NCBI GenBank assembly: GCA_027067055.1
Contig: JAMOMK010000114.1
Location: forward strand, 124,001 to 188,000
Length of the DNA: 64,000 nucleotides
Reading direction: 5' to 3'
From: Lysobacterales bacterium
GTDB lineage: Bacteria > Pseudomonadota > Gammaproteobacteria > Xanthomonadales > Marinicellaceae
This document shows positions 1-64,000 of this stretch, in pieces. The notes under the pieces are model-generated. The model had not been told where the DNA came from and did no database searches. It was given only the letters and a program-made list of their open reading frames with translations. Both the position numbers and the translations under genes were made by a program. Positions within the stretch are counted from its first letter, which is position 1. Every line of letters starts with the position of its first letter.

Positions 1-14
1 ATGAGGACTTTAAA

Positions 15-1772
15 ATGAGTACTAAAGTTATAGAAATAAAAGTCCCAGATATGGGTGATTTTGATGGAGTTCCGGTTATCGAAATATTAGTTAGTGAAGG
101 TCAAACTATAGAAACAGATGATGCCTTAATCACATTGGAAAGCGAAAAAGCCACCATGGAAATTCCTTCCCCTCATGCAGGAAAAATTACTGAAATCTTA
201 GTTGCCATTGATGAAATCGTGCAACAAGGAACGGTTATTGCCAAGATGGAGGTCAGGGATGAGGTATCAGGTGACAGGAATCAGGTAAAAGAAGAATTGT
301 CATCCTCGCAAAAGAACACGGCAGATTCAGGAGATTCCCGCCTTCGCGAGAATGACGGAGGTGTTACGGAGAATGACAATAAAGATTACGACACAGAACT
401 CCTAGTCCTCGGCGGTGGCCCAGGTGGCTATACTGCAGCCTTTCGTGCGGCAGATTTAGGTATGCAAGTGACATTGGTCGAACGCTATGAAACACTGGGT
501 GGTGTTTGTTTAAATGTCGGTTGTATTCCATCTAAAGCCTTGCTGCATTCAGCTCAAGTCATTCGCGAAGCCGCACACATGAACCAACACGGTTTGGATT
601 TTGGTAAGCCAAAAATAGACAAAGATAAATTGCTTGGCTGGAAAGATTCAATCACCCAAAAATTAACTGGTGGTTTGGCACAAATGGCAAAACAACGCAA
701 AGTTAATGTTGTCAACGGCACAGGCAAATTTGTTGATGACCACACCTTGGCTGTTGACGGTAAAAATATAAGCTTTGCTCAATGCATTATTGCCGCAGGT
801 TCACAAGTCTTTAAATTGCCCAATATCCCATGGGATGATAAACGCGTAATGGACTCTACCGATGCTTTAGAAATGAGTGATATTCCAAAAAGCATGTTGA
901 TTTTAGGTGGCGGTATAATCGGACTCGAAATGGCAACGGTTTATTCGGCACTTGGTACAGAAATAACCATTGTCGAAATGATGCCACAAATTATTCCTGG
1001 AGCAGACAAAGATTTAGTTCGTCCATTGATGATGTTATCGAAAAAGCGTTACAAAGCCATCAAACTCAAAACCAAAGTAACCAATGTTACCGCCAAAAAG
1101 AATGGCTTGGAAGTTGAATTTGATGAAAAAGACACAGAAACTTATGATAAAGTTTTAGTGGCAGTTGGACGTGTGCCCAACGGCAATAAGCTCGATGCCG
1201 ACAAAGCAGGTGTGCAAGTGACCGACCGTGGCTTTATCGAAGTGGATAAACAACAACGCACGAATGTAAACCATATCTTTGCCATCGGCGATATCGTCGG
1301 ACAACCGATGCTAGCACACAAAGCCACACACGAAGCCAAAGTGGCAGCCGAAGTGGCAAATGGCGAAAAAGTATTCTTCGATGCTCTTGTTATTCCATCC
1401 GTGGCCTACACCGATCCCGAAGTGGCATGGGTAGGCGAAACCGAAATCACAGCCAAAGAAAAAGGCATTAACTATGGCTTAGGCAAATTCCCCTGGGCAG
1501 CCAGTGGACGTGCCTTAGGCTTAGATAGAACCGAAGGTTTCACCAAGCTAATATTCGACAAAGACACCGACCTAGTCATAGGTGCAGGCATCACAGGGCC
1601 CAATGCGGGTGAGTTAATTTCCGAATTATCATTAGCCATAGAAATGGGCTGCGAAGCCGCCGATATAGGTTTAACCATTCATCCACATCCAACCCTTGCC
1701 GAAAGCGTAGCCATGAGTGCCGAAGTGTTTGAAGGAACAATTACGGATTTGTATATACCAAAGAAAAATTAA
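15..1772 (+). CDS. lpdA: Dihydrolipoyl dehydrogenase (E3) with N-terminal lipoyl domain
   Basis: Flavoprotein that reoxidises the dihydrolipoyl groups of 2-oxoacid dehydrogenase complexes with NAD+. Seen: residues 5-80 form a lipoyl domain with the lipoylation motif ESEKATME. A variable linker (about 85-125) is followed by the FAD-binding GGGPGGYTAA motif and the redox-active disulfide motif GGVCLNVGCIPSK. The NAD-binding GGGIIGLE stretch and the C-terminal HPHPTLAE motif with the catalytic His-Glu pair come next. At 585 residues it exceeds the usual 470-residue E3 by the lipoyl domain and linker, as in the PDH-linked E3 of Neisseria and other proteobacteria. The ATG at 15 follows GAGGAC at 4-9. 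The E2 gene (aceF) would be expected just upstream, outside the window. Part of the linker is encoded by a dispersed repeat (296-357). Confidence 0.96.
   Translation: MSTKVIEIKVPDMGDFDGVPVIEILVSEGQTIETDDALITLESEKATMEIPSPHAGKITEILVAIDEIVQQGTVIAKMEVRDEVSGDRNQVKEELSSSQKNTADSGDSRLRENDGGVTENDNKDYDTELLVLGGGPGGYTAAFRAADLGMQVTLVERYETLGGVCLNVGCIPSKALLHSAQVIREAAHMNQHGLDFGKPKIDKDKLLGWKDSITQKLTGGLAQMAKQRKVNVVNGTGKFVDDHTLAVDGKNISFAQCIIAAGSQVFKLPNIPWDDKRVMDSTDALEMSDIPKSMLILGGGIIGLEMATVYSALGTEITIVEMMPQIIPGADKDLVRPLMMLSKKRYKAIKLKTKVTNVTAKKNGLEVEFDEKDTETYDKVLVAVGRVPNGNKLDADKAGVQVTDRGFIEVDKQQRTNVNHIFAIGDIVGQPMLAHKATHEAKVAAEVANGEKVFFDALVIPSVAYTDPEVAWVGETEITAKEKGINYGLGKFPWAASGRALGLDRTEGFTKLIFDKDTDLVIGAGITGPNAGELISELSLAIEMGCEAADIGLTIHPHPTLAESVAMSAEVFEGTITDLYIPKKN
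296..357 (+). repeat. Dispersed palindromic repeat inside the lpdA linker
   Basis: The right half, at about 331-357, reads GATTCCCGCCTTCGCGAGAA then TGACGG. It matches the arms of the repeats at 5936-6063 and 7722-7788. A degenerate left arm (GTCATCCTCGC, about 298-308) gives an element of about 60 bp, the size of the 7722-7788 copy. It is read in frame and supplies linker residues such as GDSRLRENDGG. Confidence 0.75.
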
Positions 1773-1780
1773 ATATAACT

Positions 1781-2284
1781 GTGATAAAAAAAGACATGAA
1801 AGAGTTACAAGGAATAGTTAAGGAAATTCTTGAAAGTACTAATTCGATCGGGAATAGTTGTCTATATTTGAGTGCATTCTTGGTTGCTATGATAAATGAT
1901 CACACAACTTTATCAGCAAAATTCATAACGGGTTCTTTAAAACTTAATGAATTAGTTGTTTATAATCACAGCCCTGTTAAATTATTATTGGAAGGTCAAG
2001 AAAGTTTATTGAATAATTGGGATGGTCATTCATGGATAGAAATTTCTGGCTTCATCATTGATTTATCTATTTTTAGAACTATATTTTCATCAAAAACAGA
2101 TTTAAAAATACAGGAAGCATTTAAAATAATTCAAAGGGATTACGATGGGTACATTATTGAAAAGAAAATAAATTTGATAGAGAAAGGATTGGTTTATACA
2201 ATAAAAGAAGAGCTAACAAATGAAAATGCTAATGTTTTAATTCAAAATGCAGGAAATATAGGTCTTATAAAAAATAATATTTAA
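1781..2284 (+). CDS. Hypothetical protein with a transglutaminase-like Cys/His/Asp pattern
   Basis: No confident family. The GTG at 1781 lies 8 bp after the lpdA stop; an in-frame ATG at 1796 is an alternative start. The 167-residue protein has a Cys in a helical-looking stretch near residue 23 (NSCLYLSAFL), a His in GHSWIE near residue 80 and an Asp in GFIIDLS near residue 90. That spacing and the 'H-W-x-E ... G-x-x-I-D' wording resemble the core of transglutaminase-like cysteine-protease-fold proteins. The function is therefore an inference. The gene is much more AT-rich than lpdA, so it is probably an accessory insertion rather than part of the PDH operon. No signal peptide or membrane segment is seen. 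Confidence 0.6.
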   Translation: MIKKDMKELQGIVKEILESTNSIGNSCLYLSAFLVAMINDHTTLSAKFITGSLKLNELVVYNHSPVKLLLEGQESLLNNWDGHSWIEISGFIIDLSIFRTIFSSKTDLKIQEAFKIIQRDYDGYIIEKKINLIEKGLVYTIKEELTNENANVLIQNAGNIGLIKNNI

Positions 2285-2513
2285 ATTGATTTAATTGACA
2301 CTAAATACTACGATGAATTAACAACCTTAAATTATAAACCAATTTATGTTATTAAAACATTTATGATTTTTAAATTCTGAAGAAGTATAATGATTTTTTT
2401 ATCAGTATCATTATTGTATATATTGACCTATACCTAAAATATGATTGGTGTAATCAATATGTAACATAAAGTGGCTTTTCCAACTCTTTTTACTAAATTT
2501 TGTAGGTGTATTT

Positions 2514-2870
2514 ATGAAAAAAATGAAATTATTTATTATTGCTTTTAACTTGTTTTTTCTAGTTAGTTGCGAATCTAATAAAGGGTGGGACAATAAACAC
2601 ATTAATGAAATAAAAACTGTTTGCATTACAAAAATCAAGAAATCTGCAACTAAAGCATTTTTTGATTACTTCAAAGGAACAGGAAATTCTTTAACTAAAG
2701 CTAAAATTTCCGAAGGTAATAAAATGATTGAAACTGTTGCTAATAATCTATGTACATGTTATGTAAAAGAAGCCATTACAACATGGGATTATGAAGAGTT
2801 TAATCTTAACATACGATCATATACTGAGTGGATACTCACATCTAAATGTAAAGTAAATGACTATATGTAA
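2514..2870 (+). CDS. Small putative lipoprotein
   Basis: Family not recognised. The 118-residue product starts with MKKMKL, a hydrophobic stretch and a lipobox ending LVSC (Cys near residue 20), so export and lipid modification by Lgt/Lsp are expected. The mature part contains further cysteines (TVCITK, LCTCYVK, SKCKVN), which could form disulfides in the periplasm. The ATG at 2514 is preceded by AGGTG with 7 nt spacing. The gene stands alone, followed within 10 bp by a palindromic repeat. Base composition is very AT-rich, like the preceding orphan. Confidence 0.65.
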   Translation: MKKMKLFIIAFNLFFLVSCESNKGWDNKHINEIKTVCITKIKKSATKAFFDYFKGTGNSLTKAKISEGNKMIETVANNLCTCYVKEAITTWDYEEFNLNIRSYTEWILTSKCKVNDYM

Positions 2871-2877
2871 AGAAAAC

Positions 2878-3011
2878 GTAGGTTGGGCTGAGCTTGCGAA
2901 GCCCAACGACAGACTATCGGTTAACTTATAAATCATTTAACGAAAAAATTCCAAAATATAGTTTCAATTAAATATCCAAATATTGGGCTTCGTGCTTCAG
3001 CATCAACCTAC
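2878..3011. repeat. Palindromic repeat, family A copy 1
   Basis: Starts GTAGGTTGGGCTGAG...GAAGCCCAAC and ends TTGGGCTTCGTGCTTCAGCA then TCAACCTAC, so the two ends are imperfect inverted repeats of about 30 bp around an AT-rich centre. The same layout recurs at 3284-3432 and 3733-3881 and, degraded, near 5789. Confidence 0.8.
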
Positions 3012-3091
3012 ATTTTAAAAAGAATAGAGTTCATTTAAATATTGATTTACATTCTCGTTTGGCTCAAAACATTTGAAGTTATTCGGATACT

Positions 3092-3279
3092 CTATTTTAC
3101 ACCTCGGGTTAGTTTATTTGGGTTTTGTCTTGTATCAAAAATATCGTGAATATGAATAAATTTTTGTTCCTCAAGAACTGAATAAATAATTTTGTAATTT
3201 GTATGGATCAAATATCTATAACTTTTTATTCTATTGTTTAGCAAAGACTCTTTTTGTCCCATACGCGGTGTGCGTTCTA
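3092..3279 (-). pseudogene. Truncated parE copy 1 (C-terminal part only)
   Basis: Reads the C-terminal half of a ParE/RelE-family toxin, from the ERTPRMGQKES segment to a TAG at 3092. The 5' part is missing. At the position corresponding to codon 48-49 of the intact toxin (3991-4311), the sequence passes directly into palindromic repeat A2. The last codons (...DTRQNPNKLTRGVK) differ from the intact gene (...DTRQNPVKLERSIS), while the middle is nearly identical. This copy therefore appears to be a chimera of two related toxin genes. No start codon belonging to the toxin remains. Confidence 0.8.
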
Positions 3280-3283
3280 GCGC

Positions 3284-3432
3284 GTAGGTTGGGCAGAGCA
3301 ACGCGAAGCCCAACATCAGGCTATCGGTTAACTCAAAAGCCTTTCAACAAAAAAATAAAATTTAGTTCCAATAAAATTCATTGTCAATTCAAACACCACA
3401 ATGTTGGGCTTCGTGCCTCAGCACCAACCTAC
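3284..3432. repeat. Palindromic repeat, family A copy 2
   Basis: 149 bp from GTAGGTTGGGCAGAGCAACG to CAGCACCAACCTAC, with inverted ends carrying CGAAGCCCAAC and GTTGGGCTTCG. It abuts truncated parE copy 1 and is identical to copy 3 as part of the tandem array. Confidence 0.88.
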
Positions 3433-3541
3433 AACAGAATGGGTAACATCCCTTGGAATTTAAAAAAGACAATTTCACTAAATACACTTTTGCATTTATA
3501 TCATTAGGGTCAGAGCATTTGATTTTACATTGCCCAAAAAT

Positions 3542-3729
3542 TTAACTTATACTCCGTTCTAATTTAACTGGGTTTTGTCTTGTATCAAAGACATCATGAA
3601 TGTGAACCTTTTTATCTTTTTCAAGAACTGAATAAATAATTTTGTAATTTGTATGGATCAAATATCTATAACTTTTTTTCTATTGTTTAGCAAAGACTCT
3701 TTTTGTCCCATTCGCGGTGTGCGTTCTAG
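3542..3729 (-). pseudogene. Truncated parE copy 2 (C-terminal part only)
   Basis: Same C-terminal ParE fragment as in the intact gene at 3991-4311, including the identical end (NPVKLERSIS). It has lost one base in a T-run near 3676, which breaks the frame, and the 5' half is replaced by palindromic repeat A3. It is a by-product of the tandem duplication and cannot encode a toxin. Confidence 0.82.
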
Positions 3730-3732
3730 CGC

Positions 3733-3881
3733 GTAGGTTGGGCAGAGCAACGCGAAGCCCAACATCAGGCTATCGGTTAACTCAAAAGCCTTTCAACAAA
3801 AAAATAAAATTTAGTTCCAATAAAATTCATTGTCAATTCAAACACCACAATGTTGGGCTTCGTGCCTCAGCACCAACCTAC
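3733..3881. repeat. Palindromic repeat, family A copy 3
   Basis: Duplicate of the 3284-3432 element inside the second unit of the tandem array, with the same inverted ends (GTAGGTTGGGC / CACCAACCTAC). Confidence 0.88.
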
Positions 3882-3990
3882 AACAGAATGGGTAACATCC
3901 CTTGGAATTTAAAAAAGACAATTTCACTAAATACACTTTTGCATTTATATCATTAGGGTCAGAGCATTTGATTTTACATTGCCCAAAAAT

Positions 3991-4311
3991 TTAACTTATA
4001 CTCCGTTCTAATTTAACTGGGTTTTGTCTTGTATCAAAGACATCATGAATGTGAACCTTTTTATCTTTTTCAAGAACTGAATAAATAATTTTGTAATTTG
4101 TATGGATCAAATATCTATAACTTTTTATTCTATTGTTTAGCAAAGACTCTTTTTGTCCCATACGCGGTGTGCGTTCTAGTTTTTGAGTGTGATGTAGTAT
4201 ATTTGATACCAATTTTTTGGCTATTTGTGGTGATATATTGAGATTAAAGTAATTGAAAATTTCATCCAGTTGATTTTCAGCAAATTCTGACCAAATTACT
4301 TTAAATGCCAT
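3991..4311 (-). CDS. ParE/RelE-family toxin of a type II toxin-antitoxin pair
   Basis: 106-residue protein with the ParE/RelE fold signature: IWSEFAENQLDEIFNYF at the N-terminus, then the helix pair, the basic central segment ERTPRMGQKES, and IKSYRYLIHTNYKIIYSV and VHIHDVFDTRQNP near the C-terminus. ParE members poison DNA gyrase and RelE members cleave mRNA; which applies is not decided by sequence. Its ATG overlaps the antitoxin stop by one base (TAATG), the usual translational coupling. Two truncated copies of its 3' part lie immediately downstream. Confidence 0.88.
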   Translation of the reverse strand: MAFKVIWSEFAENQLDEIFNYFNLNISPQIAKKLVSNILHHTQKLERTPRMGQKESLLNNRIKSYRYLIHTNYKIIYSVLEKDKKVHIHDVFDTRQNPVKLERSIS

Positions 4312-4532
4312 TAGCTATATTTTTGCAATAACTCATCATTAGTTTTGAATTTATTATGAGCAAAATCTTGTTCTGACAAGTCAATTCTTTCGTTCAATTC
4401 TGCAATCGACATAGGTGACAAATTACGATTTTGTTCTAACTTCATTAAACTCTCTAAATGTAAAATGACATCCTCATTTTGTATTTCGAGAAATTCTTGA
4501 ATAAATTCTAATTTGCGTGCTTGTATACTCAT
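4311..4532 (-). CDS. Antitoxin of the ParE-type pair
   Basis: 73-residue acidic protein upstream of and overlapping the toxin. It begins with a helix (QARKLEFIQEFLEIQNEDVI) resembling small antitoxins found with ParE/RelE toxins. It ends with the acidic NERIDLSEQDF segment followed by a hydrophilic tail that would wrap the toxin. No ribbon-helix-helix DNA-binding domain is obvious, so autoregulation may depend on a short N-terminal helix or be absent. The function is inferred mainly from the neighbour and the size. Confidence 0.8.
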   Translation of the reverse strand: MSIQARKLEFIQEFLEIQNEDVILHLESLMKLEQNRNLSPMSIAELNERIDLSEQDFAHNKFKTNDELLQKYS

Positions 4533-5013
4533 ACATTAATATTGAACCTAAAAGTCCCATATTTCAATAGATATTTTCTTTTTTTTATTATTTATCGTAA
4601 GGTCAAAGCATTTAATGTGGTATTTTTTAATCAATAAGCCCACTTTATCCTTAATTTATGGTGGCTAATTGTGCAGTTACATAGATAAAAGCTTCCTATG
4701 TTAGGAAATAGTTATCGCCAAATCGATCAAGTTAATTGTCGTCTAATACGTGGGTGTCCCCGCTTACTTTGACGTAACTCTTAAATGAAAGCAAATATCC
4801 AAAGTTTAGATTAAATAGTTATACCTACAAATATAGTTGGTAGATTTCAAAAAAGTATTACGTCTTTATTTTACACCCTCTTGTACCTCAGCAACTACCT
4901 ACATTTTAAATAGCAGTGGTAAATATCGTTGGTGTTCCCGTTTATTCCCTGTTTTATTTTTGTTTAGTATATACTGTTGTAGTTACTAATCCCAAGAGAC
5001 AAAAAAGCAGGGG
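4533..5013. other. Intergenic stretch with degenerate repeat remnants
   Basis: No gene seen. A degraded right end of a family-A repeat is visible near 4880-4915 (TACCTCAGCAACTACCTAC). Two similar short tracts (CGTGGGTGTCCCCG near 4750, CGTTGGTGTTCCCG near 4926) recall one another and a third near 6385. They look like remnants of older repeats. Confidence 0.5.
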
Positions 5014-5715
5014 TTATTCAATCTTCAAATCTTTCTTTTGTTGTTGCACTCTTGCCTGAAAAGAGCGACCTAAATTATTTCCTTTTTTCACTATTCTTAA
5101 ATGGGCTTTTTCTTTATGGTAATTTTGAAATTTTTCAATTAATGTTTTATCTTCAAATTCAAAAACCGCATCCATTATTTCAATGTATTTAATGTCCTCC
5201 ACATTAATTTGGTGAACTTCAATAAACCTATCAACAATTATCGAAAAAGTATTTGGCTGTCTGTGGTCTGTATTTAGTTCTTCCCAAAAACAAAGTTCAC
5301 CTGTTTCCTGGCATCTAACTTGTCCCTTTTTTGAGTGTTTCTTAAAGAATGACAATTTCACATTTCGCAAATCTTGACTAATTGATTCTCTACAAGCTTT
5401 ATTAAATTTTGTTCTAGGTGAGTCACTTCCTTTGATACAACCAATGTATGAGAACACTTCAATAGTAGAGTCATTCCTTATCAAATGAAAACACTTGGTT
5501 TTGTATCGTACTTCATCAACTTTAATATCTTTTATCCCTACTCCAATTTTTTCTTCAGTTCGTCTATGTAAATTTAGCAACTGCATTACATCTTCAAAAT
5601 CCGTGGGATTCAATATTTCGCCGAATTTATATGAATTTAGTATGGTTTTATAAAAATTTAAAGCATCTTTTTTAAAATTAAATATGTTATTTCCTATGAC
5701 TATTCTTTTTTTCAT
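5014..5715 (-). CDS. DUF3223 (DCL family) protein with HNH-like C-terminal part
   Basis: 233 residues. Residues 10-95 follow the DUF3223 pattern known from plant DCL proteins and bacterial relatives: KKDALNFYKTIL, a G-x-x-L-x-x-x-D helix, LLNLHRRTEEKIGVGI, TKCFHLIR and FSYIGCIKG. The second half contains CQETG followed by DHRQPNTFSIIVDRFI, reminiscent of an HNH nuclease core (Cys pair, D-H-R), but a full set of metal ligands cannot be assigned by eye. DCL proteins act in rRNA maturation in plastids; bacterial function is unknown. The ATG at 5715 follows AGGAT. The gene is isolated between repeats and has no operon partner, suggesting lateral transfer. Confidence 0.78.
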   Translation of the reverse strand: MKKRIVIGNNIFNFKKDALNFYKTILNSYKFGEILNPTDFEDVMQLLNLHRRTEEKIGVGIKDIKVDEVRYKTKCFHLIRNDSTIEVFSYIGCIKGSDSPRTKFNKACRESISQDLRNVKLSFFKKHSKKGQVRCQETGELCFWEELNTDHRQPNTFSIIVDRFIEVHQINVEDIKYIEIMDAVFEFEDKTLIEKFQNYHKEKAHLRIVKKGNNLGRSFQARVQQQKKDLKIE

Positions 5716-5788
5716 TGATTATCCTGATTTACAATTAATCATACAATCTCGAATCAAATTGCTTCTTTTTATACACGTGTGAATGATA

Positions 5789-5932
5789 CAAGGTTGGTGC
5801 TGAGGTACGAAGCTCAGCGACAGGCTATCGACAAACTCATAAATGGTGTATGATTATATTTTTTAAAGTTCCAAATTCTATCACAATCTAAGTATCACTA
5901 TGTTGGATTTTTCATGCTCAGTCTATCTTATC
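5789..5932. repeat. Degenerate palindromic repeat, family A copy 4
   Basis: Begins AAGGTTGGTGCTGAGGTACGA and keeps the internal GACAGGCTATCG...ACTCATAAAT found in copy 1, but the right end (TGTTGGATTTTTCATGCTCA) has decayed. This indicates an old insertion upstream of the DUF3223 gene. Confidence 0.65.
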
Positions 5933-5935
5933 TTG

Positions 5936-6063
5936 TAACTACTCACTCCGTCATTCCCGCGAAGGCGGTAATCTCATAAATATTAGTGTGAAGGGTGGTA
6001 ATTAATGATACAAATCACCCTATAGATTCCTGCCTTCGCAGGAATGACTGGTGTGAGTAGTTA
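5936..6063. repeat. Palindromic repeat, family C (large copy)
   Basis: Inverted ends TAACTACTCAC...TCATTCC at 5936-5956 and GGAATGAC...GTGAGTAGTTA at 6041-6063. Inside lie the two arms TCATTCCCGCGAAGGCGG (5951-) and GATTCCTGCCTTCGCAGGAA (6025-). The arms match those at 7722-7788 and in lpdA. Confidence 0.85.
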
Positions 6064-6190
6064 TCTTATATTTTAAAAAAAGAATAGAATTTGTTGTGAC
6101 AATGTTATTTTAAAACTTTATCAAGTGCATATTAGGCATCAATTAATTTGACCGATTTGGCGACAACCATCTTGCCACCAACAAAGTCAT

Positions 6191-6295
6191 TTACCGTTGA
6201 TTTTCTTTCTTTTCTTTTTTCTCCAAGCGTTTTTCCTTTAAGGTTTTTTTAGGTTCTTTTTTGACAGCTTTTTGTGCATTTTTGCCCTTAGCCAT
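6191..6295 (-). CDS. Small lysine-rich protein, 34 residues
   Basis: ATG at 6295 to TAA at 6191, preceded by GGAGTAATAT, a good ribosome binding site. The product starts MAKGKNAQKAVKKEPKKTLK and continues EKRLEKKEKKENQR: 16 of 34 residues are lysine or arginine. Short, highly basic proteins opening MAKGxNAQKxVKKEPKKT recur in proteobacterial genomes as hypotheticals (recollection, not a search). The charge suggests nucleic-acid binding, possibly ribosome-associated, which is inference. The low-complexity lysine codons and lone position are caveats, but the start context and the recognisable opening support a real gene. Confidence 0.65.
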   Translation of the reverse strand: MAKGKNAQKAVKKEPKKTLKEKRLEKKEKKENQR

Positions 6296-6566
6296 ATATT
6301 ACTCCTATAATGATATTGAAAGAATGTATTTTAACACATGCATGGAATAGAAAAGCACATCAAATATATTTGATTGGAAATATCGTGGGTGTTGCCTTTA
6401 ATTTTCTGTAGAGAAGAAATGAAATGAGTGTACAATTTAGCATGTAGGTACCGTCTTGTTCAGTTAAATTATACTCTTTTGTTTTGTTTATCAAGGAGTC
6501 CACAAGAACTTCACTACTTTTTTCTTTGTGGACTTTGCGCCGTCTTTGCGATCTTCGCGTTACGCT

Positions 6567-7697
6567 TTAAGTCCTTTCGGAAATTGGCATAACTTCCCTT
6601 GGACCAACACCAACATAATCAGCATTAGGGCGAATAATACGATTATTAGCACGTTGTTCCATCACATGAGCTGCCCAGCCAGTTATTCTTGAACACACAA
6701 AAATCGGTGTAAATAATTTGGTTGGTATATCCATAAAATGATAAGCCGATGCGTGGAAAAAATCGGCATTGGGGAAAATTCTTTTTTCATCCCAAAGTTT
6801 TTTCTCAACCGCACAAGATACATCGTACAAACATTCATCATTTACATCATCCGATAATTTTTTGCTCCAGCGTTTTATTAGTGCGTTTCTTGGATCGCTT
6901 TCGGTATAAACAGCATGCCCAAAGCCCATGATTAATTGCTTGGTTGCCAGCATTTCATCAATTCCTGTAACTGCCTCTTCAACAGACTTCCATTGCGATA
7001 ACATTGCCATTGCTGCCTCATTGGCACCACCATGTAATGGTCCGCGTAATGCACCAACTGCTGCAGTTACACAAGAGTACATGTCAGATAAAGTTGATGC
7101 GACCACTCTTCCTGTGAAGGTTGAGGCATTAAATTCGTGTTCTGCATACAATATTAAAGACACATCCATTACACGAGCATGAAGTGCATTGGGTTTTTTA
7201 CCACGCAACATATGTAAAAAATGCCCACCGATAGAATCGTCATCTAAAGCTGTATCAATACGCACGCCTTCGTGAGAAAACTTATACCAATAACAAATGA
7301 TGGAAGGAAAAGCACCTAGCAATCTATCAGCAGCATCTTGTTGTTGTGAAAAATCAACCTCAGGCTCTAAATTGCCAAGCATAGATGCACCGGTGCGCAT
7401 AACATCCATTGGGTGGGTATCTCTGGGAATCATTTCCAAGGTTGCTTTTAAGGCTTCAGGCAAGTCGCGATTCGCCATAATTTTGGCAGAATATTCATCC
7501 AATTGCGATTGGTTAGGCAATTCACCATGAAAAATTAAATAAGCCGTTTCATAAAACGTAGTATTTTCAGCTAAATCAGCAACATCATAACCATTATAAG
7601 TTAGCCCAGAGCCTGTTTTGCCCACGGTACATAGTTTAGTTTCACCTGCTGATTGCCCGCGTAAGCCTGCACCTGATTTCTTTTTAACTTCTGACAT
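6567..7697 (-). CDS. prpC: 2-Methylcitrate synthase
   Basis: Condenses propionyl-CoA with oxaloacetate in the methylcitrate cycle; cytosolic. The 376-residue product has the citrate-synthase fold of the short PrpC type. It shows GLTYNGYDVADLAE near the N-terminus, the catalytic His region GPLHGGANEAAM, IMGFGHAVYTESDPRN, and the Asp-containing FFHASAYHFMDIP segment. Its C-terminal RPNADYVG...MPISERT is typical of PrpC. It lies downstream of prpB on the same strand with a 110-bp gap that holds a palindromic repeat. No acnD, prpF or prpR follows, so the rest of the cycle must be encoded elsewhere. A second, larger citrate synthase at 61494 serves the TCA cycle. Confidence 0.94.
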   Translation of the reverse strand: MSEVKKKSGAGLRGQSAGETKLCTVGKTGSGLTYNGYDVADLAENTTFYETAYLIFHGELPNQSQLDEYSAKIMANRDLPEALKATLEMIPRDTHPMDVMRTGASMLGNLEPEVDFSQQQDAADRLLGAFPSIICYWYKFSHEGVRIDTALDDDSIGGHFLHMLRGKKPNALHARVMDVSLILYAEHEFNASTFTGRVVASTLSDMYSCVTAAVGALRGPLHGGANEAAMAMLSQWKSVEEAVTGIDEMLATKQLIMGFGHAVYTESDPRNALIKRWSKKLSDDVNDECLYDVSCAVEKKLWDEKRIFPNADFFHASAYHFMDIPTKLFTPIFVCSRITGWAAHVMEQRANNRIIRPNADYVGVGPREVMPISERT

Positions 7698-7721
7698 TTG
7701 TTTCTCCGGTAATTTATATTC

Positions 7722-7788
7722 CCGTCATTCCTGCGAAGGCAGGAATCTCCAATTGGTTGACTAGATTCCTGCCTTCGCAGGAATGACG
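7722..7788. repeat. Palindromic repeat, family C (short copy) between prpB and prpC
   Basis: Arms CGTCATTCCTGCGAAGGCAG (7723-) and CTGCCTTCGCAGGAATGACG (ending 7788) form a near-perfect long hairpin. In the prpBC transcript it could stabilise the upstream message or act as a partial terminator. Confidence 0.9.
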
Positions 7789-7807
7789 CTTATTGTTGTA
7801 ATTAAAG

Positions 7808-8692
7808 CTATTTCTTTGAAAATAGCTCGTCTAATTTTTGTTCGTATTTGTGATAACCCAAAAATTCGTACATATCCTCTCTGGGTTGCATAATGTCGAT
7901 GACATTACGCTGGTGTCCATCCGTTAAAAGTGCTTCATAAACATTTTGAGCGCCTTTGTTCATGGCTCGATAAGCACCACAACAGTACAAAACCATATCT
8001 ACATTGTGTGCACCCAATTCTTGTTGTGAATACAATTCAGTTTTGCCAAACTCCGTAATGTTTGCCAAAATAGGTACTTTAACAGCGGCTTTAATTTGTT
8101 GGTATTGGGCAAGTGATTGTACTGCTTCGGGGAAAATCATATCAGCTCCAGCCTCCACATAGGCGACCATGCGTTCGATGGCTAAATCTATGCCCTCAAT
8201 TGCCAGTGCATCAGTACGTGCCATAATGACAAATTCATCATCGGTACGTGCATCAACTGCGGCTTTAACACGGTCAACCATTTCTTGCTTGCTTACTACT
8301 TCTTTATTGGGCCTATGTCCACAGCGTTTTTCTGCCACTTGGTCCTCCATGTGCATGGCAGCTGCCCCTGCTTTGATAACACTGCGGGTTGTGCGAGCAA
8401 TATTAAATGCACCGCCCCAGCAAGTATCAACATCAATAAGCAAAGGTAATTTACACACATCTGTTATTCTACGTGTATCAATTAACACATCTTCTAGTGA
8501 TGAAATACCCAAATCTGGCATACCTAAAGAATTGGCAGCCACTCCGCCACCAGATAAATAAATGGCTTTGTGTCCAATTTTCTCTGCCATTAGAGCGGTC
8601 AATGCAGTAATTGTTCCAACCACAGAAAGGGGTTTGTTGTCCTCTACAGCCGCTCGAAATAGCGTACCTGCAGATTGTGTAGTATTAGTCAT
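7808..8692 (-). CDS. prpB: 2-Methylisocitrate lyase
   Basis: Cleaves 2-methylisocitrate to pyruvate and succinate in propionate degradation. The 294-residue product belongs to the isocitrate lyase/PEP mutase superfamily. It shows [18 protein letters not shown], the Mg-binding [11 protein letters not shown] loop, the active-site lid EKRCGH and the downstream IMARTDA motif. Length matches PrpB (about 295). It is the first gene of the prpB-prpC unit; on its upstream side a TATAAT-like box is readable on the minus strand near 8730. The direct neighbour prpC supports the methylcitrate cycle rather than another lyase function. Confidence 0.95.
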
Positions 8693-8975
8693 AAGTAGCC
8701 CATGTTTGCGCTTAGGATTAAGCGCGCGTATTATAACAAAATTAATTATAAAACACTAATTAGCGTTTGCTTATATAAAAACCTTTACACAACTCGTGGA
8801 GCTTTTTTACAACTTTTTTCCACCCCCTTGAATTGCGGTATTATGCTGCCGGGTTAATAAAAGTATGCTGTCTTTATTAATTTAGATTGATAAATTTATT
8901 GCTACTCTCTAATGAATCAAGTGCGCCATATTGGACTCATTGCTTACTTACAATAGGTTGTTAAATTGATAATAG

Positions 8976-8991
8976 TGTGACCCTAGTCACA
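8976..8991. promoter_or_regulatory. CRP/Vfr-type binding site
   Basis: TGTGA-CCCTAG-TCACA, a perfect match to the CRP consensus TGTGA-N6-TCACA. Its centre is about 69 bp upstream of the start point expected from the promoter at 9019-9046, a class I activation distance. It also lies about 285 bp upstream of prpB on the other strand. Confidence 0.75.
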
Positions 8992-8994
8992 ATA

Positions 8995-9010
8995 TGTAAA
9001 TATATTTACA
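8995..9010. promoter_or_regulatory. Perfect 16-bp palindrome TGTAAATATATTTACA (operator candidate)
   Basis: TGTAAA-TATA-TTTACA lies between the CRP-type site and the -35 box. The same TGTAAA-N4-TTTACA design recurs at 16099-16114 over the DUF6502 promoter. The regulator is unknown; the TyrR box has the same half-sites but N6 spacing. Confidence 0.65.
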
Positions 9011-9018
9011 AAATAATA

Positions 9019-9046
9019 TTGACTAATTTTTAAGACTGTATATAAA
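9019..9046 (+). promoter_or_regulatory. Sigma-70-type promoter of the 9.1-16.1 kb operon
   Basis: TTGACT (9019-9024), a 16-bp spacer, then TATAAA (9041-9046). The start point would fall near 9053, giving a leader of about 40 nt to the ATG at 9094. Confidence 0.65.
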
Positions 9047-9093
9047 TAGCGGCAACACAAATATAAAGAGTGCTAGAAACATTTGAGGTAATT

Positions 9094-10230
9094 ATGAAAA
9101 ATAGAACACAATCAAGAAAAATTGAACTTGTTAAAACGCAAGTGGAAAATAATATTCAGATACAGCCATTGCCGGTTGAGCTGGATACATGTAAGCGTGC
9201 ATTTACCACAAGAAATGTTAACTTAGATGATGCGCAAACATTAGTAACGGGAGAGGTGAAGCCTAAGGCGGGAGACTTGGTACTTTGTGAGGTGACTCGT
9301 TTAAGACAACATTGTCGTATTGAACAGCCAAATGGTCGAAGAAGTCGGATGTTTGTGAAGGATAAAATAGTTGTCTGTTATGGAAACCGTTATGCCCCTG
9401 ACCAATTTGAATCTATTGTTCCAGAAGATTTAAGTGCTTGTCATTTAGTTGCTGGCGGTGGTGTAGCCTCTCATATGCGCTTTAAAAGCCCTAAAGTGAA
9501 ACCTGCAACAGAGATTCAGCCATTGGGTTTGTTGGGAAATAAAAATGGAGTTGTATTGAATTTAGAGCAGTATAATGTTTTAAATAGCCCTCAAGTTACT
9601 TCATCAAAGGATATTCCAATTCTTTTAGTTTCTGGCTCTTCAATGAATGCAGGCAAGACGACCACTGTTGCAAGTCTAATCAGAGGTTTTGTTGCCGATG
9701 GGTTTAATGTCTCTGCGGCAAAGGTAACTGGTACGGGTTCTGGTGGAGATTTATGGCATTTTATAGATGCCGGTGTTTCGGCAGCTATTGATTTTACCGA
9801 TGCTGGCTTGGTCTCAACTTATTTGGTGTCTAATCAAAGTTTAGTAAAACTATTTGATGAAATGATAGCTCATTTAAAAACACCCCAAACTGATGTGATT
9901 GTAGTCGAAGTAGCAGATGGTATATTGCAAGGAGAAACAAAGGCTTTGCTTGAATCCTCAGAAATAATTAATGCAACAACAGCCATGATTTATACTGCTG
10001 GTGATAGTTCGTCAGCACTTTATGGAGATAATTGGTTGCAATCTTTGGGCTATAACGTATTGGGTATATCCGGTGTTGTTTCATCTAACCCGCTGGGAGT
10101 GCAAGAAGTTGAGAAAATGACTTCAACGCCAATCTTTAAGAAAAAAGAAACAGTAGCTGCTGGATTTGGCCATCATTTATTTGATTTGTTGTCAGCATCA
10201 AGTTTAGCAACAAGAAGCGTTAAAAAATAA
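9094..10230 (+). CDS. P-loop NTPase (DUF1611/dethiobiotin synthetase-like) of unknown function
   Basis: First gene of a five-gene operon. The ATG at 9094 has GAGGT five nt upstream, so it is preferred over the GTG at 9070. The N-terminal third looks beta-rich and barrel-like (AGDLVLCEVTRLRQHCRIE, then YGNRYAPDQFE). A small linker follows. The C-terminal half, from about residue 175, has Walker A GSSMNAGKTTT and looks like a CobQ/BioD-type P-loop ligase domain, with AAKVTGTGSGGD, the acidic DAGLVSTY and VVEVADGILQGET motifs. The arrangement resembles DUF1611-type proteins, some of which are ATP-dependent ligases acting on small carboxylates; the substrate here is not deducible. No signal peptide. 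Context with an exporter, hydrolase and porin suggests a role in making or handling a small molecule that crosses the envelope. Confidence 0.8.
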   Translation: MKNRTQSRKIELVKTQVENNIQIQPLPVELDTCKRAFTTRNVNLDDAQTLVTGEVKPKAGDLVLCEVTRLRQHCRIEQPNGRRSRMFVKDKIVVCYGNRYAPDQFESIVPEDLSACHLVAGGGVASHMRFKSPKVKPATEIQPLGLLGNKNGVVLNLEQYNVLNSPQVTSSKDIPILLVSGSSMNAGKTTTVASLIRGFVADGFNVSAAKVTGTGSGGDLWHFIDAGVSAAIDFTDAGLVSTYLVSNQSLVKLFDEMIAHLKTPQTDVIVVEVADGILQGETKALLESSEIINATTAMIYTAGDSSSALYGDNWLQSLGYNVLGISGVVSSNPLGVQEVEKMTSTPIFKKKETVAAGFGHHLFDLLSASSLATRSVKK

Positions 10231-10236
10231 TTAATT

Positions 10237-11910
10237 ATGAAAAACCAGTTTTCACCTTTTAACCCACCGGCTCGTTTTTGGAAAAAGTCAAAGTTTTCAA
10301 TAGCGCAGCTGATAACTAATGGTTTATTAAAATCATTAGTGGTTGTGGGAAGTTATTATTGGGTGAAAAAGTTGGCTTCACAAATAAGAAATCAGCAAGA
10401 AATAAATATAATGACTATTGTTTATTTATTAATTGCTGCTTTATTAATAATAGCTTTGCGAGTTCATGAACGATATGTTTCTGAAAAAATGTCACAAAGC
10501 TATATTAATTCCATTCGTTCCAGTTTGTTAAAGCGTTTAATGCGAGCATCTGTTAGAGATATACAGGCTAAGACAATTGGTAATTTATCTTCGCGCTTGG
10601 CAGGTGACTTATCGGCATTAAAGCGTTGGTTAAGTTTAGGCATTTCTCGATTGATTACTCATAGCTTGTTGTTGGCACTAACAACATTACTGATTTTTAA
10701 GGTTAATGTGTTATTGGGTATGACAATATTGATTACAATAGTAGCACTTGTTGCACTATCTGTGTATTTTGGTAGTTTTCTAAAAAATAGTATTAAGTTA
10801 GTGAGAAGAAATCGGATTGCCATTCATAGTTTGTTGGTTGAAAGGCTGTCTTCTTTGGCAATGATTCGAGCAATGGGTAGGGAAGGTTATGAAGTTGCAC
10901 GAATAAATAAACAAGCACGAAAGTTAGAAAAGAACATTGCAAAGCAAGGTGTGTTCTTGGGTTTGTTGCGAGGTATAGGTGATTCATCTTCACTTATATT
11001 AATTAGTGTTTTCTTTGTTTTTAATGGACTTAATAACCACATACTTGCATTAGATGAGATAACAGCACTCATTAGTATTATTTTATTTCTAAATTCTCCA
11101 ATAAGAGAACTCGGTCGTTTGCAAGAGTATTATCAAGGGGCAAAGTTATCAATTTCAAAAATTCAAGAGCTGTATGCCATTCCTCGAATTGTTAGGGGCA
11201 GAAGCTCATTAACAACAATAGAAGAAGATGCAACATCATTAGGACGAATAGTTTTTAGAGATGTTAATGTTCGAGGTATATTTTCGCATTTATCAGTAAA
11301 TGCTAAAAAAGGGGATCATATTGCACTAACAGGCGCAAATGGTTCGGGCAAAAGCACTTTAATTCAGCTTGTTCTGGGTTTAATAAAAGTTGATTCAGGT
11401 CTTGTACGTATCAATGGAAATCTTCCAAATAAAACATCTTCACAAGACAGGGCTGCTCATATCGGTTATGCCTCAGCCGAGGCGGGATTGATAAGAGGGA
11501 ACTTATTTAACAATCTAACTTATCGAAAGGCTAAAGATCAAATCAAAGGAGTAGATGAGTTGTTGAGTTTTTGTCAACTTGATGGGTTGGTTGAGAAGCT
11601 ACCAAAAGGTTTAAATAGTAAAATTTTGGAGAGTGGTAAAAATTTATCTTCAGGTGAAAAAGCAAGGATATTGTTATTTAGGGCTTTATTAGGAGCACCA
11701 GCGATATTGATTTTAGATGAGCCTGAGAGCTATCTAGATAAACAGGGCTTGAAAATAATTAAAAATTTATTAGCCGATTATAAAGGCACTATTGTTATGG
11801 CTACTCATAATAGTGAATTAATAAAACTCTGCCATAAAGAGTGGGATATTGACATGTTAAAGAAAAACAACTCTTCAGTGAGATTGATAAATGATTATGC
11901 AAAAAGATAA
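10237..11910 (+). CDS. ABC exporter, fused permease-ATPase
   Basis: 557 residues, one half-transporter that must dimerise. Residues about 15-320 carry the ABC-type I transmembrane domain with six hydrophobic segments (for example TIVYLLIAALLIIALRV and VLLGMTILITIVALVALSV). The ATPase domain shows Walker A GANGSGKST, signature LSSGEKAR, Walker B ILILDEPES, and the switch His in MATHN. The Q-loop region reads IGYASAEAGLIRG where exporters normally have a Gln (GYVPQ), so the Q-loop residue appears replaced. Substrate unknown; fused exporters of this layout move lipids, peptides or small metabolites out of the cytoplasm. The gene starts 6 bp after the NTPase gene and overlaps the hydrolase gene by 20 bp. 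Confidence 0.92.
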   Translation: MKNQFSPFNPPARFWKKSKFSIAQLITNGLLKSLVVVGSYYWVKKLASQIRNQQEINIMTIVYLLIAALLIIALRVHERYVSEKMSQSYINSIRSSLLKRLMRASVRDIQAKTIGNLSSRLAGDLSALKRWLSLGISRLITHSLLLALTTLLIFKVNVLLGMTILITIVALVALSVYFGSFLKNSIKLVRRNRIAIHSLLVERLSSLAMIRAMGREGYEVARINKQARKLEKNIAKQGVFLGLLRGIGDSSSLILISVFFVFNGLNNHILALDEITALISIILFLNSPIRELGRLQEYYQGAKLSISKIQELYAIPRIVRGRSSLTTIEEDATSLGRIVFRDVNVRGIFSHLSVNAKKGDHIALTGANGSGKSTLIQLVLGLIKVDSGLVRINGNLPNKTSSQDRAAHIGYASAEAGLIRGNLFNNLTYRKAKDQIKGVDELLSFCQLDGLVEKLPKGLNSKILESGKNLSSGEKARILLFRALLGAPAILILDEPESYLDKQGLKIIKNLLADYKGTIVMATHNSELIKLCHKEWDIDMLKKNNSSVRLINDYAKR

Positions 11911-12706
11911 TAAAAATACAAAAAAGATTAATACAATAATTAAAAAAGAAAGTTTATCTTCCTGTGATCAATTGGAATACTATTACCTCAAAAGTGATAA
12001 GGAGATAAATAATATAGTGGTGTTGGTTCATGGTATTTCACGTAATGCTCGCGAAATAATTGCCAATTTTAGTGAACATATGGCAAAAGATACATTGCTA
12101 ATAGCGCCAGTTTTTACAAAAGAATTTGCCACAGACTACCAGCGTTTAGGTCGTCAGAACAAGGGGCCTAGAGCTGACTATATTCTACAGGCAATTCTTA
12201 ATGAAATTTCAAGTGAGCATGCTGTAAAAACCAACAAAATTAATTTGTTTGGATTTTCTGCAGGCGCACAATTTGTACACCGTTATGCATTTGCCCACCC
12301 ATCTCATGTCAATAAAGTGGCAATAGTCGCCGCTGGTTGGTATACCATGCCAAAATTTGATGAATACTATCCTTATGGATTAAAGCTAAGGGATGAGTTT
12401 ACAGATATTGACTTTGAAATGATGCGTTTCTTAAGAGTTAAGTATAGAGTTTATGTTGGAGAAAAAGATTACCTCCGTGATAAATCACTTAATAAAAGTA
12501 AGAGAGTTGATCGATTGCAAGGGCAAAACAGGTTGGAACGTGCTGAGAATTGGACAAATGAAATGAATCAATGCTTTAAAAATAAATCAATTAAAAACAG
12601 AGTAAGTTTAGAGATATTAGATAACGTTACGCATGATTTTGGTTTGGCTGATACGTTAGGCCACGTATGTGGGAAAGTGTCTCGTTGGTTTCAGCAAACT
12701 GATTAA
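11891..12706 (+). CDS. Alpha/beta hydrolase
   Basis: 271 residues, no signal peptide, so probably cytoplasmic. Seen: the oxyanion-hole strand VVLVHGISRNAREI, the nucleophile elbow GFSAGAQ with Ser at its centre, an acidic candidate in VYVGEKDYLRD, and the C-terminal His in DNVTHDFG. This gives a plausible Ser-Asp-His triad. The region around the elbow recalls esterases of the poly(3-hydroxybutyrate) depolymerase/feruloyl esterase type, but without their signal peptide. An ATG at 11897 is an alternative start. The gene overlaps the ABC gene by 20 bp and ends 2 bp before the porin gene, so it belongs to the same transcript. It may hydrolyse an ester or amide precursor of the transported compound (inference). 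Confidence 0.85.
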   Translation: MIMQKDNKNTKKINTIIKKESLSSCDQLEYYYLKSDKEINNIVVLVHGISRNAREIIANFSEHMAKDTLLIAPVFTKEFATDYQRLGRQNKGPRADYILQAILNEISSEHAVKTNKINLFGFSAGAQFVHRYAFAHPSHVNKVAIVAAGWYTMPKFDEYYPYGLKLRDEFTDIDFEMMRFLRVKYRVYVGEKDYLRDKSLNKSKRVDRLQGQNRLERAENWTNEMNQCFKNKSIKNRVSLEILDNVTHDFGLADTLGHVCGKVSRWFQQTD

Positions 12707-12708
12707 AG

Positions 12709-13812
12709 ATGAAAAATTTATTTTGTATACTATTGCTAGGCTTTAGCTGCTTGCTTGATGCTAAAGTAACCTACAACTTAGGTTCGAGAATGGAAGTTGA
12801 TTATAGTTTTTATGATGATGATCAAGGGCTTTTCCCTGAAAGTGAATGGGGTGTTAGACGTTTTCGATTTGGCTTATTTACCAAGTTCAATGAAAAGTTT
12901 TCAAGTTACTTTCAGTCGGATTTTTCAAATTCAGTTAGAACTCGCAAAGGTTCGACACAAGCTGCTTGGTTGCGTTATCGACCTAATAAGCGGAATGAAT
13001 TCTATCTTGGTAAGATGGAAATGCCCTTTAGCCTTGATAGTGTGAGTAATTCAAAGCACCACTTTTTTATGGAGCGTTCAATCGCTAGTTCCTTGAGTGA
13101 GCGTTTTGGAACTGGAGTTAATTTTGTTCATTATGGCAAAGGTTGGAATATGCGCATAGGGCTATTTGGCGATGATCATTATGACTTGGGTAGCTCAAGT
13201 TTTTATGGGAAAGCTTTAACCACACGTTTTGGTAAAAAGATTAAAATAGCAGATAATAAATTCTATTTTGGAGCTTCTTTTCAATACCGAAAACCAAACA
13301 CAAGAATTAGGGTTAGAACATTGCCAGAATCTAGTACGTTTAACCAAAGATTGCTTGATACAGGCAGGATATATTTTGTTGACTCGATACAAAGATATGG
13401 TTTAGAAGCTTTATGGAAGAAAAAGTCATGGACAATGCAGGCAGAATATATTGCCAATAAATTTACCAGAGGCTTTGTCCAGCCAGACCTTCAGTATGAT
13501 GGTGGGTACTTTATAGTTAGCAAGATATTTAATGGTAAAAGGCGTTTTAGTTTTCGAAAAGGAGAATGGGCAGCAACAAAAGTAAAAAAATACAGGACGT
13601 GGGAAATATCAGCACGTTACAGTTATTTAGATTTAACTGACAAGAGCCTTAATGCGGGATATGAAGAAAATATATCTCTAGGCATTAATTATTATTTCAC
13701 CAGTAAAAATCGCTTAATGTTTAATTATGTACAAGCGAAAGCAACACCAAATAGCTTTGGAATTAACCAAACACTTAATATAGTTCAAGCAAGATTTCAA
13801 CTTGAATTTTAA
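12709..13812 (+). CDS. Phosphate-selective-porin-like (OprO/OprP family) outer-membrane protein
   Basis: 367 residues with a signal peptide (MKNLFCILLLGFSCLLDA). The mature part is rich in alternating amphipathic strands and opens with a YNLGSRMEVDYSFYDDD strand. The segments VRRFRFGLFTKFNEKFSSYFQ, FYLGKMEMPFSLD and FMERSIASSLSERF resemble the OprO/OprP family, in which 'G...PFGLE...S...FLERS' is characteristic. It ends in phenylalanine (ARFQLEF), the usual Bam recognition end. It would form a channel in the outer membrane for the substrate of the operon; anion selectivity cannot be judged. It lies 2 bp after the hydrolase and 12 bp before the secreted protein. Confidence 0.85.
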   Translation: MKNLFCILLLGFSCLLDAKVTYNLGSRMEVDYSFYDDDQGLFPESEWGVRRFRFGLFTKFNEKFSSYFQSDFSNSVRTRKGSTQAAWLRYRPNKRNEFYLGKMEMPFSLDSVSNSKHHFFMERSIASSLSERFGTGVNFVHYGKGWNMRIGLFGDDHYDLGSSSFYGKALTTRFGKKIKIADNKFYFGASFQYRKPNTRIRVRTLPESSTFNQRLLDTGRIYFVDSIQRYGLEALWKKKSWTMQAEYIANKFTRGFVQPDLQYDGGYFIVSKIFNGKRRFSFRKGEWAATKVKKYRTWEISARYSYLDLTDKSLNAGYEENISLGINYYFTSKNRLMFNYVQAKATPNSFGINQTLNIVQARFQLEF

Positions 13813-13824
13813 TCAGAGGATATT

Positions 13825-16068
13825 ATGAAAAATTTTATTTCACTCATGTTTTTAATGGTCAGTTTGCAGGTAGCTGCAATTAATGTGACAACTCCAATTC
13901 GCACAACTCATGTTGGGCCGAATTTAAACAAAAATTACGATGCAGAGGAATCTGCTGTTGCATTTAACGTGCAAGACAATGAATATTTAATTGTCTTTGA
14001 GGGTACAGATTCTATAACGGGTGCTGGCGCAAGTATACAAACAGCAGTAGAAATATACGCTCAGCGAATAAATGCATCGACTAATGCACCAATTGCGGGT
14101 CTAATTAAGGTTAGTGCAATGGGACCATCAGGGGATACTAAGTACGATGCTAGAAAACCTGATATTGCATACAATCCTCAAACTAATGAATATATGGTTG
14201 TTTGGTATGGTGATACTAATTCAGTCAGTGGTGCAAATACAGTAGAAGGAGAGTTTGAGATTTGGGGCAGAAGAATTAATGCTGGTAATGGTCAATTCAT
14301 TGGTGCGCAATTTAAAATTTCAGACATGGGCCCTACTGCCAACCGTTCCTATGATGCGATTGATCCTGCGATTGCTTATAACGAGATTAATAATAATTTT
14401 ATGGTGGTATGGCGGGGTGAAGATGGAAGCTTGGCTAATGCTATTGGTGAGTTTGAGATTTATGGGCAACAATTAAACTCAAATGGTAGTCAAATTGGCT
14501 CTAATGATTTTAAAATTTCAAGCATGGGAATAGATGGTCAAGCAATTTATGATGCGTATTCTCCTGCTATTGCCTACAACAAAACAAACAATGAATTTAT
14601 GGTGGTTTGGTATGGAGATAATAACACGAATGGTCATGTTAGTGGTGAGTTTGAAATTTATGGGCAAAGATTAAATGGCAGCTCTGGTGCAGAAGTGGGT
14701 ACAAATGATTTTCAAATATCAGAGACAGGAGTTCCTGGGTTTGCCACACGTTCTGCTCAATTTCCATCCGTGGCATGGAATGGTGTTGACAACCAATACC
14801 TTGTTGTTTGGTCAGCAGATCCAGCAACAGGTGTTTATGTAGGTAATGAATTTGAAATTTTTGGACAAACTTTGGCTGCCAATGGCGGTGAAATTGGAGA
14901 GGATGATTTTGCCATAAGTCATATCGGTCCAGCTGGAAATAACAACTTTGATGCCTTTAGGCCAAATATCAAGTATTTGAAGCAATCACAAGAATATCTG
15001 GTTGCTTACCGTGCGGATACAGGTGTTGATGGAGAGTTTGAAATATTCATGCAAAGACTGGATGCAAAAACACAAGTCAGATTAGGGCAAACAAGTCAAA
15101 GACTTTCTCATGCTGGTCCAGATGGATTGCTTACTTTTGATGCTAGGCGAGTAGATCTTGGGTACAATAGTAATAGTGGCGAAGTATTGGTCTTATGGGA
15201 GCAAGAGGATGATAACTCCTCGCAAGTGTTGGGCGAGTTGGAAATATATGCTAGTACAGTGAGTCCTTCAGATTTTACAATTGATTATACTGCATCGGGT
15301 TCGTGGTTTGATACCAATAGAAGTGGAGAAGGTTATATACTTGAAATGTTGCCCAATAATGGCGTGCTGATGATGTGGTTTACCTACTTACCAAATCAAG
15401 CAGAGCAGGCATGGTTGATTGGAACGGGTACTTACAAAGATAATCGAATTATATTAGAAAACGTACAAATAACCTCTGGTGGGGTTTTTGGGCCTACATT
15501 TGATCCTGCAGCGGTGCAAAGACAGGTTTGGGGTGATATTTCTTTCGAGTTTGATGGTTGTAACAGCGGAACCATTAATTACAATGCATTAAGTAGTAGT
15601 TATGGTGATGGTGATCATGTAACAACTCGATTAACCAGCTTATCTGGAGCAAATTGTACAACACATGCTCAGTCAACGGATGTTTTAGATGGAATATCTG
15701 GTGCTTGGTATGACCCATCACATGATGGTGAAGGCTGGTTTTTAGAGTATCTTGGCAATAATAATGTCCTGATGTATTGGTTTTCATACGATAACCAAGG
15801 TAATCAAAAGTGGATGTTAGATGTCGGAACGATTGACGATAATCATCTCATAACTTTTGCCAATATAAGTCAGAAGAATGGTACATTTTTTGGAGATAAT
15901 TTTAACCCGGATAATGTAAATAATATCGACTGGGGAACAATGCAAATGCAGATAAATGATTGTAATTCACTCTCTGTGAGTTATGACTCTATTATAGGTA
16001 TCTATGGTCAGGGTGCATTAAATGCTAGCAAAATAGTAGGTATTGATCAAATCGAGTGTGGATTATAG
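13825..16068 (+). CDS. Large secreted repeat protein
   Basis: 747 residues with a signal peptide (MKNFISLMFLMVSLQVAA). Residues about 25-470 contain seven repeats of roughly 65 residues, each with a 'MGP...YDA..P.IAYN..NNEYMVVWYGD' core followed by 'GEFEIYGQRLN', probably blades of a beta-propeller. The C-terminal part carries two copies of a domain of about 105 residues (SGSWFDTNRSGEGYILEML and SGAWYDPSHDGEGWFLEYL). Each has a paired Cys region (FDGCNSGTINY / INDCNSLSVSY); such domains recur in secreted gammaproteobacterial proteins. No C-terminal sorting signal is seen. The GAGGATATT upstream of the ATG is a good ribosome binding site. It closes the operon, so a surface or extracellular partner role for the exporter/porin system is plausible. 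Confidence 0.82.
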   Translation: MKNFISLMFLMVSLQVAAINVTTPIRTTHVGPNLNKNYDAEESAVAFNVQDNEYLIVFEGTDSITGAGASIQTAVEIYAQRINASTNAPIAGLIKVSAMGPSGDTKYDARKPDIAYNPQTNEYMVVWYGDTNSVSGANTVEGEFEIWGRRINAGNGQFIGAQFKISDMGPTANRSYDAIDPAIAYNEINNNFMVVWRGEDGSLANAIGEFEIYGQQLNSNGSQIGSNDFKISSMGIDGQAIYDAYSPAIAYNKTNNEFMVVWYGDNNTNGHVSGEFEIYGQRLNGSSGAEVGTNDFQISETGVPGFATRSAQFPSVAWNGVDNQYLVVWSADPATGVYVGNEFEIFGQTLAANGGEIGEDDFAISHIGPAGNNNFDAFRPNIKYLKQSQEYLVAYRADTGVDGEFEIFMQRLDAKTQVRLGQTSQRLSHAGPDGLLTFDARRVDLGYNSNSGEVLVLWEQEDDNSSQVLGELEIYASTVSPSDFTIDYTASGSWFDTNRSGEGYILEMLPNNGVLMMWFTYLPNQAEQAWLIGTGTYKDNRIILENVQITSGGVFGPTFDPAAVQRQVWGDISFEFDGCNSGTINYNALSSSYGDGDHVTTRLTSLSGANCTTHAQSTDVLDGISGAWYDPSHDGEGWFLEYLGNNNVLMYWFSYDNQGNQKWMLDVGTIDDNHLITFANISQKNGTFFGDNFNPDNVNNIDWGTMQMQINDCNSLSVSYDSIIGIYGQGALNASKIVGIDQIECGL

Positions 16069-16098
16069 AAGTTTAATTATAGTTTTACTGGATGTATA

Positions 16099-16114
16099 TG
16101 TAAAAATCTTTACA
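16099..16114. promoter_or_regulatory. Palindrome TGTAAA-AATC-TTTACA (operator candidate)
   Basis: Same half-sites and spacing as 8995-9010. Its right half, TTTACA, doubles as the -35 box of the DUF6502 promoter, an arrangement suited to repression. Confidence 0.6.
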
Positions 16115-16137
16115 AATATATCTGGTAAAAGTATAAT
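16109..16137 (+). promoter_or_regulatory. Sigma-70-type promoter of DUF6502-DUF5666
   Basis: TTTACA (16109-16114), exactly 17 bp, then a consensus TATAAT (16132-16137). The start point would fall near 16143, about 33 nt before the ATG at 16176. Confidence 0.65.
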
Positions 16138-16175
16138 GATATACTTAACTCTACATTATATATCTATTGATAAAA

Positions 16176-17000
16176 ATGTCCAAAATTGCTGAACTCAATC
16201 GTCTATTAAGCTATATGGCTTACCGTGTTTTTAAACCTGTAGTCATCTTGTTCTTGAGAAATTCTGTTCCCTTCCAAACAGCATCGGATTGGTTGAAAAG
16301 AATTTATGTGGATGTGGCATTGGGAAATAAAGAGTTTCGAATCAATCCCGATAAAAAACAAACCAAAACAAGAGTCGCTGTTTTAACAGGTCTTTCTCGT
16401 GTTGAGATAGATCGTGTGCTAAAAATAGAAAAACCACTGGAGGTGACTGAGCAAAAGTGGAATCGTGCAATCAAAGTTTTATCTGGCTGGACAAGTAATG
16501 ATAAATATTTAGATAAAAGTAGTTTGCCATTATCTTTGCCTATTGTGGGAGATGTGTCTTTCACCACTTTGGTGGAAGAATATAGTGGTGGAGCAACCAT
16601 GAGGTCGGTATTGGATGAGTTGGTCCATGTTAAATCTGTTGTACTTAATAGCAATAAGGTGAAAATTTTGAGGAATGACTATGCAATTATTCCAAGTGAG
16701 CAGAAGCTATTGAATCTTGAAATATCTGGGATGTCAACGGGAGACCTTTTAAATACATTAGTTTTTAATGATAAAATAGAAGATGCTAACCAGAAGAGAT
16801 TTCAAAAACTTGTGGCTGGATTACATATACCAAAAAATGAAGTTGAGGATGCTAAGCAATTTATTTACAAAGAAACCAATAAGCTTTTAGTTTCAATAGA
16901 TAAAAAATTAACACCTTTGGCAAGTGAAACATCAAGTAACACCTATACAATTGGGCTAGGTGCATATTACTTTGAGGAGAAAACTAATGAAGAAAAATAG
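16176..17000 (+). CDS. DUF6502 family protein (probable HTH regulator)
   Basis: Chosen start is the ATG at 16176 (MSKIAELNRLLSYMAYRV) rather than the TTG at 16167. The 274-residue product shows the DUF6502 opening (LSYMAYRVFKPVVILFLR) and a segment TKTRVAVLTGLSRVEIDRVL near residue 70. The latter has the size and pattern of a helix-turn-helix, with 'SR(V/L)AVLTGLxRxEV' typical of the family. This makes a DNA-binding role likely, although no member is characterised to my knowledge. It overlaps the DUF5666 gene by 14 bp, so the two are translationally coupled. Its own promoter holds the TGTAAA-N4-TTTACA palindrome, a candidate autoregulatory site. Confidence 0.78.
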   Translation: MSKIAELNRLLSYMAYRVFKPVVILFLRNSVPFQTASDWLKRIYVDVALGNKEFRINPDKKQTKTRVAVLTGLSRVEIDRVLKIEKPLEVTEQKWNRAIKVLSGWTSNDKYLDKSSLPLSLPIVGDVSFTTLVEEYSGGATMRSVLDELVHVKSVVLNSNKVKILRNDYAIIPSEQKLLNLEISGMSTGDLLNTLVFNDKIEDANQKRFQKLVAGLHIPKNEVEDAKQFIYKETNKLLVSIDKKLTPLASETSSNTYTIGLGAYYFEEKTNEEK

Positions 17001-18498
17001 TAAAATACATAACATTATAATAATATTATTTCTTATAATATCAAGTAGTCTTATTGCACAAACACTAACTGTGAACGGTATTAGAGATTTCTCAATAGAT
17101 AATAATACAATAGTTCGCAAAGATGGAGTTATTGTTAGCCAACCATCAATTATTATTGGTACAGGAGGCTTTAAAGTCCAATTTAGAGTTGCAAAAGATG
17201 TGAACCCTACAATCTCTCAAGGAACTTTAGTTGAGCTTGATTTGATTTCCGATATAAAAGGTCCAGTAACATCACTTGGTCCACTAAGGGTACTTGATCA
17301 AAGAGTTTTTACTACTGCAGAAACGGTTTTAGACAATATTGCCTCTGTTGCTAGTTTGCAACAAGGTGACATTGTTTCTGTAAGTGGTGCAATTAATTCA
17401 GGTGATAATTCCATGCAATTATCCCGGTTAGAGTTAAATAATACATTAACGCAGTGGAAGCTTCGCGGTTTTGCACGAAACATCACGGCGACTGATTTTA
17501 CCATCGGCAGTTTAGTCATTAATACCAATGCAGTAACAGCAACAGATTGTATCAATGGCTTTGTTGAAAATGTATTTGTAGAGATTAAAGCAACGCCTGA
17601 TGCCAGTTATGTAACAGGTAATGCATTAACAACACTAACAAGTATCCAATGCCAAACTCCAGATGTTTACCAAGACCCAAACGACAGCATCCCAGTTGTG
17701 GTGGAGGCAATGGTTTCAGAGATTATTGATTTATCTTCTTTTAGAATTAATGATTTAGTAATATTTTTTGATGCTAATACTAGTTTTGATAATGGCGAGG
17801 TCGAACATATTGATGTAGGAACCAAGCTAGAAATACAGGGAACTCTTGATACCAATACGCGATTTATTACTGCCGCAACGATACGTTTTGTTCATCATAG
17901 AGTTAAGTTTGTTGCACCGATAATGCCAGCAGATATAACTATTGGAGAAAGTATCACATTTTTTGGCAAGCAAATATTCATAACACCACAAACGAGAGAT
18001 GATGATGATATTATTTCATCTGGGCTTTCATCAGAACGACAAATTGAAGTTCGTGGGTTTATGGATTCTGCAGGAAACTTATTTGCACGAAGGGTTAAAG
18101 ATAAGGGTACCCCCGATAGCCAAGACATTGAATTAAGAGGAGATATTACTGCCATTAATCAGCCCACGGTTGAGCTCAACGGTATAAGTATTGATGCATC
18201 TACTTCACTGTTTGAAATTGATGATGACTATGTTGACATTAATGTATTTTTCTCGATGATTCAGGTAGGGATGCAAATGGAAATTGAAGAGGCTGTATAT
18301 GATGCAAGTACACAGATAATATCTGGTGGCACAATAGAACTTGTAGAGCAAGAATTAGAAGACAACCCTGATGGTGCAGCAAACACGACAAGCTCAATAC
18401 CGATAATAAAAGAGATAATTGGCATCGGTGGTATTGGATTAGCAACAGTCACAAAAGTTGAAATAATCGAGCTAATATTTGGTGCTGGATTTGAATAA
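16987..18498 (+). CDS. DUF5666-repeat exported protein with IFxxGFE C-terminus
   Basis: The ATG at 16987 is preferred because GAGGAG lies 6 nt upstream, inside the end of DUF6502. A signal peptide (IIIILFLIISSSLIAQ) precedes several DUF5666-type beta domains. These follow the pattern 'G.V..i....f.i..l.v..d..T.f..g....' and 'V.G..d..G...A..v', for example RGFARNITATDFTIGSLVIN, IEVRGFMDSAGNLFARRV and GDITAINQPTVELNGISID. The protein ends IELIFGAGFE, close to the IFxDGFE tails of the proteins at 52013 and 50296. DUF6502/DUF5666 pairs recur in gammaproteobacteria (recollection). Probable location is the periplasm or cell surface; molecular function is unknown. Confidence 0.8.
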   Translation: MKKNSKIHNIIIILFLIISSSLIAQTLTVNGIRDFSIDNNTIVRKDGVIVSQPSIIIGTGGFKVQFRVAKDVNPTISQGTLVELDLISDIKGPVTSLGPLRVLDQRVFTTAETVLDNIASVASLQQGDIVSVSGAINSGDNSMQLSRLELNNTLTQWKLRGFARNITATDFTIGSLVINTNAVTATDCINGFVENVFVEIKATPDASYVTGNALTTLTSIQCQTPDVYQDPNDSIPVVVEAMVSEIIDLSSFRINDLVIFFDANTSFDNGEVEHIDVGTKLEIQGTLDTNTRFITAATIRFVHHRVKFVAPIMPADITIGESITFFGKQIFITPQTRDDDDIISSGLSSERQIEVRGFMDSAGNLFARRVKDKGTPDSQDIELRGDITAINQPTVELNGISIDASTSLFEIDDDYVDINVFFSMIQVGMQMEIEEAVYDASTQIISGGTIELVEQELEDNPDGAANTTSSIPIIKEIIGIGGIGLATVTKVEIIELIFGAGFE

Positions 18499-18664
18499 AA
18501 TAAAATAAAACGATTGTTTTATTTACCTGGCTTACTCTTATTAATTAGTGAGTCATACTGGTCACAAACATATCGTTTCTTTTGAAATTTATCCGCTAAT
18601 CTTGTATGGCATAGGTTTAAAAGTTACTATATGTCACTATTATTAACCTACTGTATATTATTAG

Positions 18665-20314
18665 ATGACAGAACAACCAAAACAAATTGGCAGATTTCCT
18701 ATTATTGGCACCTTAGGGGTCGGTGGAATGGGAGTTGTGTACCTTGGAAAGGATCCTGATATTGGTCGAAAAGTTGCCATTAAGGTGCTGCATACAACAG
18801 GCGATAAAGAAGCGTTAGAACGCTTTAAAAATGAAGCGCGCACTATGGGAGAAATCTCTCACCCCAATATTGTTATCTTGTTGGAATATGGCATCGATGA
18901 CAATAAGCCATTTTTAGTTATGGAATATTTGGATGGTTTGTCTTTAGAAAAGTGGATTAATCAACCGCACACACTAGAAGAACATAAAAAAGTCTTATTG
19001 AACTTATGCAGCGCCATTAGTTTTGCACACCGAAAAGAAATTCTTCATCGAGACTTAAAGCCAGGCAATGTCCAGGTGTTGCCAACAGGTGATGCAAAAT
19101 TATTAGATTTTGGTATTGCAACAGGTGAAAATACAGGCTTAACAGCAACAGGTTTTTTTATTGGAACACCAAAATATTTAGCGCCAGAAATTCTTCAAGA
19201 TACCACTCATACAAAATCATCGGATAGTTATTCGCTGGGTTTATTGGCCTATACCATGCTTAGCGGCAATAACCCATTTGCTACAGATACATTTGAAGCA
19301 ACAATGACACGATTGTTGACTAAAATTCCAGTTTCATTAAATAAAATCAATCCAAATATTCCGATTGAATTATCAAATGTAGTAGATAAGTATTTAGATA
19401 AAAATTCAGAGCAGAGACCGAACTCTCCCAAGGACCTACAAATGGCGTTGGAATTAATTGTCAAGCCAATAGTTTTAAAGAAGACAATTGTACCAAACGC
19501 AGACTCAAAAGATTTGAGGTCACAGGAAAGGACAGTTCTTATTGGAGAGTCTCCTAAAAGCAATACAAAATGGTTGGCATTGTTTGCACTGTTTATTGTT
19601 ATGGTTGCAGCTGGACTTTTTTATAAAAATTATCTAGATAATCAAACAGCAATGGAATTGTCTAAGCAAAAAATTGCAAAAGAAGCGGCAAGAAAAAAAG
19701 CCGAGGTCTTAAGGTTGAAAAAAGAGGCAGCCACCAAAGCAGAGAAAGAAAAACAAGCGGTACAAGAGCTGGCAAGAATTGAAAAATTAAAAAAAGCAGC
19801 GCAAGAGCAAAAAGAAAAATTGGCAGAAATTAGTGCTAAACAAGAGCCGCAGAAAAGACCCGTTCAAAAACCTAAGAAAAAACCTATTCAGGTGGTCAAA
19901 AAGCCTAAGAAGGAAGTAAATCCTGTAGTGGAAGATGAGTACAAACCACCTGTTATTGTCTATCAAAGGCCCAAAAAGAAAGTAAATAATAAACCTGTTT
20001 TTCAATTGCCACAACTTACCCACAATGAAAAGAAAGTGACATTAAAGACACGTTCTGATACACAAATATCTAGAGGTACGACTAAGTCAATTACCATTGA
20101 ATTACCAATAGGTATCACTATTGATAATTTCAAAATTATGCGGGGTCTTTCAGGGTTCAATCAAGTGGAAATTAGAAAAATTAAAAATTTACAAGATAAC
20201 TTGGTTAAAATTACTTTATACGCTCAATCAAATGCCTCAATGGGAGATTTTTCCCTTATTGGATTTTACCAAAACAAAAAAACCAACCCGTTATTAATGG
20301 AAGTGACCTTATGA
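18665..20314 (+). CDS. Membrane Ser/Thr protein kinase (PknB-like)
   Basis: 549 residues. The kinase domain spans about 10-268: glycine loop GVGGMGVVY, Lys40 in VAIKVL, catalytic HRDLKPGN (128-135), DFG (148-150) and APE (173-175). All key residues are present, so it should be active. A single membrane helix follows (303-320, WLALFALFIVMVAAGLFY). Then comes a long Lys/Glu/Ala-rich coiled coil (about 330-405), a Pro/Lys-rich stretch and a small C-terminal beta domain outside the membrane. The stop overlaps the next start (ATGA), which couples it to the porin-like protein at 20311, itself with a coiled coil; the two may interact. No clear ribosome binding site precedes the ATG at 18665. Confidence 0.92.
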   Translation: MTEQPKQIGRFPIIGTLGVGGMGVVYLGKDPDIGRKVAIKVLHTTGDKEALERFKNEARTMGEISHPNIVILLEYGIDDNKPFLVMEYLDGLSLEKWINQPHTLEEHKKVLLNLCSAISFAHRKEILHRDLKPGNVQVLPTGDAKLLDFGIATGENTGLTATGFFIGTPKYLAPEILQDTTHTKSSDSYSLGLLAYTMLSGNNPFATDTFEATMTRLLTKIPVSLNKINPNIPIELSNVVDKYLDKNSEQRPNSPKDLQMALELIVKPIVLKKTIVPNADSKDLRSQERTVLIGESPKSNTKWLALFALFIVMVAAGLFYKNYLDNQTAMELSKQKIAKEAARKKAEVLRLKKEAATKAEKEKQAVQELARIEKLKKAAQEQKEKLAEISAKQEPQKRPVQKPKKKPIQVVKKPKKEVNPVVEDEYKPPVIVYQRPKKKVNNKPVFQLPQLTHNEKKVTLKTRSDTQISRGTTKSITIELPIGITIDNFKIMRGLSGFNQVEIRKIKNLQDNLVKITLYAQSNASMGDFSLIGFYQNKKTNPLLMEVTL

Positions 20315-21624
20315 AAAAAATAGTAATTATTCTTTTGACAAGTAGTTTGATTTTACTCACTAATGTTGGAGTAGCTGCTGACTACCAAACAAAAATCAAA
20401 AGATTGGAGGCTGGATTTGCTAGTCTTCAACAGCAAATAAATGACCTTAGAAAAGATATGGGCAGCGATGTTTCGGAGGAAAATGCATTAAGGTTGGCAA
20501 ATTTAGAGGCTTATGCTGTTCAATTAAATGAAGTTTTAAGTGAAGTCCAAGAGAAAATTGAAGAGAACAAAAGTGAAGTGGCACGAATTACAACTGAACA
20601 AAGTAATAAGCCGAATATTGGTATTTATGGAACAATAACGGCTGGTAAAGTCAATGGGCAAGATTCAATCATTGACGGTCAATCATTTGAGTTAATTGTT
20701 AGTGGTCAGCCACACAAAAGAATCAGTTATTTTACTGAACTGGAGTTTGAACGTGCTGCTGCTGTTGGAACATCACGAGGTGGTGAGGTTTTAGTGGAGC
20801 AAGCTTATACCGATATTCAATTAACGTCGTGGATGAATTTTAGAGGTGGTATATTGCTTGTACCATTTGGCAACATCGAAAGAGATCACTTTGCACCTAT
20901 TCGTGAAGTTGTTTCTCAGCCACTTACCAGTTATGCGATTGCACCTGCTGCTTGGTCTGAAAATGGATTTGGAATTAATGGAAGATTTAATCTTTCTGAC
21001 TCATGGATAGCGGATTATCAGGCATATGTTATAGCTGGCTTAGATGATAATATCACCACAACAGGAATGAGAAGAGCAAGACAAGGCTTTGGTCTCGATA
21101 ATAATAACAGTAAAGCATTTGCTGGCAAGTTGGTTTTGCAGAATACATCAGGATTTAATGTTGGTTTAAGTTATTACAGTGGTGCCTATAACGATTCTGG
21201 AACCAAGGATATTACAGGCTTTAATATTGATTTTGATTACAAAAGAGATTGGTTTGAAATTCTTGGAGAGTACACAGATATGGATATTGAGCAAGAGACT
21301 GGTGCCGACACCCATCTAGATGGGTACTATTTAAGAAATATTGTTTCAATAAATGGACTGTTGCCTGAAAACTTCTTAGGTGCAGATTTTCCACATGCAC
21401 GTTTGAGTTTTGTCACTCAGTATGATGAAGCGACAATTGAAAATTTCTTTGACTCATCAATAGCAGATAATTATGAAAGGCGTATAACTCTTGGATTAAG
21501 ATTGCAGCCAACCTCTTCTGTTATGCTAAATATTAACTACGAAGATGCTAATGCAAGAGGCCCTGATAGAATATTACGTGGTAATGATGAGTTGTGGATA
21601 TTCTCATTGGGGTATGTGTTTTAA
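20311..21624 (+). CDS. Outer-membrane porin-like protein with N-terminal coiled coil
   Basis: 437 residues. A signal peptide (MKKIVIILLTSSLILLTNVG) is followed by a coiled coil of about 75 residues (KIKRLEAGFASLQQQINDL through LSEVQEKIEENKSEV), then a beta-barrel part starting NIGIYGTITAGKVNGQD. The segments FTELEFERAA, VEQAYTDIQLTSWMNFRGG and LVPFGNIERDHFAP resemble OprO/OprP-type and maltoporin-like barrels. A coiled coil before the barrel could trimerise and reach through peptidoglycan. It ends in phenylalanine (FSLGYVF). Translation is coupled to the upstream kinase by the ATGA overlap, an unusual pairing. Confidence 0.82.
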   Translation: MKKIVIILLTSSLILLTNVGVAADYQTKIKRLEAGFASLQQQINDLRKDMGSDVSEENALRLANLEAYAVQLNEVLSEVQEKIEENKSEVARITTEQSNKPNIGIYGTITAGKVNGQDSIIDGQSFELIVSGQPHKRISYFTELEFERAAAVGTSRGGEVLVEQAYTDIQLTSWMNFRGGILLVPFGNIERDHFAPIREVVSQPLTSYAIAPAAWSENGFGINGRFNLSDSWIADYQAYVIAGLDDNITTTGMRRARQGFGLDNNNSKAFAGKLVLQNTSGFNVGLSYYSGAYNDSGTKDITGFNIDFDYKRDWFEILGEYTDMDIEQETGADTHLDGYYLRNIVSINGLLPENFLGADFPHARLSFVTQYDEATIENFFDSSIADNYERRITLGLRLQPTSSVMLNINYEDANARGPDRILRGNDELWIFSLGYVF

Positions 21625-21649
21625 AGTAAATGGCATGGTATAAATTAAC

Positions 21650-22369
21650 ATGAGTTGTCCTTTATGCTTTGAAACTAGCTTTGTGGCTATTGGAGAAAAA
21701 AACGGTTATAAACTTGTTATTTGTTCTTCATGCGATTTCATTTATGTTAATCCTATGCCAACAACAACGCAACTTGAGGATGTATATAAAGATTATAGGC
21801 AAACTAAGCGTTATTTGAAAAAGCTAAGAAAAAAAATTTTTACATCGACATTCAAATTAAAAAGACTAAAAAGACATCAGAAAACATCAGGTAAAGATTT
21901 TTTAGACGTGGGTTGTAGTATTGGTGCAACGGTTGAAGCAGCGCATCGTTTAGGGTATCAATCTATGGGTATTGATTTAGATAAGCCTGTTATCACACGT
22001 GCTCAAAAAATGTTTCCACACAATGAGTTTAAATCAATAACTACAAACTCTTTAGTAAAAATGGGGCGAACTTTTGATTTTATTTACTGCGCAGAAGTCA
22101 TAGAGCATGTTCCTGATCCCTGTCAATTTATGACAAGCTTAATTGAACTAATGAATAAAAGTGCGCTTCTGTATCTGACGACTCCAGATGCAGGGCATAG
22201 AAGAGTCCCTCAGGATTTTGTGAGCTGGAACCGCGTAACTCCACCTGAGCACATTGGTTATTTTAACCGAAAAACTATGGATATGATTATTCAAAAACAT
22301 GGACTCAAAGTGATTAAGTTTTATTGGAGTCATCGTGCTAATCTACGGGTTTTGTGTTATAAACCTTAA
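21650..22369 (+). CDS. Class I SAM-dependent methyltransferase with zinc-ribbon N-terminus
   Basis: 239 residues. The N-terminus has two Cys pairs (CPLC at residues 3-6, CSSC near 31), a small zinc ribbon followed by the FIYVNPMP segment typical of the UbiE/'methyltransferase domain 23' group. The SAM-binding motif is DVGCSIGATVEAAHRLG, with the acidic end of strand 2 in GIDLD and a YCAEVIEHVPDP motif IV. The substrate is unknown; relatives act on sugars and on cell-envelope or small metabolites. The gene is the last in this block, followed by a bidirectional hairpin terminator before convergent putA. Confidence 0.85.
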   Translation: MSCPLCFETSFVAIGEKNGYKLVICSSCDFIYVNPMPTTTQLEDVYKDYRQTKRYLKKLRKKIFTSTFKLKRLKRHQKTSGKDFLDVGCSIGATVEAAHRLGYQSMGIDLDKPVITRAQKMFPHNEFKSITTNSLVKMGRTFDFIYCAEVIEHVPDPCQFMTSLIELMNKSALLYLTTPDAGHRRVPQDFVSWNRVTPPEHIGYFNRKTMDMIIQKHGLKVIKFYWSHRANLRVLCYKP

Positions 22370-22372
22370 TTA

Positions 22373-22403
22373 TTAACCCTGCGGTATTATGCCGCAGGGT
22401 TAA
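22373..22403. terminator. Bidirectional hairpin between methyltransferase and putA
   Basis: TTAACCCTGCGG / CCGCAGGGTTAA, a perfect 12-bp stem with a 7-nt loop (TATTATG), between two convergent genes. There is no long T-run. Related wording occurs at 8834-8858 and 45886-45912. Confidence 0.7.
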
Positions 22404-22418
22404 TATATACAAGGCTTT

Positions 22419-25400
22419 TCAGTTTTCACTAATCTCTAATAAATCAGCATTGCCACCAACGGCTGCTATGTTGTTGGTAATAGTTTTTTCAGTAACAAAA
22501 CTCTCCAAGTAGCTTGGACCACCCGCTTTGGGTCCAGTGCCAGATAATCCCATGCCGCCAAATGGATGAACACCAACTACAGCACCGATAGTGGTGCGGT
22601 TGATGTAACAGTTGCCAACCCGGATTTTGTTGGCAATATGTTCGATGGTGTTATTAATGCGGCTATGAATACCAAAGGTTAAGCCATAACCAGTGTTGTT
22701 TATTTCATCGATTACTCTATCTAGTTCTTTGGCTTTGAAGCGGATGACATGTAAGAAAGGGCCAAAGACCTCCTCTTTAAGTATACTAATAGAGTCAATT
22801 TCATAGGCTTGTGGGGCAAAATAGTAACCTTTTAGTTCTGAAGGTACTTTTAAAGATTTTATCAATTTACCTTTTTCATTCATAAATTCAACATGAGCAT
22901 TAAGTTTGTCAAGTGCTGTTTTATCTATCAATGAGCCAACATCACAGGCATAGTTGCTTGGGTGGGAGATAGTCACTTCATCCATAGCTCCTGCCAGCAT
23001 ATTCATTACATTATCAGCAATATCCTCTTGGATAAATAACACACGCAATGCAGAACAGCGTTGTCCAGCACTGACAAAAGCCGATGCCACTACATCTTTG
23101 ACCAATTGTTCTGGTAGCGCTGATGAGTCCGCTATCATGCAGTTCTGTCCACCAGTCTCAGCCACCAAAGTCGCAATAGCGGCATTGTCACGACAGGCGA
23201 GGTTTTTATTAATAATCTGTGCTGTGTTTGTTGAACCCGTAAAAACAACGCCTGTTGTCTTGTTGGATTGGCATAAAGTGTTGCCAATCTCACGACCCAA
23301 CCCAGGGACGTATTGTAAAACTGTTTGAGGAACACCAGCCTGTTGCATTAAGCAGGCGACATAGTAGCCGATAATTGAGGTTTGTTCGGCAGCTTTGGCA
23401 ATCACAGTATTGCCTGTGATTAATGCAGCTACAATTTGTCCGGCATATATTGCTAAAGGAAAATTCCAAGGGCTAATACAAACAAAGACACCCTTGCCTT
23501 GCAGGCTTAAATAATTACTTTCGCCTGTTGGGCCAGGCATTTTTAGTGGTTCATTCATCTTCTTTACTGCATGAGCGGCATAATAACGGCAAAAATCAAT
23601 GGCTTCTTTGATTTCAGAAATGCTGTCGGCTAATGATTTTCCTGCTTCGTGTCGAAGCAAATACATAAGCATGTCTTGATTCTCTTGCATCAAGTCGCCC
23701 ACATTATTGATGATTTTGGCACGTTCACTGACAGAAGTTTCATTCCAGTTGACAAAAGCGTTTTGTGCGTTTGATAAGGCTAACTTGGTATCTTGTTCAT
23801 TTGCATAAATGGCGTGTCCTACAATGAAATCTAAATCAACTGGTGAATGAACCTCTATTGATTTTGATGTACCTTTGTAATTGAGTATTAAGGGAGTTGC
23901 GGTGATTTTTTGAGTTTTGAGTTTTTCTAGTCTGCTTTCTAAATTTTGTAATGTTGCTATATCTTGCAAATTTATGCCGGCAGAATTAACGCGTTCAGGT
24001 TGGAAAATATCCTTAGGCAAAGGAATTTGAGGGTGACGATGGTTTAGATGTTTTCTGACGACCTCAACAGGGTCTTTAGTAATATCATTGATGTCTAACT
24101 CTAAGTCAACCAAACGATTAACAAAAGAGGTGTTCGCTCCATTTTCCAATAATCGACGTACCAAATACGGCAATAAGTCCTCGTGCGTGCCCACAGGTGC
24201 ATACACGCGACAAGGAACATTTAATCCTTTAGAATCAATGCTTTGTTGATGAAGTGCTTGACCCATGCCGTGTAAGCGTTGGTATTCATAGCCTAGGTTG
24301 TCACCTGCCATTACACGAACAGCTGCAACTGTATTTGCATTATGTGTGGCAAATTGAGGATAAAATTTAGTTCTATTGTCCAGTAGCTTCTGCGCACAAG
24401 CAAGGTAAGAAATATCGGTATTTACCTTACGCGTATAAACGGGATAATCACTTAATCCCTGTTCTTGGGAGCGTTTTATTTCTGTATCCCAATACGCGCC
24501 TTTGACGAGTCTAAGTGGTATTTTGTGTCCATAGGAATTGAATAACTCCGAAAGAAAGTCAATAACGCCAAGGGCTCTTTTTTGAAAAGCTTGAACGACT
24601 AAGCCAAAGCCGTCATAACCAGCCTGTGTTTGTGTATAAACTTTTTCAAATACCATTAACGATAATTCAAGTCTATCGGCTTCTTCTGCATCGACTGTTA
24701 CGGCAACATTTAATGTAGTGGCTAAATCAACAATTCTTTTTACATTTGGGACGAGTTCAGCCATTACGCGTTGTGCATTAGCAATTTCATATCTTGGGTG
24801 AAGGGCGGATAACTTTATGGAAATACTGGCAGCATCTTCGATGATTTTCTTTTTATTAGATTCTGCAATAGATTTTATTGCACGCATATAAGAGGCTAAA
24901 TACCTATCGGCATCGGCCTTAGTTAGTGCTGCTTCTCCTAACATGTCGAATGAATAGCGGTAGAGTCTATGCTTTTTACCCGTAGCGCGTTTCAGTGCTT
25001 TTTTTATTGTTTCTCCCATAACAAATTGCCTGCCCATAACTTTCATGGCTTGGTAAACACCTTGTCTGACAACTGGCTCACCTGTGCGGTTAAGCAATTT
25101 GTCCAAAATCCGTGAAAAGCCTTTTTTATCTGAATCAATATCAATAATTTTGCCTGTTAGCATTAACCCCCATGTGGAGGCATTAACAAAAAGTGAATCG
25201 CTTCTGCCCATATGTGACTTCCAATCGGCATCAAGTAACTTGTCTTTAATCAGTTTTTCTGCCGTTTCTTTATCAGGAATGCGCAATAAGGCTTCTGCCA
25301 TACACATAAGGACGATGCCTTCCTTGGATGATAAATCATACTCTTTCATGAAAGCATCAACACCATCCATTTCATCAATCTTTGAACGAACATTTTTAAC

Positions 25401-25541
25401 TAGTTTGACAGCTAGTGATTTAATCTCTTGGCGTTTATGAAAGCCGGGGTTAGCTTGTTCGAGTAATTGGTTTATTAGTGTGTTTTCATCAGCTAGGTAA
25501 TTTTTTGAAAAATCTAAAGGGGTTACAGTGTTGGCATTCAT
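22419..25541 (-). CDS. putA: Bifunctional proline dehydrogenase / P5C dehydrogenase
   Basis: Oxidises proline to glutamate in two coupled steps at the membrane face. At 1040 residues it lacks the N-terminal ribbon-helix-helix DNA-binding domain of E. coli PutA and is the shorter, non-regulatory type. The proline dehydrogenase barrel occupies about 150-470, with RLVKGAYWDTEIK and the flavin-contacting YEYQRLHGM. The aldehyde dehydrogenase part (about 530-1010) shows SPWNFPLAIY, the catalytic Glu region AETGGQNCMI and the nucleophile in SAGQRCSAL. The C-terminus has GVHPFGGMGLSGTG. It starts 359 bp from divergent coxB; two FNR-like sites lie in that gap. Confidence 0.96.
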   Translation of the reverse strand: MNANTVTPLDFSKNYLADENTLINQLLEQANPGFHKRQEIKSLAVKLVKNVRSKIDEMDGVDAFMKEYDLSSKEGIVLMCMAEALLRIPDKETAEKLIKDKLLDADWKSHMGRSDSLFVNASTWGLMLTGKIIDIDSDKKGFSRILDKLLNRTGEPVVRQGVYQAMKVMGRQFVMGETIKKALKRATGKKHRLYRYSFDMLGEAALTKADADRYLASYMRAIKSIAESNKKKIIEDAASISIKLSALHPRYEIANAQRVMAELVPNVKRIVDLATTLNVAVTVDAEEADRLELSLMVFEKVYTQTQAGYDGFGLVVQAFQKRALGVIDFLSELFNSYGHKIPLRLVKGAYWDTEIKRSQEQGLSDYPVYTRKVNTDISYLACAQKLLDNRTKFYPQFATHNANTVAAVRVMAGDNLGYEYQRLHGMGQALHQQSIDSKGLNVPCRVYAPVGTHEDLLPYLVRRLLENGANTSFVNRLVDLELDINDITKDPVEVVRKHLNHRHPQIPLPKDIFQPERVNSAGINLQDIATLQNLESRLEKLKTQKITATPLILNYKGTSKSIEVHSPVDLDFIVGHAIYANEQDTKLALSNAQNAFVNWNETSVSERAKIINNVGDLMQENQDMLMYLLRHEAGKSLADSISEIKEAIDFCRYYAAHAVKKMNEPLKMPGPTGESNYLSLQGKGVFVCISPWNFPLAIYAGQIVAALITGNTVIAKAAEQTSIIGYYVACLMQQAGVPQTVLQYVPGLGREIGNTLCQSNKTTGVVFTGSTNTAQIINKNLACRDNAAIATLVAETGGQNCMIADSSALPEQLVKDVVASAFVSAGQRCSALRVLFIQEDIADNVMNMLAGAMDEVTISHPSNYACDVGSLIDKTALDKLNAHVEFMNEKGKLIKSLKVPSELKGYYFAPQAYEIDSISILKEEVFGPFLHVIRFKAKELDRVIDEINNTGYGLTFGIHSRINNTIEHIANKIRVGNCYINRTTIGAVVGVHPFGGMGLSGTGPKAGGPSYLESFVTEKTITNNIAAVGGNADLLEISEN

Positions 25542-25696
25542 GATTTTATTTAGTTAGTTAACAGCAGATAAGTATTATATTCCCTTGAGTAATGATGTCC
25601 AATCAAAATAAGGCTAAATCTTATTTACAAATTTATCAAAATCTAGAAACTTCAATAAATTAAAATGTATTCATTTGATGATAATTAATCATAGAC

Positions 25697-25710
25697 TTGA
25701 TAAATGTCAA
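25697..25710. promoter_or_regulatory. FNR/ANR-like site 1
   Basis: TTGAT-AAAT-GTCAA, one mismatch from TTGAT-N4-ATCAA. It lies between the divergent putA and coxB genes, 42 bp from site 2. Confidence 0.5.
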
Positions 25711-25738
25711 AAATAATGTGCATGAAAATTAAAAAACT

Positions 25739-25752
25739 TTGACAAAAATCAA
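25739..25752. promoter_or_regulatory. FNR/ANR-like site 2
   Basis: TTGAC-AAAA-ATCAA, one mismatch from consensus. The first six bases, TTGACA, could also serve as a -35 box towards coxB. The rest of the 25542-25899 gap is AT-rich without a gene. Confidence 0.5.
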
Positions 25753-25899
25753 AAATCCACAAGACTAATTGTGATAGCTCGTGATAAAATTCCAAAAATT
25801 AGCAAAATCTAATCTAAAATTTATATTTGCTATTTTTAAATGCTTTTTTTAAAAGTATTTAAAATTTGTTAGAAAAGAATAATTGAGGGTAAAAAATCG

Positions 25900-27078
25900 A
25901 TGAACAAACAGAAAAGCTACTCAAGCAGTAGTTTAAAAAAACTCCTATGGGTTGCATTAGGGGTGTTAGTAAGTGGCTCTGCATTTGCAAAGTCGTCACT
26001 TAACATGACACAAGGTGTAACCGAATTTTCGAAAATTGCCTATGATTTACACATGATTGTTTTATGGATTTGTGTTGTCATTGGTGTGTTGGTGTTTGGT
26101 GCCATGATATATTCTATGTTTGCTCATAGGAAATCAAAAGGTGTGACAGCAGCACAATTCTCACACAGCACAACAGCAGAAATTATCTGGACAGTTATTC
26201 CTATTGTTATTTTGATTATTATTGCTTTTCCTTCTACAACTGCATTGATTAAGATGGAAGCTCCAACAGATGCAGATGGTAAGTCTATTACTATGGATAT
26301 GACAATTAAAGTGACTGGTTTCCAGTGGAAGTGGAAATACGATTACTTAGATGAAGGTATTTCATTTTTAAGTACACTGAAGTCAGATAGTAATATTGCG
26401 CGTCAAATAGGGTCTGGTATTAATCCTACAACAGTTGAAAACTACTTGTTAGATGTCGACCATCCTTTAGTTATTCCTGTTGATACAAATATTCGTATTT
26501 TGTTAACTGCTAATGATGTTATTCATTCATGGTGGGTTCCTGAGTTTGGTTGGAAACGCGATGCAATTCCTGGCTTCGTAAATGAAGCGTGGACTAATGT
26601 TAAAAAAGTAGGGACTTATCGTGGTCAGTGCGCAGAATTATGTGGTAAAGATCATGGGTTTATGCCGATAGTTGTCAATGTTGTTTCTAAAGCGGATTAT
26701 GCTAATTGGGTTAAATCTCAAAAAGGAGAGCAAGAGGTCGCAGAAGTTAAAAATAATACCCAATGGTCTAAAGCAGAATTAATGAGTAAGGGTGAAGAGG
26801 TTTACAATTCACAATGTGCGACCTGCCATCAAGCAACTGGCAAAGGTATGCCTCCTGCATTTCCTGCTTTAGATGGTAGTGCAGTTGTAAATGGACCATT
26901 AGATGAACAAATTAAAACAGTTGTTTTTGGTCGTGCGGGTACGGCGATGACAGCTTTTGGCAGCATTTTGTCTGAAAGTGATATAGCAGCTGCGATTACA
27001 TACACACGAAACGCTTGGGGTAATACAGCAAAAGATGCTGCACAGCCAAAAGACGTTAAAAAAATAAAGAATAGTTGA
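25900..27078 (+). CDS. coxB: Cytochrome c oxidase subunit II with C-terminal cytochrome c domain
   Basis: Accepts electrons from cytochrome c through the binuclear CuA centre of an aa3/caa3-type oxidase. 392 residues: signal sequence, two membrane helices (IVLWICVVIGVLVFGAMIY and IIWTVIPIVILIIIAF), the cupredoxin domain with HSWWVPEFGWK and the CuA ligands in CAELCGKDHGFM. A C-terminal class I cytochrome c domain (about 295-375) with CATCH heme motif follows and marks a caa3-like enzyme. GAGGG precedes the ATG. First gene of the cox cluster coxB-coxA-small ORF-ctaG-coxC. Confidence 0.97.
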   Translation: MNKQKSYSSSSLKKLLWVALGVLVSGSAFAKSSLNMTQGVTEFSKIAYDLHMIVLWICVVIGVLVFGAMIYSMFAHRKSKGVTAAQFSHSTTAEIIWTVIPIVILIIIAFPSTTALIKMEAPTDADGKSITMDMTIKVTGFQWKWKYDYLDEGISFLSTLKSDSNIARQIGSGINPTTVENYLLDVDHPLVIPVDTNIRILLTANDVIHSWWVPEFGWKRDAIPGFVNEAWTNVKKVGTYRGQCAELCGKDHGFMPIVVNVVSKADYANWVKSQKGEQEVAEVKNNTQWSKAELMSKGEEVYNSQCATCHQATGKGMPPAFPALDGSAVVNGPLDEQIKTVVFGRAGTAMTAFGSILSESDIAAAITYTRNAWGNTAKDAAQPKDVKKIKNS

Positions 27079-27089
27079 GGGTATAAATA

Positions 27090-28709
27090 ATGAGTCACGC
27101 AGATACACATTCGCATGATTACGATCATGACCACAAGCCAAAGGGGTTTGTGAAACGTTGGTTAATGACAACCAATCATAAAGATATTGGAACATTATAC
27201 TTAATCTTCTCACTTGCAATGTTTATTTTTGGTGGTGCATTAGCAATGATAATTCGGTTGGAATTATTCCAGCCAGGCTTACAGTTCGTACAACCAGATT
27301 TCTTTAACCAATTAACAACAATGCATGCACTTATCATGGTGTTTGGTGCTGTAATGCCTGCCTTTGTTGGTTTTGCTAACTGGATGATACCAATAATGAT
27401 TGGTGCGCCAGATATGGCGTTGCCACGTATGAATAACTGGTCTTTTTGGATATTGCCTTTTGCCTTTACCATGCTTGCATCAACCTTCTTAATGGATGGT
27501 GGTGCTCCTGCTGCTGGATGGACATTATATCCACCGTTGGTATTACAAGGTGGACATAATCTAGCTTTTGCAGTTTTTGCCATTCACATGTTGGGTATTT
27601 CATCCATTATGGGAGCTATTAATGTTATTGCTACTATTATGAATATGCGTGCACCAAATATGGGTTATTTAAAAATGCCACTATTTGTTTGGACTTGGTT
27701 AATTACTGCATTTTTGTTGATTGCTGTTATGCCTGTATTTGCAGGTGCGGTAACAATGTTATTAACAGACCATTATTTTGGTACTAGTTTCTTTGATGCT
27801 GCTGGTGGTGGTGATCCAGTCTTATTCCAACATATATTTTGGTTCTTTGGTCATCCTGAAGTTTATATTATGATTTTACCGTCTTTTGGTATTATCTCAG
27901 AAATCATTCCAACTTTTGCTCGCAAACCCCTATTTGGCTATGTTTCAATGGTTTATGCAACAGCTGGCATTGCCTTTTTATCATTTATAGTTTGGGCACA
28001 TCACATGTTTTCAGTGGGCATGCCTTTGGGCGGAGAGTTGTTCTTTATGTATGCAACATTCCTTATCTCAATTCCGACAGGTGTAAAAGTTTTTAACTGG
28101 GTATCAACCATGTGGAAAGGAGCAATGACATTTGAAACGCCAATGTTATTTGCTATCGCATTTATCATATTATTTACCATAGGTGGTTTTTCAGGGTTAA
28201 TGCTCGCTATTGCTCCTGCTGACTTCCAATACCATGACACTTATTTTGTAGTGGCGCACTTCCATTATGTTCTTGTAACTGGTGCTGTATTTGCTATTGT
28301 CGGTGGAGTATATTACTGGATTCCAAAATGGACGGGCAATATGTATTCAGAAAGACTCGGCAAGATTCATTTTTGGTGGTCTACTATTTCAGTTAATGTC
28401 TTGTTCTTCCCACAGCACTTTTTAGGTCTTGCTGGTATGCCACGTCGTATTCCAGATTATTCAACACAATTTGCAGAGTTTAATATGTGGTCTAGTATTG
28501 GTGGTTTTGCATTTGGTTTGGCTCAAATTTTCTTTTGTATTATTGTTTGGAGAACCATAAAGGGTAAAGGTACGACCAAAGCAACAAGTAGAGTTTGGGA
28601 AGGGGCTAAAGGATTGGAGTGGTTTATTCCATCGCCAGCACCTCACCATACTTTCCAAGATGGTGCGCCAGTTAATGATGGTCACTTAGCTCATGTGTCT
28701 TCACATTGA
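27090..28709 (+). CDS. coxA: Cytochrome c oxidase subunit I
   Basis: Catalytic heme-copper subunit that reduces O2 and pumps protons. 539 residues with 12 predicted membrane helices. Seen: MTTNHKDIGTLYL at the N-terminus, the low-spin heme His in TTMHALIMVFG, the CuB/Tyr motif WFFGHPEVYIMILPSFG, the HHMF histidine pair, the K-channel region, and the heme ligands in HDTYFVVAHFHYVL. The D-channel motif near NWMIPIMIGAPDMALPRMNN is intact, so a type A proton-pumping oxidase is expected. It starts 11 bp after coxB. Confidence 0.98.
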   Translation: MSHADTHSHDYDHDHKPKGFVKRWLMTTNHKDIGTLYLIFSLAMFIFGGALAMIIRLELFQPGLQFVQPDFFNQLTTMHALIMVFGAVMPAFVGFANWMIPIMIGAPDMALPRMNNWSFWILPFAFTMLASTFLMDGGAPAAGWTLYPPLVLQGGHNLAFAVFAIHMLGISSIMGAINVIATIMNMRAPNMGYLKMPLFVWTWLITAFLLIAVMPVFAGAVTMLLTDHYFGTSFFDAAGGGDPVLFQHIFWFFGHPEVYIMILPSFGIISEIIPTFARKPLFGYVSMVYATAGIAFLSFIVWAHHMFSVGMPLGGELFFMYATFLISIPTGVKVFNWVSTMWKGAMTFETPMLFAIAFIILFTIGGFSGLMLAIAPADFQYHDTYFVVAHFHYVLVTGAVFAIVGGVYYWIPKWTGNMYSERLGKIHFWWSTISVNVLFFPQHFLGLAGMPRRIPDYSTQFAEFNMWSSIGGFAFGLAQIFFCIIVWRTIKGKGTTKATSRVWEGAKGLEWFIPSPAPHHTFQDGAPVNDGHLAHVSSH

Positions 28710-28730
28710 TAATTATTGAATAATATTAAA

Positions 28731-28844
28731 GTGGATAATCAAGAAATAGAAAAAAGAAGAAAAGCAGCCCGTCGCACAGCGGTTGGGTTGGTTTTCTTTG
28801 CGATTACTATTTTTACAGCATTTTATATGCTTAATATTAGGTAA
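28731..28844 (+). CDS. Cytochrome oxidase small assembly protein
   Basis: 37 codons from GTG at 28731 (or 42 from TTG at 28716) to TAA at 28842-28844. The product has a charged N-terminus (DNQEIEKRRKAARRT), one membrane helix (AVGLVFFAITIFTAFYML) and a short tail, and sits between coxA and ctaG. A short single-helix protein in exactly this place is common in gammaproteobacterial cox operons. Neither start has a strong ribosome binding site, so translation may be coupled to coxA, which ends 21 bp upstream. Role in oxidase assembly is inferred from position. Confidence 0.8.
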   Translation: MDNQEIEKRRKAARRTAVGLVFFAITIFTAFYMLNIR

Positions 28845-28855
28845 AATGATTAGAG

Positions 28856-29368
28856 ATGAATAGAACAGTTATAAAAACGGCTCTTTTTTCAGTTTTAATG
28901 TTTGGATTTGCTTTTGCTTTGATTCCTTTGTACAACACGTTTTGTGAAATTACAGGGCTAAATGGTAAGACAAGTGGTCAAGTTGATGCTGACTTAGTAA
29001 GAAACCAAATTATTGATGAGAATAGAAAAGTAACCGTTCAATTCGATAGTAGTGTGAATTCTGAACTTAATTGGGAATTTAGGCCAACAGAATTTGAAAT
29101 GGAAGTTATACCAGGCAAGTTTTATCATACTGAATTTTATGCTAAAAACTTGTCGAATAAAGACATTACAGGACAAGCTACATATAGTGTAACACCTGGC
29201 AAAGCGTCGTTGTATTTTAATAAAACAGAGTGCTTTTGCTTCACTAGGCAAACATTAAAAGCAAACGAAGAGGTTAAGATGCCAGTAACGTTTATCGTTG
29301 ATACAAAACTGGCAGCTGATGTAAAAATAATGACTTTATCTTATACTTTTTTTAAGTTAGAGTCGTAA
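28856..29368 (+). CDS. ctaG: Cytochrome c oxidase copper-assembly protein CtaG/Cox11
   Basis: Delivers copper to the CuB site of subunit I. 170 residues: a single N-terminal membrane helix (ALFSVLMFGFAFALIPLYNTFCEITG) and a periplasmic immunoglobulin-like domain with the copper-binding motif ECFCFTRQ. The family end signature follows (MPVTFIVDTKL then TLSYTFF). The Cys of YNTFCE, another conserved metal-related residue of the family, is present. It lies 11 bp after the small assembly gene and 28 bp before coxC. Confidence 0.95.
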   Translation: MNRTVIKTALFSVLMFGFAFALIPLYNTFCEITGLNGKTSGQVDADLVRNQIIDENRKVTVQFDSSVNSELNWEFRPTEFEMEVIPGKFYHTEFYAKNLSNKDITGQATYSVTPGKASLYFNKTECFCFTRQTLKANEEVKMPVTFIVDTKLAADVKIMTLSYTFFKLES

Positions 29369-29396
29369 AGAAGAAACATATAAACAAGAGGGTAAT

Positions 29397-30266
29397 ATGT
29401 CAAATACAAACAATAATCAATACTATGTACCACAGTTAGCTAAATGGCCAATAGTTGGTTCAATAGGCATGACATTAACGGCAGTGGGAGCTGCTACATA
29501 CATGAACAATCAATTGGACTCCCCAATAGTTATGTATTTAGGTTTTGCTACGTTAATTTTTATGATGTTTGGATGGTTCGGAGAAGTTATTAAAGAATCA
29601 GAAAGTAATATGTACAACCCTCAAGTTGATGCCTCTTTTCGTATGGGAATGGTTTGGTTTATCTTTTCAGAGGTTATGTTTTTTGCAGGTTTTTTTGGCG
29701 CTCTATGGTATGTTAGAAATATGACCGTTCCTTGGCTAGGCGGTGAAGGAACAGGCGTATTTACTAATGCAGAATTATGGCCTGGATACGAAGGTGTTTG
29801 GCCAACAAATGGCCCTGGTAATATAGGTGGTAAATTTGAACTAGTTGATCCATTCCATTTGCCTTTAATTAATACAGTTCTTTTAATGACAAGTTCAATT
29901 ACATTGACGATTGCTCACCATGCATTGGTCGATGGTGCGCGTAAAAAAGTTATTGGCTGGTTAATTGCAACGGTTGTACTAGGTGCAATATTTTTGTTCT
30001 TCCAAGTGGAGGAATATATCGAAGCATATCAACATCTTGATTTGACGCTAAAATCTGGCATCTATGGCTCGACTTTCTTTATGTTGACTGGCTTCCATGG
30101 CATGCATGTGACTTTAGGGGCTATTATGTTAACAGTCATTACTGTTCGTATGATTAGAGGTCACTTTAAACCTGAGTCACACTTTGGATTTGAAGCGGTG
30201 GCCTGGTATTGGCACTTTGTTGATGTCGTTTGGTTAGGCTTATTTATATTTGTTTATATTATTTAA
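29397..30266 (+). CDS. coxC: Cytochrome c oxidase subunit III
   Basis: 289 residues, seven predicted membrane helices. Family marks are FRMGMVWFIFSEVMFFAGFFGALWY, TSSITLTIAHHAL, FQVEEYIEAY, FFMLTGFHGMHVTLG and the closing AVAWYWHFVDVVWLGLF. It binds phospholipid and stabilises proton pumping. It ends the cox unit; a strong hairpin terminator starts 28 bp downstream. GAGGGTAAT precedes the ATG. No SURF1, ctaA or ctaB gene is seen in the window. Confidence 0.97.
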   Translation: MSNTNNNQYYVPQLAKWPIVGSIGMTLTAVGAATYMNNQLDSPIVMYLGFATLIFMMFGWFGEVIKESESNMYNPQVDASFRMGMVWFIFSEVMFFAGFFGALWYVRNMTVPWLGGEGTGVFTNAELWPGYEGVWPTNGPGNIGGKFELVDPFHLPLINTVLLMTSSITLTIAHHALVDGARKKVIGWLIATVVLGAIFLFFQVEEYIEAYQHLDLTLKSGIYGSTFFMLTGFHGMHVTLGAIMLTVITVRMIRGHFKPESHFGFEAVAWYWHFVDVVWLGLFIFVYII

Positions 30267-30293
30267 CTTGTTCCGCCAACAATAATTAGTGAC

Positions 30294-30323
30294 AAAACGC
30301 CTTAGAAATAAGGCGTTTTTTTT
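30294..30323 (+). terminator. Rho-independent terminator after coxC
   Basis: AAACGCCTTA-GAAA-TAAGGCGTTT followed by a T-run: 10-bp perfect stem with a GAAA tetraloop. The A-run on the 5' side makes it usable in both directions towards the convergent DUF2909 gene. Confidence 0.9.
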
Positions 30324-30405
30324 ACACTGAATGTTTTTTGTATAGCTTTTTCAACAGAGCTAAAACTTGAAGTATACTATTGCTTTCTTCTGTAATTGAT
30401 GGGGG

Positions 30406-30615
30406 TTATGCCTTTGGGAGAATGGAGTGTGCTTGCAACCAACCCATTTTTAATGCAAATATAATTAATATAAATAAAGCAAAACTGATAGCAATTCTTA
30501 CCGTCAAGAATCGCACAGTATTTTTTCCCTGTCCTTTGTCTTTTATCATGTAGTACATTGCTAAGCCGAGATTGTAGATAATAAAAGCCAATATAATTAG
30601 GATTAATGCTTTCAT
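30406..30615 (-). CDS. DUF2909 twin-helix membrane protein
   Basis: 69 residues with two membrane helices (ALILIILAFIIYNLGLAMYY and VRIAISFALFILIIFALKM) separated by the polar MIKDKGQGKNT loop. This is the DUF2909 layout, where 'KDKGQ...R.LT.RI..S..LF' is typical. Members usually sit beside cytochrome oxidase genes and are thought to relate to respiratory-complex assembly; no biochemical function is established. Here it is convergent with coxC but coupled to prc by an ATGA overlap (30612-30615), so it is co-transcribed with the protease rather than with cox. Confidence 0.85.
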   Translation of the reverse strand: MKALILIILAFIIYNLGLAMYYMIKDKGQGKNTVRFLTVRIAISFALFILIIFALKMGWLQAHSILPKA

Positions 30616-32774
30616 TTCTTTGATTCAATCTTGTCAGTTTGAGCTAATAATTTTTCACTTTTTATTTCAATTAAATCTGTTACAATCCGAGCAGCTTCCA
30701 TTAATATAAAGTCATCAGCTGGTTCTGAATTATTTTCTGTATTGGTTAACTCATCTTCATCATCGGTTTTATCAACTTCTGCATTGTCATCTTCAGAATC
30801 AAATAAAACTTCAACAACAGAAATTAACGGATTAAGTTCACCTTTGAGTATAGCCTCTCGTTTTTTCTTACGTTGGATTTTTTTTGCTTCTCGTTCTTGA
30901 GTTTCTTGCCTTCTTACTTCTTCCGATAGAGAGACAGTAATGTCTTTTTTTAATTTGTTGTATTCTATTCGATCTTCATCAATAAAGCCAAATTCAGGAT
31001 TGACAGTTACTCTTGATTTGTAATTTTTACGTAGTACTGGAATGTCCCGAGTTAAATTACCTTGCATGGTATAATTTGATCGTCTGATACTTGTCCAAGG
31101 CAAAGCATTTTCATATTCACTCTCACCATAGCTATCTGATCCCGCTCGTATAGGGAAATGTATGTCGGGTATTACCCCACGGTTTTGTGTACTGCCACCA
31201 TTTATTCTAAAAAACTGAGATAAGGTTAGTTTGAGTTGCCCCATAGGGTGTTCCTTATTGTTGCTATAGTTATCCAATGGAATAAGGCTTTGAACCGTGC
31301 CTTTACCAAAGCTTCGTTCACCAACAATGACCGCTCTTCCGTAGTCTTGAAGTGCTGCTGCAAAAATTTCTGAAGCGGAAGCAGAAGAACGATTTTCAAG
31401 AACGACCATTGGTTGTGTCCATGCTATTGAGTTGTCAGTATCACGATCAACTTGAACACTCCCTCTTGAGTTTTTTATTTGTACAACAGGCCCTTTGTCA
31501 ATGAATAAACCAGTAAGGTCACGAGCCTCAAGTAAAGAGCCACCACCGTTGTTTCTTAAATCCATCACTAGAGCTTCAACATTTTTTTCTTTAAATTCGT
31601 TTAAAATATTTTTAACATCGCTAGTTGTGCTGCGATAATCTTTATCTCCTCGAGCTTTAGCTTCAAAATCAAGATAAAAGGCAGGCAAATTAATGACTCC
31701 AATTTTATGTAGTTTATCACCTAAATGCACATTTAGGATTTGGTATTGGGCAGCTTGTTCTTCAAGCTTAACTTTGTCTCTGGTAATCGTAATTGTATGA
31801 GGCTTTGTTCCAATAAGGTCATCGTCGCTAATGACAGACAATCGAACAATAGTGCCTTTTTCACCGCGAATTTTTTCCACCACATCATCAGTTCTCCAGC
31901 CCACAACATCGATAAAGTTTCCTGAATCTCCTTGCCCAACAGCTACGATTTTATCTCCATTTTTTAGCCCTCCTTGTTTTTCAGCAGGACCTCCTTTAAT
32001 TATTTTTTTAATAGTTACGTGATCATCTTCAAAACCAAGTAATGCGCCAATTCCTTGCAATGAAAGGCTCATGTTGATTTTGAAGTTTTCAGATGTTCTT
32101 GGGGCCAAATAGGAAGTATGAGGTTCAATCAAGTTAACATAAGAGTTAATGAAGTATTGAAAGACATCTTCGTTGTTAGACTCATTAACACGCTTGTAAA
32201 TGCGCTTATAACGCTTGGAGAGTATTTCTTTTATTTTACTTTCTTCTTTTGAAGCAAGTTTTAAATTTAAGAAGTCATTTTTCACTCTTTTTTTCCAAAG
32301 GCTGTTCATTTCTTTTTCAGAAGATATCCGAGGTTGGTCCTCACGGTCCCAGATGTACTTTTCATCTTGGCTAAAATCAAAAGGCTTATTTAATAATTCT
32401 AGAGAGTAGTCTGTACGCTCTTTAATTCTTTGGACATATAATTTAAAAATTTGAAAGGCAAGTTCAACATTGCCAGATTTAATAGCATCATCAAGCTCAA
32501 ATTGATGCTCCTGAAATTTTTTGACATCAGCAACATAAAAATAAACTTTATTTGGATCAAGTATTTCGATATAGTTATCTAATATTTTTTTAGAGAACTC
32601 ATCATCTAACTTCACAGGTTTGTAGTGAAGCTGTTCAAGTAAACGCACAAGCCATCGACTGGTTTCTTTTTGGTAAGGCTCGGGTTTTAATGATGTTGGA
32701 ATTGTTTTCGCGGTTATTTGTAACCCCAAAAAGAGTATGCTGATGATAATAGATTTTAGTATTAATGTTTTCAT
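30612..32774 (-). CDS. prc: Tail-specific periplasmic protease (Prc/Tsp)
   Basis: Degrades periplasmic proteins with nonpolar C-termini and processes penicillin-binding protein 3 in E. coli. 720 residues: signal peptide (IISILFLGLQITA), an N-terminal helical domain, the PDZ domain with LGFEDDHVTIKKIIKGGPAEKQGGL, and the S41 core. The catalytic Ser is in ASASEIFAAAL and the Lys in RSFGKGTVQ. A DUF3340-type helical C-terminus contains the charged RRQETQEREAKKIQRKKKRE and an unusually acidic tail. It overlaps DUF2909 by 4 bp. Confidence 0.95.
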   Translation of the reverse strand: MKTLILKSIIISILFLGLQITAKTIPTSLKPEPYQKETSRWLVRLLEQLHYKPVKLDDEFSKKILDNYIEILDPNKVYFYVADVKKFQEHQFELDDAIKSGNVELAFQIFKLYVQRIKERTDYSLELLNKPFDFSQDEKYIWDREDQPRISSEKEMNSLWKKRVKNDFLNLKLASKEESKIKEILSKRYKRIYKRVNESNNEDVFQYFINSYVNLIEPHTSYLAPRTSENFKINMSLSLQGIGALLGFEDDHVTIKKIIKGGPAEKQGGLKNGDKIVAVGQGDSGNFIDVVGWRTDDVVEKIRGEKGTIVRLSVISDDDLIGTKPHTITITRDKVKLEEQAAQYQILNVHLGDKLHKIGVINLPAFYLDFEAKARGDKDYRSTTSDVKNILNEFKEKNVEALVMDLRNNGGGSLLEARDLTGLFIDKGPVVQIKNSRGSVQVDRDTDNSIAWTQPMVVLENRSSASASEIFAAALQDYGRAVIVGERSFGKGTVQSLIPLDNYSNNKEHPMGQLKLTLSQFFRINGGSTQNRGVIPDIHFPIRAGSDSYGESEYENALPWTSIRRSNYTMQGNLTRDIPVLRKNYKSRVTVNPEFGFIDEDRIEYNKLKKDITVSLSEEVRRQETQEREAKKIQRKKKREAILKGELNPLISVVEVLFDSEDDNAEVDKTDDEDELTNTENNSEPADDFILMEAARIVTDLIEIKSEKLLAQTDKIESKK

Positions 32775-32904
32775 TAAATGTTGCTCATGAACTTTTTAGT
32801 AAATTAGTTGACTAATGATACATTGTATTAAACAAGAGTTCAACACCTGTAAATATTGTCAAGGTTGAAAAGTTGGACATTTAAAAACAAAAAGGGTTTC
32901 ATTT

Positions 32905-32933
32905 TGTGATTATAAAAATAAAATGGTTATAAT
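32905..32933 (+). promoter_or_regulatory. Probable promoter of the FKBP isomerase gene
   Basis: TATAAT at 32928-32933 with a weak TTGTGA-like -35 near 32904. The start point would lie about 75 nt upstream of the gene. Confidence 0.4.
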
Positions 32934-33016
32934 AGTGATTGAAACTCTTGAAATATGGTAAATACTCCATATTAACAAACAAATTTTATTTTGAATTTCC
33001 TTTGGAGAAATAGTGT

Positions 33017-33739
33017 ATGAAAAAGACTGTAACTGGTTTAATGGTTGGAACTGTATTAGCAACATCTGTAGTGTTTGCTGGTAACTTAGATTCTGATAAA
33101 ACGAAAACTAACTATATGATTGGTGCTGATGTCGGTGCTTATATTAAGAAAAGTGGTATTGATTTTGATAATGATGCATTTATGGCAGGTATAAATGATG
33201 CCTATGCGGGTAAAGATTTAAAATTATCACAAGAACAAATTGGTAAAATTAGGCAAGACTTACAAGTCAAGCAACGTGCTAAGCAAGAAGAAGACCGTAA
33301 AGAGATGATGGCAAAACTTGATGCGGACAAAGTTAAAAACTTGGAAGAAGGTAAAAAATTCTTAGCTAAAAAAGCGAAAGCAAAAGGCATCAAGAAAACA
33401 GATTCTGGTATTTTATATGAAGTCATGACGCAAGGAAAAGGGGCTAAACCTGGATCTGCTAATGCGACTGTTGTGGTTCATTATGTTGGAACATTAATTG
33501 ATGGAACTGAATTTGATAGCTCAGTCAAGCGTGGACAACCAGCAACATTTGCTTTGAATCAAGTGATAAAAGGTTGGACTGAAGGTCTTCAGTTAATGAA
33601 TGCTGGTTCTAAGTACCGATTCTTTATTCCACCTGAGTTAGCTTATGGTGCGGATGCTCGTCCTGGTTCTGTAATTGGACCAAACAGCACACTTATCTTT
33701 GAAGTTGAATTAATTGAAGTTAAAGACGATAAAAAATAA
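33017..33739 (+). CDS. FKBP-type peptidyl-prolyl isomerase, periplasmic
   Basis: 240 residues: signal peptide (TGLMVGTVLATSVVFAG), an N-terminal helical dimerisation domain (about 25-125) with a long connecting helix (EEDRKEMMAKLDADKVKNLEE), and an FKBP domain (about 135-235). The latter has VVVHYVGTLIDGTEFDSS, PATFALNQVIKGWTEGLQLM and FFIPPELAYG. This is the FkpA/Mip arrangement, a V-shaped dimeric periplasmic chaperone. It is monocistronic, with a strong terminator 22 bp after the stop. TTTGGAG precedes the ATG. FkpA and Mip cannot be separated by eye. Confidence 0.93.
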   Translation: MKKTVTGLMVGTVLATSVVFAGNLDSDKTKTNYMIGADVGAYIKKSGIDFDNDAFMAGINDAYAGKDLKLSQEQIGKIRQDLQVKQRAKQEEDRKEMMAKLDADKVKNLEEGKKFLAKKAKAKGIKKTDSGILYEVMTQGKGAKPGSANATVVVHYVGTLIDGTEFDSSVKRGQPATFALNQVIKGWTEGLQLMNAGSKYRFFIPPELAYGADARPGSVIGPNSTLIFEVELIEVKDDKK

Positions 33740-33760
33740 GTAACAAATAGAGTATTGTAA

Positions 33761-33788
33761 AAAAAACCAGCTTTAAGCTGGTTTTTTT
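33761..33788. terminator. Bidirectional terminator between FKBP gene and PqqD-like gene
   Basis: AAAAAACCAGCTT-T-AAGCTGGTTTTTTT. The A/T runs on both sides serve both convergent genes; it overlaps the stop region of the PqqD-like gene. Confidence 0.9.
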
Positions 33789-34053
33789 ATGTTTCAATAC
33801 ATATATTGTTCTGGATGAACTGCTCAATTAAGTCTTGAGCATCTGTCATTGCAGTCTGTTCATCAATAGTGAAGGCATTAACAAGCGTTTCTACAATGGT
33901 CTGAATATCCATCTCTTTTTCAAGGCATTGGTAAATCAATGCGGATGTATCATTTAATTCAAAGTATTTACCAGTAGTTGGTTCTAACAATAAAATACCC
34001 TCATCAGCAACAGGTGTACGAAGTATTGTTGGATTTATTTTGAGCATAGCCAA
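33787..34053 (-). CDS. PqqD-like peptide-recognition protein (orphan)
   Basis: 88 residues. The pattern 'NPTILRTPVADEGILLLEPTTGKYFELNDTSALIYQCLE' then 'TIVETLVNAF....A..D...FI..' is that of PqqD-family proteins, small winged-helix-like domains that bind a precursor peptide (RRE) or stand alone. In RiPP pathways they present the leader peptide to a radical-SAM or other modifying enzyme. No such enzyme, and no obvious precursor, is visible within several kilobases, so its partner is elsewhere or it has a different job. It ends inside the shared terminator of the FKBP gene. Confidence 0.8.
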   Translation of the reverse strand: MAMLKINPTILRTPVADEGILLLEPTTGKYFELNDTSALIYQCLEKEMDIQTIVETLVNAFTIDEQTAMTDAQDLIEQFIQNNICIET

Positions 34054-34110
34054 ATTTCCAAATAAAAAATGTGAATACCAATTATATCATAAGCTAATTA
34101 AGAGTCTTGA

Positions 34111-34770
34111 TTACTTGTGTAGCTTGTTAAATGAGTCATCGAGAATTTTCAGCCTATCTGTTGGACTTAATTCCAATAAGTGTAATGTAAAGTCCTGTTT
34201 TTCTTGAGATGACAATTGTTTAAAGTGTAACCTGATGGTCCTTTTGTATCGAGGTGGGAATGATTTAAACATCGCCATTAATGGAGATTGTTTATCCGTA
34301 TCAAATTGCTTAATAAAATTTCTAAACCTTTCATTGTTTCTTGTTTTTGTATTTAAAAATTGTTTTCGTTGCTTGGGTTTCATACGATTGTATTTCTGCC
34401 TTAACTGCCTTTTTTGTACCGGTGTTAGGTTTTTAAAACGACGCTGAGCTTGACGAATTTGTTTTCTTTTTGCTGGAGGTAGTTTCTCAAAGCGCATGTA
34501 CTTGTTTAGAATAGTCTTTCTTTGCTGTGCGTTTTTATTTTGAAATCGATTCAGTATTTGCCTAATCTTTTGTCTTTCTTTTTTTGGTTTCTGAACCCAA
34601 AGGTTAGTTTTTCTAGCTAAAAAACTTTGGGTGTCTTCATCCAGTGTGCTCCAGTCAGATGCAAAGGGTACAAGTAACTGCTGTTGTTTAGGGCTGAGTG
34701 AATTCCAGCCCACACTATTTGCGTTAGGTGCAAGACTGGTTAATGCAATAAACAAATAAATATATTTCAT
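34111..34770 (-). CDS. DUF3106 domain protein
   Basis: 219 residues with a signal peptide (YIYLFIALTSLAPNANS). The mature part is very basic and helical, with tandem 'L.P..R..I......F..L.P.QR..L...Y..M.P.QR..FL' units (PPAKRKQIRQAQRRFKNLTP, VQKRQLRQKYNRMKPKQ). This is the DUF3106 pattern, thought to be periplasmic. It is the third gene of a sigma factor-DUF3619-like-DUF3106 trio seen in related gammaproteobacteria (recollection). A stress-sensing or CpxP/ZraP-like periplasmic role is plausible, since such proteins are similarly helical, but this is inference. Confidence 0.82.
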   Translation of the reverse strand: MKYIYLFIALTSLAPNANSVGWNSLSPKQQQLLVPFASDWSTLDEDTQSFLARKTNLWVQKPKKERQKIRQILNRFQNKNAQQRKTILNKYMRFEKLPPAKRKQIRQAQRRFKNLTPVQKRQLRQKYNRMKPKQRKQFLNTKTRNNERFRNFIKQFDTDKQSPLMAMFKSFPPRYKRTIRLHFKQLSSQEKQDFTLHLLELSPTDRLKILDDSFNKLHK

Positions 34771-34781
34771 TTCATATCCCC

Positions 34782-35120
34782 TTAGATGTTAGTGGACTCT
34801 TCTTGTGCAAGCCACAAGTAGAAATCCAAATCTTCCGATACATCCATATCCTCAGCAAGAGTATAGTCATTGCTTATTATGCCATCATTGACATTAGTGT
34901 TTTGTGGCATATTGTTGTTCAATGGGTTTATTAGGTAAACACTAAGAACCACAGTGGCAGCAATAGGGATAATCCAAAGAAGAGGATTAAATTTAGGCCC
35001 TGGAGATTGACCTAATGCCACTTGTCTAGATTGGTTAAGTTTAGAGAGAACCTCACCAGAGAGTTTGTTTTCTTTTTCTTCTAAAATTTCATCTATTGAT
35101 TTTTTTAATTGGTTATTCAT
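34782..35120 (-). CDS. Putative anti-sigma factor (DUF3619-like)
   Basis: 112 residues: an N-terminal cytoplasmic part (KSIDEILEEKENKLSGEVLSKLNQSR), one membrane helix (LLWIIPIAATVVLSVYLI) and an acidic periplasmic tail ending DLDFYLWLAQEESTNI. 'L...R..AL' before the helix and 'DLDFY.WL' at the end are DUF3619 features. It overlaps the sigma gene by 8 bp, so co-production in fixed ratio is expected. The likely role is to hold the sigma factor at the membrane until a signal arrives; no direct proof in sequence. Confidence 0.78.
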   Translation of the reverse strand: MNNQLKKSIDEILEEKENKLSGEVLSKLNQSRQVALGQSPGPKFNPLLWIIPIAATVVLSVYLINPLNNNMPQNTNVNDGIISNDYTLAEDMDVSEDLDFYLWLAQEESTNI

Positions 35121-35682
35121 TTGTGTTCACCTTTGAACGTAGATTTGATAGTGCACGAAAAAGGTGAGTTTTGACACTGCCTTGCGAACACTTCATTGAT
35201 TGTGCTGTTTCTGCTACTGAAAGACCTTCCCAAATGCGGCACATAAAAGATTGCAATTGCCTTGTTGGTAGATCGTTTAATGCTATTTGTAAATGCGAAA
35301 TCGTCATTTCATTATTTATTTGATTGATAATATCAATTTGATTCTTATCTTCAAAGTTACTTAGTGGCTCTTCTTGTTCTTCATTGTTTGTTGGAAAGCT
35401 AAATAATTTGTTTTTCTTAGTATTTGCACGGTGAAAATCGGTTACTTTATTATTAATCATGCGATAAAATAAAGGCACCCAGCAAGATTTTTCTTTGTCG
35501 GAATATTTTTGTACAAATTTAATCATAACATCTTGTACAACATCCAATGCGTCCTCTTGATTATTTAATGACATAAAGGCAATAGCATAAGCTTTTTTCT
35601 CATGAGCAATAAAAAATTGATTTAGTTTTGCAGTATTATCCATTGATTCAATAGAAGTTTGGTTGATTGTTGTTGTAATCAT
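35113..35682 (-). CDS. RNA polymerase sigma factor, ECF type
   Basis: 189 residues. Region 2 spans about 25-90 with NNQEDALDVVQDVMIKFVQKY and the -10 contact helix ending FYRMINNKVTDFHRANTKK. A linker is followed by region 4 (about 130-182) with ALNDLPTRQLQSFMCRIWEGLSVAE and the helix-turn-helix AQSMKCSQGSVKTHLFRAL. It is the first gene of the sigma/DUF3619-like/DUF3106 operon. The ATG at 35682 is used here; an internal ATG at codon 14 is possible. Class within the ECF scheme not assigned. Confidence 0.92.
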   Translation of the reverse strand: MITTTINQTSIESMDNTAKLNQFFIAHEKKAYAIAFMSLNNQEDALDVVQDVMIKFVQKYSDKEKSCWVPLFYRMINNKVTDFHRANTKKNKLFSFPTNNEEQEEPLSNFEDKNQIDIINQINNEMTISHLQIALNDLPTRQLQSFMCRIWEGLSVAETAQSMKCSQGSVKTHLFRALSNLRSKVNTNE

Positions 35683-35982
35683 AACATGCCATAAATAAGA
35701 GTGCTTTAGTAATTGTTAATCCTTTAACGGAGGACCATAAAAATGGTTTACACGTGTATTACAAATAGGGAGAACACATTCCAAACTGTTGTTTTACGGG
35801 GGGTTTATACACAAACTTCATTTTTACTGTGGCGTTGTGCTTTAAATTGTACATTGTATTAAAAAATGTAAGATAAATTTTTTTAAGTCATTGAAGTATA
35901 TATAAATAATATTGACGGTTAATAATTAACCAAACTGAAGACAATGGGATTATAGCTGTATTTTTAGTGGGCAAATTGTAAC

Positions 35983-36017
35983 TTATCCACAGACTTATCC
36001 ACAATTTCTGTGGATAA
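35983..36017. promoter_or_regulatory. Three perfect DnaA boxes upstream of priA
   Basis: TTATCCACA at 35983-35991 and 35995-36003 on the + strand and the inverted TGTGGATAA at 36009-36017. Boxes 2 and 3 form a perfect 12-bp inverted repeat (GACTTATCCACA / TGTGGATAAGTC, 35992-36020). The flank 35840-35935 is very AT-rich. The rest of the gap 35683-36150 has no convincing gene. Confidence 0.8.
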
Positions 36018-36150
36018 GTCGTAATAAGTTATTAAAACAATGACTTATGGCAAGTATGTAGAAAAAATCTAACTTTATGCGCTAAGATGTTGATTGTTTG
36101 TTTTGGAAAATAACTCTTGTTTTATTGGTCGAATAAATTAACATACCAAC

Positions 36151-38343
36151 ATGCCATCAATTCATCGAAATACGATTCAAGTTGCACTGCCAGTTCCATT
36201 TGCTGATGGTCTTACTTACCTTGTGCCAGACTCTATTAGCATTGAGTCTATCTGTGTTGGTATGCGCGTTGTTGTACCTTTCAGGAATAAAAAAATGGTG
36301 GCAATAGTTATTGCAACACATGGTGGTGATTTTACTAAAAACTTAAAAGCAATCAGTAAAGTTCTCGATACTTCAGAATTTATCACGCCTCAAGTGCTTA
36401 GATTTATGCAACAGGTGCACCGTTATTATTTAATGCCACTGGGCGAAGTAATTTTTACAGGTGTCCCAAAATGGTTTAAAAATGTAGAGAATCCATCTTT
36501 ACCACAAGAAATCTGGTGGCAAGTCAAAGAACGATTAACACAAGAAGAAATAAAAATCCGATTCAAAAGCACAAAACAGCAAAATATCTTTAAATACCTG
36601 CAAGATAATGGACCACTGCAAAGCAGACAAATGAGTCATATAGAAAAAGGGGCATCCTCACATTGTAATGCGTTGTTAAAAAAAGAGGTGTTAATCAAAT
36701 CAGATTTGTGTTTTGTCGATGCTCACCCGCCTAAAAATCCAGATTTCATATTGACTAAAGATCAAGGTGTTGCCGTTAAGACTATTTCATCTGTTGATGG
36801 TTTTGAACCTTTTTTATTGGATGGAATAACTGGTTCGGGCAAGACTGAAATTTACATTCGTTTAATTAAAGAGTTGGTTAATAATAATCAGCAGGCGTTG
36901 GTACTCGTTCCTGAAATCGGTCTAACACCACAATTATTTCATGAGTTTGCCAAACGCATACATGGGCGTGTGGCTGTTTTTCATTCAGGGTTAACAACAA
37001 TTGCACGTGCTAGAGCATGGGAAAAGGCAAAACTGGGGGAAATTGATGTCATCGTTGCCACCCGTTCAGGAATCTTTACACCGTTTAAAAACCTTGCCAT
37101 GATTGTTGTTGATGAAGAACATGATTTGAGTTTTAAGCAGCAAGATGGCTTTCGTTATTCTGCGCGTGACTTAGCAGTTATGCGTGCTAAGATGGAAAAT
37201 ATTCCCGTCATCCTGGGTTCTGCTACTCCATCACTGGAAACATTCAATAATGCCAAGCTTGGTAAATACAATTGGTTGAGGTTGCGTGAACGAACCAACA
37301 AACAAGACTTGCCTTCGATTCAAGTGCTCGATGTGCGTGCACACAAAATGCAGAAAGGTTTATCTAAAGTGGTGTTACAACAAATTGATGCAGAAATTCA
37401 AAAAGGTAACCAAGCCTTAGTTTTTTTAAACCGTCGCGGATGGTCACCAAAGTTAACTTGTAACGATTGTGGCTGGGTAGCCGAATGTGACGAATGCGAC
37501 ACCTATGTCACTTACCACAAGCATATTAATCGATTGCGTTGCCATCATTGTGAACGTGTTTATGGCGTGCCTGAGTTTTGCCCAGAGTGTGGTTCACAAA
37601 AAGTCGAAACAATGGGAGTTGGCACAGAAAAAATCCACGTCGGTATCGAAAATAGTTTAAAAGATACTAAGGTCATTCGCGTTGATAGAGACACGGTTAA
37701 AACACCCAACCAATGGCAACGAACGGTTGATGAAATAAAGTCAGGTATTCCTTGTGTTATGGTTGGTACACAAATGTTGTCCAAAGGGCATGATTTCCCC
37801 AACTTGACTTTAGTAGTGATAGTCAATGTCGATAACAGTTTCTTTTCACTAGATTTTCGTGCCACCGAACATTTGTCTCAGTTGATGATACAAGTTTCAG
37901 GACGAGCAGGGCGTAAAGATAAAATCGGTAAAGTGATTATTCAAAGTCAGTGCCCAGAGCATGAGTTTTTTAAATTGCTACTGGGTAAAAGTTATGAAGA
38001 TTATGCATTGCACGAACTGCAACAACGAGCCGAAGTGGGCTTTCCACCAGCCAGTTATATGGCTATCATTCGTGCCCGTTCACGCGATGAAAAAACAGTA
38101 GAAGCTTTTTTTGAATACATTGTAACTCACACAAATGAAAACGAGACCGTCACTATCATGGGCCCAATCCCTGCACCCATGTACAAAAAAATGGGACAAT
38201 ACCAAATGCAACTCATCTTCAATGGCAATGATAGAAAATCCCTGCACCAAAGCCTATCACAAATCGTCAGCCTCTTAAGAAACAATAAAATCTGTAACAA
38301 TATAATCTGGAGTCTAGACTTGGATCCGATAAATTTGAGTTGA
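36151..38343 (+). CDS. priA: Primosomal protein N' (replication-restart helicase PriA)
   Basis: Recognises stalled forks and D-loops and reloads the replicative helicase. 730 residues: N-terminal 3'-binding domain (LPVPFADGLTYLVPD), winged helix, Walker A GITGSGKTEIYIRL (about 227-240), DEEH box VVDEEHDLSFKQQDG, and HSGLT and LGSATPSLET motifs. Two zinc clusters follow (CNDCGWVAECDECDTY, CHHC, CPECG), then helicase motifs V-VI (GTQMLSKGHDFPNLTLV and QVSGRAGR). Length and motif set are complete. The DnaA boxes upstream suggest DnaA control (inference). Convergent with hrpA. Confidence 0.97.
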   Translation: MPSIHRNTIQVALPVPFADGLTYLVPDSISIESICVGMRVVVPFRNKKMVAIVIATHGGDFTKNLKAISKVLDTSEFITPQVLRFMQQVHRYYLMPLGEVIFTGVPKWFKNVENPSLPQEIWWQVKERLTQEEIKIRFKSTKQQNIFKYLQDNGPLQSRQMSHIEKGASSHCNALLKKEVLIKSDLCFVDAHPPKNPDFILTKDQGVAVKTISSVDGFEPFLLDGITGSGKTEIYIRLIKELVNNNQQALVLVPEIGLTPQLFHEFAKRIHGRVAVFHSGLTTIARARAWEKAKLGEIDVIVATRSGIFTPFKNLAMIVVDEEHDLSFKQQDGFRYSARDLAVMRAKMENIPVILGSATPSLETFNNAKLGKYNWLRLRERTNKQDLPSIQVLDVRAHKMQKGLSKVVLQQIDAEIQKGNQALVFLNRRGWSPKLTCNDCGWVAECDECDTYVTYHKHINRLRCHHCERVYGVPEFCPECGSQKVETMGVGTEKIHVGIENSLKDTKVIRVDRDTVKTPNQWQRTVDEIKSGIPCVMVGTQMLSKGHDFPNLTLVVIVNVDNSFFSLDFRATEHLSQLMIQVSGRAGRKDKIGKVIIQSQCPEHEFFKLLLGKSYEDYALHELQQRAEVGFPPASYMAIIRARSRDEKTVEAFFEYIVTHTNENETVTIMGPIPAPMYKKMGQYQMQLIFNGNDRKSLHQSLSQIVSLLRNNKICNNIIWSLDLDPINLS

Positions 38344-38385
38344 GTTTTTTGAAGATGTAAGTAGCGCAGAGGCCCCTCGCAGTAA

Positions 38386-41300
38386 CTAAAGAATCTTGCC
38401 CCAAGCCCTAACCATTCTCACATCAGAAACTTTTTGCTTGGTTCCTAAATTTTGTGCAAATAATGAGATGCGGTATTCTTCTAAAAGTATATGAAAGGCT
38501 TGCAGGTCTTTGCTGTAAATATCTGCTTCATCACAAGCCTGGTAAAATGGCAGGCTGACTTTTTGCAAAAGATTTAGTTTCTCAGACTCCTTGCTTGGGT
38601 TTTCTGTGGCGGCTTGAAGTCTGGTTTCTAGTCCTTTAATAAAGCGTGGGTAGTGCTTTATTTGTTCAATTTCGACTTCATAAAGAAAATCAGCATATAT
38701 CATATAATCCAGTTGGTGTTGCATGTCATCGTAGGTTTTACTGGTGAGTTTATCGGCTTTGTCTTCAATTTCTTGCCAGACGGTGTACCAATTTTCGATG
38801 ATGGGATTGATGGCTTTACAAATTTCATTTGCTTTGGCTAACCATTTTTTATCTAGGGTTGCGCATAACTTATCAAAAGACTCTAAACTCAATACGGGTG
38901 AGTTTTGTTCGATAATGTCTTGTAGAACTGCATCGATGATGTGTTCTTTTAAATTTTGTTCGGTCTCCAATTCGTTCCATGCAAATTGTGATTTGATACT
39001 TGTTTGCAGGTTTTTAATTAAATAACGGTGCTTGGCTGGCATTTTCAACTTAACTAGAGTTTTTAAACCTTGCAAATGTTTTGCCTCGGCTTGTTCTTTG
39101 GTTTCAAAGAGGCGCAAGCCAACGCTGTCTTTTTGTTTGATAATTGCTGGGTAGGCGATTAAGCCGTTGTCTAATTTGATTTCTGCATCAATAGTTGCGA
39201 AGACCCAATCACTGGCATTATTAACTTGATGCGTTTGCGAGGCTGTTTGTTGAAAGGATTTGTTTGCTTTTTGGCTAAATTGCTCTTGCAAGTCGGTAAA
39301 GTCACGTGAAATTTTGCGTACATTTTTATCTTTATCAACCACTTTAAAAATAAATTTATAATGCAGTGGCAGCTCTTTGTTTTGCCACATTTCTTTTGTG
39401 GTTTTAGAGCCGCTCATGCGATTGACTTCTTTGATTATTTGTTCGAAGAATTGCCCTTCACTCGGTGAGATAGAATCACTTATGGCTTGGGCGTATTCAC
39501 CTGCTGGCACAAGGTTACGACGTATCGGTTTTGGCAATCCTCTAATCATTAATTCAATCTTTTCGATAATTAAACCCGCTACCAGCCATTGAAAATCATC
39601 ATCTGTAAATGAATTGAGCCACTGTAATGGAATCGTGACAGTGATGCCATCATCATCTGTTCCTGGGGCGAAGTGGTAATCTAAATCCAGCTTTAATCCA
39701 CGGATGTCAAGCTGCTCTGGAAACAACTCTTCTTGTGGTTTAGCGCTACCTGATTTTGTTAATTCTTCATGGCTAAAATGTAGGCACTTCTTGTCCTGTT
39801 TCCTTAACCATTTGGTTAATAATTTTTCGCTGTAAATATGGTTGGGAATAATGCTGTCATACAGTTCTGCCAATCGCCATGGTTCAAGCAATATATCTTG
39901 CTTGCGCTGCCTATCTTCTTGGGCTTGTATCTCAGCAATCAACCGTTGGTTGTGTGAATAAAAAGGAAGCCGTGTGCGTAATTGTTGTTGCACTAGTCCA
40001 TCTTCGATAAACAATTTGTGTGAGGTTTCCACATCGGTTGGTCCATAATGAAAACTGCGTTTCATGACAATAGGTAATCCAAATAAAGTCAAGCGTTGAT
40101 ATCCCATCACCGAACCTTGTTTTTTTGACCAATAAGGGTCAAATGAAGTGGTTTTTATAACATGTTTACCAATACCTTCAATCCACTCTTGCTCTATCTT
40201 GGCAACTGTTCGCGCATAAACTTTGGTGGTTTGCACGATACTTGCTGCCATTATCCATGCGTGCTTTTGGTTGAATTGTGCTGAACCTGGAAAGACATAA
40301 AAGTTGCGGTTGCGAGCACCTGAATAACCACCTGCATCACCTGACTCTTTTTTGTAACCGACATGCGAGATAAAACCCGATAATATAGCTTGATGAATTG
40401 CCACATAATCTGCTGTTGTGGTATTTAACTTTATTTTTTGTTCGCGCAAAATGTTTTTTAACTGCCCATAAATATCACGCCATTCAAAATAACGGCGATG
40501 AGAGATAAAATTTTGCCGACACCATTTACGAAATTGTGAATTGCTTTGTGATTTGCGTTGTTTGTGTAAATCCTTCCAAAGATTTATAAAAGTCAAAAAG
40601 TCCGAACGCTTGTCTTGGTATTTTTTGTGGGCAGCATCCGCAGCTTGTGCATGTTCTAGTGGTCGTTCTCGAACATCTTGAATGGTTAGAGCCGAAACAA
40701 TAATCAAACATTCAGCAACACAACCCAAATATTCTGCCTTAATCAATATTTGCCCTAACTGAACATCAATTGGCAATTGATATAACTTTCGCCCTGACTG
40801 GGTCAGTTTTTTATCGCAATCAATGGCATGAAGTTCGGTTAATAACTGATAACCATCGGCAATCATCGAATCATTTGGCGGATCAACAAAAGGAAACTCG
40901 TCAATGCTACCAAAACCCAAAGCTGAGGCGCGTAAGATAACCGAAGCCAAAGAAGTACGTAAGATTTCTGGGTCGGTGTGTTCATCACGTTGATTAAACT
41001 CTTCTTCCGAATACAAACGATAACAAACCCCATCAGCAATTCGACCACAACGCCCTTTTCGTTGATTGGCTGCTGCTTGTGAAATGCCTTCGACCAATAA
41101 GCCCTGAATTTTAGAACGAGCCGAATAGCGACTCACACGGGCTAGCCCAGAATCAATCACATAATGAATTCTTGGTACTGTCAAAGACGTTTCTGCTACA
41201 TTGGTGGTCAATATAATACGCCTCAATGAACCTGGATGAAATACACGCATTTGTTGTGCGGCAGTTAAACGTGCATAAAGCGGTAAAATTTCGGTCGAAC

Positions 41301-42201
41301 GGATATGCTTTCGGGTTAAATAATCTTGCGCTTCTAAGATTTCTTTTTCGCCTGATAAAAAAACTAAAATATCGCCATCATGAGCATTGGCATAAATTTC
41401 TGTCACTGCCGAATAAATGCCCAAATTCAAATCATCGCCATCTTCATCCAACGGACGATACTCTACTTCTACAGGATAACTTCGCCCTTCAACATTGATA
41501 ATCGGCGCATCATTAAAGTGTTTGGAGAATTTGGCTGTATCAATAGTTGCTGAGGTAATGATAACCTTTAAATCTTTTCGTTTCTTACATAACTCTTTAA
41601 GAAATCCCAATAAGAAATCAATGTTTAAGCTGCGCTCATGCGCTTCATCAATAATGATGCAATCATAATTGTTTAGGAATTTATCGTTCTGGGTTTCTGC
41701 TAATAAAATCCCATCTGTCATAAACTTAATCCAACCATCGGCTGAATATTTGTCATCAAAACGCACATGATAACCGACTTGTTGACCCAGTTCTGTTTGC
41801 AGTTCTTCCGACACCCTTTCTGCCATAGAGCGAGCTGCAATCCTGCGAGGTTGTGTACAAGCTATCAAGCCCTTTTCACCAAGTCCTGCCAATAAACACA
41901 TCTTCGGCAATTGCGTAGTCTTACCAGAGCCTGTTTCGCCAGCAACCACAATGATTTGATTTTCTTTGATGGTTTTAACTATTTCATCCACGCGAGCCGA
42001 AACAGGCAAGCCTTCAGCCAATTTAATCTGTGGTTTAGTTTTTAGGCGATTGAGAAAATGACGTGAAGCCGAGTCCACTTTCGCCAAAGTCTTCTCCAGC
42101 TTCTCTGGGTATCTTTTAGCTAGCAACAACTGTTGTCGCAAACGGAAAAAATCTTTTCGCAACACGGAATCAGGTAAATTTTTAAACAGTTTTTCTAACA
42201 T
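38386..42201 (-). CDS. hrpA: ATP-dependent RNA helicase HrpA (DEAH box)
   Basis: 1271 residues from the ATG at 42201 (MLEKLFKNLPDSV); the frame stays open to a GTG at 42243, but the ATG product matches the usual start. HrpA rescues stalled ribosomes by splitting their subunits, in E. coli. Seen: Walker A AGETGSGKTTQLPK, CTQPRRIAARS, DEAH box IIIDEAHERSLN, SATIDTAKF, LILTTNVAETSLTVP and the QRKGRCGRIADG motif VI. The helicase-associated domains and the long DUF3418-type C-terminus follow. Length is close to the E. coli protein (1300). Confidence 0.96.
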   Translation of the reverse strand: MLEKLFKNLPDSVLRKDFFRLRQQLLLAKRYPEKLEKTLAKVDSASRHFLNRLKTKPQIKLAEGLPVSARVDEIVKTIKENQIIVVAGETGSGKTTQLPKMCLLAGLGEKGLIACTQPRRIAARSMAERVSEELQTELGQQVGYHVRFDDKYSADGWIKFMTDGILLAETQNDKFLNNYDCIIIDEAHERSLNIDFLLGFLKELCKKRKDLKVIITSATIDTAKFSKHFNDAPIINVEGRSYPVEVEYRPLDEDGDDLNLGIYSAVTEIYANAHDGDILVFLSGEKEILEAQDYLTRKHIRSTEILPLYARLTAAQQMRVFHPGSLRRIILTTNVAETSLTVPRIHYVIDSGLARVSRYSARSKIQGLLVEGISQAAANQRKGRCGRIADGVCYRLYSEEEFNQRDEHTDPEILRTSLASVILRASALGFGSIDEFPFVDPPNDSMIADGYQLLTELHAIDCDKKLTQSGRKLYQLPIDVQLGQILIKAEYLGCVAECLIIVSALTIQDVRERPLEHAQAADAAHKKYQDKRSDFLTFINLWKDLHKQRKSQSNSQFRKWCRQNFISHRRYFEWRDIYGQLKNILREQKIKLNTTTADYVAIHQAILSGFISHVGYKKESGDAGGYSGARNRNFYVFPGSAQFNQKHAWIMAASIVQTTKVYARTVAKIEQEWIEGIGKHVIKTTSFDPYWSKKQGSVMGYQRLTLFGLPIVMKRSFHYGPTDVETSHKLFIEDGLVQQQLRTRLPFYSHNQRLIAEIQAQEDRQRKQDILLEPWRLAELYDSIIPNHIYSEKLLTKWLRKQDKKCLHFSHEELTKSGSAKPQEELFPEQLDIRGLKLDLDYHFAPGTDDDGITVTIPLQWLNSFTDDDFQWLVAGLIIEKIELMIRGLPKPIRRNLVPAGEYAQAISDSISPSEGQFFEQIIKEVNRMSGSKTTKEMWQNKELPLHYKFIFKVVDKDKNVRKISRDFTDLQEQFSQKANKSFQQTASQTHQVNNASDWVFATIDAEIKLDNGLIAYPAIIKQKDSVGLRLFETKEQAEAKHLQGLKTLVKLKMPAKHRYLIKNLQTSIKSQFAWNELETEQNLKEHIIDAVLQDIIEQNSPVLSLESFDKLCATLDKKWLAKANEICKAINPIIENWYTVWQEIEDKADKLTSKTYDDMQHQLDYMIYADFLYEVEIEQIKHYPRFIKGLETRLQAATENPSKESEKLNLLQKVSLPFYQACDEADIYSKDLQAFHILLEEYRISLFAQNLGTKQKVSDVRMVRAWGKIL

Positions 42202-42422
42202 GGCGAGATTATAGAGGTATTTGTTGGAAAACGAAAGTAACACGAAGGTTCATGGAGAATACACTGAGTAAATTAAGAACAATTGTACAAATGTAACGGG
42301 TAATTAAAAGGATGATTCCGTAGAGTGGTTGGGGTTTCTCAATGGGATATGCTTTCATTATCATTACAATGTGTGTTATAATGTGTTTATTAAAATTAAT
42401 CTAAATTTATCGAGCGACAATT

Positions 42423-42692
42423 ATGACAGCTAAAACAGCAAGAGTTACCATTTTGACAACGCCTGATTTCAAGGTATATTTAGGAGCGCAAGCTAAAAAA
42501 ATTGGTGTGAGTGTTTCGGAATTAATAAGAATGCGTTGCATCGAAGACAAAGAACCCAGTAGCGATGAGCTTTTATTAAAAGAGCTTATTGCCCAAAGTA
42601 AACAAGCTATTTCCAAAGCAAATACTTCTTTAGATAAAGGTCTAAATGACATTTCCGAAACATTAGCCTATTTAAAATCACAAAGGACTTAA
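42423..42692 (+). CDS. Small ribbon-helix-helix-like protein, first of a pair
   Basis: 89 residues. The N-terminus (TARVTILTTPDFKVYLGAQA then KIGVSVSELIRMRC) has the strand-helix-helix pattern of ribbon-helix-helix proteins such as mobilisation-protein or CopG-type regulators. The rest is helical. A second small gene starts 2 bp downstream (42695). Such pairs, with a 'MSLL' coiled-coil partner, occur across proteobacteria as hypotheticals (recollection). Function is unknown; DNA binding or a toxin-antitoxin-like relation are options, but neither product resembles a known toxin. Confidence 0.72.
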   Translation: MTAKTARVTILTTPDFKVYLGAQAKKIGVSVSELIRMRCIEDKEPSSDELLLKELIAQSKQAISKANTSLDKGLNDISETLAYLKSQRT

Positions 42693-42694
42693 AA

Positions 42695-42892
42695 ATGAGC
42701 TTATTAAAAGATGCTGTTAGTGCTATGAAAGAAGTGATTTTGTTGTCAGATAAAGTTGAGCGTGTCGGTAAAGAATTAACCGATGTGTCAGGCGAATTAA
42801 GAAACCATGGCGACAGACTCATAAGACTAGAAACCCTTGTTGAAGTCGCTAAAGCGCGTAATGCAAACAATAGAATCGAAGATAAAAATTAA
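42695..42892 (+). CDS. Small coiled-coil protein, second of the pair
   Basis: 65 residues. MSLLKDAVSAMKEVILLSDK leads into a coiled coil (VERVGKELTDVSGELRNHGDRLIRLETLVEVA) and a short basic tail. No membrane segment. The ATG comes 2 bp after the stop of the ribbon-helix-helix-like gene, so the two are translated together and the products may bind each other. Function unknown. Confidence 0.7.
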   Translation: MSLLKDAVSAMKEVILLSDKVERVGKELTDVSGELRNHGDRLIRLETLVEVAKARNANNRIEDKN

Positions 42893-42950
42893 GATCAAAA
42901 GCATTTATCCACAGATTTCGCAGATGACACAGATTATAAAAAGAATGATG

Positions 42951-43043
42951 CCGTAGGGTGGGCTTGCCCACCGAAAGTATTTCTGAGACCTTGATAATCA
43001 AGCCGTTCTAAAGTGGTGGGCGAGGCCACACCTTACGGGTTGA
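42951..43043. repeat. Palindromic repeat (GTAGGGTGGGC type)
   Basis: Inverted ends CCGTAGGGTGGGCTTGCCCA (42953-) and GGTGGGCGAGGCCACACCTT then ACGGG (to about 43041). It belongs to the same general class of 'GTAGG(G/T)TGGGC' palindromes as family A but is a separate sequence. Confidence 0.75.
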
Positions 43044-43130
43044 GAGTTTTAAATATGGACTCTGTGTGAAATCAAGTGGGTAGATGATTATACTAGCTGC
43101 CTAAAACAAACCCACAATCAAAATTGGGGA

Positions 43131-43309
43131 CGTGACTTTAGAGACTGTGAAAGTATTCTGATGACGAGTAAAAATGGCATAAAATACGTTACTATTCGTT
43201 GAAAAACTTGGAATTAGCCAGCTAGTCACTGCGTTTTCCGCCTCTATTAACGAATTTTCTACTCATTTTTCTTTCGCCCCATAATACTTTCACAGTCTCT
43301 TTAGTCGCG
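43131..43309. mobile_element. MITE-like element, 179 bp
   Basis: Left end CGTGACTTTAGAGACTGTGA then AAGTATTCTG; right end, read on the minus strand, CGCGACTAAAGAGACTGTGA then AAGTATTATG. The 30-bp terminal inverted repeats differ at four to five positions. The interior has no gene. The GAGACTGTG core recalls ends of IS256-type elements, so it may be a non-autonomous derivative; the parent element is not in the window. The remaining gap 43310-43621 shows no gene. Confidence 0.7.
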
Positions 43310-43621
43310 TTTTTTAATACTGCTTTTTCATAAAAGTAATCAATTTAAATCATCAATACTTCATCAAAACAGTCTTTCAGTACTAAAGTCCAGCCCCCAG
43401 TGTTGAGAGTTTACTTGTATAAGTAAAAATTACACAATGGAGGGAATTTCAATCAATCCATAAGACTAGTAAATTTCTTCTTATGTGAAATAATTTAGAC
43501 TAGATTGCCCACTGTATTTCACATAGAGCCATTTTTAAATTAAAAATCGTGACTTTTGGGACTGGTTTATTCATATAAAATAGCTATAATCCGAGTTGTT
43601 TTAAAACTATGGGATAATCAC

Positions 43622-45766
43622 GTGAAATTTAATGCTATATCACTCGCTCTAAGCGTTGTTATAATGTCTTCTTGCACTAAGATGGAAACAAAAAAAGCCA
43701 TGACTTCAACAAATGATCTTTCAAAAACCAATCCATTATTAATGCAATGGACAGGTCCTTATGGTGGTACGCCTGCTTTTGACAAAATGGACATTGCTGA
43801 TGTTGAATCGGCATTTGATTATGCTATGAAACAAAACTTGGCTGGTGTTGATGCTATTGCCAACAATTCAAAGCCTGCGACTTTTGCAAATACAGTTGAA
43901 GCTTTAGAAAAGTCAGGCAAGTTATTAGACAGAGGGTTTGTTTTCTATGGGTTATGGAGTGGTAGTTTGTCATCCCCTGAGTTTAGAAAAATTCAAGCAA
44001 AATTAACCCCTAAGTTTTCTGATATGTCATCTAAAATCCAACAAAATGAAAAATTGTTTAAGCGGGTTAAGACTGTTTATGATAACAGTTTAAAAAACCC
44101 TTTAGCAGCAGATCAACAACGGGTTGTGCAATTGACTTATGAAGGATTCGCCATGAGTGGTGCGGATTTAAGCAAAGCAGATAAGGAAAAATACGCGGCA
44201 ATTAACAAAGAACTCTCTGGTATTTACAATAATTTCGCGAATAACATCTTGCACGATGAAGAAAATTACGCAACATTTTTTAACAAGTATCAATTGTCAG
44301 GACTGCCTGAGTCTTATGTGAAATCAGCAGCAGCGACAGCAGAATCTCGTGGCAAATCAGGCATGTATGCGGTAGTTAATACACGCTCATCAATGGATCC
44401 ATTTTTGACTTATTCGGATGAACGAGAATTGCGCAAATCAGTTTGGGAAAATTATTATTCACGCGGTGATAATGGTGGTGAGTTTGATAATAATGCCAAC
44501 ATCACCAAAATATTACAGCTACGCAAAGCAAAGGTTAATCTTTTAGGATTTGATAATTATGCTCAGTGGCGCTTGCAAAATCGCATGGCTAAAAAACCTG
44601 AAAATGCATTAAATTTACTTAAAGCTGTTTGGCCTGCTGCCATTGCACGAGTTGATGAAGAGGTGGCTGATATGCAAGTCATTGCCAATAAGGATAACAT
44701 CACTATAAAACCATGGGATTACCGTTATTATGCTGAAAAAGTCCGTAAAGATAAATACGCTTTAGACTCAAATGAAGTCAAACAATATTTAGAACTTAAC
44801 AACCTCACCAATGCTCTGCATTATGTCGCTGGGCGTTTGTTTAATTTCAATTTCACGGCATTACCTGAAGGTGAGGTTAGTGTTTATCACCCAGATGTTA
44901 AGGTTTGGAAAGTCACTGATAAAACAACGGATAAGCTTGTAGGCTTATGGTATCTTGATCCGTATGCTCGCAAAGGTAAACGCTCTGGTGCTTGGGCAAA
45001 CACATTCCGGTCACATACGACCTTTGAAGGTGAAAAAACTGTTTTATCGACGAATAATGCTAATTATGTCAAACCAGCGGCAGGTGATAAGACTTTAATC
45101 TCTTGGGATGATGCTGAAACGTTCTTTCATGAATTTGGTCATGCACTACACTTTTTATCTTCTAATGTACGTTATCCAACTCTAAATGGTGGTGTACGTG
45201 ATTATACCGAGTTTCAATCACAATTATTAGAACGTTGGTTGTCAACGGACGAAGTGATTAGTCGTTATCTAAAGCATTACCAAACAGGCGAACCTATTCC
45301 GAAACAATTGGTTGCAAAAATCAAAAAAGCAGCAACATTTAACCAAGGCTTTGGCACAACAGAGTACTTGGCCTCAGCATTAATGGATATGGAGTTGCAT
45401 TTAGCAGACCCAACAAATCTTGATGCTGATAAATTTGAACGCGAAACATTAGCAAAATTAAATATGCCAAGTCAATTGCCCATGCGCCACCGCACACCAC
45501 AGTTTGGTCATGTTTTTTCAGGCGAAGGTTATGCCACAGCTTATTACGGTTATATGTGGGCAGATGTGCTAACTGCAGATGCCAGCGAAGCCTTTGCTGA
45601 AGCACCTGGCGGGTTTTATGATAAAGAATTGTCAGTAAAATTGGTTAAGTACCTATTTGCTCCACGTAACTCAATTGACCCAGCAGAAGCATTCAGGTTG
45701 TTTAGAGGTCGTGATGCCAAGATTGATGCTTTGATGCGTGACAGAGGATTTCCTGTACCAAAGTAA
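43622..45766 (+). CDS. dcp: Peptidyl-dipeptidase (M3 family), lipoprotein
   Basis: Removes C-terminal dipeptides from peptides; zinc-dependent. The GTG at 43622 (VKFNAISLALSVVIMSSC) gives a short signal peptide with a lipobox ending MSSC, so I prefer it over the longer open frame from 43556. The mature enzyme shows family features TGPYGGTPAFDKM, WENYYSRGDNGGEFDNN, the long helical channel and the zinc site FFHEFGHALHFLSS (HExxH), with the third ligand in DYTEFQSQLLE. The C-terminal RHRTPQFGHVFSGEGYATAYYGYMWA is characteristic of Dcp. Lipid anchoring places it in the periplasm, as in some Xanthomonadales-type Dcp; E. coli Dcp is soluble. Confidence 0.93.
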   Translation: MKFNAISLALSVVIMSSCTKMETKKAMTSTNDLSKTNPLLMQWTGPYGGTPAFDKMDIADVESAFDYAMKQNLAGVDAIANNSKPATFANTVEALEKSGKLLDRGFVFYGLWSGSLSSPEFRKIQAKLTPKFSDMSSKIQQNEKLFKRVKTVYDNSLKNPLAADQQRVVQLTYEGFAMSGADLSKADKEKYAAINKELSGIYNNFANNILHDEENYATFFNKYQLSGLPESYVKSAAATAESRGKSGMYAVVNTRSSMDPFLTYSDERELRKSVWENYYSRGDNGGEFDNNANITKILQLRKAKVNLLGFDNYAQWRLQNRMAKKPENALNLLKAVWPAAIARVDEEVADMQVIANKDNITIKPWDYRYYAEKVRKDKYALDSNEVKQYLELNNLTNALHYVAGRLFNFNFTALPEGEVSVYHPDVKVWKVTDKTTDKLVGLWYLDPYARKGKRSGAWANTFRSHTTFEGEKTVLSTNNANYVKPAAGDKTLISWDDAETFFHEFGHALHFLSSNVRYPTLNGGVRDYTEFQSQLLERWLSTDEVISRYLKHYQTGEPIPKQLVAKIKKAATFNQGFGTTEYLASALMDMELHLADPTNLDADKFERETLAKLNMPSQLPMRHRTPQFGHVFSGEGYATAYYGYMWADVLTADASEAFAEAPGGFYDKELSVKLVKYLFAPRNSIDPAEAFRLFRGRDAKIDALMRDRGFPVPK

Positions 45767-45787
45767 GTCTAAAAATACGGTAATTCA

Positions 45788-45868
45788 GGACTTCAAGAAA
45801 CAGGACTTCAAGAAATCCTCATATCAAAGAAAATTATTTGATGTAGAGATGGGCATTTCTTGAAGTCC
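45788..45868. repeat. Direct and inverted repeats of GGACTTCAAGAAA
   Basis: GGACTTCAAGAAA occurs at 45788-45800 and 45803-45815 and inverted (TTTCTTGAAGTCC) at 45856-45868. It follows dcp and could fold into a long hairpin, acting as terminator or as remnant of a small mobile element. A GCGGCATTATACCGC hairpin lies 20 bp further. Confidence 0.7.
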
Positions 45869-45974
45869 CAACAAGCTTAGACTGTAGTGCGGCATTATAC
45901 CGCAGGGTTGATAATACAAATGAAATAGCTTCACATGCTGGCAGATTATTAGTAAATTGATAATTCTTTTTGCA

Positions 45975-46609
45975 TTACATCCGCTCTTGCCTAGACATGG
46001 TGGCCGCTGCCGTTATATTTGCTGTCACATTTGAGCTAGTGATAAACATATCGACAATAAGGTCAACGGCAATAAGTATACCAATACCAGCTATTGGTAA
46101 ACCAAGAGATTGGTGTCATAATCAACAATCCACCACTAGGAATGTCTGGCGAATAAAAGCTAAGCATACCGATGGCTGCGGCAATAACTAATATTTGTAT
46201 TGTTGATAAATCAATACCATACAGATTAGCAACAAAATAGGTTCCTGTTGTTTTGGCAATAGGCGAGGCAAACTTAAATAGAGTCACGGCTATAGGTAAA
46301 ACAACACCAGAAATTTTTGTTGAAATGCCAAGTTTTTCTGTTGCTTCAATGGTTGCAGGTAGTGCCACCAGTGAAGACCCGGGTACTAAAACCAATAACT
46401 TGAACAGGTGCACAGTGTTTTATAAAATCTTTTAATGGTATTTTTCCAACAAATGATGCCAAAGGATAAAGCATTAAAGTCACTGCCACAATTAATCCAC
46501 AAGCAACCAACACAAATGATGCCAATGCTGTTAATGCATCAAATCCAAGCGTTGCAGATAGTGGCAAGACCAGAGCAGCCCACATAATCCATTGAATCAA
46601 AACAAACAT
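45975..46609 (-). pseudogene. Decayed dicarboxylate/glutamate:cation symporter (DctA/GltP family)
   Basis: Reading the minus strand from 46609 gives VLIQWIMWAALVLPLSATLG...LIVAVTLMLYPLA, then GFSTR (46385-46400). After a frameshift it continues SLVALPATIEATEKLGIS...VVLPIAVTLFKFASP, and after a second shift near 46095 PIAGIGILIAVDLIVDMFITSS then NVTANITAAATMSRQERM and a TAA at 45975. FSTRSSLVALP and the D..VDM..T..NVT segment are family hallmarks. About the first 200 residues of a 400-residue transporter are missing. It ends in a remnant, with no intact copy nearby. Confidence 0.85.
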
Positions 46610-46661
46610 GGCTCTTTTTATCGCTTCAAAGAATTGGACTATTGATTGTTGGTAGGCTCTT

Positions 46662-46934
46662 CACCGCTTAGATGAGTTAAAGGGTAGAATTCACGCCTTG
46701 GCAAATATCCGCAGTGATGAAGGCTATATGGCAACGATTGAAGAAAAAGAAGATGCATTTTGGTTATTGGAAAACCCTTGTTCCATCTGTGCCGCTGCCA
46801 GTACCTGTCTCAATTTTTGCCGCAGTAAATTGCATCTTTTTCAAAAGCTGTTTAAAGAACTCGCAACAATAACCCGTGAAGAACACATCATGCAAGGCGC
46901 AAGACGTTGTGCTTATAAAATTAGTCAAATAAGT
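46662..46934 (+). pseudogene. Remnant of a COG2345-type (SufR-like) iron-sulfur regulator
   Basis: An open stretch from about 46662 (HRLDELKGRIHALANIRSDE) to TGA at 46932-46934 encodes only the C-terminal half of an ArsR/DeoR-like regulator. The conserved ENPCSICAAASTCLNFCRS cysteine motif, which binds an Fe-S cluster in SufR-like proteins, is present, followed by REEHIMQGARRCAYKIS. The N-terminal winged helix is missing: a stop codon lies just upstream at 46653. The neighbouring symporter is also broken, so the region 45970-46940 looks like the scar of one deletion. Confidence 0.75.
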
Positions 46935-47015
46935 TGAACTAATAAGCTCAAGAAAGTCTAAGTCAATTCATACGTTTGATTCTTTAATTATTGTGTCTCA
47001 TGGTAAAATACACCG

Positions 47016-49229
47016 ATGAAAAAACTAGTCTTTCTTTTACTTATTAATTCAATGAGTTCTCTTGCCATTAACTTAGATGGCATTCTTGATGATACACAAT
47101 GGCAAGGTGCAGAACATTTTAACAAAATGCTTTTAGTAAAACCTTATATTTTGTCAAAAGCGCAATTCCAAACGGATATTTCAGTTACTTCAGATGAAAA
47201 AGGGATTTATTTTGGCATTAAGAATTTTCAACCTGCGGATACAAGAAACACTGATTCATCTGCCCGAGACCAACGAATTGGGTCAGATAAAAATCAAATT
47301 ATTCTTGATTTTGATAATAATGGCATTGCGGCTTATTCTTTTGAAATAGGTGTTGGTGGCTCGATTAGAGATGGTATTTTTAGCAACGAAAATAATTTCT
47401 CGAATGAGTGGGATGGTAATTGGTCAGCAAAAACAAGTCAAAATGATGAGTACTGGGTTAGTGAAGTATTTATTCCATGGGATGTGGTTTCAATGAAAAA
47501 ATCAGAGTCTGATATCCGCACACTTAAGTGGTATGTTTCTCGAACAATTGTTGATATTAATGAAGTTTATGCCAGTGTTGCTGCTGATAATACACGCCAA
47601 CGTTTTATGTCAGAATTTGCAGAGTTGAGTATCAAAGATTTTGCTACCTCTTCCTTTTCTTTGTTTGGATATGCCACAGGACGACGTGATTTCCACAATC
47701 AAGAGAGTTCTTCTGATGTAGGGTTGGATTTGTTTTGGAAATCAGGCAATGGCAAGCAATTAACAGCAACAATCAACCCTGATTTTGGTCAAATTGAAAG
47801 TGATAGGTTGGTTGTTAATTTTTCTGCTACCGAAGTGTTTTTCAATGAGCGTCGTCCATTTTTCACCGAAAACCAATCCTTGTTTAATATTCAAGGAGCT
47901 AATGGCTTGCGTCTTTTGCACACGCGCAGAATTGGTTCTCGACCTGATGCAGGAACAGGTGATGCCAGTGATATTGATGCGGCTATTAAATACACTGACA
48001 ACCGTGATAATATTACTTATGGTATGTTAGCAGCATTTGAGTCCAGTGGCAATGGATTTGCGGGCAGAGATTATTTTGCAGGACGAGTATTGCACCGATC
48101 ACAAAGACAGTCCTTTGGTTTAACCACTTCCTTTGTCGATCGAGTTGATATAAATCGAACAGCAACTAGCCTGGCTTTAGATTATGAGTATTTATTGGGA
48201 GAAGACATTAAGTTCAAAAGTTTGATAGTCGCTGCTTCAACTAAACAAGATGAAGAAAAGACAAATGGTAGGAGCGTCTGGTTAAATGTTCAGCACCAAA
48301 TTAACCCTAACCACAGTCACTATTTTGAGATTAGTCATTACGATGATGATTTTGAAATTAATGATTTTGGATTTTTGCCACGCAACAATTTAAATACATT
48401 TCGCTACCATCAAACTATCAAACAAACTGAATTTAATGAGTCGGCAGCAACCCAGCAGCGTATATTCAACCTTGATTTCTTTCATCAAGGTAATGACTCG
48501 GGAGACACTATTTCCCGAACTTATCAATTAAGTAGCACCAAGGAATTTAAAAATGCGACATCAATGCAGTGGCAAATTCGTTACAAAGAAAAAGGTGTTG
48601 ATGACTTGATTAGTCGAGGACACGGCAACCTAAATACAGGTTCGGGTTATGAATTACGTGCGATATACCGCAGTTCTAATGTCAATAAGTTTCGTTACCA
48701 TGGCTTCTATGAGTACCTCAATTATTTTAGTGAAGGAAGAGGTGTAGAAGTGCATTTACATCCCAGTTATTATTTTACTGACAACTACAGTATTTCTTTA
48801 AGTGTATTTTATTCGGATTATGGTGATTGGGTAAACTGGGAAGGTGATGAGTTATTTGCACGATACAAAAGAAAGCTACTCAATAATTCTCTGGATTTTA
48901 ATGCCAACATAAGCCCAAAACAAGAATTGCGTATGCGCTTTCAATGGCTTGCAATTGATGCACAGGCTAATAAAGAATACCGTCTAGATTCAGTAGGGGG
49001 TTTAGTTGATACAGGTAATACTGTTAATGATTTTAGCCTATCTAATACAGCACTACAAATTCGCTACCGTTATGAAATAGCGCCACTATCAAATGTCTAT
49101 GTTGTATATTCTCGTGGAGGGCAAATTTTTGAAGAAAATAGCAATAGCCTTGGTAATTTATTTACCCCTGGACTTTCCAATGTCACAGGTAATAACTTTT
49201 TGGTAAAAGTTAGGTATAAGTTTATGTAA
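47016..49229 (+). CDS. DUF5916 outer-membrane protein with N-terminal CBM9-like domain
   Basis: 737 residues with a signal peptide (MKKLVFLLLINSMSSLA). Residues about 18-205 form a carbohydrate-binding-module-9-like beta domain (LDGILDDTQWQGAEHFNKML, DQRIGSDKNQIILDFDNN, SNEWDGNWSAKTSQNDEYWV). The DUF5916 barrel follows, with the hallmark ATINPDFGQIESDRLVVN and FFNERRPFFTENQSLF. Strand-rich sequence continues to a C-terminal KVRYKFM. DUF5916 proteins are large outer-membrane barrels of unknown substrate found with peptide or polysaccharide utilisation genes. Monocistronic here. Confidence 0.85.
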   Translation: MKKLVFLLLINSMSSLAINLDGILDDTQWQGAEHFNKMLLVKPYILSKAQFQTDISVTSDEKGIYFGIKNFQPADTRNTDSSARDQRIGSDKNQIILDFDNNGIAAYSFEIGVGGSIRDGIFSNENNFSNEWDGNWSAKTSQNDEYWVSEVFIPWDVVSMKKSESDIRTLKWYVSRTIVDINEVYASVAADNTRQRFMSEFAELSIKDFATSSFSLFGYATGRRDFHNQESSSDVGLDLFWKSGNGKQLTATINPDFGQIESDRLVVNFSATEVFFNERRPFFTENQSLFNIQGANGLRLLHTRRIGSRPDAGTGDASDIDAAIKYTDNRDNITYGMLAAFESSGNGFAGRDYFAGRVLHRSQRQSFGLTTSFVDRVDINRTATSLALDYEYLLGEDIKFKSLIVAASTKQDEEKTNGRSVWLNVQHQINPNHSHYFEISHYDDDFEINDFGFLPRNNLNTFRYHQTIKQTEFNESAATQQRIFNLDFFHQGNDSGDTISRTYQLSSTKEFKNATSMQWQIRYKEKGVDDLISRGHGNLNTGSGYELRAIYRSSNVNKFRYHGFYEYLNYFSEGRGVEVHLHPSYYFTDNYSISLSVFYSDYGDWVNWEGDELFARYKRKLLNNSLDFNANISPKQELRMRFQWLAIDAQANKEYRLDSVGGLVDTGNTVNDFSLSNTALQIRYRYEIAPLSNVYVVYSRGGQIFEENSNSLGNLFTPGLSNVTGNNFLVKVRYKFM

Positions 49230-49342
49230 ATCAACTTTTTGGCAGGTTTAAAAACTATTATCTTATGAGAGGATTACATTAGTTGACAATTGTTGGTGTT
49301 TTTGTTATATAAATTACCATTAAAATAATGACGAGGTGAGTA

Positions 49343-50224
49343 ATGAAAAAAGTTTTATGTTTGGTTGCGCTTATGGCAACCTGTTCAAGTATGGCAGCCA
49401 GTGGTGTTGATGAAGAGTATGATGTTAATGAAGCCTCTTCTAACCCAGCTGTTTCAACCAGTAATTACAGTTTTCCAACTGCTGTAACAGCTGCTTTATA
49501 CAGTAATGGATCTTTAGTTAATGGAGTAGGAACTGGAGCAGGAGGCCTTGATGAAAGTATTCTTCAAAATAACACTTTGGCAATGAACTCCTTGGGAGCT
49601 GCTCATAGTATAGGTAGCGGTTTTAGAGTGGCAGATGACTTTGCCATTACAGGTCCAGATTGGAATATCACGGATATAACATTTTATGCTTACCAAACAA
49701 ATGAAGTGGCTTCAACAATAACAGCAGTAAATTTAAGAATATGGGATGGAGTTCCTGGAGCAGCTGGCAGCAACATAGTATTTGGCGATGACACGACCAA
49801 TATAATGACTTCTACAGTAAATTCAAACATTCTTAGAGTTGCCGAAAATACAACAGGTACAGCAACCAATCGTCAAATTGCGGCAAGCGATGTCGCTGTA
49901 AATATCACCTTACCAGCAGGCACTTATTGGTTAGATTGGCAAGTTGACGGATCTGGAGCATCGGGTCCTTGGGCGCCACCTATAACCATCACAGGTCAAG
50001 TAACTACAGGCAATGCCTTGCAATTTAATGGAGGTGCAGGTACATGGGATAATTTCCAGGATAGTGGCACAAATACTGACCAAGGTCTTCCTTTTATAAT
50101 TCAAGGAACAATAGCAGCAGTACTAGCTCCACCAACACCTGTTCCTGCTGTAAATTGGATTGGATTAGCTTTGTTGTTAATGATGCTTACTTTTTTCTCA
50201 AGAAAGTTTTTGATAAAGCAATAA
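49343..50224 (+). CDS. Exported protein with C-terminal sorting-type anchor
   Basis: 293 residues. A signal peptide (VLCLVALMATCSSMAAS) is followed by a beta-rich domain (SGFRVADDFAITGPDWNITD, LRIWDGVPGAAGSNIVFGDD, LPAGTYWLDWQVDGSGASGP). This pattern is common in extracellular proteins of Bacteroidetes and gammaproteobacteria. The C-terminus has a proline-rich spacer (PPTPVPAVNW), a hydrophobic helix (IGLALLLMMLTFF) and basic residues (SRKFLIKQ). This is the three-part layout of PEP-CTERM/IPTL-CTERM sorting signals, here with VPAVNW at the motif position. GAGGTGAGT precedes the ATG. Confidence 0.78.
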   Translation: MKKVLCLVALMATCSSMAASGVDEEYDVNEASSNPAVSTSNYSFPTAVTAALYSNGSLVNGVGTGAGGLDESILQNNTLAMNSLGAAHSIGSGFRVADDFAITGPDWNITDITFYAYQTNEVASTITAVNLRIWDGVPGAAGSNIVFGDDTTNIMTSTVNSNILRVAENTTGTATNRQIAASDVAVNITLPAGTYWLDWQVDGSGASGPWAPPITITGQVTTGNALQFNGGAGTWDNFQDSGTNTDQGLPFIIQGTIAAVLAPPTPVPAVNWIGLALLLMMLTFFSRKFLIKQ

Positions 50225-50245
50225 AGTTAAAAGTTCGTTTAAACA

Positions 50246-50286
50246 ATAAAAAGCCTGTCACTGTCACCATTTCACAGGCTTTTTTA
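50246..50286 (+). terminator. Rho-independent terminator after the anchored protein
   Basis: AAAAAGCCTGT...ACAGGCTTTTTT, an 11-bp stem with a loop of about 15 nt and a T-run, between convergent genes. Confidence 0.85.
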
Positions 50287-50295
50287 TTGAGAGCA

Positions 50296-51153
50296 TTATT
50301 CAAAACTATTTTTAAAAATTAAATCAGACGGCACAGTTATTGTTAGCGAATTGAGATTAACTGGATTTTCGTATGTACCAAAATAACTTGGAGAAACAAA
50401 AGGTTCAACAGCTGTACTTGTGCTATTATCAATAAAAATTATACTAATATTGTTAAAACAAATCGTGGGAGTGCCTGTAAAACACCCTTCGTCTTTAAAG
50501 CTGATAAAGTAACCTGTTCCTCCAATTTCTGATAGTTTTGATATGGCATCTATGTTTTTGTTAATTCCCATCACTAAACCATTAATGGGATATTGTGAAT
50601 TAACTGCAAGTGTATAATTGTTTAACCCCAATTCCAATTGAACTATATCAGCAGGAAAAACACTTAATCCATTTATAACTGTGGCATGTGCAACAGAAAA
50701 ATAAATAAACCCACTTAAGTCTACTGCAAATGCGTCAATCATTATGCTTCTTTCAAATGTATAAAAAATAGAAACGTTGTCGCAGGCAATATCATTACAT
50801 TTTAATATCTCATTTTTTAATACAGTTAAGCTACCAAAAGAACCTTGTATGACAATATCATTATCAAATGAATAATAGCGCAAGCCATTTTCATCTTTGT
50901 GGTAACCATTAACAGTTGCATTTCGTACAGCAAATAACCACGAAGGTGTTTGCGAAACAATGTCTAAATTCGAGGCTGATAACTTTTCTCTAATAACTGT
51001 ATTTTTTTGAACCGATAAAGAACTGGACGAGGTAAAGTCTATATCGGTAGTGTAATCCAAATTCAAATCAACTCCTGCCATGGACGCTTGGATTACAAAC
51101 ACAGAATAGCTAAAACACACTAGTTTTATTGGGCTATGGAAGAAGTTTTTCAT
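50296..51153 (-). CDS. Exported protein with IFxxxFE tail, partner of the beta-helix protein
   Basis: Start taken at the ATG at 51153 (MKNFFHSPIKLVCFSYS), which overlaps the upstream stop by one base (TAATG). A signal peptide ends about ASMAG. The 285-residue product is a paralogue of the protein at 52013. Shared segments are L.Y.T.IDF/Y, SPSW/KI..VRNATVNGYHKDENGLRYYSFD against IRGARVDGYHRDSTGLNYFSFD, and ILKCNDIACD against IIRCNDNNCD. It ends LIFKNSFE. Function unknown; the 'W..R.A.V.GYH.D..GL.Y.SFD' motif is the most conserved part. It is co-transcribed with the beta-helix gene upstream. Confidence 0.78.
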   Translation of the reverse strand: MKNFFHSPIKLVCFSYSVFVIQASMAGVDLNLDYTTDIDFTSSSSLSVQKNTVIREKLSASNLDIVSQTPSWLFAVRNATVNGYHKDENGLRYYSFDNDIVIQGSFGSLTVLKNEILKCNDIACDNVSIFYTFERSIMIDAFAVDLSGFIYFSVAHATVINGLSVFPADIVQLELGLNNYTLAVNSQYPINGLVMGINKNIDAISKLSEIGGTGYFISFKDEGCFTGTPTICFNNISIIFIDNSTSTAVEPFVSPSYFGTYENPVNLNSLTITVPSDLIFKNSFE

Positions 51154-51887
51154 TATAGGCCAATGCAACGAGCATCTTTACAAATACTTTCATCAGTATA
51201 AAACCCACAATCGGCATCAGCACTGGGGTTTGAGCCATTGTTTAAAAAGAAAACATTGCTACAAACTTGTGCATGAACACTATGCAAAAAATTGCCATAA
51301 GCATAAGAATCCTTAACCTTTAAATAACCATTATTAATAGCAGAGATTGCACTAGAAAAACCATATTTAGCATTTCTATTGGATTGCGAATCACTAATAA
51401 CACCACTATGTAGAGTGATACCTCTATTATTTTCAGTTGCTTGGATGTTCATGATTTGATTCTCAAAATAGGAACCCGTTAAGATTGCAATACCTGCATC
51501 AAAGCCCCTCACACTGCCATTTTTTATGGTGATGTTATTATAGGAACCGCCTGAGGATTTTATACCATCAGCCACCATACTAGGGTGTGTACAAGATAAA
51601 CTTGTACCAAAACCAGTACAGGTTTGAGGGCCGATTAAGGCAAAACCATTTAAGTCAAGAGTGACATTACTCGAGGTAATATCAATAACGCTTACTGATG
51701 TACTAGTGGAAACTAGGTTTGAAGTGAGTATATAGCTACCTGGTTGGGTAATAGTAATTGGGTAACCGCCAGTATCACTAGGAAAGCAGCCAGAATTTTT
51801 ACACACTTCATTGATGGCAAAGATGCCATCATTAGCTTGTGATATGTTTGATATACTTAATATTAAAACTAAAACTATTTTTTTCAT
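51153..51887 (-). CDS. Exported right-handed parallel beta-helix protein (copy 1)
   Basis: 244 residues with a signal peptide (MKKIVLVLILSISNISQA). Then come NDGIFAINEVCKNSGCFPSD, the capping segment PITITQPGSYILTSNL and helix coils (SVIDITSSNVTLDLNGFALI, ITIKNGSVRGFDAGIAIL, MNIQATENNRGITLHSGVIS). It ends with a cysteine-rich tail (ARCIGL). The pattern is that of pectate-lyase-like right-handed beta-helix proteins without a recognisable catalytic set. It is about 50-60% alike, by eye, to the protein at 52806. TTGGAG precedes the ATG. Coupled to the IFxxxFE partner gene. Confidence 0.8.
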   Translation of the reverse strand: MKKIVLVLILSISNISQANDGIFAINEVCKNSGCFPSDTGGYPITITQPGSYILTSNLVSTSTSVSVIDITSSNVTLDLNGFALIGPQTCTGFGTSLSCTHPSMVADGIKSSGGSYNNITIKNGSVRGFDAGIAILTGSYFENQIMNIQATENNRGITLHSGVISDSQSNRNAKYGFSSAISAINNGYLKVKDSYAYGNFLHSVHAQVCSNVFFLNNGSNPSADADCGFYTDESICKDARCIGL

Positions 51888-52012
51888 TTGTATTCTCCAA
51901 ATTTTTTATTAGGGTAAACCCATATATTATTACAGTGTATATATTGATTAATGACTTACTAATTCCTGCATACATTTTGTTAAAGACTTTTGCACAACCT
52001 CTCTTTACTGCT

Positions 52013-52795
52013 CTACTCAAAACCATCATTAAAAATAGAATTATTGAAAGTTGCCATAAGAGACATAATATCTAAACGACCAAATGTGGATGCTGAGAAA
52101 CTAAGAGGGGTATAAGCAATCTCATTGGTATCGGTTAATGGGTCATAAATGTAAATTAAATTAAATTTATCATCGTTTTCAAGACTATACAGAAATTTAT
52201 TATTGGGTAGATAGCTTAATGCATCTATATTCTTGGTCGGATCATCAACATAGGGTGTGTATTCATAAGAATAACCAGTAGCTGCCTTGTATCGAATAAT
52301 AGTCGAAGGCAAAACAGGCATACTAGGAAAGAGATAGGTTGAGGAATCTACAGTAAAAAGAACATCGCCATTTGTTGGATCTATGCTAAAAGCATTGATA
52401 TTAAATTGACTATTATTAAAGAAATTTAAAAAATAAAGAGAAAGTGTATCACAATTATTATCATTGCAGCGAATAATGTCATTTTTGGATATTGATATAC
52501 CATCTATGGTAACATCTGTATCAAATGAGAAATAATTTAACCCAGTGGAATCTCTATGGTAACCATCGACTCTTGCTCCTCTAATATTCCAAATTTTACT
52601 CGGTGATAGCTGAGAATTAACGACTCCTAGAGTATCAACTGCAACTTGGTTATGAAATAGAGTTAACGGTGTCGAATTGATATAATCAATATTGGTACTG
52701 TAATCTAATTCACTTAGGTAACTAGGTATTACTTGGCATAAAGCTAGTTGTGAATAAAGCATTAAGGCAATAATAATTGTTGAAATTTGTTTCAT
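52013..52795 (-). CDS. Exported protein with IFNDGFE tail, partner of beta-helix copy 2
   Basis: The frame is open to 52963, but the ATG at 52795 has GGGGAG upstream and begins a signal peptide (MKQISTIIIALMLYSQLALC), so I take it as the start (260 residues). It shares with the paralogue at 50296 the SELDYSTNIDY opening, the VDGYHRDSTGLNYFSFDTDV motif and the RCNDNNCD cysteines. It continues with repeated beta strands (NIDALSYLPNNKFLYSLEND). It ends SIFNDGFE. Possibly a beta-propeller-like extracellular protein; function unknown. Confidence 0.78.
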   Translation of the reverse strand: MKQISTIIIALMLYSQLALCQVIPSYLSELDYSTNIDYINSTPLTLFHNQVAVDTLGVVNSQLSPSKIWNIRGARVDGYHRDSTGLNYFSFDTDVTIDGISISKNDIIRCNDNNCDTLSLYFLNFFNNSQFNINAFSIDPTNGDVLFTVDSSTYLFPSMPVLPSTIIRYKAATGYSYEYTPYVDDPTKNIDALSYLPNNKFLYSLENDDKFNLIYIYDPLTDTNEIAYTPLSFSASTFGRLDIMSLMATFNNSIFNDGFE

Positions 52796-52805
52796 ATCAA
52801 CTCCC

Positions 52806-53570
52806 CTAGTTAATGCAATTGGCTGAAGGATCCTGGCAAAAGCTATTATTGGTATAGGTAGCGCATTGAGAGTCACCACCACTAGAATTATTAATGACAC
52901 CATTTTCCCTAAAGAAAACATTACTGCATACACGCGCACTAGCACTATGCGCCCAATTTCCATAGGCCGATGAGTCCTTGACGATTAAAGAACCATTTTG
53001 ACTGCCAGTTCCTGTACTACCAAAGCCTCGTGAAAGATTTCTATTGGCTTGAGAATCCTTAATAATACCATTGGCAATCAAAATACCTTCTTCGTTTTCT
53101 TCAGCAATAACATTACTGACCATATTGCCCTGATGTGCACCGCCAAGAATTGCGATACCTGAATCAAAACCCTTTATGGTTCCATTTTTGATTACAATAC
53201 TGTCGACACTATTGGGACCACTAATACCATCAGATGTCATGCCCGCATTTGTACAAGTTAATATGCTCGCACTAGGCGCCGTTCCCAATCCAAATCCAGT
53301 GCAAGTTCGCGGACCAATAATAGCAAAACCATTTAAGTCAATGGTGACATTACTGCTTGTAATACGAATCACATTAGTATTTACAAAAGTAGTCACTAAA
53401 TTTGATGTCAATTTATAGCTACCTGGTTGAGTTATAGTTATTGGGTACCCTGAGGAATCCCCTGAAAAACAACCAAAACTAACACAAGCTTGATTAATAG
53501 TATAAATACCATTATCAGCGTGCAATAAACCTGTTGTGAATAACAGTAGTATTAATAGACTTTTTTTCAT
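52806..53570 (-). CDS. Exported right-handed parallel beta-helix protein (copy 2)
   Basis: The ATG at 53570 follows TTTGGAG; an in-frame TTG at 53582 is less likely. 254 residues: signal peptide (KKSLLILLLFTTGLLHA), NGIYTINQACVSFGCFSGD, PITITQPGSYKLTSNL, coils with VTIDLNGFAIIGPRTCTG and IVIKNGTIKGFDSGIAIL, and a Cys-containing tail (SFCQDPSANCIN). It has the same domain order as the protein at 51153, so the two gene pairs arose by duplication. It ends 10 bp before the start of its partner at 52795. Confidence 0.8.
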   Translation of the reverse strand: MKKSLLILLLFTTGLLHADNGIYTINQACVSFGCFSGDSSGYPITITQPGSYKLTSNLVTTFVNTNVIRITSSNVTIDLNGFAIIGPRTCTGFGLGTAPSASILTCTNAGMTSDGISGPNSVDSIVIKNGTIKGFDSGIAILGGAHQGNMVSNVIAEENEEGILIANGIIKDSQANRNLSRGFGSTGTGSQNGSLIVKDSSAYGNWAHSASARVCSNVFFRENGVINNSSGGDSQCATYTNNSFCQDPSANCIN

Positions 53571-53705
53571 AATTTTCTCCAAAAAGATGTTATAGAAAAT
53601 GCAGAATTAACATTTTTCATAAACCTCTTTCCGATTTAACAGAAAAAAACATGACATTAATCTTATAATTTAAGTAAAATAAAACAAAATCAGGTGAATT
53701 TCATA

Positions 53706-54269
53706 ATGAATAAAGAACCTATTACTGTTTTATTGCAAAAGGTTAAATCGGGTAATAATGAATTATTAGCCGATATCTATACGCGTTTGTATGATGAAAT
53801 AAAACAAATAGCTCAATACCAAATCGACAAACTCAATACAGGGGAAACCATAACCCCTACGGTTTTAACACACGAATGTTTTATCAAGCTCACTCAACAA
53901 AACAAAATAAACATCAGAAATAGTCAACATTTTCTAAATTGCTTATCCATTAGTATGCGGCAGTTGTTGGTTGATGTGTATCGTTCTAAACTGCGTTTCA
54001 AAAGAGCGAGTCAAGGAATCACAAAAAGTTTTACTCAAATTGCAGGTGATGAAGATATAGATTTTAAGATACTGGAATTAAATTATCTGCTTGAAAAAGT
54101 GGAAAAAATTGATGAAATTTATGCGAAAATACTTAACTATAAACTTATCTTAACCATGACTTTTCCTGAAATTAGTCAAGCGATTGGAAAGTCAGAAAGG
54201 CAAACTATAAGACTGTGGAACCAAGCAAAATCATTACTTTTGGCATTATCAAAAGAGAATTACAAATAA
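53706..54269 (+). CDS. ECF sigma factor of ECF43/SigK-like type
   Basis: 187 residues from the ATG at 53706 (AGGTG upstream). Region 2 runs from LLQKVKSGNNELLADIYTRL to RQLLVDVYRSKLRFKRASQ, and region 4 carries ILTMTFPEISQAIGKSERQTI. In region 2.2 the usual acidic DAED segment is replaced by ETITPTVLTHECFIKL (residues 47-62). The threonine-rich PT-x-L-x-HE wording is typical of ECF43-like sigma factors. In Vibrio EcfP/PknT a linked Ser/Thr kinase phosphorylates this region to restore core-polymerase binding (established). The kinase gene 76 bp downstream fits that scheme; regulation here is inference. Confidence 0.88.
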   Translation: MNKEPITVLLQKVKSGNNELLADIYTRLYDEIKQIAQYQIDKLNTGETITPTVLTHECFIKLTQQNKINIRNSQHFLNCLSISMRQLLVDVYRSKLRFKRASQGITKSFTQIAGDEDIDFKILELNYLLEKVEKIDEIYAKILNYKLILTMTFPEISQAIGKSERQTIRLWNQAKSLLLALSKENYK

Positions 54270-54345
54270 AATAATTGTTCATATGTCATGATTTTTCAGC
54301 ACTTATCGAATGGTTAATGATAGGCTCATGTGAAGGGGACATTGA

Positions 54346-57180
54346 ATGTCACAAGATCAAACACAATTATGGAAACAAGCGATAGAGATTTACAAAGGCA
54401 TCTCTGAGCTTTCTATTGCAGATGCTATTCTTCATGTTGATAGTATTCACAATCTTAGCTATGAGTTAAAACAAGCGGTCATCACCTTAGTTAACTCAGG
54501 CAATCAAGCCTCTGAATACATTGACAAAAACTTCTCACCTCAATTAGTAGAACAAAAAAATAGAGAGATAAACTATAAAGTTGGCGATGACCTAGCTGAC
54601 TATCACCTACTAGAGGAGCTTGGCAAAGGTGGTATGTCTTATGTTTTTAAAGCCAAACGCAAAGATGTTGAACCACAAAAATTGGTGGCTATAAAAATAT
54701 TTTCGCCAAAGAGTTATTCGCCCCAATTACTCAAACATTTTATCAGTGAACAAACCATCTTATCCGAATTATCACACCCCAATATTGTGGATATGTTACA
54801 CGGTGGCAAGACCGAAGATGAAACCACTTATTTGGTAATGGAATTAATTGAAAAAGCGAGACCGATAAATGATTATTGTAAAAAACTTAAAACCAAGCAA
54901 AAGATAAACTATATTCTACAATGCGCACAAGCCTTAGCCTATTCTCACTCAAATCTCATTATACATCGTGATTTAAAGCCTGATAACATACTCATCGACA
55001 AAAACGGACTGTTAAAAATAGTGGATTTTGGCATTGCCAAATTAATCAACAACGATATAGCGGGAAACAAAACCACCATAATGGCACTGACACCCAACTA
55101 TGCTGCTCCTGAGCAGATAAACTCCGAAAAAATTAGCACCAAAACTGATATTTTTTCACTTGCTGTTGTGGCACTTGAACTAGTGTTTGGAGAAAAATTC
55201 CTTCCAAAAGACCGGTTAATTAAGTCATGCGAAAAAGATGAGCAAGCCATTGACTCCACCCTAAAAAAATTAACTGTTGATAAAGACCTAAAGAACATTC
55301 TCCACAAAGCTTTGGCTCAAGAACCCAAAGAACGTTATGCTAGCATGCAATCTTTTGCTGATGATATGGAAAATTATCTTAATAATTTACCCGTAACTGC
55401 CACTTCCCAGTCCTTATTTTATCGGCTAGGAAAGTTTGCTAAACGTCGTAAAGCCTTGTTTATCAGTTTAATGGCGTTATTAACCACTTTGATTGCTAGT
55501 CTAGTTTTGACATTACATCAAAACCAAAAAATAAGGATTGAATCGGCAAAAGCACAAAATGTAAAAGCCTTCATGTTAGAAACTTTTAGTCAATCTAATC
55601 CTGATTACCATGCAGGGGCAACGATTACAGCGAAAGATTTGTTAAACAATGCCGTGAATAAATTAGAGAAGAACAGTGCACTGCAAGATGATGTGAAATT
55701 TGAATTGTACCAATCATTAGGCATGGCATATGATCAATTGGGTTTGGCTAATGAGGCATTAGACTTATTTAGGAAAGCCATAAATCTCAAACCTAACAAT
55801 CCAATTATGCTTGCCTATTTAGCCCAAGCCTTGTTTGATACCAAACAACAAAAAGAGTTTGAACAACTACTGTCACGTGTAGATGAAACCCAATTTGATG
55901 ACTTTCCACAAGCAAAGTTTTCTCTAGCACGGGTGCGAAACCTTACCAGTAAGGGACAAACTAAAGCAGCCCTAGCATTATTAAGTCATGTTAAAAAATT
56001 ACCAAAAATCCAAAAAAACACCGCGCTAATGTCCGAACTCACCGGTATGCAGGCGGGTGCTTATTTTATGCAATCGGATTATAAAAAGGTTGAACAAGTT
56101 TTAGTTTCAGCACTTAAAAGTTATGATCTGCCAGACAATCACAGCATTATGCTCTCCACACAACTTGATATGGGTATATTGTATAATGCTATGGGAGAAT
56201 ATGATAAATCATTAAATATTTTTCTCAAAATTGAGCCACTTTACCTTGAAACCATGGGAGCCAGTTATCCTGAATTAGGTCAGCTCTATTTAAAAATGGC
56301 CAGTGATTATTTAGCAAAAGGCCAATTAAATCAAGCTCAGGTTGCTGCACAAAAATGTTATGAAACTTATGTGCGTATTTATGGCAAAAAAGGAGCACAA
56401 GTTGCTAGGGCAATGAATATGTTAGCGGTTATTCATAAAAGAAATTTTGAAATTGATAAAACCATTGGTTTGCTAGAAGATGCTATTGACCTGTTAAATC
56501 AATCCTATGATGCTGATTACCCTTTAACGTTAGATTTGAAGAAAAACCTTGCCAATAATTACTTGCAAAAAGGACAAAACCAAAAAGCATTAACATTATT
56601 ACAACAAGTGCATAAAATTCAACTTAAAAAACTGGGTGAAAATAATGATGCCACATTAAGTACAGAAAACTCCTTAGTTTTAGCCTTATTGAAATTAAAT
56701 AAAACAGAAGAAGCGAAACAATTAGGAGAGTCCACCTTAACAAAAATCACCAAAACTCTACCTATTAAACACCGCTTAAACAAATCCATACGTTTTAATC
56801 TTGCTCGGGTTTATGATAAAAAAAAGGATTTCAAAAAACGTCTAGAATTGTTACTTGAAATAGAAACACTATCCACTGGAAGTGAAACCAACCCTGATTA
56901 TCCTATGATTCTCTTAACCATAGGACAAGCCTATAATGATTTAGATAAAACTCAAATGGCTGAAAATTATTTCTTAAAAGCCCTAGAAGCCAATACTAAA
57001 ATTTATTCTGGTGAACATATTCAAGCCTTGCAATTGAAATTACAGTACGCTAAATTTTTAAAACAAAGAAACAAGGGAAAACAAGTCAAAAAAATAACCC
57101 AAGAAGTTAAAAAAATTATTGTAAGTAAAAACTATCATAATGCCAAACTCGATAAATGGTTGGCTGATTTAGATGAATAA
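54346..57180 (+). CDS. Ser/Thr protein kinase with C-terminal TPR repeats
   Basis: 944 residues. A short helical N-terminus (1-80) is followed by a kinase domain (about 85-345) with GKGGMSYVF, Lys117 in VAIKIF, HRDLKPDN (207-214), DFG (227-229) and APE (254-256), all intact. A membrane helix (371-391) then leads to about 550 periplasmic residues of tetratricopeptide repeats, for example LGLANEALDLFRKAINLKPN, MGEYDKSLNIFLKIEPLYLE and LDKTQMAENYFLKALEANTK. The outer TPR domain is suited to sense a protein or peptide signal. The kinase lies 76 bp after the ECF43-like sigma gene and is its likely activator. Confidence 0.93.
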   Translation: MSQDQTQLWKQAIEIYKGISELSIADAILHVDSIHNLSYELKQAVITLVNSGNQASEYIDKNFSPQLVEQKNREINYKVGDDLADYHLLEELGKGGMSYVFKAKRKDVEPQKLVAIKIFSPKSYSPQLLKHFISEQTILSELSHPNIVDMLHGGKTEDETTYLVMELIEKARPINDYCKKLKTKQKINYILQCAQALAYSHSNLIIHRDLKPDNILIDKNGLLKIVDFGIAKLINNDIAGNKTTIMALTPNYAAPEQINSEKISTKTDIFSLAVVALELVFGEKFLPKDRLIKSCEKDEQAIDSTLKKLTVDKDLKNILHKALAQEPKERYASMQSFADDMENYLNNLPVTATSQSLFYRLGKFAKRRKALFISLMALLTTLIASLVLTLHQNQKIRIESAKAQNVKAFMLETFSQSNPDYHAGATITAKDLLNNAVNKLEKNSALQDDVKFELYQSLGMAYDQLGLANEALDLFRKAINLKPNNPIMLAYLAQALFDTKQQKEFEQLLSRVDETQFDDFPQAKFSLARVRNLTSKGQTKAALALLSHVKKLPKIQKNTALMSELTGMQAGAYFMQSDYKKVEQVLVSALKSYDLPDNHSIMLSTQLDMGILYNAMGEYDKSLNIFLKIEPLYLETMGASYPELGQLYLKMASDYLAKGQLNQAQVAAQKCYETYVRIYGKKGAQVARAMNMLAVIHKRNFEIDKTIGLLEDAIDLLNQSYDADYPLTLDLKKNLANNYLQKGQNQKALTLLQQVHKIQLKKLGENNDATLSTENSLVLALLKLNKTEEAKQLGESTLTKITKTLPIKHRLNKSIRFNLARVYDKKKDFKKRLELLLEIETLSTGSETNPDYPMILLTIGQAYNDLDKTQMAENYFLKALEANTKIYSGEHIQALQLKLQYAKFLKQRNKGKQVKKITQEVKKIIVSKNYHNAKLDKWLADLDE

Positions 57181-57184
57181 AATC

Positions 57185-57525
57185 CTAAAATGGCTCTTTA
57201 AATCCATCAACGAATATTGAATCATTAATAATATGCACATTTACCGTATCTGGCATAACCACATTAAATGGCGTTTGTTGGTTGGATAATGTCACGTAAA
57301 AATCCTCTATCATTTATTATGTTGAATCGGAAATTAAAGTGATGGTAATAATTGTTGTCCATGGACTCCATCATCACCCACAAAAATCAAATTACTGCTG
57401 TAGGCTTATTATTATCTAAAAAACCACTTACAGAACCTAAATTTGAATCCGCTACTAAGGTTGTGCCAATTTCTGTACCATTGGTGAGCCACATTTCAAA
57501 ACTATAATCAACCACTCTATCATGA
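57185..57525 (-). pseudogene. Remnant of an ELWxTDGT-repeat exported protein with IFVDGF tail
   Basis: The minus strand, upstream to downstream, reads VVDYSFEMWLTNGTEIGTTL then VADSNLGSVSGFLDNNKPTA (about 57520-57400). After a frameshift it reads NLIFVGDDGVHGQQLLPSL. After a stop it reads DFYVTLSNQQTPFNVVMPDT then VNVHIINDSIFVDGFKEPF and a TAG at 57185-57187. 'F..DDG..G.ELW.TDGT..GT.LV.D' is the recurrent unit of a family of extracellular repeat proteins, and the IFVDGF end matches the IFxDGFE tails nearby. Frames are broken at least twice. On the other strand 57518-57628 is open without a start and remains unexplained. Confidence 0.7.
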
Positions 57526-57614
57526 CTTAACTCGTATCAAAGGGGTGGATCATGTTGACTTTAAAATTTTTGAACTCTATCTTCCAAACAAAATTAATCA
57601 ACTTGAAAGTTCTT

Positions 57615-58196
57615 TTAAAGAATCTTAATCTCTAAAATAGTAATGGCTTCGATGGGAACAGAAGTAGAGTCAATTTTCTTACTATATCCCACTCTTACCT
57701 GTGAAATGGCATCAAGAATTTCCATACCTTCAACGACTTCACCAAAAACAGTATAGCCCCAGTTTTTTGCATTGGGGTCTAGTGAGGGAGTGTCTATTAA
57801 ATTAAAATAAAACTGTGAGGTTGCTGAATGCGGGTCGTCATAGCGTGCCATGGCGATAGTGCCTCTAGTGTTTTTTAGACCATTGCCCGATTCATTGAAA
57901 ATTTTGCCACAAGAAACTACTTCTTTATAACCTTTCAAATACCCACCACCTTGGATAACAAAATCCTTTTCCACGCGATGAAAAATTGTATCTTTAAAAG
58001 CACCTGACTTTACATACTTTAAAAAGTTATTGACTGTTATTGGGGCTCTGTCACGATCGAGCTCGACAACAATATCGCCCATAGATGTTTTGATTTCAAT
58101 TTCTGGAAATGTTTCATCAGGATAGGCTTTGCCTTTCTCACAAGCAAAAGAACTTGATAAAATGGAAATGAAAATAAGTAAAATGAGTTTATTCAT
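57615..58196 (-). CDS. Cyclophilin-type peptidyl-prolyl isomerase, exported
   Basis: 193 residues: a signal peptide (LILLIFISILSSSFA) followed directly by Cys, which may be lipidated although the lipobox is weak. The cyclophilin domain shows VVELDRDRAPITVNNFL, IFHRVEKDFVIQGGGY (catalytic Arg in FHRV), GTIAMARYDDPHSATSQFYF and WGYTVFGEVVEGMEILD. It is the PpiA type without the tryptophan loop of eukaryotic cyclophilin A. It is the last gene of a three-gene unit and overlaps the lipoprotein gene by 8 bp. The operon mate with a tyrosine phosphatase is unusual. Confidence 0.93.
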   Translation of the reverse strand: MNKLILLIFISILSSSFACEKGKAYPDETFPEIEIKTSMGDIVVELDRDRAPITVNNFLKYVKSGAFKDTIFHRVEKDFVIQGGGYLKGYKEVVSCGKIFNESGNGLKNTRGTIAMARYDDPHSATSQFYFNLIDTPSLDPNAKNWGYTVFGEVVEGMEILDAISQVRVGYSKKIDSTSVPIEAITILEIKIL

Positions 58197-58854
58197 TATT
58201 AATAACCTGCAACCATTTGGATTGAGTTAAAAAAGGCTTGGAAAGTAACTCTATACGTAAATCGCCTTTACTACTGTTTAAGCAACGATTGGCAAATGTA
58301 CTATCTTTTAAGCTGTTAGATAAATTTGCACAGGGGTCTTTTAATGCCATTTTCTTTAATTCTTGCTCAATGACTTCTGTTGTTATGAGCTTTGTAAGTT
58401 CGGCACGTTGTTCGCTTGCACATCGTGCAGGTGTTGTTTGGCAGATGTTGAAATTAATGTTGCTTGGAGCAAGGTAAAGCTCTTTACGTTGTAAAATACG
58501 TACAGGTGGTGCAATTTCTGTGCGGTAAATTTGCTTTAATAATAGCCATTGACGCATTTGATTGTATAAATTTTGGTGAAAGGGGTTCATGTGTGAATAG
58601 AATTGGTGTAAATATTCCAGTTCTCTTTGCAGGCTGGGTTCATTACTTTGATGCATTATTTGGTTTGCCTTAATAAGGTTTTTTGTGTTCTTGCTAAGCT
58701 TGGTATTTGCTAGCTGCCTTTGTGCCAAATTGAAGTCTTTTAAATACAGCGCCTGAGCTAACAATGTTTTGTTATCTGGCTTAACTTCAGTCGGTTTACC
58801 ACAACTTATAACAAGTAAACTAATAAGTGCGATACTAAATAATTTGATTTTCAT
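58189..58854 (-). CDS. Putative lipoprotein of unknown function
   Basis: The ATG at 58854 overlaps the phosphatase stop (ATGA). 221 residues with a lipobox (LFSIALISLLVISC) at the end of the signal peptide. The mature part is helical with FNLAQRQLANTKLSKNTKN, a LQRELEYLHQFYSHMNPFHQ stretch and four further cysteines (ICQTTPARCASE, DPCANLS, NRCLNSS). Nothing recognisable by family. The unit PTP-lipoprotein-PpiA suggests a cell-envelope role. Confidence 0.72.
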   Translation of the reverse strand: MKIKLFSIALISLLVISCGKPTEVKPDNKTLLAQALYLKDFNLAQRQLANTKLSKNTKNLIKANQIMHQSNEPSLQRELEYLHQFYSHMNPFHQNLYNQMRQWLLLKQIYRTEIAPPVRILQRKELYLAPSNINFNICQTTPARCASEQRAELTKLITTEVIEQELKKMALKDPCANLSNSLKDSTFANRCLNSSKGDLRIELLSKPFLTQSKWLQVINNE

Positions 58855-59402
58855 AAAAGACTCTCTTGTAGTTGTTCTTTGTGTCGGTGTAGCCATGTAA
58901 TTTGTTCTAATGTTTCAGGGACTCTAAGCCCTCTGGTTTTACTTAAATCCATTAGAGCTAAATCGACTTGTACACCATTTTTGATTAATAAAGATGCTGC
59001 TGTTATGCCTGTTCTGCCAATGCCAGCATAGCAATGGATTGCAATAATTTTATTCTTATTCAATGCCTGTGATAATTTTTCTATAAGTTGATTGAAAGGT
59101 AAAAAAAACTGAGGGACGCAGTGGTCTTGAATGGGAAAATTGACAAAAATGATGTTTTGTTCATGGCATTCATTACCTTCTTGAGCAAGTGAAAACTGTT
59201 CAATTTCATGTTGTTGTAACAGTGAAACAACACAATCAACTTCTAATGATTTTAAAAATTCTATATATGCCTTGAGTTGAACTCCTCCTGGAGGTTTCGG
59301 CATCATAATGATTGAGCCTCTTTCAAGGCTTAATTGAAATACGTGTTTTTTCCATTGTTTAAATAAGAAAATTTTGTCGGAATTAATGGTAGCATTTAGC
59401 AT
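58851..59402 (-). CDS. Dual-specificity/tyrosine-phosphatase-like protein
   Basis: 183 residues, no signal peptide. It shows the PTP signature HCYAGIGRTG (C-x5-R near residues 123-129). An aspartate of the general-acid region probably lies in FPIQDHCVP, and the strand-helix order VDCVVSLLQQHEIEQF matches cyclin-dependent-kinase-inhibitor-3-type phosphatases. It removes phosphate from Tyr or Ser/Thr residues or from lipids; the substrate is unknown, and the kinases at 18665 and 54346 are candidate opponents. First gene of a three-gene unit with ATGA overlap to the lipoprotein gene; 82 bp of divergent space separates it from the sigma gene at 59485. Confidence 0.85.
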   Translation of the reverse strand: MLNATINSDKIFLFKQWKKHVFQLSLERGSIIMMPKPPGGVQLKAYIEFLKSLEVDCVVSLLQQHEIEQFSLAQEGNECHEQNIIFVNFPIQDHCVPQFFLPFNQLIEKLSQALNKNKIIAIHCYAGIGRTGITAASLLIKNGVQVDLALMDLSKTRGLRVPETLEQITWLHRHKEQLQESLL

Positions 59403-59426
59403 AGATGAAAAAAATTAAAGTATTTT

Positions 59427-59453
59427 GTAACAAAGTAACATAATATACGTTAT
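59427..59453 (+). promoter_or_regulatory. ECF-type promoter candidate upstream of the sigma gene
   Basis: GTAAC (59427-59431), 16 bp, CGTTAT (59448-59453). This is close to ECF consensus pairs (GGAAC/GTAAC with CGTT/CGTC), so autoregulation by the downstream sigma factor is possible. A second GTAAC at 59435 makes the assignment tentative. Confidence 0.4.
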
Positions 59454-59484
59454 TAGCCTAAAACAATAGGAAAATAAGGCATAC

Positions 59485-59973
59485 ATGAACATTTGGTTCC
59501 GCCTACAGGTAAATAAAAATCAGAACGGTCTCTATGCAGTATGCTACCAAATGTTAAAAGACAGCTTGGAAGCAGAAGAGGTTGTGCAAGATGCATTTAT
59601 GAAATTGTGGCAAGCAAACGAAAAAGGCACAAAACAACCCAGAGCTTGGTTATACCGCGTTGCTAAAAACCAATGTCTGGACATTATTAGACGAAGAGTG
59701 CATGAAGCAAAATACCAACAGCACAGTTTGTTAGACACACAAGTTGCACGATCTGCCTGTGATGAATTGCAAAATGCAGAATTATCAGAGCATATCAGTT
59801 CAGCGATAGAAGAACTCAAAGAGCCGTATAAGTCGCTCATTGTTTTACGAGAAATTAGTCGATTAAGTTATCAACAATTAGCAGATGTTTTGGATTTAAA
59901 TGTACAACAAATCAAAGTGTATTTGCATCGAGCAAGAAACACATTGAAAGAAAAGTTAACCGATGTCGTATAA
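59485..59973 (+). CDS. RNA polymerase sigma factor, ECF type
   Basis: 162 residues. Region 2: QNGLYAVCYQMLKDSLEAEE then VVQDAFMKLWQANEKGT and PRAWLYRVAKNQCLDIIRRR. Region 4: AIEELKEPYKSLIVLREISR then LSYQQLADVLDLNVQQIKVY with the DNA-reading helix-turn-helix, ending LHRARNTLKEKL. The start lacks the usual 10-20 residues before region 2.1, but AAGG precedes the ATG at 59485 and no longer in-frame start is evident. It heads a three-gene unit with a membrane protein and a DUF4252 protein. Confidence 0.92.
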   Translation: MNIWFRLQVNKNQNGLYAVCYQMLKDSLEAEEVVQDAFMKLWQANEKGTKQPRAWLYRVAKNQCLDIIRRRVHEAKYQQHSLLDTQVARSACDELQNAELSEHISSAIEELKEPYKSLIVLREISRLSYQQLADVLDLNVQQIKVYLHRARNTLKEKLTDVV

Positions 59974-59998
59974 TAAGGTATAACAAAAGAAGAAAACT

Positions 59999-60367
59999 AT
60001 GAAAACAGTATTAGAACAAAAGATAGAAGATGAGTTAGATAATTATTTTGAATGCGCAGGTAAGCGAAAGTGTCCAGCAAGCATGAAAAACAACTTGTAT
60101 GCACAAATTGCAGCAGAAAAAAAGATAACGTGGTTTAATCCGCGACTGGCTATGGCTGGTTTATCCATGGTCTTTGTTTCTGCCTTGGTGATAAACTTAT
60201 CAAACAAACACCAGCAACAAGAACAACTCATGCAAGCACAGACTGAACTACAGGTTGCCATGCATTACATCAATCAAGTATCGATGAAATCATTGTCAGC
60301 AGTCAATACCAATGGCATTAAACCTGGGTTGATTATACCCTTAGCAAAAACTTACGCATCCCTTTAA
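59999..60367 (+). CDS. Putative anti-sigma factor (single membrane helix)
   Basis: 122 residues: a cytoplasmic N-terminal domain (EQKIEDELDNYFECAGKRKC then PASMKNNLYAQIAAEKKITWF), one membrane helix (LAMAGLSMVFVSALVINL) and a short periplasmic tail. The order sigma-membrane protein with 25 bp spacing is that of sigma/anti-sigma operons, and no zinc-binding HxxxCxxC motif is seen. The C-x-x-x-x-x-x-C pair in the N-terminus may matter. Function inferred from context. Confidence 0.72.
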   Translation: MKTVLEQKIEDELDNYFECAGKRKCPASMKNNLYAQIAAEKKITWFNPRLAMAGLSMVFVSALVINLSNKHQQQEQLMQAQTELQVAMHYINQVSMKSLSAVNTNGIKPGLIIPLAKTYASL

Positions 60368-60381
60368 ATGGAATGAATATT

Positions 60382-60939
60382 ATGAAAAAAACAATTTACT
60401 CTTTATTAATTAGCATAGTTTGTACATCTGCACTAATGGCTCAACCTCAGACTCCACAACCGCCAGAGGCCTCTCTTGCTTCAATAGTTGGTTCAGAACC
60501 AACAGTTGAAATTAATTTGGGCGCAATGATGCTAGGTTTATTGTCTTCTGCAACAGAAAGTGAAGAACACGGTATTGCACAGGTTTTATCCAATCTTGAT
60601 ACAATTAAGGTCACCGTTTTTGATCTTGAAAATTCGGTTAAAATGAACACGCTAAAAACCAAGATAACCGCATTGACAGAGATAAAAAAATCACAAGGCT
60701 ATGAGGTGTTAGCAAAGGTAAAAGAAGATGACTCTTTGGTTTATGTTTTGGCAAAAATGGATAAGAAAAACTTTAAATCTTTAAGCGTATTTGCCTTGGA
60801 TGACAACGACGAGTTAGTTCTTATTGACATTAATGGCACTATTTTAATGTCTCAATTAGGCAGTTTAATGAAGCACTTTGATGTTGATTTGGATCTAAAT
60901 GGCTTGAAATTGAAAAATAGCAGTAAAAAAGAAGACTAA
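60382..60939 (+). CDS. DUF4252 exported protein
   Basis: 185 residues from the ATG at 60382 (MKKTIYSLLI; an ATG at 60373 is the alternative). A signal peptide ends about ALMAQ. The mature part, VEINLGAMMLGLLSSATESE then LSNLDTIKVTVFDLENS and EVLAKVKEDDSLVYVLAKMD, matches the DUF4252 pattern (V.INLG..LL......L...L..I..RV). Members occur behind ECF sigma/anti-sigma pairs in gammaproteobacteria and Bacteroidetes, and their role in the signal is unknown. Last gene of the unit. Confidence 0.8.
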   Translation: MKKTIYSLLISIVCTSALMAQPQTPQPPEASLASIVGSEPTVEINLGAMMLGLLSSATESEEHGIAQVLSNLDTIKVTVFDLENSVKMNTLKTKITALTEIKKSQGYEVLAKVKEDDSLVYVLAKMDKKNFKSLSVFALDDNDELVLIDINGTILMSQLGSLMKHFDVDLDLNGLKLKNSSKKED

Positions 60940-61031
60940 ATCGTTTACAACGGCAAAAGATAGCTTTATCATACGCCGTTCAAATTTTATAGCAGTTTAA
61001 CAAGTAAGCGCTAGTTTTTAGGAATAATATT

Positions 61032-61277
61032 ATGAAACAAGGTATACACCCAAATTATAACGAAGTTGTGTTTCAAGATTTGTCATCAGACTTTAAATTC
61101 TTGACTCGTTCAACTATGCACTCAAAAGAAACAATCACTTGGGAAGATGGTAATGAGTACCCTTTAGTAAAGGTTGAAATCTCATCTAAGTCACACCCTT
61201 TTTACACTGGCAAGCAGAAAGTTGCTGATACTGGTGGACGTGTTGATAAATTCCGTCAGAGATACGGAAGAAAATAA
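61032..61277 (+). CDS. rpmE2: 50S ribosomal protein L31 type B
   Basis: 81 residues, [20 protein letters not shown] then [20 protein letters not shown] and [20 protein letters not shown]. The CxxC zinc motif of the type A protein is absent, so this is the zinc-independent paralogue often made under zinc limitation. No Zur-like palindrome is recognised upstream, but the 92-bp leader holds an imperfect hairpin (ACGGC...GCCGT). A terminator follows 26 bp after the stop. Confidence 0.96.
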
Positions 61278-61302
61278 GCACAAACTTAGGGTAAGAAATC
61301 TA

Positions 61303-61340
61303 AATCCTGATAAGTTTTTTGATTTGTCAGGATTTTTTTT
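61303..61340 (+). terminator. Rho-independent terminator after rpmE2
   Basis: AAATCCTGA...TCAGGATTTTTTTT, a 9-bp stem with a loop of about 15 nt that is itself partly paired, plus a T-run. Confidence 0.85.
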
Positions 61341-61493
61341 GTCTAAAATTTACAAATAAAAATAGTCGCAAAGTTTGTGGAGTAAAATTCCGTTTTAAGT
61401 TAAAATAGTCAAATCTTTTACTTTGGTTACTTTGTTGGGGGCAGCGAAGCAATCAAACGTATGTTTTAAACACATAAACATAGGGGTTATTCT

Positions 61494-62786
61494 ATGAGCA
61501 ACAAACACGTTACACTAAATTTTCCTGATTCAAATCAGTCAGTCGAGCTTCCAATTATTACTGGGTCAATGGGACCACCAACATTTGATTTAAAAACCTT
61601 ACACAAAAATTCTGGTTATTTCACTTATGACTCTGGTTTTGCCGCAACGGCGGCATGCCGAAGCGCTATCACATTCATTGATGGTGGAAAAGGTGTGTTA
61701 CTTTACCGTGGTTATCCAATTGAACAGTTGGCACAAAATTCAAATTTTGTTGAAACATCTTATTTACTCTTAAATGGTGAACTTCCCACAAAAGACCAGT
61801 ACGATAGTTTTGATACCGAAATTCGTTACCACACTATGGTTCACGAAAAAATGAAAATGCTAATGTCGGGTTTCCAATACGATGCACACCCAATGGCAAT
61901 GATGGTCGGTGTTGTGGGTTCATTTGCTGCGTTTTACCATGATTGGATGGATATGTCTGATCCTGAGCATAGGCGTTTAGCTGCAGTCAGGTTGATTGCC
62001 AAAATGCCAACAATAGCGGCATCGGTTTACAAAAATTCAGTTGGGCAGCCTTTTGTTTATCCACGCAACGATTTAAACTTTACCGAAAGATTGTTGCATA
62101 TGATGTATGCCGTACCATCTGAGCCCTATGAGCCAAATCCTGTAGCAGCAAAAGCCCTTGATTTATTGTTTATGCTGCATGCAGATCATGAGCAAAATGC
62201 ATCAACATCAACAGTCAGACTTGTTGGTTCAACTGGAGCCAATCCTTTCGCCTGTGTTTCAGCTGGTATTGCTTCACTTTGGGGACCTGCTCATGGTGGT
62301 GCCAACGAAGCGGTATTAAATATGCTGGATGAAATTGGTGATGTTTCAAATTGTGATAAATACGTAGCAAAAGCCAAAGATAAAAGTGATAAATTCCGCT
62401 TAATGGGCTTTGGTCACCGTGTCTATAAAAACTTTGATCCACGTGCGACCATTATTCGTAAAGCCTGTCATGAAGTACTCAATGAATTGGGTGTTAATGA
62501 TCCGCAATTAGAGTTGGCAATGAAGCTTGAAGAGATTGCACTAAAAGATCCGTACTTCGTTGAGAAGAAGTTGTATCCAAATGTGGATTTCTATTCAGGA
62601 ATCATTTATAAGGCTTTAGGTATTCCAAAACAAATGTTTACTGTGATGTTTGCTATCGCACGTACAGTGGGCTGGGTTTCACAATGGTTAGAGCAGTACG
62701 AAACAGCAGATACACGCATAGGTCGTCCTCGTCAAGTGTATACAGGTCCTACAACTCGGGACTATAAAGACTTTTCAGATAGATAG
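61494..62786 (+). CDS. gltA: Citrate synthase
   Basis: First step of the TCA cycle. 430 residues, the hexameric type II form of gram-negatives. It has an N-terminal beta domain ([20 protein letters not shown]), [16 protein letters not shown], and the catalytic His in [33 protein letters not shown] follows, and the Asp region is [20 protein letters not shown]. The ending [20 protein letters not shown] then TGPTTRDY is typical. AGGGG precedes the ATG. Six bases separate it from rsmJ. It is distinct from the shorter prpC at 6567. Confidence 0.97.
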
Positions 62787-62792
62787 ACTTTA

Positions 62793-63488
62793 ATGCTGTC
62801 ACAAGCAGTTAAACTACGTATCGAATTACTGGGTCTAAATCCACTGGATTTAGACCCAGTTTTGTTAGATAACACAGATTATCATATCGAGTTATACCAG
62901 CAAAAGCTTTCTGTCTTCAATAAAAAAGATAAACATCATGTCTTTGTTGATTTCCAATCCAAACAATTGCAATTTCGTTCCCAAGCACACCTTAATGCTG
63001 AACTAGTCATCAAAGCCGTACTCGGCAAGAAAAAACAACCCACAACAATAATGGATTGCACCGCAGGATTTGGCAAAGATGCTTATCTTTTGTCACTCAC
63101 AGGTTCGCAAATAATTGCTTACGAATCCAATCCTCTGATGTGTGCGTTGCTCAAAGATGGCTTAAATCGGGCAGGAATTGAAAGCATAACACTGCACAAA
63201 AAAGATGCCTTGCAAAATATTATAAAAACCACCTGCGAAGTCATCTACATCGACCCCATGTATCCTGCAAGCAAAAAATCAGCCAAAAACAACAAACAAA
63301 TGACATTCTTACAAAGTTTTGTCGGACACCAAGGGCAAATGGCTGAAGATTTGTTCGAACAAGCCAAACTCTCAAAAGCAAAAAAAATCGTCATCAAACG
63401 CCCAGTCAAAGCCGATTATGTCTGCAACAAAAAACCCACTTCACAAGTCATCGGAAAAGCAGCAAGGTTTGATGTTTATGCGCAGTAG
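62793..63488 (+). CDS. rsmJ: 16S rRNA (guanine1516-N2)-methyltransferase
   Basis: 231 residues. RsmJ-specific sequence: VFVDFQSKQLQFRSQAHLNA then LVIKAVLGKKK, the SAM motif DCTAGFGKDAYLLSLTGSQI, and motif IV VIYIDPMYPASKKSA. The C-terminus has KKIVIKRPVKADYV. It modifies G1516 of 16S rRNA near the decoding region. It lies 6 bp after gltA, and its stop overlaps the start region of the small membrane protein. Confidence 0.94.
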   Translation: MLSQAVKLRIELLGLNPLDLDPVLLDNTDYHIELYQQKLSVFNKKDKHHVFVDFQSKQLQFRSQAHLNAELVIKAVLGKKKQPTTIMDCTAGFGKDAYLLSLTGSQIIAYESNPLMCALLKDGLNRAGIESITLHKKDALQNIIKTTCEVIYIDPMYPASKKSAKNNKQMTFLQSFVGHQGQMAEDLFEQAKLSKAKKIVIKRPVKADYVCNKKPTSQVIGKAARFDVYAQ

Positions 63489-63756
63489 GTTACTAATTTT
63501 GCTTTTTATTTCAAGTACTGTGAGTGCTGGCGGAAGTGGTTTGGCACATGTTATCCCTGATTTCTATGGCTTTTTTAAATCTATAGGGCTTATTATTTTA
63601 CCCTTTATTATTATTTACGCTTTTTTCTTTTCTCTACTAAGTTTGTGCAAAACTTTTAAATTTTTTACATTAAAAAACTCAGATATTAAATTCATAACAT
63701 TCATCATCACAACAGCCTGTTACTTATATGGGTTTTCTGTTTATTATGGTAATTAA
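63478..63756 (+). CDS. Small membrane protein of unknown function
   Basis: 92 residues from the ATG at 63478 (MRSRLLILLFISSTVSAGGS); an ATG two codons upstream is also possible, and AAGG lies within the end of rsmJ. A signal-like helix is followed by a membrane segment (SIGLIILPFIIIYAFFFSLL) and a third hydrophobic stretch (FITFIITTACYLYGFSVYY). No family recognised. It overlaps rsmJ by 11 bp and is co-transcribed with gltA and rsmJ. Confidence 0.7.
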   Translation: MRSRLLILLFISSTVSAGGSGLAHVIPDFYGFFKSIGLIILPFIIIYAFFFSLLSLCKTFKFFTLKNSDIKFITFIITTACYLYGFSVYYGN

Positions 63757-64000
63757 GGTTTTTAAGACTTTTTTCATTACCGTTATATTTTCAATTGGAC
63801 GATGATTGATTCTATCTATTTTACTAGGTATCCTGATTCAAGTAAGCACGGCTTACCCACCAAATTTAATACTTGTTGATTATCGGAGTTTATTAAAAAC
63901 TGTTGGTTGGGCTAACCCTAATGGCAGGTTATTCCAATAGAAGTAATCTCTCACTACGCCAAACCCGAACAATGTGGATAGTCAATTCTTCTCTCAGGTA
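63757..64000. other. Intergenic end of the window
   Basis: AT-rich, no gene seen. A GTTGGTTGGGCTAACCCTAA stretch near 63900 recalls the GTAGGTTGGGC palindromes and may be a remnant. The minus strand is open over part of the stretch but without a credible start. Confidence 0.4.

Follow-up and report, generated by a model that had tools for sequence, protein, structure and literature searches.

A conserved five-gene operon pairs a BioD-like P-loop NTPase with an ABC exporter in a Lysobacterales bacterium

Five genes in a 64,000-nucleotide stretch of Lysobacterales DNA (the window) form one operon. They are followed by two genes preceded by the same operator-like palindrome as the operon itself. 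The window comes from G000, an incomplete 3.42-Mb assembly; its close relatives are MAGs that carry the label Lysobacterales or Alcanivoracaceae. The features are as follows.

8995–9010, no strand: operator-like palindrome TGTAAATATATTTACA, exact match, starting at −99 from the NTPase ATG
9094–10230, + strand: NTPase, 378 aa, with an N-terminal beta-rich domain and a BioD/CTP-synthetase/DUF1611-like P-loop domain; unnamed family
10237–11910, + strand: ABC exporter half-transporter, 557 aa, a type IV exporter transmembrane region fused to an ATPase
11891–12706, + strand: alpha/beta hydrolase, 271 aa, predicted cytosolic, related to poly(aspartic acid) hydrolase-1 (PahZ1) and LpqC
12709–13812, + strand: OprO/OprP-family outer-membrane porin, 367 aa, with signal peptide and hydrophobic N-terminus (PF07396, E=1.4e-40)
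13825–16068, + strand: secreted propeller protein, 747 aa, by predicted structure; accessory, in close relatives only
16099–16114, no strand: operator-like palindrome TGTAAAAATCTTTACA, ahead of DUF6502, overlapping the −35 of a promoter-like site (16109–16137)
16167–17000, + strand: DUF6502 protein (PF20112, E=2e-33), putative DNA-binding regulator
16960–18498, + strand: exported DUF5666 protein (PF18914, E=2.2e-26, 4 copies) with hydrophobic N-terminus, overlapping DUF6502

All five operon reading frames were confirmed on the + strand. Their spacings are 6, −20, 2 and 12 bp, exactly the values in an earlier note made on this DNA from its letters alone. The NTPase gene is read from the ATG at 9094; its longest ORF opens with a GTG at 9070. 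Promoter and terminator scans of the window performed no better than chance. Elsewhere in the window, two closely spaced ORFs of 736 and 737 aa (43556–45766 and 47016–49229) are possible paralogues.

Within the family, NTPase homologues were compared together with their surroundings, in loci of at most 20 kb. The order NTPase-ABC-hydrolase-porin-propeller is intact in L021, L022, L023, L024, L026, L027, L028, L030, and L031, which represent two genera. It is also kept in L032, from another family, at identities of 52, 42, 38, 40, and 45%, so the five-gene order spans three genera and two families. L025, from the same genus as the window, lacks the propeller gene. The flanks vary: prpB/prpC are present in only part of the genus, and other genes elsewhere. 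The single operon proposed in the earlier note is supported.

For the class-wide survey, 369 genomes were searched with profiles and the loci inspected. NTPase and ABC genes occur together in 16 of these genomes, mostly with reading frames that share 1, 4, or more bases. A phylum-wide search added one further clear ABC-type case, L118 (G509), and L033 holds the pair at a contig end. Overall, at least 28 proteobacterial genomes, drawn from 16 families, contain the pair. The linkage of the five genes is non-random, since their order recurs elsewhere and the first two are paired in 28 genomes of 16 families. Hydrolase and porin follow the pair in L079, L081, L082, L085, L086, and L087, the L085 hydrolase frame being interrupted by a stop. 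After the pair, L077, L078, and L088 carry the hydrolase; L092 has the porin only. Neither was recognised after the pair in L083, L084, L090, and L093, and no propeller gene was found in the ABC-type loci of the 369-genome sample. Hydrolase and porin are the usual followers of the pair, and the propeller is a local addition. One genome, G334, has ABC-hydrolase-porin twice (L080, L081) along with two NTPases, one of which lies downstream of its copy, beyond an IS66-like transposase gene.

The earlier expectation that the first three genes stay linked holds in different genera and, in many cases, in different families. The accompanying description of a complete route was overstated: since hydrolase or porin is missing in some families, the invariant core is the NTPase-ABC pair alone, and the hydrolase is not essential. 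The same applies to the proposed extracellular partner, the propeller protein, which is accessory because it is missing from most relatives and from L025.

The NTPase matched no Pfam or NCBIfam model above cut-off, and a sequence search of solved structures gave nothing convincing and no enzyme of known reaction. An AlphaFold2 model is good for the P-loop half only, with pLDDT mostly 70–92 over residues 171–369 and some weaker loops; the N-terminal half is poorly modelled. By predicted structure, the protein belongs to the BioD/CTP synthetase fold group, with matches to BioD (Z 15.8 over 190 residues), CTP synthetase (15.4), and TM0796/DUF1611 (15.1). Residues 171–369 superpose on BioD and CTP synthetase at an rmsd of 3.2–3.4 over 186–190 residues, which places it among SIMIBI P-loop proteins and agrees with the BioD/CobQ-like class of the earlier note. 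Known members of the BioD/CTP-synthetase fold carry out ATP-driven C-N bond formation. The same fold also occurs in the non-ligases SRP GTPases, ApbC, and HypB. The NTPase shares the P-loop fold and a GxxxxxGKT Walker A with BioD, CTP synthetase, and CobQ-type ligases; it differs from them in its 18% identity, its extra N-terminal beta-rich domain, and a neighbourhood free of biotin, pyrimidine, and cobalamin genes. Membership of BioD (dethiobiotin synthetase) itself was not found, as the NCBIfam bioD model was not listed among the matches. Motifs kept in the family are Walker A GSSMNAGKT, KVTGTG, DFTDAG, and VEVADG. The DUF1611 protein TM0796 (2g0t) is the sole top structural match that covers residues 41–369 of the model, and it has parallel motifs. 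Assignment to DUF1611 (PF07755) or to DgcN of the D-glutamate pathway, a DUF1611 member, was rejected (12.7 bits against a gathering score of 25; hhalign probability 33%), leaving DUF1611 as a structural cousin only. The ATP-dependent synthetic step suggested in the earlier note is supported as far as the fold of ATP-dependent ligases goes; the chemistry itself we infer.

A maximum-likelihood tree of 43 NTPases separates them by gene context. Context changes three times on the tree, the fewest possible, and none of 200 label shuffles gave as low a number. The ABC-linked clade holds 28 rows from 16 families (support 93/87), the arginine-operon clade 10 rows (96/99), and the M20-linked clade 4 rows (100/100); L094 is a long-branch row with no ABC, arginine, or M20 partner. 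In L034–L036, L064/L095, L065/L096, L067, L068, and L070–L072, the NTPase gene belongs to an arginine operon, as a rule with argG on one side and argC on the other, and L069 has an arginine-operon context too. In L037, L073, L074, and L120, it directly follows a gene for a CPG2-like M20-type peptidase. The names argG, argC, and argD, and likewise M20 peptidase, were given by reading translations rather than by family scans.

The arginine clade sits where three families of N-acetylglutamate synthase (NAGS) were looked for and not found. In 11 of 11 arginine-operon genomes, none of the three (ArgJ, NAT domain, ArgA) scored over cut-off. Strong ArgA-model matches in these genomes are ArgB, because only the kinase domain is covered. 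Arginine genes are present in this clade with known NAGS absent, as judged for ArgA, ArgJ, and NAT. Same-order genomes with no NTPase between arg genes (G000, G034, G045) have a NAT-type NAGS. Within the class sample, ArgJ is found in 273/369 genomes and ArgA in 249/369, and all eight arginine-clade genomes lack both; by random draw, the chance of ArgJ missing in all eight is 1.7e-5, a figure that ignores relatedness. ArgA is present in 16/16 ABC-clade genomes of that sample, so the ABC clade is no replacement for it, and the window NTPase is not the NAGS of its host, because the window genome carries its own NAT-type NAGS. Compared with ArgA, ArgJ, and NAGS-K, the NTPase lacks GNAT and AAK domains, and its sister clade sits between argG and argC where these enzymes are missing. 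NAGS of GNAT type, among them S-NAGS, O-NAGS, and C-NAGS, have been described, and the gene for the glutamate-succinylating enzyme of a related succinyl pathway had not been identified at the time of a review (PMC4490483). The arginine-clade NTPase is a candidate for a missing N-acylglutamate synthase.

The ABC protein combines a transmembrane region (PF00664, E=1.1e-23, 84.7 bits) and an ATPase (PF00005, E=9.7e-24, 85 bits) in one chain, both over cut-off, confirming the fused exporter recognised earlier. Its gene adjoins the NTPase gene in the ABC-clade loci whose downstream DNA was read. The nearest models are CydDC, type I secretion, and P-glycoprotein. Those of the thiol exporter CydDC give the top NCBIfam scores (about 170 and 149 bits), far under their cut-offs. 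Identification as CydDC was rejected: the CydD and CydC models reach 169.5 of 435 and 149.1 of 329 bits, and the ABC protein, unlike the CydC/CydD pair, is a single gene with an NTPase partner. A few type IV ABC proteins act as importers. Classification of the operon as a defence system was also rejected, since PADLOC found nothing beyond generic ATPase matches for the ABC protein.

The hydrolase is homologous over nearly its full length to PahZ1 (9o7u, E=1.9e-32) and matches 3d0k (E=1.7e-26), in line with the alpha/beta hydrolase predicted at first reading. Serine 123 (in GFSAGAQ), D193, and H248 are invariant in the alignment, so that the Ser/Asp/His of PahZ1-type enzymes are kept. The bonds that PahZ1 cuts are amides joining beta-linked aspartates (PMC4456602). 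Unlike the setting of PahZ1, the operon lacks a PahZ2-type M20 partner gene, and no PahZ1-type hydrolase was found described in a genomic setting with an exporter. LpqC, in the same hydrolase family, is annotated as a polyester depolymerase. The operon enzyme is predicted to be cytosolic because a hydrophobic N-terminus or signal is missing.

The porin matches Porin_O_P (PF07396) at 140.2 bits against a threshold of 20.9, over positions 2–370 of 370, which upholds its OprP-like naming. Porin_O_P proteins are known from phosphate and polyphosphate uptake. The propeller-like protein of the note is modelled as a seven-bladed beta-propeller over about residues 25–485, followed by C-terminal beta domains at about 490–605 and 622–733. 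In the predicted structure, the blades are seven groups of 3–4 strands, and an N-terminal strand apparently closes the last. Fold matches reach Z 27–35. Function was not assigned from the fold, as the best matches (CylK, YncE, and Photorhabdus lectins) are at 9–15% identity and have only the common seven-bladed fold. A separate ORF in L028 (2986–3978) resembles the C-terminal beta domain, so this domain also occurs in other exported proteins.

Five genes stood as the unit drawn in the earlier note, which overlooked DUF6502-DUF5666 (16167–18498) and the common operator. The palindrome TGTAAANNNNTTTACA (TGTAAAN4TTTACA) is exact ahead of both units, and the 3.42-Mb genome has no other exact copy. 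A control pattern has an equal genome-wide count of two, so the significance of the palindrome comes from placement and conservation, not from number. In the nine same-family loci whose upstream DNA was long enough, it stands at −75 to −203 from the NTPase gene, either exact or off by a single base, and most DUF6502 genes have it ahead too. In the majority of same-family loci, DUF6502 and DUF5666 come after the operon; in L028 they are divergent from it, with one exact palindrome between the units. DUF6502 lies upstream of the operon in L079 and L087. Outside the family, no such palindrome was seen ahead of the NTPase, bar a weak variant in L087. The sequence gives good support to co-regulation of the operon with DUF6502-DUF5666. 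The regulator is likely to be DUF6502, because its alignment keeps an HTH-like stretch (the KQ..SRxAVxTGLxRxExxR region); no paper describing DUF6502 was found. A third palindrome copy with one mismatch (TATAAAAACCTTTACA) lies in the prpB-NTPase intergenic region at 8774–8789. Further downstream, at 18665–21624, the genes for a Ser/Thr protein kinase and for an exported coiled-coil/barrel-like protein of 437 aa overlap; in L021, L022, and L026, too, the kinase gene adjoins DUF5666.

We propose, at a probability of about 0.42, that the cassette makes and exports an amide-linked acidic amino-acid compound, with a PahZ1-related hydrolase and an anion porin. The NTPase would use ATP to convert a glutamate- or aspartate-like amino acid to an amide, either N-acyl or an amide-linked small molecule. 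The ABC protein would act as a homodimer, translationally coupled to the NTPase, and move the product to the periplasm. The cytosolic hydrolase would cut the same kind of amide bond for editing, recycling, or self-protection. The porin would let the anion pass the outer membrane, and the propeller protein, in the window clade only, may bind the product or its target. DUF6502 would act on the TGTAAAN4TTTACA operator ahead of both transcription units. Such a product is suggested by the NTPase fold, the sister-clade partners, and the kind of hydrolase, and export by the exporter-type ABC family. Also counted in favour were the place of the sister clades beside N-acyl-amino-acid genes (argG-NTPase-argC; M20 amidohydrolases), the lack of ArgA, ArgJ, and NAT in the 11 arginine-operon genomes, the kept five-gene order, the shared operators, the anion-type porin family, and the confinement of NTPase-ABC pairing to one tree branch. 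Counted against were an NTPase sequence that matches no enzyme of known reaction, the weak DUF1611 profile tie (33%), the non-ligases of the same fold, the poor N-terminal model, the families that lack the hydrolase, LpqC with its polyester-depolymerase annotation, and the importers among type IV ABC proteins. More broadly, and more doubtfully, the NTPases may constitute a new class of P-loop synthetases that turn amino acids into N-acyl or amide products, divided into three branches: the missing N-acetyl- or N-succinyl-glutamate synthase of arginine operons, an M20 feeder, and the window branch, making an exported amide-linked metabolite via its dedicated ABC-hydrolase-porin cassette.

The same genes could be read in other ways. 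The NTPase may instead serve the ABC protein as an accessory subunit in the cytosol, for gating, loading, or assembly, in a cassette for efflux of anionic metabolites where the hydrolase detoxifies. Overlapping frames in most of the ABC clade, a pair that is the sole invariant part, and the targeting and assembly NTPases among SIMIBI folds (SRP54, ApbC, HypB) all suit this account. However, arginine-operon and M20-adjacent relatives keep the motifs with no adjacent ABC gene, so the family works without a transporter, and the arginine clade occurs in place of known NAGS genes, an indication of catalysis; we consider the account rather unlikely. Somewhat less probable still is uptake, in which porin and ABC protein would import acidic poly(amino acid) or hydroxyalkanoate oligomers for cleavage by the hydrolase in the cytosol, with the NTPase modifying the monomer. 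A signal-less homologue of poly(Asp) hydrolase-1 and LpqC, a porin from an anion-uptake family, and a secreted propeller able to bind substrate would fit, but the ABC protein is exporter-type by its nearest models, and the operon has neither a periplasmic binding protein gene nor a TonB-dependent receptor gene.

Mere co-transcription of unrelated housekeeping genes, which only the varied families of the five proteins favour, is very improbable. Gene order is kept over genera and families despite different flanks, the NTPase context is confined to one tree branch, and the operator pair is private. For the NTPase-ABC pair this explanation already fails, and for hydrolase and porin it largely does; for the propeller it is possible.

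The literature yielded no described system composed of such an NTPase, ABC protein, hydrolase, porin, and propeller, and the earlier remark that no named system has this composition stands. The exported product would probably be a small acidic, amide-linked compound, undescribed so far. With strict partners that follow its phylogeny (exporter, arginine genes, amidohydrolase), the NTPase family provides a handle on such a metabolite in Gammaproteobacteria, many of them known from metagenomes alone. Its arginine clade offers a testable candidate N-acylglutamate synthase for 11 genomes with otherwise complete-looking arginine operons.
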